A stretch of DNA of 64,000 nucleotides, from NCBI GenBank assembly GCA_033439295.1, contig JAVTLE010000011.1:1116082-1180081 (forward strand). The letters run 5' to 3'. Below are positions 1-64,000 of the stretch, in pieces. Every line of letters starts with the position of its first letter. Within the stretch, counting starts at the first letter, position 1. This DNA comes from Deuterostichococcus epilithicus. Its lineage: Eukaryota; Chlorophyta; Trebouxiophyceae; Prasiolales; Stichococcaceae. The notes under the pieces were generated by a model that was not told the origin of the DNA, did not search any database, and worked only from the letters and a program-made list of their open reading frames with translations. Made by a program: the position numbers and the translations under genes.

Positions 1-3000
1 TACATAAGCTTCATGCCGACGCTGAGGCGCGACTGTAGCAGCGGGCAGTGGTCGCCGTTGAAGATGATCTGGAAGTGGCCCTGCACACCGGAAGGGGGCC
101 CAACTCAACGTCACAAGCATGGTTCCCTGGCACACTTCCAACATGCACCGCCCTATTCATACGAGCTGCCGACTGCACGATTGCGACGCGAAAACCCCTG
201 TTTCTACGCTCCTCTTGAGCCAGCACCGACATCATCCTGTATCGTGCGAGCTTGCCGCCTGCTAAAAAGAACACGATCACACGAGCAACAGCGCGCACCT
301 TGCACCAGCGGGAGCGCTGCTGGTAGCAGTTGCGGATCTGGTCGGGCGCCTCGCCAATGGCCAGGTACTCTTGCACATAGCGGCAGTGCCAGCCGTACAT
401 TTTGAGCGCCATGCCCAGCGCAAAGTCCTCTGTGAGTGTGTACGTGGGGCTGCCGCCAACCTCCTTCAGCGCCGCCGCGCGCACCATGAAGTTGGTGCCC
501 GTGCACGAGATGAAGCCCAGCGCGTCATAGCCTGTGGATTACAAGCGGCCGAGATTGATTGGCGGCTGCAGCTTGTCTACGTCTGGCATGTGGTGTGGAT
601 CGCTGTGTGTCGCGGCTGGCAGGCCGCCGCCGACGACGATCAACGGTGACTTTGGTGGCACAGATTCAAGCGGCACGATTTATCAAGACAGGCAGGCAGT
701 GCTAGTATGCAGGGAAGAATGAGCGCTGCCAGCTTGCAGTCTATTGCGATGTATAGCTCATGAGCGTCTCAGACAGAGCCAACACTCAGGCGGTGGGTGT
801 GATACGACAGGCAAGCCAAGCGGGTTCATACCTGGCTGCATATACCTGCACACCAGATGAAACAGCTGGTGAGACGCAGCAAAAGCTTTCGCCTTAAACA
901 TGCAGCGGATATTCGAACATACTTCACAGCTCAAGCACAGCATCTACTCGTACACGCTGTACGGTTTTGCAGAACAGAAGTCTCACTCCCAGAAGTGGAC
1001 ATTGGAGTGGTTGAAGATGTCGGCGTGGGTGTTGAGGTTGTGGAAGCACTGCGGAGACAGGACCATGCCGACGTCGTCACCGCCGTCGAACAGCGGCAGT
1101 GTCTTCAGGTAGAAGGACGTCGAGCAGACCTGCAGAGACTCAAAAGCGCCAGCTCAGCGATTGACCGGGAAAAACTGACCTGCTAGGCTGTAGCCTGCAT
1201 TGTGGCTTGACAGTGAGGGGAAATCTTGCAGCACAGCAGTCTTCACAACCAGACACTATCAAGCCACTGTACGCCATTCATGTCTGTCAGTCTTTGCATC
1301 CAGGTGCACCTGGTGGTCTTTCAGCATACCTGATCAGCGTCAAAGATGCAGACGAGCTCGTTCGGCGGGATCTTGGTCCCCTTTGGGTAGATCTGGGAGC
1401 AGCAGTTGTTGATGTTACCGGACTTGCCATTCATCTCCGCAGGGTCGCGCTTGCGGCCCGACACGTACACCACCTGCAGCGAGACAGAACGCCTGTCTCA
1501 TGACACAGCTGGACACATCTACTGCAATGACACTCTGGTTCATATGGTACCAGGCTGAGGCGGAAATGACGCAGCACCACACACGACCAGTCCACAGCCG
1601 CCAGAAGGGCACCGCGCGAAGACATGCAAGGACAGCCATGCATCTGGCATACACTCAAGCAGAGGGGCCAAGCAGATGGTGGGGCCAAGCGCTACCTCAG
1701 GGCCAAGCGCTTCGCAGAATTTGCGCTTCTTGGGGTCCTTGCCATCGTCGCACAGGTAGATGGTGCGGGCACAGCCCGTTGGCAGCAGCGAGTCGTAGGC
1801 CGCCATAATGGTGCGCCGCACGATGGCAAGGTCCTCCTTGTAGCAGGGCACCAGCACCCGCACATGGTACGGCAGCTCCACCTGCAGAGGCGCACCACTC
1901 ACACCTAGATAAGGTAACTTCCACATTTGGCATCGTCAGCACGGTCCAGGTCTCGATGACTGCTCGGAGGCCGTGGGTCCACCGTCGGAACATGCCGACT
2001 GGTGGAATCCACTGATGGAAGCGATGTAATGAAGGCAGCGTAATGGCGGCAGCGCAGTCGGACAGCAGGAAGGGCAGGGTGGGGGAGGATCTTTGTGGCG
2101 AGAAAATGCAGCAGCTGCTGTGCCGCAGCTATGGCCATGTCCCAGGGTCGCAGGGAGCCGTCTGTTGCCCGTGACCCAAGCAATGCCACGCAGATATGCA
2201 GGTTGAAACACCTTGGGGCGGCCGGGCAGGGTTGGGTCCTCCTCGAACTTCTCGATGGCAGGGTTAAACAGCAGGTTGACGCCGTACAGCATGACCGTGG
2301 TGGCGCCGATGATCTCCACGATCAGCACGAAGATGCCGTAGCCTGCGAATTGCAGCGGCAGGATGAGCCGCAGGATGCACCTCAATCATGGTAGACATGG
2401 CGGTGTACAAGCATCGAGGTTGTGGCCGCCCAAATTGCTGTCAGCGGTTCTATTGACGATCTACAGGATTGATGCATCAGAAGCCGGCGAACTATGCCGA
2501 CTGACGCTGCACCTCTCTGCCTTTAACCGGCGTTCAAGATGAGTGCACCATGCAGCAGGCGAAAGCTCACCGATGTACAGGCCTAGGTCGAGCGTCTTGG
2601 TGATGCGGATCCACATGTAGAAGCCGAAGGCCATATAGAAGAAGATGTAGGCCAGCAGCCCCACCCAGTTGATCTCCGTCTGCTTCTTGTACTTCTTTGG
2701 CGTCCTGTGGGACAGGTCAGGCTTGCATCATCATAGAGGAACTCTGATCACCCTGCCAGTTGAACAGTTGTAACGGCAACACGCAGGGGCTGCCCACATT
2801 CGATTAGGCATCAGGCAGTGGCACTTCTGCGTAGTGTTCGGGTGAGTCGGGGGAAACTTTACAGAAACACTCGCCTCTCCTCCTCGAACATGATGCCGGC
2901 GCCAGGATCCTTGCCAATTGGCGTCTCTGGGTCGCGGTTGTCAAATGCCGCCGCTGCAAAATTGCGCGGCTTGTGGTCGGAGGGCCCGGCATTGCCATCC

Positions 3001-3904
3001 AGCTGCGACATGCCTGCAGCACAATAGAAAAGGACGGAATAAACCCAGTGCGCCAACAACAAGATGCTGCCAGTATCACGCACAGAGGGAGAGCAACAGG
3101 AGGCTGGATTGCCAATTGTAACCCTGTCTGTATCATGTACTGCTCGAGGTGTTTCAGCCTCGTTTGCACGACTTTAAGTACAAGCTGCATGCATGTTCCG
3201 ATGAATTCAACTGGTGCCTTTGTAGCAGCGCCAGCATTGTAGAACCACGTTTGCGCAAACAAGATTGTCCCAGTCTAGTAGTGCTCACTGTTGTGGTACT
3301 GCGACGCGACGTCGGCAGGCACGCCGGCGCCGATCGTGAAGTTAGCGGACGCCGGACAGGAACCATTGGCAGCCCGCTTGGCGGCAACGCTGTTCTGGAT
3401 CTGCGGCTGTGGATCATCGTAGTCGGACATCGGCCCGTCTGCGGGACATGAGCCACATGCCGGTTAGTCAATGAAGAGAACGAGGAAGGACACCACCTGC
3501 ACATCACGACCACTGATACTGTTATCAAGGAGCAGGAGGGCTGCAGCACTAGGAAGGCAGACGACGAACTGAGCCAGCCACCGGCTGCCCTCATTGGTGC
3601 AAAGCAACAAGGGCAATTCACATCCAAGGCGGCAGTCTCGGGGGCCTAAGGTGCAATCTGACATAGAGCGCGGCGGCGCACCTGGGATGTCCATGGTGGC
3701 CATGAGCTCCTGCGCGCGGCGCTGGATGGATGCATACTCCTGCTGCAGGCGGCCCTGCGCGCCGACAATGTCCATGTCCGCGCCGGCGCGCGAGCGCAGC
3801 ATGGGGGTGCCGCTGGAGTGGGGCGGTGGGCTGAAGCCGCCGGAGCCGGGACGGTTCAGCGGCGTCGGGCTGGCGGCCGCCGGGGATGTTGGCTGCTCCG
3901 CCAT
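1..3904 (-). CDS. Processive family-2 glycosyltransferase (cellulose/chitin synthase-like), 3' part outside window
   Basis: This is an integral membrane enzyme expected to polymerise a beta-linked polysaccharide from a nucleotide sugar. The ATG at 3904 opens an Ala/Ser/Pro-rich cytosolic leader, followed by exons at about 3434-3294, 3010-2868 and 2702-2572. Two hydrophobic segments lie at about 2660-2590 and 2375-2260. The GT-A catalytic core follows: LVPCYKED and the CDDGKD motif near 1750-1890, FDAD (the DxD) near 1335, a GGDD segment near 1060, TEDF near 425 and QQRSRW near 310. A 14-nt micro-exon at 832-845 adds YMQP between two core exons. The last visible exon (about 60 to 1) runs off the window, so the C-terminal membrane segments are missing. 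All D,D,TED,QxxRW catalytic signatures are present. Substrate (glucose or N-acetylglucosamine) cannot be decided from the sequence. The intron at about 2867 may use a GC donor. Confidence 0.85.
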
Positions 3905-4912
3905 TGAAGCAGCTGCCGAGGGCGGGAAGGCGCGGAGCGCGCTTGCCGCAGCGGAGGCTGCTGGCCGTCGGCTCGCAGCAGAGTGGAAGGAACCAAATGG
4001 GATGGCTTGGCCTGCAAAAGCCAACCGTTGAACTCATGCGACATGCAGCAGGAGTGATACGCTGGAGAAAGCGCACAACACGCGGAGGCACTGCAAGTGG
4101 AGGCCCACATACATCGTTCTGCAGCAGACATATTGAGCATCGAAACATCATAATGAAAAGGTGCGGTCTTGAAGTCACTGCACGCGAGCAAGTTGTGTGC
4201 TCTTACGCACTGGCGACCAGCGGCATCCCGCTCGGACGGATGAGCCTCGGCAAAATGCACAGCATATGCATTCGACACATTCTCGAAGAGCCACTTGCAA
4301 TGAAATTGCTTCGAATTGGGTCAGTGCGTGCGGCAAATCATCGGCGCGCGTGAACGATAAGACTCACGCACCCGCCGATGGCGTGTCTTTGGTTGATTGG
4401 ACGAACACACGGGCGAGACCACGTTTGAATGTGCCACACGAATGTAAATCAATAAGGCTACCAAGAACTTCACACCGTGAAAGGGTCCCCCGCGTACAAC
4501 GCTGGAGGCCGGGCCGATCACCGTCGACTTTTGCAGCGATCGCTGGCGACTGTCCGGCCAATCAAAGGCGCAAGCACGACCAGGCCGCCGTCGGCCCGGT
4601 GAAGTCACAACAAGCTGCTAGAATTCACTCAAGTTCCAACATCACGGTAGAACGGCGCAGACGTTCCACTGCCGTGAGGTCAACGCGCGTTGGTGGCAGG
4701 GGTTTGCAGGTGACAGCAACGGGGGCGACTTTTTGAAGTGGCTGCTCCAAGAAGGCAATACCCCTTGGGCGAGGACTGGGTATGGAGACCTCGACATTGC
4801 GCAATGTTCCACCGATAGACAATCCCCGGAGCATCACGGCAGATGTACATCGTCAAGCCGCTCCGGTGGCGGAAGCTGCTGGTTTCCAAAACACGCACTG
4901 CGGTCTCTGCGC
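3905..4912. other. Intergenic: glycosyltransferase 5' flank and demethylase 3' flank
   Basis: About 1 kb between two minus-strand genes. It should hold the glycosyltransferase promoter and 5' UTR near 3905-4300 and the 3' UTR of the demethylase near 4700-4912. I see no conserved coding segment, no TATA-like box that I would defend, and no repeat. Confidence 0.4.
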
Positions 4913-15811
<10,899 letters not shown>

Positions 15812-17310
15812 GCCCAGCTGGCTTTGTCGCCCCAGGCTCGCTGGCAGAAGCAGCTCCCTTTCAACTCGCCGGCCGCGGCTTGCACAAGATCGCAGCCGGC
15901 TGGGATTCGCTTACGACCGCCATTTCCCCTGCTGGAGCCAGGGCTGGCCTGGAAGGAGGCAACGCAAAGAGTCATCTACCCTGGATACCGTTGCAGTACC
16001 AATCATCGGGAAGCACCTGGTTGCTGCGGCGTTGTCGCTTACGTCTGTGCGCATACAGACGCGTCGGATAACAATTGCGCGCGGTCCGCAGGTCGCTAGA
16101 CGAAGGTGTCAAGAGCACTCAAGTCACGAAGCACGACCAAGCCTGCGGAAACGTGGGAACGAAGCGGTGGCCCCATCAACTTAGCGTCAATTCAGAACAC
16201 ACCGTGCACGCTGCAAGACACATGTGGTGGGTTGCAGACCGGAGCCCAGCACTCGCTCATGTCTGTGGCTGCATCTGCTGCTCCGCTGAGTCTGACATGT
16301 AACGCACGCTCCACACTTCAGACGGCATCAGGTACGCAAACTCCGGCGCACTGGCTGGGCCACATGCAGCGCGCACGCGCCTTGGCCCTGCCGTTGGGCA
16401 GAGCATGCCCGAGAAGTCCACTTTCTTTTCTTCACAGCCCTTTTCGGCCCGGCCCGAGAGCCAATCTCCGACAGCTGCTGAAACAAGGCCGCTCGTGGTT
16501 CCGTCGGCGCTCATCGCTACTTCCTTTTGCAGCCATAAAGGCTGGCGTATCTCACCTGCAAGCTGGGCCGCCCTATCGACGTGGGTGAAGAGGCCTCCAA
16601 CACAAACACCTGAAGGCTCGTCAGGGCTCGGCAGACCACGATCAGGTGGGACGGCCACGGTCAGTCTGTGCGCGCACACTCTGCATGCAATAATCTCCTG
16701 AGTTGGTGTCTTTCCAGAAATGGCCTCGGAACGCGGGTGACTCCGCTTCCTGGACACGCTTCCTGGACGGCATTTTCATTCCCCTTACCGGCTGGGGGAC
16801 TCTGGGGTTTTATCAAGCAATCAAGCATGCACTAGGCTCTAGGCACCACCAGCAATGCATGTACAAACAAAGACACACAAACTTGACCTAGATACTTTGG
16901 AATAGCAAAGCAAATTCTGCACCAGCTTCCGAACTACTCTGGTGCTTTCCCCTGAAGCAACAAAGGTACCCGGATTCCTGACTTCCGTCCAAGATAGATA
17001 GTTTGATCGCCTTTCCGAAGCATAAGGCAGCATTCGATGGCTCTGCAGTGATCTTTGAGCGCGTTCGGCTATGCGGCAAAACATAAGTAACAGTGCCATA
17101 GATTTGACACTGCCGCAGCCATGCCGCCGTGCACATAACCTCACAGCCTTGCACGATACACTAGATCTGCATTCGCTGCCATTGAGTCCTAGCCGAGATA
17201 CTATACGCATGTCTGTGTACAGAGCGCCAAAGCTGCCTTGAGCGGGTGATGGCAGGATAGAACGGCACCGCCGCGGTTGCCACATCCTTAGCTGCCGAGG
17301 CGACCGGACC
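15812..17310. other. Divergent intergenic region, 1.5 kb
   Basis: Lies between the demethylase start (minus) and the apple-domain gene start (plus), so it should contain both promoters. The only candidate coding segment is the minus-strand frame at 16257-16757, listed separately. The rest, especially 16800-17250, is AT-richer and shows nothing I can name. Confidence 0.4.
16257..16757 (-). CDS. Hypothetical small protein, doubtful
   Basis: A minus-strand frame open for about 166 codons in otherwise gene-poor DNA. It begins at a non-ATG codon near its 5' end, has a CRVC pair near its N-terminus, and ends shortly after a stretch reading YLMPSEVWSVRYMS, which looks more protein-like than a random frame. 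A possible intron from about 16551 (donor GTGAGA) to about 16475 (acceptor TTTCAGCAG) would keep the frame. I recognise no family. An ATG in another frame lies just upstream near 16775. This could be a short gene, an upstream exon of something else, or chance in GC-rich DNA. Confidence 0.22.
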   Translation of the reverse strand: MSRKRSHPRSEAISGKTPTQEIIACRVCAHRLTVAVPPDRGLPSPDEPSGVCVGGLFTHVDRAAQLAGEIRQPLWLQKEVAMSADGTTSGLVSAAVGDWLSGRAEKGCEEKKVDFSGMLCPTAGPRRVRAACGPASAPEFAYLMPSEVWSVRYMSDSAEQQMQPQT

Positions 17311-19330
17311 ATGGCCAACAAGGGCTGGATCGTGCTGCTGGTCGTGAGCGTCGGAGCTCTGATGGCCACCTGGAACGTGGCGCGGCACCCGCACCTGTCG
17401 CACCTGGCGTTCCATTCCGACGAGCTGCGGCAGCACTCAGCGCAGCGGGTGCGGCGCGGCACAGGTGCGCGCCGGCGGCACCATGGCAGATTGATGGCAG
17501 AACACACATCACAGATCCTGCGTGCTGGACGTCGCTGCATATCTCCTGCTGGATGCCGCGATGTCCACATGGGGCTTGCCAGGCATCAGCGCTGTCCGTG
17601 CATTGTTCAGGCTTTGGGGCCGTGACGCCACAGCCGGCGACAGTGGCGGCGGCCGGCGAGGCAGCGCATGTCGCCGGTGCTGCGGAGGCAGTCGGTGCCG
17701 TCGCGGCCGCAGCGGCGCGGGACGCCGCAGTGGCGGTCCCACAGCCGCTGGCACAAGCAGATATTGCCGCCGTGGGTGGCGCGGCACTCGCTGCGAGCCC
17801 CGTACCGGGCGCTACAGCGCAGGGGCCTGCAGCCGCGGCGGCGGCTGGGCACCAGGCTGTCGCCGTAGCTGGCGCCGCTGCGCCGCTGCCGGGGGCGGTG
17901 CCCGTCGCAGAAGCTGCCGCCCCGGCCGGCGAGGTGGACGACCCTGAAGCCCAGGCGCAGCTGTCGCAGCGCGTGTGCGGCTCCCCGGCGGTCGACGGGT
18001 GAGCGCCCGACCAAGACGTGTCTGCTTGACCTGCTGTTTGCTGCCGAGTGCCGCCCCGACGCAGGCGCAGGGCCTATCTGCAGCAGCGCTCCCAACTGCA
18101 ATAGCATGACACTGCAAGCCCAATAGAGACCCCAAGCATGTGGACACTGCCCGGCACAGCCCTAGCATTGGCAAGCCACTGTGCGCAAATGGAGGCATCA
18201 TCTATGTGCTTCATCTGCCAACGGAGAAACCGAACTCATTTGCCACCGTCACGCGCATACGCGCTCTGTCGGGCTGCGCGAGATCAGGTGGATGTCAAAA
18301 GGCAAGGGCAGCAAGTTTTCCTGACATGGAGCTGAAGACACACCGCATTCTTTGTGCTGCAGGTATGCGCACGTGAAGCCGGAGTGCCTGTATGCCTCCC
18401 CAGCTGCCAGCTGGTGGAAGGCGTGGGAGGCGGGTGGCGGCCGCCGGGAGGAGCTGTCAGTGCACATCGACCGGCGCGCCGATTACGACGGTCTCGCGGT
18501 CGCCTGGGGCATCGGACACACCAAGACCAGCGTGGAGGATTGCGCCGAGGCGTGCCGCGCGCACAGGCCCAACCCCTCCGGAAGTGCGCCGTTGCTTCTG
18601 CCGCCTTCTCCTGGGTCCGTCGCTTGGACATGCATCGCGCCGCGCGGCGAGCTCCTGCGCCTCGACGTCTTGATCCTTCAGATGGTGCAGGCTGTGCGGT
18701 TGCGAGGAGTGTGGCTGTGGCGCGCGTGCATGGCAGGCCGCCTCTGCCCCATAGCGCTGCAGCAATGTCCGCTGCTGGGAGATTGGCTCCACGGCGTCCA
18801 ACTTGCGCTGTGCAGGCATGTTCGAGCCGCTGCCCTGCAACGCCTTCTCCTTCTGCATGCCGGACGAGGGCGAGTCCTGCTTCGAGCCGGACGCTCACAA
18901 GCACAGCAAGGTGTGTGATGGCACAAAGGTTTGGCAGCCGCACCCGGGTGCACCGTACATCGTTCGTGCTGTGTATCAGTGCCCCATGCAAAGCTCACTG
19001 CCCTGCCAACCGCTTATCATGTCCAATCGACACACCCGCAGGGAGATTGTTGGTTAAAGTTTACTGAAGGGCCTGCAAACCCAGAGGTGTGCCGCTTTTG
19101 CTGCTTGTCTCTGGAAGTTTGGAAGAGCCAATCGAACTGCGTTCGGACCATAGCTGTCAGCATGAAGCCAATCTTTGTTGGCACAGGTCAACATGCGGGG
19201 CAAGATCAGGCCGGAGACAAGAGCACGGCACGCCACTGCGCCAGAGCTCGTGCAGTGGCACTCGGGGGTCCTGCTGCCAAAAGGCGTGCGGCTCGCCAAT
19301 GGGACATGGAGCCCACGTTACGACTGGTGA
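17311..19330 (+). CDS. Membrane-anchored or secreted protein with Cys-rich apple-like domain
   Basis: Six exons join in one frame: 17311-17464, 17611-17998, 18363-18583, 18816-18910, 19042-19086 and 19187-19330, giving about 348 residues. The N-terminus has an uncleaved signal-anchor-like stretch (WIVLLVVSVGALMATW). An Ala/Val/Pro-rich stem of about 130 residues follows, fitting a type II Golgi or ER protein. The C-terminal half has an apple-like Cys pattern: a DYDG segment, a DCAEACRAH helix, PCNAFSFC, SCFEPDAHKH and GDCWLKF, then VQWHSGVLLP and a terminal WSPRYDW. I know this arrangement from predicted algal and plant lumenal proteins of unknown function. No catalytic motif is visible. The ATG sits in a favourable context (ACCATGG). 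It converges with the C2orf69-like gene. Confidence 0.75.
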
Positions 19331-19631
19331 TTCAGGGCCGGATGACCAGGGGCGACAGAAGTGATTGTAGTGCGGGCTAGGAGGGAAGTTGTATTGAAGG
19401 GCCATGTGCAAAACGTTGAAGGAGGAACCACCCAGATTTGATAGCAGAACTGTGAATCGCCTTCGCCTGAAGTAGGAAACCGTTCAGCTGACAAGTCGTC
19501 GCATCAGTCTACCTAGCATCCCAGAACCTCCGCCCCTCGGCCCACAGTGCGTGTCTGGCAACGCACAGCCGTGTCAAACACACGCAGCTGCCGAGCGCCG
19601 CTGCCACCAATCCATCCACTCACTGCCCCCA
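19331..19631. other. Convergent 3' intergenic region
   Basis: About 300 bp shared by the 3' ends of two convergent genes. I see no coding segment and no clear TGTAA polyadenylation signal on either strand. Confidence 0.4.
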
Positions 19632-21773
19632 TCACCCCTCCGGCTGCATGGCCGCAATGACCTCAAAGTGCATGGCCAGGCTGAGCGGCTCGCCCTCAAA
19701 GTACTTGCGCCGCGTCACTGGCACGCCGGCGGCGTTGAGCAGCTCGAAGCAGCGCTGCGCCTCGCGCCCAATCCACGGCCGCGTAGGATCGTCCCACTGG
19801 CGGGGGGTGCCGTGCAGGAACACGCGCGGCGGCGGCCGCCCGCTGCCGGCGACTCCCAGCTGCCGCGCCACCTGCGGATCTGCAGGGACGGAAAGGCATG
19901 ACCGGCAGCGGCGTCAAAACAAGATGGCAGTCGACCAAGAGTAGGCAGACGATGCAGTGAGCCTGTGTGTGTGCAGGCTGGTCCTCAGCTGCTAAGGCCA
20001 CCTGCGGGGGTTTGCGGGAGAATAGCAGCATCTATCGACGGCGACCTTCGTGCGAGCTGGCGAGGCTGTGGCAAGCGAGGTGTGGCTGCGCAGGCTACAC
20101 ACGAGAAACCCAGCGGTCCAGGGCTAGGGACGCGGGCTGACATGTGTTCTGGGCGGCACGGCTGCCATGCACGCTGCGTGTGCGCACCTGTGGCGTAGGC
20201 GCCCCTGCAGTTGAGGCCCACGTCCAGAAAGTGCAACTCGGCGACAGCGGCCAGGAACGCGAGCACGTCCCCCGGCGGGTCAAGTGCCTCGCAACCCTGC
20301 GCCAGCTCCCGACCACCGGCGCCGCTGCCGGCACACGCCTCGGCCCAGGCCGCCAGCTCAGCCAGCACCTGCGACATGGACACACATCAGTCGGTCGATC
20401 GTCATCGCGACCGTGCCTTCCCATATCAGATTGACGACGATTTGATGGCCAGTGTGTGGGGTTCTGCGACGCATGCCTTCCTGACGTTCACTGTTCTGGT
20501 GGCTGGGTGCAATCGTTTCCTCGTTCAAGGCACGCAGGATCCACACGCCCGATGTATGGATGCCTACCTGGTTGAGCACTGTGCCACCCTTGCTAAATCC
20601 GACCAGCTTGACGGGCAGCCGGCCCGGGCGTTGGTGGCGGCTGCGTGGCCCGCTCGCGACGGCGCCCGCTGCCACGCCACCGCCTGCGCGCCTGCGGTCA
20701 CGGTGGCTGCCGCCGCTCGCGGCTGGGCGGCCTCCCGCGTCCTCGAACGTGGCCTGGGCTGCCGCATGGAAGATTGGCACCGGGGGGGGCGGCGGCGACG
20801 GCGGCGGCGGCGGCGCCCAGAGGCCCCCGTCCTGGAGCAGCGACGCCAGCTGGCTGACGGCCTTGAGGCTCTGCAGGGCCACGGCACCAAGGCTGGGTGT
20901 TGCGCGTGGCAGACCGTAGATGTCACGACCGCACAGCAGAGAAACAGCTCACGGGACGAGCTGCAGGTGGGAATGCTCCAGTTTCACGATGGCGCACCCG
21001 ACCGTCATGCCCGATGGATTCGCCGCTGGCGGTCACGCGTCCGAGAAAGTGGTCAAAACATGCAAAGCTGGCCTCCAGGCGCGATGGCATGACGACCGCC
21101 ACATTTGCGCCAGGAAACTTGGCTGCCATCAGCGCCGCCTGCTGCTTTGGGTCCTGCATCGGCATGAGATACTGCACCAAATCACGTGGCGAAAAGTGAC
21201 GAGTGTCCAACGGAGCAACCCTCCAGGCAGCTGTTGCATGGCCGCCGCCGCAGCAGTACCCAGGAGCTCGGTTGCCGCTTGCGCCGCCTGCTTGTTCGAG
21301 CCCTGTTGCACAACATGCAGCTGCAGCATCCCAGGAACAAATCTGATCCTCCTCCACCTCCTGTGAGCCCCTAGGTTTCAGTACCAATCAGGACGTGTCT
21401 GCCAACGTCTTCCGTAGCGGCAGGGCTCACACCTGGGGAACACCGAAGAGCATGCTCAAGATGAGGAGGAGGGTACCTGCAGTTCAAGGACCCTTGCTGG
21501 CAGGCCCTTCGACTCCAGTTGGTCGCCCACGAAGAACACGACCATGGCGGTCGCAGCTCGGCTGCTGCCTGCTGTCATTTGCTGTGCAGGCTCTGCGAGA
21601 GTGCCTTCCTCGGCGCCGCCGGCCTGCCCACCCGCTGGAGGCGGTGGCGCCGGCAGGCAGTAGACCTTTTCAGTACCATGCACGCCAGTCAGCACCCGCA
21701 GCTGTGCGGCCGGCTGTGGCGGCTGCAGCGACGGCAGGTCTCCGACATCGGGCCCGCCTGCTTCGGGGGCCAT
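19632..21773 (-). CDS. C2orf69-like (UPF0565) hydrolase-fold protein
   Basis: Homolog of the C2orf69 family, which in animals is a mitochondrial protein with an alpha/beta-hydrolase-like fold linked to mitochondrial function. The first in-frame ATG is at 21773; exon 1 runs to 21477. Diagnostic segments in order: MVVFFVGD near 21530, KFPGANVAVVMPSR near 21100, a GFSKGGTVLNQ nucleophile-elbow-like loop near 20583-20606, ELHFLDVGLN near 20220, RVFLHGTPRQW near 19810, and a C-terminal YFEGE...MHFEVI. Pro- and Gly-rich insertions sit in the exon near 20880-20620. The stop is at 19632. The start lies 65 nt downstream of the bL30-like stop on the same strand. The in-frame sequence upstream of the ATG has no stop and is basic (LLRRFGTVAVRIWRG), resembling a mitochondrial presequence, so a non-AUG or fused start is possible. 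Confidence 0.85.
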
Positions 21774-21838
21774 GCCGCGCCAAATGCGCACGGCAACGGT
21801 ACCGAAGCGGCGGAGCAACCGCCCAGGCAGCTGGCCGC

Positions 21839-22249
21839 CTAGTGGCGCACGGCAATGGGTGGGCGTGGGGCCTTGGCGGCTGCTTCGGCGCGCTTGCGTG
21901 CAGCGAAAGCAGCGTCCGTCTCCACGCTCAGCATGTGCTTCACCTGCAGGCAGCGTTGCAGTTTTGACGTCGGCACATTCGAGAAGGTTTTGAAGTCGCC
22001 AAGGACTTGACAGCGATTTGCATCTTGCAAGGTAATCAAGTCGTTCGTGAAAGATGGACGCATGCAGACCAGCAGACCATGTGAGCGCACTGTGTCGATG
22101 GCGCCGCGGACTGATGCGCGGTTGGCCACCTGCACAGTCTGCTGGCGATACGATAGGCCCAGCGACCTCAGGACGCCGCGGTGCGTCTCACGCGTGCCCG
22201 CAAAGCTGCGCCTGAGGGTCACGAACAGCGTCCTGACAGGTTGCTCCAT
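21839..22249 (-). CDS. Mitochondrial-type ribosomal protein bL30-like
   Basis: Two exons, 22249-22091 and 21943-21839, encode 87 residues. The product matches the bacterial/mitochondrial L30 pattern: a beta strand (RTLFVTLRRSF), the THRGVLRSLGL turn-helix, QTVQV, then the helix RASVRGAIDTV and KHMLSVE after the splice. L30 is a small large-subunit ribosomal protein; the absence of a long plastid leader and the similarity to mitochondrial forms favour the mitochondrion, though this is inference. The ATG context is poor (C at -3). Only one further ATG lies in the spliced ORF, and it is in frame. The next gene on the same strand begins 65 nt after the stop, so this is probably the upstream cistron of a shared mRNA. 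Confidence 0.8.
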   Translation of the reverse strand: MEQPVRTLFVTLRRSFAGTRETHRGVLRSLGLSYRQQTVQVANRASVRGAIDTVRSHGLLVCMRPSFTNDLITLQDANRCQVLGDFKTFSNVPTSKLQRCLQVKHMLSVETDAAFAARKRAEAAAKAPRPPIAVRH

Positions 22250-22588
22250 GCGCAAATGTGTGCAGACGCCTGAAAGACTGCCAAGTATCGAGGCTCGAGT
22301 ACAGCCGTCGGCAGTCGAGGATCAGCGAGCAAGTGCAATCATCACAAGACACGCATCGGTTTGCACACTGTACCCTAGAAATATAGCTTCTGTGCCGAAA
22401 AAGCGCCGGCACACCTGTAAGCACGACTTGCCAACGTGGCGCGATGATCTTCAGATCAACTTGTCAACAGCAAAACGCTGCGCACGAGCCAACCTCCTGC
22501 AACAGTGCACAGCTTGCGATCCAGACGTCATCTCACACCTGATCTGCGAATTCCCCAGCTCTCGGGCCATCCAACTTCGCCACAAGTC
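22250..22588. promoter_or_regulatory. Divergent promoter region, bL30m / plastid-leader protein
   Basis: Only 339 bp separate the ATGs of two divergent small organelle-protein genes, so the interval must contain both 5' UTRs and both promoters. I see no recognisable TATA box or named motif. The shared location suggests, without proving, joint regulation. Confidence 0.4.
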
Positions 22589-23337
22589 ATGTCGGCAATC
22601 CAGTGCTCCCTGGTGCAGCCGCGGTGCGCTCAGCATGTGCGCACGCAACGCAGCGTGTGGCGCCCCTTCACATCTGCCGTTTCGCGTGGCCTGACGGCGC
22701 CGGCGGCACCCCTGCAGAACAGCAGACTGGTCACCTTGACACCGTGTGCCACTGGTGGTAAGCTATGGATCCACCTGCATGCCTGGCTTGTCGACCTGCC
22801 GCACGGTGGCAAACCGGACGCTGAACAGACTGAGACCTACCTCAGGTGACGAGGAGCCTGTGGAGCCAAAGATCACGCGGGAAACCGAGCCGGACCAGTG
22901 CGCATGCATGAGGACTGCTATAGCACGCGGCACTTTGGCTAGCTGTTCGAATACCGCCTTGCCAGGCGAATGCTACACAGCAGTGAATAAGCAGAGCAGG
23001 ATTGATGGCAGAGGAATGCCGCTCTCTGCCGCAGGTACTGGCAGACGCCATCGGAGGCGAAGGGCGAGAGCCCGGTTAAGGTAGACCATGCGGCTGTGCA
23101 TCAATGGTGTCAGTCTCACAGCATCCATCACGAGCGCTGCAGTGCTGCAGCGAGCCTTGGAAGCTTTCGCACGACGACGGCGCCTGGAGCATGCTGTGAT
23201 ACCTGCGTGCGCTGATGGCGCAGGATCCGCTCGCCATCATAGGCATCCTGGGCATCTTCTTCCCCTTCATCCTCCTAGGCATCGCAATCGCGACGGGTTA
23301 CGTCGACGTGTCGAACTACAGGCGAGCGGTCGATTGA
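22589..23337 (+). CDS. Small single-span protein with plastid transit-like leader
   Basis: Three exons fit one frame: 22589-22743, 23035-23080 and 23224-23337, giving 104 residues. The first 50 residues are rich in Ser, Thr, Arg, Gln and Ala with almost no acids (it begins MSAIQCSLVQPR), as in chloroplast transit peptides. A short hydrophilic segment (PSEAKGESPVKDP) precedes one clear transmembrane helix (LAIIGILGIFFPFILLGIA), then YVDVSNYR and the stop. Size and layout resemble small nuclear-encoded thylakoid subunits, but I do not recognise it as any named PSI, PSII, cytochrome b6f or NDH subunit. The exon 1 donor (ACC/GTGTGC) is the least certain junction; another donor 12 nt downstream would shift the frame to an early stop. 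Confidence 0.55.
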
Positions 23338-24137
23338 CTTTTTGGGAGATACATAATGTTTCCTGCTTTGTCGGCATGAATTGCACCATGCGGCGGATTG
23401 TATTTGGGAAACTGTCATGCTGAGGTCGAATTGTATATGAAGAACGACTCTTCGCATGTCTATTCCACTTCGCAGGTATGGCGGACACTGATGTCATGCA
23501 AGCACTTTCGTGGTATCGGGTGGATGTGAGAGAAGCTTGGCACTGCCGAAAGTTTGTCATTGAGGCATGGCACAGCCGCAAGTGTCCTGTTGAGTCCGAG
23601 GGGCTCGATAGTCATGAAGTGCAGCAGCACATGTGCACTGGGTTTTGCTGGCTCACACCTTCAGCGTTGTCACAATCATGAGGGCAAAGAATCGTTCGTT
23701 TGGTAGAACCTAGGTACTGCAATCTACAACGTACAATGTGCCCTATGTCCAGCGTGCGCAGACACCGAGAAGTCAGAATGGGATGCCTTCGTCATCGTCA
23801 AATGAGATCATGCTGCCCTTTTTCATGTCCTGCAACCAGACGTAGATCAGATTGCTCACACGAAACCGATGAAAAACCTTGCAATGAACCTGCGCGAATC
23901 CGACAAGGACATCGTCACTGTGATGGACAGAGGTCATGCGCTGCAGCGCACCTTAAGCTCGAAGTCTGGAGGGATCTCGTAAAAGTCATCGCGCATGGCG
24001 TCGTCACCCGGCTCAAGCAGTCTGAAGGTTCTGCAGCGAAGCGCAAGTGCCACTCAGCATCGCTGCCGCCGCCACGCAGCGCATCTCGTGCTCCAGACAC
24101 ATGGCACAAGATCATGCATCAGCAACCTCGAGGAAGC
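23338..24137. other. Convergent intergenic region, 800 bp
   Basis: Between the stop of the plastid-leader gene and the stop of the ANKRD13-like gene. Open frames here are short, start at weak codons and show no family pattern. I see nothing else in it. Confidence 0.4.
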
Positions 24138-25217
24138 TCACTTGTTGAGCAGGACGAGGTAGACGGTGAACAGCAGCGGCACTTGCAGCTTGATGGGGAA
24201 TAGGCCCCTCTGCCCATACTTCTGCATGAAGTTTCCCACCTGCGATCCACAAAATCAAATTACTATTGTTTGGCTGCAATCTCTGCCGTGTGGCAGTTGC
24301 TTATTGATCCACCAGTATCATATCTGGCTGCAGCATTTGAGGGCAGCACCAGAAGGTGGAGAAGCATTCCCACCCGCTTCAGATACTTGTTTGCGTAGCC
24401 AACGACGTCCAGGATGGGCAGCAGCTGCTCCAAGGATAGGGGGAAGGACTCCGCCATCCAGCATTTTGCCTGTTGAGCAAACAATTGCAGAGGCGGCTCA
24501 ACACGAAATGCCAGGAAGTAGGTTCAAGACTCAAGCTGTCGCACTGATGCTCTTTGCATGACGACATGGCACATGTTGCAGGGCAGGTGTAATCGGATCC
24601 CCCTATCCATGGATGAAACGGGAAGATACGAACCACGCACCGTGATCTTCCGGCCGCCCTTTTTTTGCGCCGCGGCCTCAGCTGCGGCTTGCGCCTCAAG
24701 CTCCTGCGCCAGTGTGCCCGGAAAGCTTGACCGATAACGGTTTGCATAAGACTCCTGATCCGGCACTCCTCTGATCTGTGATCTCGTATAGGCCCCAGGC
24801 TGTTGCGACGCCAACAGTGGCTCGTCAAACCGCCCTGAGAACGAGATCCGGCTGATAGACTACACCACACCTTCGAGCAAGGTGGCTGCCGGCCTCGATC
24901 ATGCCAGTGGCAGCCCGCAGCGCCAGCGCACACACGTCAACGCACCTCTGCGGAGATGCCCTCGCTCTCGAGCGCGTCGGCGGTGGCCATGCCCGCCTTG
25001 AAACCGTTCATGCTGAGTGGGTCGATGGGCACTTCAATGGCGCGGTCCTGTGCGATGGACAGCTGCAGGTACTGCTCGAAGGTGGCGTCCGGCGGCACGA
25101 CCTGTGCTCGTCCACATCGGTCAAGCCGGCTCGGATTTGGTGTTTGGCATCTGTGGTTGACACGGCGTGGTGCTGAGAAGGGAGGCTTCGGCTGCAGGAG
25201 GCCCACGAGGCTCGGCT

Positions 25218-25276
<59 letters not shown>

Positions 25277-28075
25277 GCGGGAGCAAAAGACACTTGCAGG
25301 CGGAGCAGCCCCCCGGGAGAGAGGGGGGGGGGTGTGTGGCTGCGGAGGGCGTTATTTGCCGGTGCACCACCCCAGCATGCACCGGGCGCTGTCGAAAGAA
25401 CAGTGAACGGCTGAGCAGCAAGCCCCATTTGTTGACAAGGCAAGGGCGCAGCTGTGTAGGCGCACCATGGGCGTCTTGGCCTTTGTAACGGCGACGAGCT
25501 TGCCGGTGGCCTCGTAGATGTGGGTGCGCCAGCCAGACACCTTTTCTGTGGAGGCCTTGCCGAACAGCGTCTTGGCGGGCCGGAAGTGGAAGTCGGAAGT
25601 CTTGATCTTCGTCTTCCCGGGGCCCTCCGCCATCAGGCTGCGCACCTGCGCAATGCAACGAGCGCACTGCTTGGCTGTGAAATCTGGTATATGGCCACGG
25701 TGCAGGCTGCCGGCACCTTAAGAACTGAGCGCCTGTGAGCTCATGTCCATCGTACAGGTCGCAGCACCCAGCGCTGCCCCTCCTTTCCTTCGGCCACAAC
25801 GTCGTCCTGAATGCCCGACAAGCTTCGGCAGGCATTTGTGCCAGCCTCCTAGGGGCGACTGCCGCTGCCGAACCTGCAGTTGACGCTGCCGCCTTCTGCC
25901 ACTGCCGCCGCCGCCGCCGCGCCCACTCCTAATCGTCACCACCGCTGCAGCAGCTGCCTGTGTCGAGCTGGCACTCTGCACTCTCCTGTCCACTTGTCCG
26001 CGCTGCCTGTCTCCCAGCTGCAGCAGGCGCGCACCTCGGACGCGCGGTCGCGCTTAGCAGCCTTCTTCTCCTTCTGCATGTCGATCCAGGTGCGCTTGTC
26101 GCGGTCCAGCAGCGCCACCCGCGCCGGCTGCCGCCGCCCGTCGAACAGCAGGCTGAAGGCGCCGCGCTTCCAGGTGGGTAGCAGCCCAGCGGCCTCCTTG
26201 TCGGCGCCCGTGAGCGTGCCGTCCACGCGCACCTGGGCGCCCCGCTTCCACACCTGCCGCGATGAAAGGGTAACGAAATTATCAAGTGTCCCGCTGAGTA
26301 GATCCTGCCGCAAGCTGTCATCGCCCATGAGATGCCGTGCCGTCCACGCGCACCTGGGCGCCTTGCTTCCACACCTGGCGGTTCAACGAGCAACCCTTGC
26401 TGGAAGTCCTGAGCACGACTTGTGTGCAGGTTGCCCCGGGCAGCGTCGTCCGGTGGCCGCTTGCAATCGCCGTCTCGCCCGCCGCTGCCCAAATCAGGTC
26501 GGTTTCAGGCAGCGTTCTAGGCGCGCTATGCGGTGCGCTGCAGCCGTATCGTGTCTGCACCTGGTAGGTGTCGTGCGGCGCATACTTCCGCAGCAGGAAG
26601 CCGAAGACGGGGCTGCCCAGCTCCCACTGAAGCTGCAGCCAGTGGAGACGAGCGAATGTCAGCCGCTGGAGAAGCGTGTTGCTGCTTGACCTGTGCAGGG
26701 CAGCTGCCAGTGTCGCCTGACTGCTGCTGCTGCTGCTGCTGCTGCAGAGTGGCATCAGGTACTGCCGCAAGCGGCTGCAGGCGGGTGCGCGGGCGCCGCC
26801 GGGCCAGCAGGCTGCTGCCATGCAGCCAGATACAAATGTGCCACGATGAGCATGCGTGCAGCGCAGAGGCAGGCGCGCACGCTGAGGTTATGGTCTGGCA
26901 TGTCCCGCATGCTGGCCAGCAGGTCCTGCCGCTTGGCCTTGACTGACGCCTTCATCTGGTCCACCATGGCGAAGTACAGCAGCTCCGTCTGTGGGGCAGT
27001 GAGATCCAGGAGTGGGTGACGCGCATTGGGCCGGGCCTGTAAATTCGGCTGCAGCTCCTCCTGCGGCGCAGCCATTGGAGCAATGGAAGCACGCGCAGGG
27101 CTGTGAGGACACGGTCCCGCCATCCCAGCCGCGGCGCTGCGGCGCCGCGGCACCTTCTGGAGCGTATGCACGCAGGGGATTGCAGGGGAAGCGGATCGTG
27201 GTGCCCACGTCCTCACCAGCTCCCGGTTTTTGAGCGACACCGCCTCGTCCAGCGCCAGCCAGCCGCGTGTGTTCTGCTTCATGACGCTGAAGCCCGCGCC
27301 CAGCAGCGCCTTCACCAGCGCCGCATTCTGCCGCAGCACCGCGATGTGCAGCACCTGCAGGTTTCGTAGTAGGCTTACTTCTGCAACGCGGGTGGGTCCT
27401 CGGGGTGAGACCATGGCAAGCCCAAACCCAGCACATTGTGCCGCAATGGTGGGCAACGGCAATCATGCAAGCTTACCGTGTTGCCCTGCGGGTCCAAAGC
27501 TGTCCACTTCTCCGGAGGCATGTCCTCCAGAAGCGTCAACAGCTTGTCAGTGTCGCCCGCGAACGCCGCCCTGTGCCACACCACATTGCCCGTTGCCCAA
27601 TCGTGGTGCCAATCCGCCGCATAGCAGATGACTCCATGGGCAGCGCCCCCTCGATTGAGCCTCGGCATGTGCGTTGCGACGTGTGGGCCGGCAGAGTCGT
27701 GACACTCACGCGTGCACTGGGTAGACCAGCGTCATGTCGCCATCCAGCATGCGGTCTGCATCATGAAACTCCGCATCCTCGTCGTCCGCAGCACCCGCCA
27801 TCGGGACCAGTTGTCCATCGGAGCTGGCTGTGGCCGAGACTGCGCAAGCAGGGCAGGCCCCACGGAATCGTTTCGCTGTTGCTCACGGCTTGGGCTCGTG
27901 CATGCGGCAACCGCGCTGCGCCGTGCACGAACCTATGCGCCACGACTTTCACAGAGGAGCGCACCACTCCATACATCGGCTGACGCAGATCACTCTCACC
28001 CCCTCGATGCTGGCTGCAATCCTCATCTGGTTCGAAGAATTCGTCCTCGTCTTCTGATGTACCAGCAAGTGGCAT
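24138..28075 (-). CDS. ANKRD13-like protein (ankyrin repeats plus GPCR-chaperone domain)
   Basis: Plant-type member of the ANKRD13 / GPCR-chaperone-1 family, soluble proteins thought to act in membrane-protein trafficking. The ATG at 28075 opens an acidic exon (28075-28000); the next exon ends in MTLVYPVHA. Ankyrin repeats follow: VWHRAAFAGDTDKLLTLL near 27560 and VLHIAVLRQNAALVKALL near 27310, with TRGWLALDEAV. The family domain begins with ELLYFAMVDQM near 26980, FGFLLRKYAPHDTY near 26570, VWKRGAQVRVDGT near 26250 and KRTWIDMQKEKK near 26080. It continues with a SGWRTHIYEATGK exon near 25520, FEQYLQLSIAQDRAIEVP near 25070, a PLSLEQLLPILD segment near 24440 and a last exon ending in LFTVYLVLLNK. 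The match covers the full length of the family. Introns hold a CTG repeat, a (CAG)n run and a decoy copy of one exon start. Confidence 0.85.
25219..25275 (+). repeat. (CAG)19 trinucleotide microsatellite
   Basis: Nineteen uninterrupted CAG units, reading CTG on the coding strand of the ANKRD13-like gene. It lies in the intron between the exon ending near 25465 and the one beginning near 25110. A run of ten G follows at 25323-25332. Confidence 0.95.
26336..26377 (-). repeat. Intronic copy of the start of an ANKRD13-like exon
   Basis: A 42-nt copy of 26215-26256, 121 bp away, differing at two adjacent bases. Like the real exon start it is preceded by an AG, so it presents a second 3' splice site and reads VWKQGAQVRVDGT before reaching a stop within a few codons. 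Confidence 0.9.
26721..26744 (+). repeat. (CTG)8 microsatellite in an intron
   Basis: Eight perfect CTG units in the ANKRD13-like intron between the exons at about 26885 and 26634. Confidence 0.9.
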
Positions 28076-28768
28076 CGGAAGCTGCCGTGCCGATTGTCGT
28101 TGAACGACCGGCACGCATCAGCAGCAGCAATCAGAGCATGCGTCATGCATCATCTGGTTATCCTGGCGTCCAGTTTTCTGCCTCACGAAAGCATACGATA
28201 TAACCACAGCTTCGGTCCGACTGCCTCGACGCAGCAACGACAAACTATGTCGTATAATCGCGAAGGATTGACTCTGTTTGATCTGCAGGTCGCAGGCAGC
28301 AAACGTTTGAGCAGCGACAAGCGAGCTGCGCATGAGCAGCGACGCACGTGCTGTTTCAGTCAAACCCCGTTTCAGAATGCTGGAACTGTGGCAACCCTCG
28401 CAAACCCTACCTCTAGGGCACACCACAAAGGTCGTGCCAGCTGTAAAAGTATGTACAATCATCGCAAAGTCGTACGCCCATTCGGCGTTCCCACCCACAG
28501 GAAGATGCGATTTCACCACAAAACAATCTTGTATGCGGCCCCCTCCACTGAGCTGCACGATTGCGGGAAAGATGCTAGCGGTCGGCGGGTGAGCCAGCCA
28601 CACACCAGCAGTTGCACCCCGTTGCCGCGTGCCGCAGGGTTTGGTCGCTTTGGATCGACATCCACCCGCGGCTCAGATGATTGATCGCAGGGCGGCTCCC
28701 TCGGATCGTCACGCATCCGGCACACGGTTCACATTTCCAGAAAGGCGCGCTTGCCTTAGCCAAAAGAT
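28076..28768. other. Divergent intergenic region
   Basis: About 700 bp upstream of the ANKRD13-like gene and of the membrane-protein gene. It is AT-richer than its flanks. Short frames are present on both strands, none with a recognisable pattern. Likely promoters for both genes. Confidence 0.4.
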
Positions 28769-30411
28769 ATGCCTCGGCTTGCGGTGCCCCGTCGAGTCGC
28801 CATTCCACTGTCTGACACGGGATCCATCCTCGCCGTCGAGCAAGCCTGCATGCTGATTCCGCGTACGACGCCTCCTCTCGGCGGAAGATGTATAGTGCTA
28901 GCCCAGCAACACAAGCTTTTCTGTCTCGCGCTCCAGGCTTGAAATCCCCTTCCTTCTGAAGGTTTCGGAGGATAGCATACGCACGTCGCAGCGCCTTCGG
29001 ATTCTCGTTGTCGTGACCTGGAGTGTAGGCGCAGCAAAAACGCTGCGGCTGCTCCTGGCGGCGAAGTGCGTGTTGCGAAAGCGGCTGCCCTGTGCTCAGC
29101 TGCTGCTGCTACATGGTCACAACCTGTGCTCTTTGAGTCCGGCAGATCCGGTGGCCCCTGCACGCCGCTGAGCGGCACAGCCCTGGGTGCATCTCGCAGG
29201 AGCACGGCCTCATTTGTGCGCCTGCTGACGCTGCTGCTGTCCATCGTCGCGGTGGTCGCCAATGCGGCAGCCGTCACCTGGCGGCTGAGCTCGCCAAGCT
29301 GGTGAGTGCCGGCACTTTGCGGGCGCATGTGAGCGAGCGCAGCATTCTTGCAACACCAGCGCGGCATTGCATGCGAATGAGACAGGACGGATGGAGGGCC
29401 AATACACAACAACGACTCTACAACGATGCGCCGCAGGAAGCGGATACATGACGAGCGCATCAAGCTGTGGACATGGCATGTGACGGCCATAGCATGCCTC
29501 ATTGGCAGCGTGCTGTTTTTGGAGGGGGAGAATGACATGGCGTCTCCACTGGGAAATTCCATCCTCCTGAGCATTACTCTGATTTTCGAGGCCATCCGGT
29601 TGCACATCTCCGCCAAGCTGGTGGCACTGCAGCTGATCAGCCTGCAGGTTTGTGCGCCCGATGATACTCTCGAACCTCGACATACACAGAAAAGCTCACG
29701 GAAACATGCGCATGCACGGACACCTGGTGCAGCACCAAACAGAGGTGCGCTGTCTTGGCTAGAGAGCTGCTCGCTTATAATGCGCAACATGATGCCAGTG
29801 CAGCTCATGGAATGTGGGAGGTGGTACACGATGGCGGGGGAGAGCAGCCGCGTGGTCTTGCGCCACATCGTGCGCGACACCATCGTCTTCCTGATCCTCG
29901 GCGGACTGCTGCCGCTGTTCTGGCTGGCGGGCATGGAAGTGGGTTTTGATTGGCCAATGCTCTCAAGTGCCTCGCACCTTGCCAGGAATGCCGCAATTGC
30001 GCTGAAGACCTTGTGATGCATGGCACGGGAATTGCGCTTTGCCAAATAGGGCTACTGTGTGTGCCCGCACGAGGCTCAAGTTCCTGCGGCAGCATAAGCT
30101 GGACAAGGATCTCCTGCAGCCCTTTTGGCGACAGGTGTTGCGGCTGCAAGCCTACGACTTGCGGCAGGTTTGAGCTGCACATGGGCTTGCTTGTGGTTTG
30201 GAACATTGGAGCATTTGATTCAGAATTCAACATAGTTTTGCTTGCGAGAATTGTTCTCTTGTGTCCCCTATATTGATTGTGTTGAAGCAAATTTGTTCAG
30301 CTCGCCTGTCTGGTGGTGCTCTTTTACTTTTATGCATGGCCTGTTTCCAAATTGCAACATCTCGGAAACAGCGTCTTCCACACCCAGGAACTGGGTGTCA
30401 AGTTCAGGTAC
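28769..30411 (+). CDS. Multi-pass membrane protein, family not recognised, both ends unresolved
   Basis: At least five exons with good splice signals and phase encode a chain of hydrophobic segments: LLTLLLSIVAVVANAAAV near 29222-29275, WHVTAIACLIGSVLFL near 29477, a segment with SILLSITLIFEAIRL near 29560, IVFLILGGLLPLFWLAGM near 29880, and CLVVLFYFYAWPVSKL near 30310-30355. A conserved-looking hydrophilic stretch (KLDKDLLQPFWRQVLRL) precedes the fifth span. The frame of the first membrane exon has no ATG back to a stop near 28975, so an upstream first exon is needed; an open frame starting at the ATG at 28769 is a candidate. After 30411 the continuation is unclear; a possible exon lies at about 30985-31125. 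It could be a five- to seven-span receptor or transporter. I see no diagnostic motif. Confidence 0.5.
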
Positions 30412-31601
30412 GCTCGGCCGCACGCACAGGCAGCGCTTGGTATCACGAGTGTGTGCAGCATTCTGCAGCAGCAAGGGGCAGTATGCCTGGTGAAGCGCGC
30501 TGATGCCGACTTGTTGTATCGATGAGGCGGCAGCCCCTCGCCGGCGGGGCCACCTCAGACACTGCAGGCGCGGCGACCATCCCTCACAGCCTCCTGATCC
30601 ATCACAGGCCGGACGGGCGCCTATCAGGTGCACGTGTTGGCCGTCGACGTGGCAGACGGGTTCTCTGTTGGTCCGTTCTGTCCCTCGCTGGGTTGGACTG
30701 TCTGATTGCGCTGTGTCGTGGCGCTTCCCTTCCGTTGGGTCGCCTTCCTCTGGAGCCTCTTGCTGAGGCGCTGCACTCACAGTCAAGGCAGGATACCCCG
30801 TGACGGCCACTGTTTCGCAGCACCAGACCCTGCCCTAAGATCTCATGAAGAGCATTCGCGACCAACCTATCATGTGTGCCGCACCTCCATGCGCTCGCCG
30901 GTGGGTGCTGGCTCAGTGGCCGCTGCAGCCTCGAACTGTGCATGATGAATCTCCAAACCATATTCTGAAAGCTGGGTGTCAGCCCTCATTGACAACATCA
31001 ACGCGCAGGCGCGCCATTGCTGCGACGCGGCCACGTTGTTGCCGCTGGCCCAGCAAATGCTGATTGCCCGCCGCCTGCCGCACGCTGATGGGCACCAGCT
31101 CGTCGCGCATGCTGACAGAGATGGCTGAGGTCGTGCGCTCACGCAGTCTGTGCGGCCTGCGGCGAGCTGCGGGAGGGTGCACCCGTGCACCTTCACTGCG
31201 ACTCGGGGTCGCTGATGAGCACAATTGTACGATCAACGCGACCCACCAGCTTGCAGGCACACACAGGTTCGTTTCATATGGAAAAGAATGCACCACACAG
31301 ATTTGATCCGGGCCACCACTCATCGACCGTGCGAGTCCTCTCTGCAGGGGCAGCCGTGCCTCGCTTGTCTGAGCGCCTCGAACTTGGGGGTCGCCGTGTC
31401 TGACTTGGGTGCAGTCGCAACGCAGGGCGTCTGGATCGAAGCTGCAGCCTTTGCTTAATCGCAGTCATACTAAGGAGCCACGATTTCAGCACTGCGACCG
31501 TCCGCGATCCGCAGGGCAACCTGCGAATATGAGGTGCATGATGGCAGGGGCTTGAAGCCCGTTTCAACAGCTGAGCAGCGGCAGCGCCACAGCGCGGTGT
31601 C
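30412..31601. other. Unresolved region downstream of the membrane-protein gene
   Basis: Probably contains the 3' exons of the membrane-protein gene and the promoter of the next gene. A plus-strand segment near 30980-31130 (reading LIDNINAQARHCCDAATLL) looks protein-like, but both strands are open there and I cannot choose between them. Nothing else recognisable. Confidence 0.3.
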
Positions 31602-34600
31602 ATGAACAAGTTCTCATGCTTCGGTGGCTCCACAAAATCGAGACGGCCGAGCGCCCACGCTTCCCCCAAGCCGCAGCCTCAGCGTCAGCCTCAGTCGCAG
31701 GCGCGGCCGCGGCCCCTGGCGCAGCCAGCAACAGAGCTGCCGCCGGAACCTCCAGCGCCGCCTCCGCCGCCGCCGCCGGACCCCAAGATCATCAAGCGCG
31801 AGGCCATTCTGTCCGCCTTCCTGAGACTGCACGGCGCCGATGCTGATGCCACCGCAGCGGCGGCCAAGGAGCTCCGCAGCTGTGCAAGGGTATGCATAGT
31901 GGCTGCCAGCGAACGCATCGGTTGCATTGCACCGCCCGTCGCGCTTTGTTGGCCGACGGTTCTTCGCACTTTGCTTGCCGATGGTCCAAAGCCACAGCAG
32001 TGAGCCACGCTGCAGCCGGTGATGCTCGGCAGCGATGCCTGACTCTTCCTCTGCCATGCACAGAATGCGGACCCGGACACAGCGGAGCTGCTTCTACGGC
32101 TAACGTGCGACACGGATGGCCTATTTGACCTTGCGCCAGCCGTCCGCCGGGTGCGTAAAGTAACCGGCCTCGCTGCAATCGACCGCCGCTCATTGTGCTC
32201 GTTGTCCACATCTAATGGCTGCTTGTCGTGGGTCCAGCTGGCAGGATCGATGCGCCTTGCTTGGCGCTGCAACGTCTGTGATGTGCCAACTGCAGGAGCG
32301 CATCAGGCTGTTGGAGCTGCTGGTCAGCTCGCAATGCCCGGAGCAGGGTGCTGTGCTGGCCGAGGAGAACATCGAGCAGATCGTTGCATACCTGCGCGCC
32401 TCTTTTCAGGCAAGACATCTTAGGCAGCCTAGCGGCAGGGCCCGGCTTCGAGCTTGGGGTCATACATATCGGCGCCTAAATCTGCCACGCTGCAGGCTTC
32501 GATTTGGCCAGAGTGTCCTGTAAGTGGTCTTCTGCAGCGCATCACAGGACCTGAGATTTCAGGCATTGGGGTCATATCCGTGCAGGAGGCGGGCGCCGAG
32601 AACCGCGCGGCGGTGGCGGAGGCAGCGGGGGACACCGTGGCAAACCTGGCGGCGGTGGCAAACAAGCCGCTGCCCGGGGAGCCGTCCGCCAACCCGCTGC
32701 TCAAGGCATGCTTCGAGGGCATGGCCGATGTGAGCGCGGCGGTGCAACAGTGCGCGGCGGCGAGCCTCGTGCAGGTGGGCTGTCCCCCTCTCCCCCAGCA
32801 TGTACCTGTGTTGCGCAGGCAGCGGTCTGATCTGCAGCTCTATGATGTCCAGAGTCGGTGCAGATGCCAGTCAGGAGGCCTCAGCTGTGCAGCCCTGACA
32901 CTCATGATCGACGCCAGTATTGCGCGACCTGCCTCGCTCGCTGGCGCGCAGGTGCTGCCGTTCATCGCGCCGCTGTCCCCGGGCCTTGTCAAGGCCATGC
33001 TGAAGCACCTGAACAGCAGCTCCTTCGCCGCCAAGACCCCGCTCATCAAGGCCTTCGCCAGCCCTAGCGGTGAGCGGCCGACGGCCTGCGGTAACTGCAG
33101 AGACTGGTGCTGCCTTTCAAACCTGCCCCGGAGCTGCCCAAGCTCTGTTTCACGTGAAGGCGTCCAGATGTGCCGCCCAGCCAATCGCCAGCAGACAAAG
33201 GCCAAGCACCCCCTCAAGGCCCCAGTCACACCGTTTCAACCCGGCCTGTCAGGAATGCAAACCACCTCGGCATGCCAGGAAGGGAGCCAGAGGCAGACGC
33301 CATGTCCGCGGTCGTAGGGCGCAGAACACCACAGCCTTTGACTGAACAGAAGATTCTTACCAAATTGTCATGCGCCCGATGCAGGGCGCAGCCCAGCGGA
33401 GCTGGAGGGCCTGGTGGCGAGCGACCCGCTGGCGGTGGCGCCCTACCTGATGCACCTCATCGGCGGCCCGCAGAGTCACCTGCCGGCGTCGGGGCTGGTG
33501 GCGGCGCTTGCACACGGGGACAGCAGCACGCGCGCCGCTGCCGCAGAGGCGTTGCGTGCTGTGGTGGTTGCCTTCGGCCCGCGCATCGACCTGGCACAGG
33601 TGGGGCTGCGGCGGGCCCTTCCCTCAGAATTCTGCAAGTGAAACCTGCAAAGGGGAGGAGAGCTCCCCTCGGCGCGCCTGCTCTACAAATGCTCCAATTG
33701 TCGGCCGCTGGCACGACCTGAAAGCAATCCCTGGAGGGGTTGCTGGCCTCTGCACGAGCCGGCCGACAGCGGCGCTGCCAGGACCGTCGCTGGGGGGATG
33801 CCACACCCTGTTTGAGCGCCGCCTATGCGACGCACGCAGGCGACGCTGCCTCTGGGCGACCGCAAACGGCCCTCCCACCGGGCCGCGGCGGCCCTAGAGA
33901 AGGCGCAGCTGGACCGGAAGCGCGGCGTGCGTGAGGCTGCTCGCGCCGCCGCCGAGGTGGTGGCCGACCTGCAGGTGCTCCACCTGTCACTGACTGTGAG
34001 GACGGCTGCCTGAGGACCTGCATCAGCTTCTGTGCCGCAGTGCCTGTGCGCCCATGCTGGCAGCTGTTGCCCAAATGGGACGCGCAAGTGATGTCGGGCC
34101 CTGCGCATCAGGTTGATGTGCAATGTGCCTGCCGCGGCACGCTGCTTTGTGAGGCCGGCCGCGTGGCTGTTTGCGTGGCTCCGAGCTTTGCCTGCTTTGG
34201 GCCTGCCTCCTGCTGCAGTGATGATGTCTCGCACGCTGAGCCTTGAAGCTGGCTGGGAAACTATCTCGCTGAGGCGGCACCAATGCCCCCTGCAGGACTT
34301 CTTTAGGGGCGCATCTGACGGCTGCGCATCCTGGGACGAGTTCGTTGAGCCCAGGTGCCCGTGAAGCACCTCTCGTGTTGCTCTGCAGCTCTGCCTGCTT
34401 GCTACTGCGGCTCGAGTGACAAGCGTGCATGCTGTGCCAAGGCGAGGCGGCTGGCGACTCTGCGTACATTTGTGCACCTGCATCCGATCCTGCTGCCGTC
34501 AAATCCCACAGGCTGGAGGCGCGGTGGCAGGGCGCGGCCGCCAGGGCGCCCGCCGCGGCGGCGGCGCGGGACGCCCACAGAGTGCCAGGCGCCAGCTGCT

Positions 34601-37600
34601 CCAGCAGCGCGGGCAGCTCCCTGACGCGAGGCCGCGGCGCCGAGCTGCCGCGCGGCCTGCCGACGCAGCCCCACGTCAGCAACGCCAGCTTCGAGCGGGT
34701 GGGCACCGTCCGTCTGACCTTCGTCATCGGAAATACGTCTCGTGACAACGGAGGCAGCAGCTGTACGTGCCTGGGTGCTGCTCTGCCAGTTGCCGCTTCG
34801 CTTTGTGTCTGGCCTCGCCTGGCTGATGCACAGCCCAAGTCGATGCTGCTGTGCCAACCAACAGCAAGCTGCTATGGCAAATGGCGCCTGGAGGTGTGCA
34901 GGGCAGCCAGCTGCACACGCCGCTCGCGGTGCACTCCAGCGCATCGCTCAGGCAGCAGTGCCCGCCCTCGCAGGTCAACGTGTGGCTGCACGCGCCGCCC
35001 AGCGACGGCGGCCCGCCACCGACGAGCCCGCAGGCGGTCGCGCTCCTGGCGGGCACACCCTCGCTGCCGGCGACCGCCCTGAGCATCGACGGCGCCAGCC
35101 GCGGCTTGCTGGGCAGCAGCCCTGCGACGAGCACGCCCATGGGCAGCCCGCCGCTGCAGGGTGGGTATGCCGCCTCACAGGCCGTGCAGCCCAGCGGCGG
35201 CGTGCGCGGCCCGCAGGGCGGCGATGCTGCGGGCTTGCACGACCCGGCGGCCTGGCGCCAGAGCCTCGAGGCGCCCTCTGTACTGACGGCAGGCACCTCA
35301 GAGCAGCAGCAGCCCGCCGGCGCGGGCACATCTGTGCGCTCTGGGCACCAGTTCAGCATCGGCTCGCTCGGCAGCGAGGCGGGCGGGCCGGCCGGCCCCG
35401 CCAACCCAAAGCCCGCGGCGCCGGCGGCGATGCCAGTCAACGCAGGCAATCACCGAGCGGGGGCCGTGCCCGGGGAAGGCTGCCGCCTGCCGGAGCCCGG
35501 GTCAGCCACGCCCAGGCTGGCGGGGACCCACACGCCGGGCACGGCGGCGTCATACAAGTCTGCCTCGTTCCGCTCGGCGCCCGGAACCCCCGTCGCGCGG
35601 CCGGAGGCGCCGCCGCTGCGGCAGCGCATCGACACCGACGAGCCCTCCGCCTCCACGCTGGCGGCGCAGGCGACGCTCGCATCGGCGTCGCAGGCCTCGG
35701 CGGCTTTGGCGTCCGAGCCAGCCTCGCTGGGCTACATGGAGCCAGGCTCCGCGCCGGGCTCGGCGCGGGCGCATGATGGCAGTGCCGTCCCGCCGCTGCC
35801 GCCGTTCCCGGGGGCGCAGCTCGCGGACGTGGAGCACCGCTTGCTGGCGGCGGCCCCGCCGCCGGCGGCGGACTCGGGCCTGGAGGCGACGGCGGAGATT
35901 GATGCGTACGACCTGGGGTACAGGGCGGCGGAGGCGGCCGCGCAGCAGCAGCTGGCCGCCAGGCAGGCGGAGCTGACCAACCTGCAGGTGACGGGCAGCC
36001 AAGTCGGCCGTGTGAACAATAACTTTGGTGGCTGTGGTGTCTAGGGCACAGGCCCAGCGTCCTGCCCTTCTGCCAACCGTGGCTGTGGCTGCGGCTCGAC
36101 TCATCTGCCCGCATGTCCCTACCCGCCCGCGCATCTGACGATTTGCAAGTTTGATATCCGAGACTCTTCTCCACAGCTTGTGTGTTCTGACATTCTTTCT
36201 TAGCCGCACAGGCGACGCTGGATGCGTTCATGCGCTCGTCGGCGCAGCAGCAGGCGTACCTGACGGAGCGCCTCGCCGCGATGGAGCGCCAGCTGTCGAA
36301 CCTGAAGTCGCCCAGCGCTCCTGCGACGCCGAGTGAGACCTAACGTGCTTGGCTGCGCTCGTGTGGGTGTTCAGCGTGCGCGTGCCAGTGACACTCCCAC
36401 TGATTGATGGTGCCAAGCCTCGCCAGGCTTTCATTGCTGAGGGACGTTCAGATACACGACCGTCCTGCGAGCAGCAACTCTTTATCCATTGCTGAGAGCC
36501 CTCAACGACCTCGCCTGCAGGAGCCAGCGTCAGCGGCCCGGCCCAGCCGCGTCAGCTGGCCTCGCACTCGGCGCAGTCAGCGGCAGCGGCTGACCCACCC
36601 GCGGCATGGTCAGCATCCTCGGAGCCGGCGGTGGGCGCCGCTCCTGCGGCGGACGGCGGCGCCTTTGCGCATCTAGAGACGGCGACGTCGTCAGGGGACG
36701 ACGACCCGCTGTCGCCGGGCAGCCGTGCGCACGTGGAGTCCATGTACAACGATGCGCTGTCCTCCCCGGACGGTGAGCCCTGCTGCTCGAGCGTCAAAGG
36801 TGTAGGGCTCCTGGTTGAAAGGCTGCTTGGGTGGCTGCCCGGGGGCACAGCGTTATGTCAGTGCTGGTGTATGGATGCGTACATGACATGGCGCTGGCAG
36901 TAACTGTGCATGGCCCTCGGCAGAGGAGGCGGTCAGTGCCCACAGTGCTGCCATGACGAAAGCTGCCATCAGGTTGCTGCCAGCTCACAAGGCAAGCGCT
37001 CTGGGCGACTTGCGCCTGAGCATGCCTCCTGATCGACCTCTGTGCTGGCACAATCCACAGGCGATGTGCGGCTGCTGCAGCTGATGGCGATGCTTGGACC
37101 TGTGTGGGGCGATCTGAAGCCGGAGACGGCGCAGCGCATGGCGTCGGAGCTTGCCCGCATGACGAGGGTGCGGCATGCACCCTACCCTCCCATTGGTACA
37201 TACTCTGCGCTGGTGCTCGGCCGCACAGCTTGCATTGTGAACCGAGACGGCCCAACACTTGCGCTTGCATGCCTGCATGGGATCACCCTGCAAGTTTCAC
37301 CTTCGCCCTGTCTGGCACATCGAGCAGCCGAATGTACATCACCTATTGAATCATCAGACCCTGATGTGGCGCTGTGCATGGTGGTGCAGAGGAAGGAGGC
37401 GCTGCAGCTGGTGCTGCCGTGGTTTGGCGCACTGGCGAATGACGCCAAGGCAGGAGGCACAGCCAAGCTGGATCTGCCTGTGGCGTCACAGCGCAGCTTG
37501 TTGGAGGCGCTGGCGGCTCTGGATCCAGAGGAGGACCCTACCGGCCAGGTGTGCTGTGACAAATGCGACTCAAACGTCTTTCATGAGTTAGTGACGCGCC

Positions 37601-38133
37601 TCCATGCGAAGCTGCCATGCACTGCCTCCGCCACCTATAAAGTTGTACTATTGATCAGCAGGTGCAAATGCAGGCGTGGGACCCTCCACATCTGCTGATG
37701 CTGTGCGGCGCCCGGCACACTGCAGGGACGAGTGTTGCACAGCCAGCTGGCGGCGGCCTGGCTGGTGACGCAAGCGCCGGCCGATGCGCGGGCGCCGGCG
37801 GAGTCGCCGGCACAGTTGCAGGCAGCGGAGCCGACCTCTGCGGAGCAGCCTGCTGCTTCTGAGCTGCTTGCAGCTGGCGTGTCATCTGCTAAGCGGCCGG
37901 ACGGTGTGCTGCCGCCTACCAGCATTGGCCTGCCGGCTGAGGATGCCAGCGCAGAGCTGATCGCGGCAGAGACCCTGCTCGCAAAGCTGCGGCCGGCAAA
38001 TGGCGCTGGCTCGCCGCGGTCGTCGCCGCTGCCGGTGGCCAAGCCCTCGGCGGTGACTGCGGCGGCGCAGCGAGCGGTCGCCAACGGCAGCCGGGAGGCC
38101 GTCTACGGCTGGTTGACGCCGCAGCGAGAGTGA
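31602..38133 (+). CDS. TORTIFOLIA1/SPIRAL2-like microtubule-associated HEAT-repeat protein
   Basis: Predicted plant-lineage microtubule-binding protein of the TOR1/SPR2 group, which in land plants stabilises cortical microtubule ends. The ATG at 31602 begins MNKFSCFGGS and a Gln/Pro-rich stretch. HEAT/ARM-like helices occupy exons 31602-31889, 32064-32150, 32296-32409, about 32588-32775, 32951-33070, 33400-33600 and 33833-33973, ending in EKAQLDRKRGVREAARAAA, typical of the last TOR1 HEAT repeat. A long Ser/Ala/Pro-rich region (about 34510-36000) is followed by a coiled-coil segment with AYLTERLAAMERQLSNL near 36255. The C-terminal helical domain has RLLQLMAMLGPVWGDLKPET near 37070-37125 and ALQLVLPWFGALA near 37400. 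The stop is at 38133. One intron appears to use a GC donor (CAG/GCAAGA at 32410). Exons between 33640 and 34870 are the least certain. Confidence 0.8.
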
Positions 38134-39392
38134 TTCGTGGTGATCACCACGCAGCCAGTGCCAACTGGCAGCCGCTGCACTAAAGCACTGACTATCGGGC
38201 AGATCTCTGGAATTTGTGACTGGTGCCTCCGTATCGCGAGGCGCATCACTCCTGTGGTTGTCATACTTTCGTTACGTCGATGCAGAGTCCCACCCCTTCG
38301 ACCCCTGCATTTCAGCCTCAACCCTAATCAGCCTGAGTGAGGCGTGCGAGCCTCGCTAAGCACCTACTCTCACTCCATACTCTCACTCGTTCTGGTGTCA
38401 CTAGCGACAACTCCGACCAGCCTGAAACACTCGTAAGGAGTTACACTGTCTATGATCCGCACCATCCGATCAAAGCCGTGACGGCCGCTCCTGAGGCAGT
38501 GTTTCGGCACAGATCGCTGTATGCCATATATCACAGTTGTACTCCGATCCTCAGCAGGCTTGCACTGCGCGACGCCGTTTGGTTACTATAATTGGCGAAG
38601 TTTGGAGTGTTTGAAATAGTGATGGCGCCGGAGGCACAAGTTTGATCATTCTCCCCACGACAGGCTTGGCTTGTGCGACCATCAGCCGAGCGTCATGAGC
38701 TTCCTTTGTGGCAAGTCGCATTGGGCGTCCGACAAGGACATGGACATTGCAATCCAGCCCATCAATGCGAGAGTGGTGCGATGCTCGTGTCTCCGGAGCT
38801 TGGCGCCGCACACCTGCTCACGCTGGCATCCAGCAGATGCTGTGCTGACCGCCAAGCTCTCCACGGAAGCGCACGTTCCAAACACACGACCGCTGCTGCA
38901 CGGCTTCTGCGGCCTCGAACGTTGGCGCCCGTGACTAAGGTGGCAGAGGCATGATCCCAAGCATCATGGCTGCACAGGAGAGGCAGGTGGCGCAGATCCG
39001 GGACAGGAGCAAGCTTCCGCAGCGCGATGCGGGGCAGGGCGGTGCGGCGCAGCGCCCTGCGGCGGTGCCGGAAACAGACGGATGTGCCCACGGAGAAGCC
39101 GCAACAGATGGCAGGGGAATTGGCACAGGACGGCAGGATCAAAGTGGCAGCTCTGATGGCATGCACCACTACACGGAGCAGCGCCCCGCCGAGGCAGGCC
39201 TCCACATTGTGGCCTCCTCCTCGTCTCGCGCCGACTTTGCGGCATGACAACAAGCTACCGACTCCTTGTGGGAGTTTGGACTGCACCGCATTGGAGCCCA
39301 GACAGGCACACAGGGCCGAGGGCCCTGTGGCACAACCCCGGTGCAGAATTGGCACGACACCTTCTGGGCCGCCTCAACGCACACATCTCTCG
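38134..39392. other. Intergenic region upstream of the diacylglycerol kinase
   Basis: About 1.26 kb between two plus-strand genes; should contain the TORTIFOLIA1-like 3' UTR and the kinase promoter. One ATG-started frame at 38951-39247 (98 codons, beginning MIPSIMAAQERQ) is open but low in complexity and antisense frames are equally open, so I do not call it a gene. Nothing else seen. Confidence 0.35.
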
Positions 39393-42300
39393 ATGTATGC
39401 GCAGCTGGAGGCGCCGCCAGTGGACGATGAAGACTACCGCCGGCAGCGGGCCCTGAGCGACATCAGGGAGCCCTACAGGTGCTGTTGCTTGCAAATCCCG
39501 TCCCATCAAGTCATCTCGCATCCGATGCTTGTTTGCCATCAGCACAGCAGGTGGAGTGACAAGCTGCACTGTGGAACACGCCAGCTGCAGCGCCTGCGGC
39601 CAGCGGCGCCTGCGTGGGCGCCATGTAACACCGCTGCGGCGCAGCATCACATCTTCGGCTGCCGCGAGCCCCACGCGGATGGTGCCGTCCTCTTCGCACA
39701 GGCTGGCAGTCCTGCCTGGGGACACGATGCACATGCAGGGTTTTGCAGATCGACCTGCTGTGCCCTGCATCCGGCATCGAGGCCCTGCTTCGCCGCGGCA
39801 GGATACCGCGGGAGTACCTGCGCGGCAGCAAGAGCTTTCTGGGCGCGGAGCTGCCGGACAGCCCGCTGCTGGTGTTCATCAACTCACGCTCCGGCGGCCG
39901 CGCCGGGTCCCGCTTGGCGGAGGTCCTGTACCACGCCATCGGCCACTCCCAGGCGAGGGTTTTAATGATGAGTGCCATGGATATACTCGACTGGGGCCAC
40001 ACTTTACTAAACTGCAAGGGCTGTTGGGCGCTTCCAGGCGGGCGGCGGACGTGCCCACCTGCGCCCTATGCTGGCTTTCATGTGTGCAGGTTTCCTGTGC
40101 ATGCATGCGCCGGCGGGCAACGACCGGCTGCCATCGCTGTGCTTGTCCGAAAGCCTCCCAACGAGCACGATGGCCAAAACAGCTGCCTTTCAGCCTCCCA
40201 GGCCACGAGCTGGCTGCTGCCACACACCGCATGGCAGGATGACGCAGCAGTGGATCTGGACCAGCAGTGAGTTGCTGCGCAGGCGGCTGCTGATGGCCGG
40301 CGCATGCTTGGGAACCTGCCCTCGAGAAAGCTCGCCTTGTACCCACCTCCGCAGATGTGCGAACCCGTCTGCTTCATGCCGCCCTTGCAGGTGTACGACC
40401 TGCAAGACCACAGGCCGGGGGCTGTGCTGCAGCGCATCTGGGCCAACCTGGATGCAGCGGAAGCTGCGGGCGACCCACGTGCGGCCTACTACCGGCGCAG
40501 CCTGCGCATCCTGGCCGCCGGCGGCGACGGCACCGTCGCCTGGATCCTGGGCACCATCGCGGAGCTTGGACTGGAGCCGCCGCCGCGCGTCGCGGTGCGT
40601 GGCTGCTTGCATTGATTCGTTCTGATGCAACTGCACCGCCGCTGTTCAGTATTTTCATGAATCCGTTCAGCTGCGTCGGGAGTTCGGTCAGCTGGACGGC
40701 AGCCTGAGTGGCGTCGTATGCTGCAGCTCCGGCCGCTGCTCGGGGCACGGCCTGAACCCTCCTCGCCTGTCCGGATGCTGGTCAGCAGCCGGCAGCAAGG
40801 CGACAAGGTTGAGGGTTCCAGCAGCCGCAAGGGCGATGTCCAATGTCGCGCACGAGCACGTCATTGTGGACAGCCCGTGTGCCGGCCGCTTCAGGCGCTG
40901 CCGCACTGGTGCTGCGGCACCGGTGACGCCCTGGCGCTGATCTTCGGCTGGGGCGACACTTTCCTGCCGGCCTGGCTGTGGCGCCAAGGCAGCAGGTTCG
41001 CACGCTGCACCATTCACCTTCCTGCTGCCGCATGCAGGTGCTGCCGCTGGGCACGGGGAACGACCTGTCGCTGACCTTCGGGTGGGGCAACACCTTCCTG
41101 CCGGCATGGCTGCGCAGCTTCGCCTCCGTGTACCACCTGCTGCGCCGCATCGCCGACGCGCAGCCGCGTGAGCTGGACTGCTGGCGCATCGCGTTCACCG
41201 CAGGTGCGCAGGGTGCCTTCTCCGGGGCACGGCAGGTCAGTCACGCATCATGCCTCTCATAACTGCTGCCTGGCAGCGCCCCAAAGCCGCGGCATCAGGC
41301 CCGGGCTTGGGACTGCCGGCGCATCTCGTTCGCTGCAGGTGTGCAACGCGACCGCCGGGAGAATTATCAGGACGACTTGTCGAGCAGCAGCGTGCAGGTC
41401 GTAGCTGTCAGAACCTTGCTGGTGCACGCAGTAGCATCGGGCTACTTCACTGCATGGCCAGAGGTCAGCAGCTGACATATTTCCTCGCAAGCAATGCACC
41501 TGGTTTGGTCAGAACACGAGATGCAATATGGTGTTGCCCGCAGACCGGAAGGACTACTTCAAGAACCTGCCCTACTCGCTGCAGCCCGCCGAGCAGCAGC
41601 CTGCGGCTGGCTACCAGGTGCGTCCTGCTCTGAACAGAGCTGCCCCCTGCTTTTCCGGCTCAAAATGCCCAGCGGCAGTGCCGCGAGGCTTGCAGGACGG
41701 GTGGCAGTGCGGATGGCGGCAACCGGGAGTGCCTCGAGTCGTGGTGCGCTCAAGTCGGGGCCATACGTTCGCAGGTGTCCGGGCTGTTCTGGAACTACAT
41801 GAGCCTCGGCATGGACGCGGCGGCGGCGCACGGATTCCACCAGCTGCGCGAGTCCAAGCCCTGGGCCGCCCGGGGGCGCATCACCAACCAGGCCTGGTGC
41901 GCGGCTGCCGCAAGTGTCGGCAGCTGGTTTCAGGCAGGGACCACCTGCCACCCAGAACAACAGGCTGCACTGTCTGGCTTCCGCTTCTCGAGCAAGGCGG
42001 CGACATATGCGCACACTGAGCAGGCCGGTCGTCAGCAGCCGTGTCTTGGCAGAGACTTCGCGGCTGGTTCTTGTGGGCCCGCAGCATGACTGGCGAGAAA
42101 CAGAGCACTCTCATGCGCGCAGGTACACGTACTACGGCTTCGCCTCGGGGTGGATGTTCATGGCGCCGCCCATCCGCGACACCGTCTCCCTCCAGGTGGG
42201 GGCCCGCAGCCTCGGCTCGGGTTCCGTCAACGCGTCAGTCTGTCAGCGCACCAACCAGAAATGGAATGCAGCACCCCGCCACCGCCGCAGCCTCGGGCCT

Positions 42301-44097
42301 GAGCCAGTGCTTCCCTAAACCCTGGCAGGTGCGTCGCAGCGGCAGCGAGCAGATGGAGGATGTGCCGATCCCCAAGGGCGTAAAGGCGCTGGTGGTGCTC
42401 AACCTCCAGGTGGATTCATCCCTCGACACTTTCCCATGCCAGGCCCCAGAAACCGCTGCCTCATGGCGTGTTGCATTCTCATGCTGCCTTGGCGATGACA
42501 GCGGGGGCCACTGCTGCCACGCAGTGGTGGTGCTGGCTGTGATCAGTGCATCGCAGCCTGACCAGCGCCCTGTCCAGCAGCCATGCACAGATGCCGGTGT
42601 CGTTTCAGTGTCCCGTCACGACTGCCGTCCGTGAGGTAGCCGCCGTCCCTGTCGCAGAGCTACGCGGGCGGGCGGGACCTGTTTGGCCTGGCGACGGATC
42701 CCGCAAAGCTGGAGTCACGCGGCTTCCAGGTGCCCATCTTCAACGACGGCCTGCTGGAGGTACGCCTTCTGGTGTTGTTTGACCAAAACATTGCCCCCTC
42801 GCCCCTCTCCTCCCCCTCTCTTGCGCACGCGTTGCTCCGTCCCAACCTCCAACGCACTGGCCGCCTGTCAGTGCCTCTCGCATGCCATGGACTGCTCATG
42901 GCTGTCCTCCCTGCGTACTTGGCAAGTCAAGGCAGAGTTCCCGGAGCGGTGGACGCCACTGACGCCACTGAGAGACGCCGCCGCGCGCAGGTGGTGGGGC
43001 TGAAGGGCGGCTGGCACACGGGCGTGGTGATGTCGGGGCTGTCGCACCTGCACGCGGTGCGGCTGGCGCAGGTCCCGGAGCTGGCCATGCGGCTGCGTGC
43101 TCCCGCCGGTGCGCGTCTTACGTGTTTCATGTGGTGCAGCCTCTTGTGTGCAGACGCTTTGTGGAGCGTCTGCGGAAGGGACCGAGCGAATCCCATGATG
43201 CTGTGGGCGGTGATGCCTCGTCAGAGGGTCGTCTGCATAGACCAAGGGGGCATCGCATCGTCTGAATTGCTGTGCATGCATTGCAGACAAGCGGAGCGGC
43301 CGGGACGGCCAGCACAGGGGCTTGACCCACATGCAGCTTGACGGCGAGCCCTGGCAGCAGGCCATCCCCGTGGCGGCCGACGAGGCCTTCACGGTGCGTC
43401 TGCCAGTCTCTCGCCACTGCTGGCATGGTGTCTGACTGTTTGCTCGCTGTCTCGAGGGGGCCATCAACGACAACATGACCCATGCGCTAGGCCAGATCAA
43501 CGTGACATGCCGCATCCCCCATCAATGCAGGTGCGCATTGGCCACGCGGCAGTGTCGCACATGCTGGTCAACCCGGAGTCGCTGCGAGGCATTGCGCCGC
43601 GCGTGCGGGCGCTGGCGGCCCGCGAAGCAGCCGTGTCTGCCGTCGTCCCGCCGCAGGTGCACCCACGTTTCTGGAGAAAACTTGCTGTGAAAGTATCGCA
43701 TGCTTTATGTGGCATATGAGGTCAACGTTATGAGATTCTCTTCTAGTATCACACGTGCCTCCTGCCTCGCCCCCTTGTGCAGTCGCCAACGGAGCCGCGG
43801 CTGCGGTCCACCACCAGCCTGCCGGTCGGCTCGCAGCCGGCCAAGGCGGCCGCAGCAAAGCTGGCAACCAATGCGGCGTCGGACCACCCTCGAGCACTCT
43901 CAGAGGCGGCGTCCCGAGCCGCTGGCAGAGGGGTGGAGAACGGCTCACCGCAGCCCTCCTCACCGCCGGAGGTCACCACAGCGCAGCCACTCACCGCCAG
44001 CGGCGATGCGGCAGCAAGCACCCTTGGCAGGCAAGCGCAGCTGGCGGATGGGGATGAGGCTGACAGCGGACCTCCTACCCTTGCGACAACGCAGTAA
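39393..44097 (+). CDS. Diacylglycerol kinase, plant type
   Basis: Phosphorylates diacylglycerol to phosphatidic acid at membranes in lipid signalling. The ATG at 39393 begins MYAQLEAPPVDDED. The catalytic domain starts with LLVFINSRSGGRAG near 39870 and contains the nucleotide-binding loop AAGGDGT at 40514-40534 and PLGTGNDL at 41044-41066. The accessory domain follows: DRKDYFKNLPYS, LFWNYMSLGMDA with ITNQAWC, YYGFASGWMF near 42135, KALVVLNLQ, SYAGGRDLFGL near 42660 and IFNDGLLE near 42740. VGLKGGWHTGVVMS near 43000 and VRIGHAAVSHMLVNPESLRG near 43535 come next, before a Ser/Ala/Pro-rich tail. About 13 exons; stop at 44097. There are no C1 domains or EF-hands, as in small plant DGKs. The introns flanking the GTGND exon (41038-41203) hold partial copies of that exon. 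One donor near 39950 may be GC. Confidence 0.9.
40894..40984 (+). repeat. Diverged intronic copy of the first half of the DGK GTGND exon
   Basis: Matches 41038 to about 41112 of the catalytic exon, with a short insertion and scattered changes. It still reads FGWGDTFLPAWL against FGWGNTFLPAWL, but its active-site loop reads GTGDA. It is preceded by TTCAG, so an acceptor-like site is kept. Confidence 0.85.
41302..41345 (+). repeat. Intronic copy of the end of the DGK GTGND exon
   Basis: Matches the last part of the catalytic exon and its donor (about 41168-41208): GACTGC-GGCGCATC-CGTTC followed by GCAGGTG in both. It lies about 130 bp downstream, inside the next intron. Confidence 0.8.
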
Positions 44098-44454
44098 GAG
44101 AGTTTTCACAGACGTCAGCCTATCAGTCAGCATATCGTGATTTCGTATATCAGTTGGGCTTCCACTGCAGCTGCGGCCATTGTAGAAGCACCATTGTTTG
44201 TAGCTTTGCCATATTAGGAACGTCTGTTCAACGACATCCCACTTCTTCATGACCTTGTAATGGTATGCCACCATTTCACATTTCCACACAATCGATCTAT
44301 CTGATGCCCCTCAGCAAAGAAAGACATTGATATTTCAAGAGGTCAAAACAATGCCCCAGCGCAGCTGATTGTCAGCATCCTCTACAGCTGAATTCATCAC
44401 GGTACTCGTCTAGTTCTCAGGTGCAGCCATCAGCAGCCTCGCAGGATCTAGTTT
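44098..44454. other. Convergent intergenic region
   Basis: About 357 bp between the stops of the diacylglycerol kinase and the GH5 gene. Apart from the candidate TGTAA site, nothing is recognisable. Confidence 0.4.
44256..44260 (+). terminator. Candidate TGTAA polyadenylation signal
   Basis: TGTAA, the usual chlorophyte polyadenylation signal, occurs about 160 nt after the diacylglycerol kinase stop on its strand. A five-base motif arises easily by chance. Confidence 0.3.
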
Positions 44455-47400
44455 CTAGTCGTACAGCACTACCATCGCTGGCATGCTGCAAGTGAAAGGT
44501 GGCATGTGCAGACATCATGCAGAGTTACGGCGCCGGCCGGCATTGCCTGCGCATCACAGTGCACCCCAGCTCAGATGTCCAGCCAGCATTGACTTCTTGG
44601 AAGCGTATGCATCTGCCAGTGAACGGCTGCATGTGGGTGCAGTAGGCATGACGTCAGCGTTGGCGACACATGTCTTTTTTCACCCTCGCCACAGTGCTTG
44701 CTTACCAGTAGAAGTCGTCAGATCGCTGGCAGGCGAACGTCTGGCCGTTTGACGACGTGCAGCAGCTGCCCGTGATGGGCCTGTTAGCGCCGGCAGAAGA
44801 GGATTTTCCACCGCACTGACCTGAAGTAGCACATGAAGGTTTGTGCGAAGACCAGTGGCATACCAGATCTAATCAAGCAGCACTCTGCAGCCGACATCCC
44901 ACAAGCAGAAGCGCGGCGATGCAATTCCGATGCAATGCCATCGTGGACCATGCCTTCACAAATATTGGACACAGGCACAAGGCCATGAGCCGGAACAAGC
45001 AGTCGCAGGCAAGTGGACACCGCAAGACCAACTCGCTGCGCAAATGGGTTTGAGCGCCTGCTCGCTCACCGTATGGCCCTATGCGAACGGAGCAGGAGCC
45101 GCCGCCGGCCGGAGTTGGAGTCGGCGAGCGGGTTGGCGATGCAGTCGGCGAGCGGGTCGGCGAGCGGGTCGGCGACGGCGAGCATGTTGGCGAAGGCGTA
45201 GGCGGTGGTGCCTGCAGAAACATGCAATACGCTGTAGCCGGACCTGCTGAAGCTCCTTTTTACAGCTGTCGAAGCTTTGCGAAGCAGCGCTGTAGCTGTG
45301 TACAGCATTCACTACTACGGCACGGTAAGGCACAGCGCGGTCGAGCATGGGGAGGGGCATGATACTGAGCATTTGCAAATGTAGCGAAATGGCGTTCATC
45401 ACAGGGAACACCAATGCGAGGTATATATCTTGCCTTCATTGGCGCAGGCGTTGGCGATCGCACAGGTGTGCACTGCCTGCACGAACAGAAGCTCAGGACA
45501 ATTTCAATTTCATGAGCACATCGCCTCCACGAGAGCAGATGTGCATTGTCGTGATGACAGCAGATTTGACAACAGCAGCTGCTGGTTTTCCCGCAACTAC
45601 CAAGAAGCCTGCTGCGCCATGCTGGGGCTAATCAGCGAGCAGGAGGGACATTGTCATTGACAGCGGCACCAGCGCACCAGTAATATTGGCTGCTCCGGAC
45701 ACAGGTGAAGGAGCAAGAGGCATTGGAGGTACAGCAGCTGCCGTCGATCTGCTCGTCTGCGCCAGCTGGAGTGCTGATGCCTCCGCATGCTCCTGCACGT
45801 GACACAATGGCAATCAAACAATGCATCATGCAGGTCGGCGGCCTGGCGCCTCACCCCGTGCCACAAGCTCAACAATGCGGACAGCAGCGCCTGCCAAGTG
45901 AACGCACGACTACGAGGCTGATCACCGTAGGGGGAGATGCGCTTGGTGCACGAAGATGAGGAAGGTGCCGGCGTGGGAGATGAGGGACCCCTGGGTGTGT
46001 TGGTGGGGGTAGATGTGGGGCTGGCCGTCGGGCTGCGAGTGGGTGCGGCCGTGGGGCTGGATGTTGGGCTGCGCGTTGGTCCGCGAGTGGGTGCGGCAGT
46101 TGGGCCTGAGGTCGGAGAGGTCGTCGGCGAAGATGTCGGGGTGCCGCCAGTGGCGCACCGGCGGTACCAGGGCACCAATCCGACGGTCTCCAGATACCGC
46201 ACCTACATGTGAAGCGCAGCCGACGGCCATCTTGAGGATAATGCTCTGGACATGATCACACCCGCCAGCCCACAGACCGCACCCGGGTCTAGGGGAACTT
46301 TCAGGGACAGCCTGCTCATGAGGGCGGTGCTGCCGCTCATACCGCAGGGACTGTGATCATACACCATTGCAGGCTTGCCTTCTCGAAGATGACCGTCTCC
46401 CAATCGTCTTTCACGAGTCCGCCGGTGTCACCCGAGTTTGCCTGTGTGCAAGATCGCATGTTGATGCCTGGCCTTGGATGCAGTGATGATCACGTCATCC
46501 TTCCCAGTGGTAGCCTCACTGGAAATATCGGTAAGGCCGACAGGGCAGACGGTGGCAAAAGCGGACATGCAGATATTCAGCTGCTTCAAAAGAGGCGGCG
46601 GGAGCGCACGTTCCATGACCAATATGCCCAGTTGCTCTTTGTCTTTCCTCCCTCCAGGTTATTCATATACGCCGCGATGTCTCGCATGCTCTATGGTGCA
46701 AGAGAACATGATGTTGGTAAAAGTTTCTCTTCGACATCCAATCAACAGCAGCTGTCAAGAGCGCTGCGCATGCGCAGCCGGCAAAAGCACCTGGATGTCA
46801 TTCTTGATGCAGGTCTGCAGGTCCTGTGCGTAGCTCGGACAATATGGCTTAATGGCGGGATCCGAGAACCTGCTGCCGCTCTCTCCTGTGCAACGTGGAA
46901 CCGCACAAGTCGTTCGCATTCCAAAAGACAGACAAACGACAACGCGCTAAGTAACAACACACCATTTTCTGATGGTTTGCATACAAGCAAGTAATTGGCA
47001 GGCAGACCGTGGACTGGCCAGGTTGCGAGATAACCACACCCAAAAAGATGGGAAATTTCTGAGTAATCCCGCCCGATGTAAAGCCCTACGAAGTAATGCC
47101 ATTCTCAGAGCTGTCTGCCTGTACAAGTCAGCCGCAGACCAAACCGCCAGGTATGCCCGCACCGGCACAAAACTGCAGACAACGCGCAAGAGGTCACCTT
47201 GGTGCGCAGATAGCCGAATGAGGAGTCGAGGCGCTTGTCCAGGCCCGGGCTCGTTGCAGAGGACAGGGAAGCTTTCGTCACTGACGGCGGATAGACATGC
47301 GGCGAGATGATTACATTGCCTGCACAGGCAGCGGGTCGGGGTCCGGACGCAGTCAGGTGCTGCGGCCGAAATTCACGGCGGATGGCGCAGGCATTCATCG

Positions 47401-49925
47401 AAGACTATTAGTACAACAGTTTGCATGGGTAGCGCTCGCCATTTGCATGTGCACTCCACACCTCTGTACGGCTTCGTCAGCAGGGACTTGAAGAACGGGT
47501 TTGGGTCCGAGCGTGCGCCCGATGCGGCGGAGCTAGTGTCAAAGCCGTCGCCATACTGGACAGATTCACGTCCGAATCACGCAGCGCACAGTCAGATAAC
47601 CCATGCTGTAGTGGTATGAATGCTACCACCGTCGCAATATCACTGAGTTGGGCAGGCTGGCACAGGACGCGGGACAGAAGTCGAGCGCACATTTGCGCCC
47701 AGGCCGGTTTGTCCAGTGCCCTCAATGGCGAAGAGTGAGTCTGCGTGCAGGCACACAGCAAGCAAGTAGTAGTGATGCTGCAGGCACATGTCTCAGCCCA
47801 CAGCAAAAGTTCAGAAGTCACATCCTACCCGAATTGATGGCGTAAATGTCGTCCATGATGCTCAAGTATATGGGACTGACATCTGACCATGTAAGGGTGC
47901 GGGCGTCAGGCTCCTGCGTATACATTGTATATTTTCTCAATTGTTGTAAGGGTCAGACTGGATGTCTTTTGCGAGGGTTTTGTGGTTCTGCACCCACACA
48001 CGTTCAATATGTCGTATATGGTCCGTGCTTTGCTGTAAGGGTCAGACTGGATGTCTTTTGCGAGGTTTTTGTAGTTCTGCAGCCAGACACGCGCCAGCGG
48101 CTAAGCTGCCATATTGAGCTATGCGGGGAAAAGCAATACTTTCACATTGAGCTTGCCATCTCATACCGTCTGGAACGAGCTCTGTTTCACTGTGTTGTCT
48201 TCCGTATGGTTGTCGATAATTACCTGTTTGAAGTGACAGAGGCAATAAATCACTACCATCATGAGCTGCTAGCTCAGCACTTGCGCCAGACATGCGGTCA
48301 GGATGATGCGATAAGCACTCACATAGAAGCCGTTGCGGGCCAAGAAGCTGATGGTCCACAGAAATCGGGCATAAGTCGTCGACTGAGTGAAATAGGCATT
48401 ACACCTCCCCGTGGTTGGGCCAGCAGGCTTTGGCGGCAGTGCGCCAACAGGCTCGGCTGGCAGTGTCACATCCGGGCTGCAGCCTTCAACCATCACCGAG
48501 CGTGCATGTCACCAAGAGAGGTGCCATGGATGACATGCTTGATGGAAATTGCTTCGAGCGGAGGTGGCTGCGCCCAGATTGGCGCGCAATTGCCAGTGTG
48601 TGTAGCTGCAGGCACGATCTTGGCCGGGCAGCGCAGAGCCTGATGAGTGCATGCACAGTGCGAAACGAGAGTGGCAGCAAAGCTTTCTGCGCTGAAGCGA
48701 CTTGATTCAGAGCTGGCAGAGTCCCCAGCGATGCAGGGTTAGGCGGGCTCACTGGAGGGCACATTGGCGCTGGGGTCCTCTGTATTGTTCAGCAGATCGT
48801 CCCCGGAGATTTTGGGGCAATCGGACCGGCTGCGGACGACAGGCGTCTTCCCGAACAGGTCCGTGAAGCTGTGCTTGCAGGGCAACGCAGTGTTGTGACG
48901 TTTGTTGACCAGATTGTCACACGACACATGGTCACAGGGTGCATGGGGGGCCCCCTTATCGCATGCATCGGATCAATGCCGAACAATAATGCAGAAGCAT
49001 TATTCTTACAAAACGCAAAGGTGGCACCTGAAGGGCAGCCGCACAGCGTTGAAGCCTAAGAGCTTCATGCGGCGCACCACGTTGACAATGTCCTGAGTGA
49101 GCGCCGTCGAGCCCTGCCATAGCACAATGCGTGAGAACCTCGATGGGAATGAGGAAGGACTGCCTGCCAGCAGAGTATAGTTTTCTAGCAGCCTCTAGCG
49201 AACTTGCATCAGCAAGGATGCAGGATACATGCGCAGTGTGCGTGGTGCAGCGGTGATTGGCCGCGCACCGCATACAGGCCGTCGGGGGACGTGGCCCCAT
49301 TATTGAAGCCAAACCAATTCAGCCCGCGCAGAGCCACTTGTTCGGACCCGGAGCAAAGGCTCACCCCTATAGCAGCAGGTGTTGTCTCAGCAACTAAGCG
49401 GCGAGGAAATGCGCAGCGCGGCATTGTTTTTAGACCGCGACCCCTCGTGCTGAAGGTTCCTCCTGCAGGGCTAGCATATCTCACTCACCGTTGCTGCAGA
49501 TTGTGATCGGGGTGGGCGCATAGTCAGGGTCTGGCAGGTCCGCAGGATCGGCCTGCAGGAGGTCACGCCGCCAGGATGGGTCCTGCAGCAGCGGACAGAC
49601 TGAGCAGCAGGAGTGGATCTTGTTAGAAGTAACTTTCCTGATGAGCGACAGGCTGTGAAACCTCTTTGTCGATGTTCTCAGCTGGAGAATTCTTGAATGA
49701 TGTGCGGGTCAGACCGTGACGTCATCACCCGACGAGTCATGATATGACAGCCATCGATCAGTTTGAAACTGTGCTATGCATTGCTGCATCCTACAGGCTG
49801 CTGGTCAGCAAGGTCAGTTCCTCGCTGATGACCACGAACATTTATACCTGATCAGCAGCTCGACCGGCTACGAAGCAGGCTGTCGAGGCGATCAAGATTG
49901 CTGCCACAACTGCGCACCGACCCAT
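44455..49925 (-). CDS. Secreted GH5 glycoside hydrolase with two SPT linkers and two CBM1-like modules
   Basis: Predicted extracellular endo-beta-glucanase-type enzyme. Exon 1 (ATG at 49925) is a clear signal peptide, beginning MGRCAVVAAILIASTACF. GH5 signatures follow: LRGLNWFGFNNG near 49320, MKLLGFNAVRLPF near 49060, SFTDLFGKTP near 48850, TYARFLWTISFLARNGFY near 48400, VIIDNHTEDN near 48215. The acid/base motif LNEPD is formed across a splice near 48010/47905. IYLSIMDDIYAI, FAIEGTGQT, NVIISPHVYPPSVT near 47310, a candidate nucleophile in GESGS near 46900, WAYWSWN near 46610 and LETVGLVPWY near 46180 complete the barrel. Then come an SPT-rich linker (46155-45950), a CBM1-like module (SPYG/ACGG ... 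GSCC ... QYYWC), a second SPT linker (45222-45092) and a second module (GPYG/QCGG ... GSCC ... DDFYC). The stop is at 44455. About 18 exons. An intron holds a copy of one catalytic exon. Confidence 0.85.
45092..45222 (-). repeat. SPT/RSPT-rich linker repeat 2
   Basis: Coding repeat of SPT, RSPT and ASPT units between the two CBM1-like modules of the GH5 enzyme; an extended, probably O-glycosylated linker. Confidence 0.8.
45950..46155 (-). repeat. SPT/APT-rich linker repeat 1
   Basis: Coding repeat of four-residue units such as TSPT, AAPT and RSPT directly after the GH5 barrel, leading into the first CBM1-like module. Confidence 0.85.
47946..48002 (-). repeat. Intronic copy of a GH5 exon segment
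   Basis: A 57-nt near-copy of 48035-48091, 89 bp away; the first 31 nt on the plus strand are identical. The exon reads VWLQNYKNLAKDIQSDPY; the copy reads VWVQNHKTLAKDIQSDPY and then hits a stop. It lies in the intron between the DILN exon and the EPD exon. Confidence 0.95.
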
Positions 49926-50499
49926 GGTTGCCGCCGATCAGCTGATTTCTGCTCAATCTCTTCGGAAACACCGCCGAAATTTCCGCTGAAGTAAAACCAC
50001 CCTCCCCACCCCGCGCAGGGATGTGCCAGCGGAAGCAGGAGGTTGTCATCTCGGTAGACATCGTGGGCACGAATTTGCTCGGACAATGCCGGGGTTATAT
50101 CCCCTCCATCTCTAGCGACTTCCCACGCCTAATTAATCGCGGGGGTCAGCACCAAGGTCCCATTACATGGCGGTTCATGAATGGGGCACTGCGCACTGGG
50201 GCACCTGCCCGTCCCACAGCTGAACCTGTCCCGAATGCGCGACTAGCGTGACATGCCAGGCGTCGTAAATTAGGAGACAAACAACGGCAATGTCGGGCCA
50301 CGTTGACAAGCCTGCATCTGTACACACAGGTAGCAATCCTAGCCCTGGCTCAGCGCCTTCTGCACCCACAACCTACCACCCCACTTTGCCAAAACAGGCA
50401 GTTTACAAGCCTGCGGCAAAAGGCGCCAACAGGTTCTGCGCCTGCAGCGCAAACATCGGTCGGGAGTGAGTTCGCAGACGAAAGGAGCGGAAAAAACAA
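49926..50499. other. Intergenic region, GH5 5' flank
   Basis: About 570 bp between the SPX-RING stop and the GH5 signal-peptide ATG, both on the minus strand. Likely the GH5 promoter. No coding segment recognised. Confidence 0.4.
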
Positions 50500-53400
50500 C
50501 TAAGTCATGGGGAACCAGCTATCCACAGAACACTGTAAGCTGTCCTCTAACCTGCACACCTTGTCATACCACTCCGGCCGGTTCTGATGGTGCTTCCTTT
50601 GCACCGACTCCTTAGCTCGCTGCTTAACCTCCGCGGGGTACCTGTGTGATGGTGGGTAGTGCCTCAAAGGCGCCATTTGGGATGCAGCCATTCCTCTCCA
50701 TTCCCTTATGCATCAGCATGCACCGCAGGGCCTTCCCGCTGCGCCCACTGGCCTGGGCAGTGCAGTCCCATGTGGGGCAACAAATGGCTGCATGACAATC
50801 GCGGAGCTGTGGCGAGTCATGGCAGGCTCAACTTAGGATGAACCCACGTGCGCCACCAGTCTACATCTCCGTTCGTGAGAGTGGACGGCGATGCCGCACC
50901 TGCGGGCGATGGCGGTGCCCAGTTTCTTCATGACCATGGCGCCGGGGTACACGCCAGTCTGGCGGCACTGCGGGCACGCGGCCGTGGGCGGCGCCTGCGC
51001 CAGCACCGCCTTCAGCGAGCCATACAGCTGGGACAGGCCTGCGCAGTGGATGCGGCACTTTTACGTGTCACACTTCGCAGTCACTCTGCAGACGTAGTGA
51101 GGACGCCCTTGGACAGCGTCTGGGGTGAATTCGAAGAAATTCGCGGGTTCGATGATGCAGCTCTGAACGAGGGGCAAAGGGTGTGCCGGTCGTGTCGGAG
51201 CCTTGGCAAGGCATCATGAAGGGCGACAGGTGAAGTCGTGAGGGCGCTGCACTGCATGGGGAGGGAATCTTAGGCACTGCGACGTCCGCTTACCGGCGGC
51301 CTGCAGCGCGCACTCTGTGCACGCCTTGTGCCCGCACGTCAGCCCCAGCGGCATGTACATAGGCTCCTGCGTGTCAAGGTGATTATAGCATCGGGTCTTA
51401 TATCTCTATCGGGGCTGCTCGAGAAGCCAGGCAATTTTGCGCCTTAGAGATTCTCAGACATGTCGTGTGGTCACAGCGTCAGTTGCGCTGACGGCACTCG
51501 TTGCATGCGAGTCTTTCTAGGCCCGCGCCGGACTGTGGATGGACTGTGAACAGCAGCATGCAGTGGGTTCCGCACCAGGCAGATGGGGCAGATCATACTC
51601 TCGTCTCGCAGCTCCGTCTCGGACGGTGAAAGCTCTGTCAGCGGCAGGCTCGCCTCCGCGGCCGCCTGTGCGGCCGCCCCTCGGTCGCCCTCGGGCGTCG
51701 CAGAGGCATCCTCCATCTCCGATTCCGGGCTGGACACCACTGCCTGTGTTACGGAGTTCGCAGATGTCAACGTTCTGCACGGCACCGCCGACATGTGCAT
51801 GCCTCAGCAGGCCAAGGCGCATGCAACCACTGTACAACAGGAAATGATTTGCCGCCTGCACAGCACAGATGCTCGTTCCTATGTCATGCCAGCTTTGCAG
51901 AGCCGGTGCACATGAGCAGCTGGCGCCTGTGTGGAGCCCAGTCGCCGGCACGGATCGCACCTGGTGCGCATCGCCCGTGGCGCCTTCTAGCGCGGCGGCG
52001 GGGCTGTCGGCGGCGGCGCCTGGGCTGACGGCGCGCCGGCCCCGCGTCTCACGTGCTGCCTGCCGGGTGAGCTGCTCCTCCAGGGCTTTCAGCTCGTCCA
52101 TGAGCGGCGAGTGCAGGAAGGAGCCCCACTTCAGATTGCCCGCGTCCCAGCACGCCTGCAAGTTTCGCCGCAGCGGGATTTCTAGCGCAGGCATTCGATT
52201 CACATGTGAACGCATGCGAGGTGCACGAGGACTGCCGTGCGGGCACTGAGCGCGCCAGCCGAGTGGCTGAGCGGTCCACAGTGTGGCGCGGTGACAAGCA
52301 AGCTGCACAAACCTCGGGGCTGTGTCAACCTGCATGTACTTCCAAGCACAGATCGTGCTGTGAAGCTCTGGGTGTTCTTCCTGTACCGTGGCTGGCGTGC
52401 TGCAGACTGCATGATGTTCACATCAACCATGCACCTGCAGGAAGCGGCTGCCGGCGGAGCCGCCGCAGTACTTGTCGTGCTTCTTGGCAATCTTGCGCAG
52501 ACCTGCCGCGTTGATCACAGCGTACTGCCGGCACCACGCCGAAGCTGCCGCCAGCTCGGCTGCCTGCAGGACTGAGCAGTGAGCCATCAGGGACTTTGGG
52601 ACGACTGCGCCAGAGACTGGTGTTTGGAACCCAGTGCCTTGATGCGCTGTGGATAGTTTTGGGCAAGCGAGTGACGGCAAGATGGCACAATTTGACCAAA
52701 CCTCCCAGCAGAGCTTGCCAGCATGCCCAGCCGCTACACCGCCGTGGCATTCAAGGCGATAGCGGCATCTCACCGACAGCTCGTCCAGCGGCTTGGGCTT
52801 CTTAAGAAAGCTGAGGCAACTGACCGCCGCGTGCCGCTGATGGCTCTTGCTTGCCGCCATGACCTCCATCGCCGCCCTCTCAAAGTTCCTGAGGCCACGA
52901 TGGTCAGGACAGCTGAGGACACACACGTCTGCGCCGCCAACATGCATGTTGCAGTCCCAGGCTGCACATGATGCCGGCCGTCCAGGTGCCGGCTGCTGTC
53001 CGTCTCACTATTGAGCTCCGATGCCGGTGCATCCTGAGCAGCTTCAGCACAGCGTCTGAGCAGCGGCCATGCGGGCAGTCCGGCAACGGTGCTTGCAAAT
53101 TGCCACACCTGTTGACGGTCTGCACCTCCTTCTCCAGCTGCTTGAAGAAGCGCGCGTCGTTTGCCTCCATCTGGTCTATCGTGCAGCCGTTTGCGTCGTT
53201 CCTGCGGTTCGCGTTGCGAGATGTTGCTGAGAGTTGCATAGCCAGCCCCGGCTGCCTCAAGCGCACCCAGGTGCCCCCCGGGCAGGTGTCCACTGACAGA
53301 AGTTGCAAGGTTTTGGCACAATGCCGCACCTGCACTGCTTGATTAGCTTCTTGAGCTGCTTATATCTGCGACATGATGTACATCTCGGAAGAAGGTTGCA

Positions 53401-53555
53401 ATTTACTTGAGATAGCGTTCACTGTGGCTGCTTACAAACACCAAGCGCACAAAATCTGCAGCGGCATGCTCAGCATGTGCTCACCGGATGAACTTCCCGC
53501 GCCACTGCACTGCACAGTTCTGCTCCAGGTTGCTGAGCTGCCGTGCGAACTTCAT
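50500..53555 (-). CDS. SPX-RING E3 ubiquitin ligase (NLA/BAH1-like)
   Basis: In land plants this architecture (NITROGEN LIMITATION ADAPTATION) ubiquitinates phosphate and nitrate transporters, with SPX sensing inositol pyrophosphates. The ATG at 53555 starts MKFARQLSNLEQNC, a canonical SPX start. The next exon (near 53370) reads YKQLKKLIKQC, the Lys-rich helix. FFKQLEKEVQTVN lies near 53140, and GLRKIAKKHDKYCGG near 52475-52500 supplies the second basic cluster, so the ligand-binding lysines look intact. After a spacer (CWDAGNLKWG near 52150; an acidic Ala/Ser-rich stretch near 51600-51760) the RING is split over exons: MICPICLV near 51585, GLTCGHKACTECA near 51320-51350 and ACPQCRQTGVYPGAMV near 50950. 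The C-terminal tail has RRYPAEVKQRAKE near 50635 and ends at 50500. Full length for the family. Likely role: phosphate or nitrate homeostasis (inference by family). Confidence 0.9.
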
Positions 53556-54299
53556 GGCCGGCCCCACTGCTTGCTGCCAAACACTTGACCTAGCGCCAAC
53601 GCATTCGCGCCGCCATGCCCCTGTGCCCCCGGCGCAGGCAGTGAGCTCTGGCTGTAAACGTCCCGCGTCGGCGGCAGCGGGCGCACACCGGTGCTCAAGG
53701 TTGCCGCTGCAAGGCCAAGGCACGCAAGACATTGGCCATGGCAGCAAGCGTGACCGCTGAATATGACTGCAGTACAAACGGCATATGCGATCTCGGCGAC
53801 CGCTGTCCCTGTCGCATATGGCTGTATCGCACCTGTGAGAATCAACGACCGGGGGGGAACAGAACGACCGCTTCAGGACAGCGTCTCTAGCTGCGTACAG
53901 GTGCGATGTTGACCCGCAAATCGCTGGTCAGCGACGTGCTAATGACCTGCAGTTCCGCGATGGGGTGCAACAACACAATGCTGAGATGACTATAGAAGAC
54001 AACAAACGCTCAGCCAAAGGCAAACGCGTCGGCCAGCATCGTGATTCTGCGCATGTGAGCACAGCACATGCACGGTGATCGCAGATGACCAGTTTGGATA
54101 CGCAGTACCAGTCGGCAACTTTTCGCCTGATACACTCTGCTCGACTGCTGACGGTCAAGAGCTTACTGCACCGCTTCGCGATGATGAAAAGGTGCTGCCA
54201 CCCGACCCTGCAAGCCCAAGTGCGAGATCACGAAGGCCATCAGACGCTCATTCAGTATCTTACAGCGGCAGCATGTCGAATGAAATGATAGCTTGAGAT
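53556..54299. other. Divergent intergenic region
   Basis: About 740 bp between the starts of the SPX-RING gene and the DoxX/SURF4-like gene; presumed promoters for both. I see no coding segment. No P1BS-type phosphate-response motif was noticed by eye. Confidence 0.35.
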
Positions 54300-56517
54300 A
54301 TGGCGCAGCAGAGCCGACACATCGTCCAGCAAGTCCGCACGGCGCTGCCTGCCAACTTGCCGCAGCTTGACGAGTCTGCGCTTAAACGCTTGAAAAGACA
54401 GGCGCTCGACGCAGCCAAGCAACTGCAGGAGCAGGTGGCGATGATCAGCGTGCTGCCTGTATGGCCTGGGACATGTCAGCGAGGTTTGGATTGACACCTC
54501 AAGCCTCTCAAGCATCAGCTACGGTGTCGCAGGCAGTCCAGACAGCCACGGCATCGGCCCAGCATGCCAATGCCGTCGCAAAGGATGTCGCCAGCTCCAA
54601 GAGCGCACAGGAGGCCGGCACCAAGCTGCGGGTCGTGTGGCAGCAGATCGACAGCAGCTACCTTGCCGCCACTGCCAGAGTGCTGGTAGGCGATGGGGAC
54701 ATCTGAATAGCTGCCGAATCCATCCGCAGCGGCAGGAAATAACTTCCGCAGTTGACACTGTGTCTGTGCGTCTGCAGATATGTACATACTTCCTCAACAG
54801 GTGCTACGAAGACGTGGAGGCATGGAGGTACCTCCCTGGCCTCATCGCTGCCCAATCGTTCCTTATCGAACTAACTGTTTTTGCCCAAAACTTGCGCCGA
54901 GACTCAGCGCAATGAGGCTTGCAGCCTATGCTGCCATGCAGGGAAAACAACACTCCAGAGATGCAGATGCAGTGGGCGCAGTATCCCAACAGCATTTTCC
55001 GCAAGCCGAGCTTCCCGTGGACAGAGGTGCTGGTGCTCGTGCCCTGCGCCTGCGCAGCAGCAGCAGGCATCAAGGTGCCCAACGCATGGTGCAGCACCCG
55101 CCTCCACAACGTCCGCAATCAGCACCTGCCTCCTTCGCGTCTGCAACCAGCACTGACCTGCCGCTCGTGGGACACCGTGCACCGTGGGGCGCTGTGGTGG
55201 TGAGCAAGAGGCCGATTCGCATATGCACCCGTGCAGGTTCCGTGGACGGCGACGGCGCTGGTGGCAGACATGATCTACGACAGCTGGTCGCTCATCCTCA
55301 CTCAGCTGTGAGTGCGAGCGCCCAAGGAAAATGCCTCAGCCTGCTCGGCTCGCCTGCACGGCAGCCCTCCTAACCAGGCCATCAGCACTGGAGCCAGGGA
55401 ACACGCGGCAGCATGCCGCGCCAAGACCTGCTGCCGCCAAACGCTGCCTCAGCCCCTTGCAATTTCTTGATGCGCGCAGCGTGTTGCTGCTGATCTGGGG
55501 TCAGCAGCCGGGTGAGCTGGTCGTGAAGAAGCTCGCGATGTTTGGCTGCGCGGCGCTGGTGTACGCGCACGCGGTGAAGAACAAGATACAGCCAAACAGC
55601 TACGCAGGTGAACACCACAACTTGAACGATGGACTGTTCCATTCGCGGCTGCACAGCGGTCATCGCTCGCTGTGGAGCTGGCAGTTGATGACCGGCAGAG
55701 GACCGATTCGATACCGAATCCTTCATGCACTGCGCAGGCCTGCTGCTGAGGGGCAACGACAGAAAGGCGGTGGGGCGCGGCAAGTCGCTGGTCCTGCTGC
55801 TGGGGCGGCTGGCCATGGCGTCCCTGTTCATCTTCGTCGGCATCACGCAGATCCAGCGCGTCCTCGCCCGTGACTGGGTGATGCACGTGCAGGTGACTCC
55901 CCCCTGCGTGCTGGCGTGGTCTCCTGTGCATTTGGGTCTCAGCATCCCCTTGCTGCTGGTCGACTACCTACGTCTGTATCCTTCTGCTTGCACAACGGCT
56001 TCTGCTGCGACAGGTGTCGAGCGCGTATCGCACTTTTTCATTTCCCGACTCCCCTGACACAACATCTGGCCGGCGCTGCAGCATGACATTCAGGTGCCAG
56101 ATGCGATCCGGCGTGATGGCCACGACAACAACTGGCTGCTCGTTGAGTTCCTGCTGGCGCTGCCCTTCGCGGTTGGCCTCAAGACGGAGGTCGTGTCGCG
56201 GCTGCTTGCGGCGACCATGGCGGCCGAGGCGGTCACCTGCTGGAACTTCCTGCTCAGCTGGCCCACGTGGTGAGGCACCTCCAAAGAAGAGGGAATAGCG
56301 ACGAAGCTGATGGTAACCTATTCAGCCAGAGAGAGCAGAAAGAAAATGACTGTGACACTACTGACAGGGGTGCTGATCGCTTCGATGCAGGCAGGTCCGA
56401 TCGCATGTCAGGTCGCATTTCTTCACCAACGTTGGCGTGGCCGGCGGCCTGCTACTCCTGCAGACATTCGGCCCAGGCATTTACAGTGTCGATGAAATCC
56501 TGAAGGTGCAGGAGTAA
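54300..56517 (+). CDS. DoxX/SURF4-like multi-pass membrane protein with N-terminal helical region
   Basis: The ATG at 54300 begins an Ala/Gln-rich, probably coiled N-terminal region (ALPANLPQLDESALKRLKRQ; exon 2 starts at the acceptor near 54530 with AVQTATASAQHANAVAKD). Later exons are membrane segments: ATALVADMIYDSWSLILTQL near 55260, KKLAMFGCAALVYAHAVKNK near 55530, LVLLLGRLAMASLFIFVGIT near 55790-55845, then NNWLLVEFLLALPFAVGLKT near 56130 and AATMAAEAVTCWNFLL near 56215. The last exon has NVGVAGGLLLLQTFGPGIYS near 56425-56485 and ends EILKVQE. The C-terminal GGLLLL segment and the LGRLxMxxLFxxxGxxQ start recall the DoxX/SURF4 fold. Exons between 54780 and 55220 are uncertain, and the N-terminal part could be a separate gene. 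Role unknown. Confidence 0.55.
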
Positions 56518-56810
56518 ACTGATACTGATCTTCTGGTTGTTTTGCCCATGTACACGTGTTCGGGCACTGATGAAAGTTCTATGTGCCATGCAGGCTAAGA
56601 AGGCCAACTGAGGAAGTTGCTGGCAGGGACATTGCCGCCAAGGAGTTGCCGTTGGTGAACAACATGCAAGACTGCCTCAGCTCAACGGTCCACTGTGGTT
56701 TGTAGTCACCCCTAGAATACGTGATGTTGTTGAAGTTCCAGAGTTCCAGATGAGTGTGCTCGTAGGGAGTTGCCGGGTCTTCAAGAACACAATACAATGT
56801 GACAACACAA

Positions 56811-59582
56811 TCAGGCAGCTGCTGCTCTTGCCGCCACCACCTCCTCTATGAGCCGCCGAGCCTCTTCTGCGTTTTGCAGCCTGCATGCAGAGCCCTGCAT
56901 CCTGCCGGGCCGCCCGCCGCCCTTGCCGCTTATAGCTTTTGCCACCGCCAGGCCTGCTGCTTTGACGACCTCTGGCGGCCCGTGCAGCAGGAAGCTGCCC
57001 TCCACATCGGCGCCCGCCTTCCTGGTGGCGCCTTTTGTTTGGGCAGGCACGCCAGGCCGTTAGTGAGCTGGCAATCGAGCAGAGATTGCACAGTCGCGTT
57101 GAGAGCATGCTCAACAGATGATTCTGTTCTGGCATGCTGAAAGTAGGCACCATCTACATTGGAGGTCCGTATGCCACCGGGGCCACACACCATCGTCAGC
57201 TGTCAGCAGCAGGGTGCAGCCGGGGTCTGCCTCCAAGACCGCGGCAGCCACGGCGCTGAGGAATGCCATGTCTGCACTGTTCCTGTGCAGCCCCGCAACT
57301 TTACCTGCATTGCATTGAAGGAGCCAGGGTCCCAAACACCGCCAGCGAGGTCGAGGCCGAAGCAAGTCAGGCGGACCTGAGGCAGGTCCCTCAAGTCACC
57401 ACGCTTAAGCATGCAGGGAGAAATTTTCATTCACTCCTGCAGCGTCAGAGCCAGATCACGCACTCGGCGGCAACGAAGCAACGATGCGGTCTGCCAGGAT
57501 GCCGGCGAGCTCGTCATTCGCTGCGCGCAGGGCTTTGCCGGCATCCCGACGCTCTGCCTGCAGCTTCTGGACGGCCCGCTCGTGGTCCACCGGCTGGCAC
57601 GACAGCACCTGCGGAGTGATGCTGCGACCTCAACACTCGGGCTGCCGGGCGCAGTGCAAGCTCAGGGTGGTGCAGGCTGCAGCCTGCACTTACAGTCAAC
57701 ATTCCTGATCGAAGTGTATCCAGGTACTGGCCAGGTCATGCCAGCAGGCGGCACATGGCATGTTCCACAAGCAGGCACAGCAGCAGGCGAGCAACAGGTT
57801 GTACCGAGTTGAGGCGGGCCTCCCGCAGGAGCATCTCCGACAGCGCCGCCAGCGCGCGGCCGCCGGTCATGAACTGCAGCACCACATTGCCGCGTGCCTT
57901 CGATGTGCCCACCACCTGTCACATTGCACAGAACTGCCACATGAGCCGGGACGATTGCGCGACGTTGCAACGCTCGCTTCGAAACGAGAGATGTGACATC
58001 CAACCGTTGCATCATACAGGGGTTGCTGCGCGAGCTAGGACTATTGAAATGTTGCAGCGTTTATTTTGGCGGAGTTGTGACCACCACCTTTGCATTGCAT
58101 AGGGGCGATGCATGAGCTGCGAAAAACGGCGTTGCAACATCGCATCTGGCAGGAGGCGACAGCGAGACGGGCCGTCACAACAGCTTGATCACCTTGAGCA
58201 GCTGCAGCTCCGACAATGACCGCAGGTGGGTACCGCCGCAGGGATTGAGATCGAGCTCCTGTGCAGCGCAGTGTTGCGACCATTCACTCGTTTGCAGTTG
58301 TTCATGGCCAGCAGCAAGGGAAATAGTGCATAGCCAACAGGCGTGAGGTGCCTTGCTGATTAGGCCATCGACTCACCTCCAGCTCTAGCAAGCGCAATCC
58401 ATCCTGCGACAGCAGCATGAGCAAGCCGTGAGTCTCTGCAGCGACCGTGTTGCATCCACACGCTGGACGTTCTCGTCGCGTAGGCGCACCTTGATCTTCT
58501 CAGCGGGCGGCAGGCTGCCACGGAACAGCGGCGATGATGTGACCTCGCCGGCCCGGCTCGCATCCAGCACCCGTGTGCGCACCGCTCGCGCCCTCTGTAT
58601 CTCCTCGTTGCACCGCGCCTCGATGCCGCTCACCTGTGCGGGCAGGGGGAAGCCTTGCTGACGCGGCCTCCGGCTCCTGCAGAGCTGTCCGAGGTGTGCA
58701 CCAGACAATGCCGCGGCCTGAGTCGTGGCTCACCTTGCCCTGCCTTGTCCTGCCTCGCCATTTGGCTGCCTAAGTAGAATCCAATCTGACCATCACCAAA
58801 AGCAATGCTCCGGAAAGTTACCTGCTCGGGCGACAAGGCCTTGGCGTCCAGCTCCACGCTGACCAGCGGCATGGCGCCGCCGTCTCCCCGCTGCCAGGCG
58901 TGCAGCTCCCAGCCGAGGGTTTTGGCGTCTGCCAGGATCTCTGCCACCGCACTCAGAAGGTGCTGCCCCTGAAAACGAACACGAATATCAAATTTCACGT
59001 GGACAGGCTGTCCGAGCCTCGACGAATGTCCTCGTTTCCAACGCAGCACAATGCTGAGAGGCAGTACGGCGACCCCGGTTGAGATGCAGACTCACAGTGT
59101 GGTGCTGCATATGGTCAAAGCGCCTTGCCCAGTCCACTGCCACGGTGCAGGCGGCGCCAATGGGCACCGGCGCCGTGGCAGTGTGCACGATGGCGCCATC
59201 GCCATCTCGCTGCACGTCCGTGACGCTGGCGCTGCTGCCATCATCGGTTGTTATCGTTCCGCGGTCTGCTGGCTGCCCGCCACCTGTTCCGGGAAGTTCC
59301 ACAGCTGATTTGGGTAGACACCTTCGAAGCCTGATGACGAGTGGCAAGGTCCCTCATTTAGAGGGCTGCGCACCATGCCGCGGGGGTCGCGCGACGACAG
59401 GAGCGCAGGGTGCATGACCATATTGAGCCTCACTAACCTTCAGCGTACAGGACCGTCTGCGACAGCTGCACCGCCCACCGCTTGAGTCCCTTCTTCTTTG
59501 CGGCGACGGGCTCGCAGCTGGTGACAGCGGCGGTGCATTCCCGTGCATAGCTGTCTTCTAGGCACACCACCTGCGCTGGCAT
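56811..59582 (-). CDS. Alanyl-tRNA editing protein (AARSD1/AlaX-II type)
   Basis: A free-standing trans-editing enzyme that hydrolyses Ser-tRNA(Ala), using the editing and C-terminal domains of alanyl-tRNA synthetase without the aminoacylation domain. The ATG at 59582 is followed by CLEDSYARECTAAV, matching the family N-terminus. GGGQPADRGTI near 59270 and WARRFDHMQHHT near 59115, joined by splicing to GQHLLSAVAEIL near 58960, form the first zinc motif (HHTGQH). LNPCGGTHLRSL near 58226-58245 supplies the second (C..H). Later exons are KARGNVVLQFMTGGRALA near 57870, an ERAVQKLQAERRDAGKALRA coiled segment near 57550, LEADPGCTLLLTADDG near 57220, and a DHHA1-like end with GGGRPGRMQG near 56910. 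All zinc ligands are present. Stop at 56811, convergent with the DoxX/SURF4-like gene 293 bp away. Confidence 0.9.
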
Positions 59583-60249
59583 GGCTGCAGCCTCACTCTG
59601 AGGAACTGTGCTCGTCGCGCTGGCCTGCAGGCGTCTCTGAACGCTGGGTTGTGGCCGCTTGATCAGATACACATGCCTCGAAAGGAGGTGCAGCGGGGTC
59701 GCGAGCCTTGGCACGGCCTCCAGTCTATCGGTGCTGCAGGTAAGCAGCGTTTGCCGGTCACACAGCCAGACCATGGATGCGTTTCTGTCATGATTGCATG
59801 AAAACCTTTCCACGTTTGCGTGACTACCAAGAGCCTAGGGGTACGTAATCACGGGCAGCTGGTTCGTCGTCACACGGCGTGGGTCACGCGAGCCCCCTGG
59901 CTCGTGACGCACAACGTGGAATTTGTTGTCCCGCAGCATCTTCCATACGCGCGACTCCCTTGCAAACCTGCCTTGAAATAGGCGCAAGGCTGCTGCAAAG
60001 GAGTCGGCTCTGCGTGTTCGGATATCGGCGGAACTGCCAGCAGTATCTGCAGCCAACGTGGCAGTGGAAATGTTCAGCAGCACATAGCAAACGCGCAACA
60101 TCTGCAGCGGCTTGTGACGCCATGTCGGCGAGCCGGTGAACAGCGTTTCTCAGCTTGAAGCCATCGTCCTAGAAAAATAAAATCATTCTCTTCCAGCGTT
60201 GGGCGAGTACGCGGGCCGCTCTGGGTCTCCATTGCAGCGCGTGCTTTTG
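59583..60249. other. Divergent intergenic region
   Basis: About 670 bp between the starts of the editing-protein gene and the ankyrin gene. A minus-strand frame at 59835-60101 is open and looks somewhat protein-like, but has no ATG near its start. Otherwise presumed promoter DNA. Confidence 0.35.
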
Positions 60250-63200
60250 ATGGGCAACATTTGGAGCAGAGAAACACAGGGCAGAGCTTTGCTCTCCGCT
60301 GTGGGCAGCGGGGACGCGACGCATGTGCAACAGGTGAGCATCCCTTGCTGCACAGCCCCTGCACCCCTGGTCACCAGTCTCTACGCGGTCTCGAGCACCC
60401 AAACCTTCTTGTATCCGAGACCAAACCCCCTCCATACCGCTCCAATCACAGATATTGGATGACAATGCGGAGGCCGCGTTCTTCATCCCCATCCAGGGCC
60501 AGCGCACACCATGCTTCGTCGCGGCAGGTGAGTCTCGATCACGCTGCAGACCCTGCCGACAGCACTGCTTGCAGCCCGCTGCGCATTGCGCCAGAAGAGT
60601 GTGTGCAGCCAGTGGGACAGCAGCTGGCGCCAGTGGTGGATGCACCTTCCGACAGGCACCCCTGAGACCTCAGCCATTCTGAACCACTGCAGAGCGGGGG
60701 GACCTGGAGGTGCTGAAGCTGCTGCACCAGGCGGCGCTGCGCGCGCCGCCCGCCGCGCAGCTGTGCCTGGACCAGCCGGGCGCCCGCGGCCGCACGCCTA
60801 TCATGACCGCCTGTCAGCTCGGGTGAGCAGCCCGGCCCTCAGCCCTACCGCCGCTGCCGGCAGCTTGAGGCTGCCTTGGTCACCGAAGGCACATCAGCAG
60901 CGCAGGCCATCACCTTCCTTCAGCAAAGCTGTGCCTTGGCCTGCGTGTTTTCGACCGCCCCGCAATGCAGCCCGGGGACCGACCGTCGCAGAGGATTCGC
61001 CACACCCAGCACACCCATCCCCCGGCTCACCAACAGGACTTCGGCACCGCAGGCACTTGCACTGCGTGGAGTACCTCCTGGCGGCGGGCGCCGATGCCAC
61101 GAGCGTGACCGTCAACGCGCGGCGCGAGACGGCTCTGCACCTGGCGGCGCAGCATGCGCACCTGTCCTGCGTGGAGGCTCTGATGGCCTCTTCCGTCGTG
61201 GAGCCTGGCGGCCACGCCTGCCGCCTCGCCAACGTCATCAGCATCAACGTGGGTCGATTCCTGCACTTCTCCTTTTGAGCCTTGACATCGTGTTGCAAGG
61301 ACCACGCAAAGACCACGGAAATGCAACTGTGTGTGCCGCTTCTGCAGCACGGCCCTTGATAAGGGCTGCAAAGTACACCGCTGCCACGAGCAAGCGGTCG
61401 ATTTAGCTGCTGGTGTTGTGTTGCCTGCAGGGTGCACGATACATAGATGCGGTCAACGGCGCTGGCCTCACAGCGCTGCACCTGGCCACGCTGCAGGGCA
61501 GCGCCTCAACAGTGAGCTCCTCATGCATGTGTCCCTTGCGATGCGCGATGTGCAATGGCTCGATCACCCATGAGATGTGTGGCTCGACGAAGCACAGAAC
61601 AGGAAACCCTCTGTGCACAGTGCGGCCCGGTGATCTCAGGAAGGTGTTCAGCCGACCCTGGTGATGGTGCACAACAGTCGCGTCGTGCTGGTCAGCTAGA
61701 TGAGTTTCCTGGACAGGATTTGACTGTAGCTCTTAAAATATCATGGTGCTGTCGCCTCCCAGGTGCGGGTGTTGATACGCGCCGGCGCCGCACTGGACAG
61801 CCAGATCGCCGGCGGGCGCGCGCGGCCATCCAGCAACTGGATGTGCGCCGGCTCCACGGCGCTGCACCTGGCCTGCGCGCGGGGCATTCCCTCCATCGCC
61901 GCCATTCTGCTGGATGCGCAGGCGAACGACCCAGGTGTGCCTCAGGCTCTTGTTGCACAAATGGTTTCGCATTGCGTCACTCGGACCATTTTGCGGCTGA
62001 CGTTGGCCGCTTCTGATTGATTGGGCGTCAGAGCGGCCATCCTCCTACCGCTTACTGTGCTGGGTAGCTCAGCAATTGTGCACTCTCCAAGTGCCTGCGC
62101 TTGGCTCTTCTTGTGCTCCTGCAGCATCCGCAGCACGTCACCCATGCAAACCCTGCTGCCGCAGGCTCCGTGGACCTGCGCCGCATCCGTAACAGCCGCG
62201 GCCTGAAGCCCAGCCAGTGCGCGCGGCTGGAGGGGCACCACGACGTGGCGCGGCTGCTGCACGCGGCGCNGCCGCCGCCTGGGCTGCCGCCGCGGCGCGG
62301 CCGCCGCGCCNCCGCCGAGCTGCGCGCCGCGGCGCCGAACCTGGAGGCCCTCATGCAGCTGCTGGTGGCGCGCGCCAAGCTGCTGCTGTCGCTGCGCTCC
62401 ATCGTGCTGGAGCAGCAGCAGAAGGTGCGCCGTCGATCGTGCCCGGCCTGGCCCTGGCCTCCTGATTGTGAAACTAGATAAACCCAGAGCGGTGCTGCTC
62501 TCGCTCTGTTGTGTTGAGCAGCAGCTGAAACGCTGCGTTGATCCTAAACTCCCCTTTTGTTGAGGATCATGAGAAAATCTGCTGCTGTCCGCTGCGCTCC
62601 ATCATACTGGAGCGGCAGCAGAAGGTGCCGCATCGTGACACTAAGGTCCATAGTGGATTATCAGCCGTCTACAACGGTACTTCACTGCCTGGAACCTGTC
62701 GCTGCTGGTGGCGCATGCCGTTCTGGTGACGTCGCTGCGTTATCGCATCGGACCTGAGCCACAGGTTGTGCAGCTGCTAGAGTTCGATGTTTACAACCCT
62801 ATCACGTGCCGGAGAAGCACTGGGGCTGTGGACGGCGCTGTGAACTCGCTGTGAACTTTGCTATTTGCTCGTTCTGCGGCCCCCTCGCCTCAGCCCGATC
62901 CTCGGCATGACGCTGGCGTCCTGCTGCTGGATGCTAGCACCCTTTGCTTGCCGCTGACGCGGCATGCTCTCGGTCCTGCTGCAGGCCACCGTCACGGCAA
63001 AGGGCAGGGACGTGCCCGCGCTCCTCGCTGGGCGCGGCGCCGGCGTCGCCGCCGCGTCCGCCAACAGCGAGGCGGCGGTGGACATCCTGCACCTGCTGGC
63101 ATCCCTGGACTTCACGCAGTCGCCGGGCGCCGACGGCGGCGCAGTCTCAGGTGCACAAGCTCTGTTTTGTGCCTCGTGCCTTGATGAAGGTTGCATGGAG

Positions 63201-64000
63201 CCCCAGCTCTGCAGTCGCCGGGCTGCTGTCAGGGCATTCATCATTTGTAGGCTGTGCGACGTCCATTGGGAGGAAACCCTGTGGTCGTGTGGGAAATGCG
63301 CATGGCTGCACTCGTGCCGCTTGTAGGCGACGCGCCGAGCCTGGAGCTGGCGAGAATCGTGGCGCCAGCGGAGCTGGGGCCGGACACAGGGGCGCCCGAG
63401 ATTCGTGCGCCCTCTGGCCGTACCTACCGCTCCTACGCTGCAACCGCGCTCATGCAGGTCAGTCCGTGCTCTCGGCGAGTCCCAAAAACCCGAGTGCGCC
63501 GGCTCGTCGCACACGGACTGTCTGGGAGGTGCGGGCCTGATGCCGCCGGACGCACTGGGGTTGCTGCTGGCTGCGACGGCTGCGGGCTGCGGCTCTGCGG
63601 GATGATGGAAAGGGGCTTGGTAGGAGGACTGCCAACTGGACTGCGGGAAGGCAGGTTCTGCTGCAAGCTGCCAGCAGCCACAGCCCCCGCATGACCTGCG
63701 GCACTCTGTGACATGCGGAGCGGTCGTGGAACTACATGCATGCCTCGTTTGACCCTGATTGAGCGATCCTGGCTGCAGGCTGCACTGGCGGCCATCGAGA
63801 CAGCATCCCGCGCAGGGCCGGACGGCCTGCCGCCCGCCAGTGGTGCTCCAGCCCCCGACCTGATCGAGTCTGCAGCAGGTGCGATTTGTTGTGGCCCACA
63901 CACCTTGCCGTTGATGATGCTCAGTTGTGGGATGACAGGCTGGCGAATGCTGCTTCTGATACGTCACCCTCGAAAGTCAGCGGTAATGACCACCTTGCAC
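60250..64000 (+). CDS. Ankyrin-repeat protein, XB3/XBAT-like, incomplete at window end
   Basis: The ATG at 60250 gives MGNIWSRE, an N-myristoylation-type start, followed by RALLSAVGSGDATHVQQ. In plant XB3/XBAT3 E3 ligases the same layout (myristoylated start, ankyrin repeats, C-terminal RING) is known; here no RING is visible before the window ends, so the E3 role is inference. Ankyrin units: GDLEVLKLLHQAAL near 60705, RGRTPIMTACQLG near 60790, HCVEYLLAAGAD and RETALHLAAQHAHLSCVEAL near 61060-61180, GLTALHLATLQGSAST near 61460, VRVLIRAGAALDSQ near 61765, STALHLACARGIPSIAAIL near 61855, and SRGLKPSQCARLEGHHDVA near 62200. An Ala/Arg-rich exon with two N bases ends at the donor near 62424. Further exons lie near 62990-63150, 63330-63455 and 63780-63880. 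Two diverged copies of the exon ending near 62424 sit in the following intron. Confidence 0.7.
62270..62311. other. Ambiguous bases (N) in ankyrin gene
   Basis: Single N bases at 62270 and 62311 in a GCC/GCG-rich coding stretch; the frame continues through both. Confidence 0.9.
62580..62628 (+). repeat. Intronic copy of the end of an ankyrin-gene exon
   Basis: Close copy of 62381-62427, including the AGAAG/GTGC donor, about 200 bp downstream. One inserted C breaks the reading frame of the copy. Confidence 0.9.
62701..62751 (+). repeat. Second, more diverged intronic copy of the same exon
   Basis: Matches about 62359-62404 (CTGCTGGTGGCGC, then GTCGCTGCG and ATCG shared) with many changes. 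It is the third appearance of this exon segment within 400 bp. Confidence 0.65.

Follow-up and report, generated by a model that had tools for sequence, protein, structure and literature searches.

Two open reading frames lie on the minus strand of the algal contig analysed here, the first (ORF1) encoding the mitochondrial ribosomal protein uL30m and the second (ORF2) a C2orf69-like protein, and they are separated by 65 nt, which raises the question of whether a single mRNA could give rise to both proteins. All positions refer to the window, that is, the whole 64,000-nt stretch of DNA that was analysed (contig C10:1116082-1180081), in a genome of 46.8 Mb distributed over 21 contigs. A green-algal origin is indicated by exons of the Rubisco small subunit, which, joined by hand with the middle missing, have chains labelled chloroplastic as their best match, by the plant and algal chains to which uL30m is most similar, and by the presence of two bicistrons known from green algae. 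The coordinates, the strand and the 65-nt spacing given in an earlier note on this DNA were reproduced: the TAG of ORF1 ends at 21839, the ATG of ORF2 is located at 21773, and the spacer between them contains no ATG. By homology, uL30m and ORF2 are genuine genes, and we consider on the basis of sequence that together they probably form a real bicistronic locus. The features of the gene models are the following.

22091..22249, minus strand: uL30m exon 1, with the start ATG at 22249 in the context TTGCGC-ATG-G
21944..22090, minus strand: predicted uL30m intron of 147 nt, GT-AG, in frame and stop-free; splicing closes a gap in the homology
21839..21943, minus strand: uL30m exon 2, with the stop TAG at 21841-21839 and an in-frame internal ATG at 21934 that has C at -3 and +4
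21774..21838, minus strand: inter-ORF spacer of 65 nt, 74% GC, ATG-free
21477..21773, minus strand: ORF2 exon 1, in which ATG 21773 is the first of its open frame, in the context CGCGGC-ATG-G
20998..21360, minus strand: ORF2 exon 2, preceded by intron 1, whose acceptor is the least certain site
20568..20870, minus strand: ORF2 exon 3, carrying a GFSKGG motif
20188..20368, minus strand: ORF2 exon 4
19632..19879, minus strand: ORF2 exon 5, with the stop TGA at 19634-19632

Read without splicing, ORF1 (22249-21839, minus strand) is open over 136 codons and contains five further ATGs, three of which are out of frame. In the four alignments shown, its translation matches uL30m sequences from PDB in two blocks, comprising residues ~6-55 and 102-136, while the targets are unbroken; the second block is weak in 7pkt_x (3.0 bits). 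Two blocks matched by unbroken targets point to a GT-AG intron of 147 nt (GTGCGC...CTGCAG, 22090-21944), the removal of which would eliminate four ATGs (22080, 22063, 22023 and 21978) and leave a coding sequence of 264 nt, or 87 aa, with one additional ATG, in frame. The earlier note had described an upstream ORF of 264 nt with one other, in-frame ATG. This description is true of the spliced coding sequence, and the single ATG is reconciled with the five in unspliced ORF1 because the intron removes the other four.

The spliced uL30m protein aligns in one piece to the best five of 45 PDB sequences (E 3.9e-18 to 6.3e-15), namely At5g55140 (6xyw, 3.9e-18), the uL30m proteins of 9evs, 9gyt and 8a22, and the Ribosomal_L30 domain-containing protein 7pkt_x; we take 7pkt to be from Chlamydomonas and 8a22 to be from Polytomella. 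Against the Pfam family L30 (PF00327, bacterial-type uL30) it scores 47 bits, the cut-off being 23. The name bL30m, under which the protein had first been proposed, is a misnomer, and the protein should be called uL30m. When compared with plant and green-algal mitochondrial uL30 (6xyw, 7pkt, 8a22), almost the entire ORF1 protein is covered by the alignment; the chains of 7pkt and 8a22 extend ~120 and ~90 residues past the match, respectively, whereas the ORF1 protein ends with the shared region. TAL-effector chains also occur in the list of 45 PDB sequences (E 4.8e-5 and weaker), with no single stretch that passes, and these were taken as artefacts. Searches for relatives of uL30m returned no algal locus in viral contigs, and those in bacterial and archaeal contigs returned one bacterial uL30 among the matches listed. 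A second L30 match in the genome is found on contig C16 (25.8 bits), has a stop at its end and presumably resembles cytosolic L7.

The ORF2 model (21773-19632) consists of five exons with a total length of 1,392 nt, encoding 463 aa, and all of its modelled introns are of the GT-AG type (21476-21361, 20997-20871, 20567-20369 and 20187-19880). Four candidate acceptors were tried for intron 1, all four of which keep the frame, and the remaining splice sites were picked by frame and by likeness to C2orf69. The spliced model matches the Pfam C2orf69 family (PF10561) in two stretches with 61.9 bits (cut-off 25). A genome-wide, exon-by-exon search for C2orf69 yielded one sub-threshold match (17.5 bits), which is located at this locus, so that no second copy is seen at that sensitivity. 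The GFSKGG motif encoded by exon 3 resembles a hydrolase nucleophile elbow. Comparison of ORF2 with PDB gave no match of note, the best two having E 0.47 and 0.48, and searches for its relatives returned no algal locus in bacterial and archaeal genome contigs or in viral contigs.

PF10561 is assigned to the alpha/beta hydrolases, the C2orf69 family is described as animal, and human C2orf69 is reported to be essential for respiratory-chain function (PMC11878206); the human member has also been linked to mitochondrial disease (PMC11878206 and article titles cited in PMC11876434). ORF2 differs from this description in that it comes from an algal genome and in that it carries long proline- and alanine-rich inserts. 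Its first 30 residues, counted from the ATG, include one basic and three acidic residues, and a mitochondrial address of the protein is therefore not evident. The proposal that the locus encodes two mitochondrial proteins accordingly holds for uL30m, by homology, but finds no comparable footing in ORF2, whose N-terminus as read from the ATG is not targeting-like.

At the uL30m start, position -3 is C and position +4 is G; the ORF2 start has G at both positions, and the internal ATG of uL30m has C at both. The contexts recorded previously, with C at -3 of the first start and G at both positions of the second, are correct, with the addition that the G at +4 of ORF1 makes its context just half weak. 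The two starts differ by C versus G at -3 and share G at +4, a -3/+4 pattern that is easily met by chance. As for the ATG content, 2,188 of 4,052 windows of 65 nt with similar GC (54%) are also free of ATG, so that the ATG-free spacer alone proves little. For the 326 nt formed by ORF1 after its start and the spacer, 203 of 4,709 windows matched for GC (4.3%), which overlap one another, hold one ATG or none. The number of ATGs in ORF1 and the spacer, start included, is 2, against 2.76 expected from base composition, which is a mild shortfall; the published sets of algal bicistrons show a depletion of AUGs ahead of ORF2 (PMC11291117). With a single weak internal AUG between the two starts, the locus would, if confirmed, serve as a natural and reasonably clean test case for leaky scanning. 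The ATGs closest upstream of the uL30m start are at 22342 and 22356, and hence a 5' UTR shorter than ~90 nt would be ATG-free.

As controls, four known bicistrons were sought in the same genome by five family searches. The CDC26-TTM (CYTH) pair was found at C18:2327307-2327260 on the minus strand, with an ATG-free spacer of 46 nt, and the TOM22-SDHAF3 (LYR-type) pair at C7:2902198-2901970, also on the minus strand, with an ATG-free spacer of 227 nt. PET100 is followed by a 3-beta-HSD/epimerase-like dehydrogenase at C12:1466274-1466125 (minus strand), with a spacer of 148 nt that contains one ATG, and we regard these two genes as another candidate bicistronic pair; PET100 is among the listed bicistronic loci, its partner being left unnamed in the relevant part of the text (PMC11291117). 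REX1B gave no match in the genome, and its profile gave no match in any genome searched. In the genome search the exons of CDC26 (16.9 bits) and PET100 (18.6 bits) scored below their cut-offs; the hand-joined peptides reached 26.3 bits against a cut-off of 24.5 for CDC26, for which five acceptor choices are possible, and 30.6 bits against 24 for PET100. The top-ranked CDC26 match, on C5 (25.5 bits), is glutamine-rich and on its own scores 22.2 bits, which is below the cut-off, and it was taken as an artefact. Contigs C11 and C10 hold a second CYTH match and a second LYR match, respectively.

The retention of at least two known pairs in this genome raises the prior for a uL30m-C2orf69 bicistron, while the control pairs give no base rate, because they were picked as already known. 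CDC26, the control ORF1 whose start could be placed, has G at -3, which indicates that a weak base at -3 is no fixed mark of bicistronic pairs in this genome.

Taken on its sequence, the locus likely produces one mRNA from which both proteins are made, with ORF2 being reached by leaky scanning. The promoter of a single nuclear unit on the minus strand would lie upstream of 22249, and transcription from it would give an mRNA with two complete frames, one for uL30m (87 aa) and one for an alpha/beta-hydrolase-like protein of the C2orf69 family (463 aa). Some of the ribosomes scanning from the cap would bypass the uL30m start, with its C at -3, as well as the weak internal AUG, and these ribosomes would then initiate at the better-placed ORF2 AUG at 21773. 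The earlier note had read the locus in this way, as one mRNA translated by leaky scanning. What supports this reading is a layout that fits a published class, together with the three tightly spaced pairs in the genome, whereas the splicing, the single transcript, the leaky scanning and the production of both proteins are what we infer.

In green algae, TGTAA usually serves as the poly(A) signal. On the minus strand it occurs 17 times in the whole window, and it is absent between window positions 17000 and 25000, hence also just past ORF1 and just past ORF2. Its absence near the locus suggests that this alga may use a different poly(A) signal. In the flanks of the locus, the plus strand upstream of uL30m contains a short, membrane-like open frame at ~23224-23337 (DPLAIIGILGIFFPFILLGIAIATGYVDVSNYRRAVD), which follows a GCGCAG acceptor and is a candidate exon of a divergent gene; its 40-aa peptide had no match in Pfam and none in PDB up to E 10. 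Downstream of ORF2, at ~18330-19330 on the plus strand, there is a PAN-domain gene of several exons (PAN_4, 27.2 bits for a hand-joined peptide against a cut-off of 27), which seems to be convergent with the C2orf69-like gene.

Two proteins could also be obtained from this locus if it consisted of overlapping monocistronic units, with the promoter of ORF2 inside the uL30m gene and the poly(A) site of ORF1 inside ORF2. No sequence feature forbids such an arrangement, and the Auxenochlorella annotation paper gives internal promoters as the predicted origin of many complex transcript isoforms (PMC12633428). Separate UTRs within 65 nt would nevertheless be impossible unless they overlapped coding sequence, and the sizes of the ORFs and of the spacer match those of the bicistronic class, and on balance we regard overlapping units as unlikely. 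A further alternative keeps the bicistronic mRNA but has ORF2 translated chiefly by ribosomes that reinitiate once ORF1 has terminated, and this we consider very unlikely. The 65-nt spacer is short, as would suit reinitiation, and the reporter study leaves room for a measure of it (PMC11892635). ORF1, however, has 87 codons, whereas the best efficiencies cited there are for uORFs of few codons (PMC11892635), and in a dual reporter a weaker ORF1 start decreased the ORF1 product while increasing the ORF2 product (PMC11291117).

A fusion protein would result if splicing of an intron between the two genes, such as one at 21850-21723 (GTGCGCCA...CTGCAG, 128 nt), removed both the stop of ORF1 and the start of ORF2 and so joined the two frames. 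The donor of this intron is identical over 8 bases to the predicted donor of ORF2 intron 2, the frame is kept, and five strong in-frame splice pairs, all with the same donor, are found here as opposed to none at the three control pairs, under a motif list chosen post hoc. At least one strong in-frame splice pair is present, however, in 8,355 of 20,000 matched stretches (42%), which is within chance; a narrower choice of motifs brings this to 325 of 9,732 (3.3%), which is less within chance. Fusion would moreover cut off the last three residues of uL30m, the final H of which is common to the five alignments shown, and we hold it to be highly improbable. Just as little credence can be given to a start of ORF2 further upstream, at a non-AUG codon, by which an arginine-rich, targeting-like stretch encoded in the spacer (GQLPGRLLRRFGTVAVRIWRG) would be added to the protein. 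Such an extension would supply what the N-terminus as read from the AUG does not offer, the ORF2 frame is open from 22187, and the stretch contains five basic residues and no acidic ones. The same composition or more is nonetheless seen in 518 of 3,661 windows that lack a stop and have a similar GC content (14%), which places the extension within what chance can produce, and the fragment carrying it has no Pfam match.

Leaky scanning on a single mRNA could also be subject to regulation, in that the uL30m intron might act as a switch for ORF2, with splicing setting the output of the C2orf69-like protein from the same mRNA, an extension that we put forward as quite improbable. If the intron were retained, ORF1 would still be open, the 147 nt containing no stop, and ORF2 would be preceded by four extra AUGs, of which three lie out of frame; if it were spliced, those four AUGs ahead of ORF2 would be removed. 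Should such a switch be true, the supply of mitoribosomes would be coupled to a hydrolase whose human relative is required by the respiratory chain. The shared message itself, if confirmed, would suggest a functional link between uL30m and C2orf69, and it would extend the known cases of algal genes translated in pairs from one message to a mitoribosomal protein and to a hydrolase family that is poorly understood.

Bicistronic loci in the nuclear genomes of green algae were reportedly described by Gallaher et al. in 2021. Such loci are also the subject of the work of Duenas et al. 2024/2025 (PMC11291117, PMC11892635), parts of which are used here for comparison. In the bicistrons of A. protothecoides the median lengths are 291 nt for ORF1, 40 nt for the spacer and 1185 nt for ORF2, and its monocistronic colinear genes lie a median of 2518 nt apart (PMC11291117). 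The same source gives 40 and 183 nt as medians for the bicistron spacer class and reports mitochondrial links for more than one quarter of the proteins encoded by bicistrons (PMC11291117). With reporters in A. protothecoides, weakening of the ORF1 start increased the output of ORF2, an extra AUG decreased it, and the reporter work favours leaky scanning over an IRES and over reinitiation (PMC11291117, PMC11892635). The uL30m-C2orf69 pair was not found in the text passages searched in these papers (PMC11291117, PMC11892635), and it is absent among the matches listed in literature searches. This kind of locus is thus already known, and the pair of uL30m and C2orf69 is probably new.

The proteins of the CDC26-TTM3 and TOM22-SDHAF3 pairs, which are described as deeply or widely conserved (PMC11291117), are unrelated to those of the present pair. 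What the present locus has in common with the bicistrons of green algae is that both genes are located on one strand, that ORF1 and the spacer are short, that ORF2 is larger than ORF1, that the base at -3, though not that at +4, is weaker at ORF1 than at ORF2, and that a mitochondrial protein is part of the pair. In terms of size it is close to the published medians for A. protothecoides, with 264 versus 291 nt for ORF1, 65 versus 40 nt for the spacer and 1392 versus 1185 nt for ORF2.
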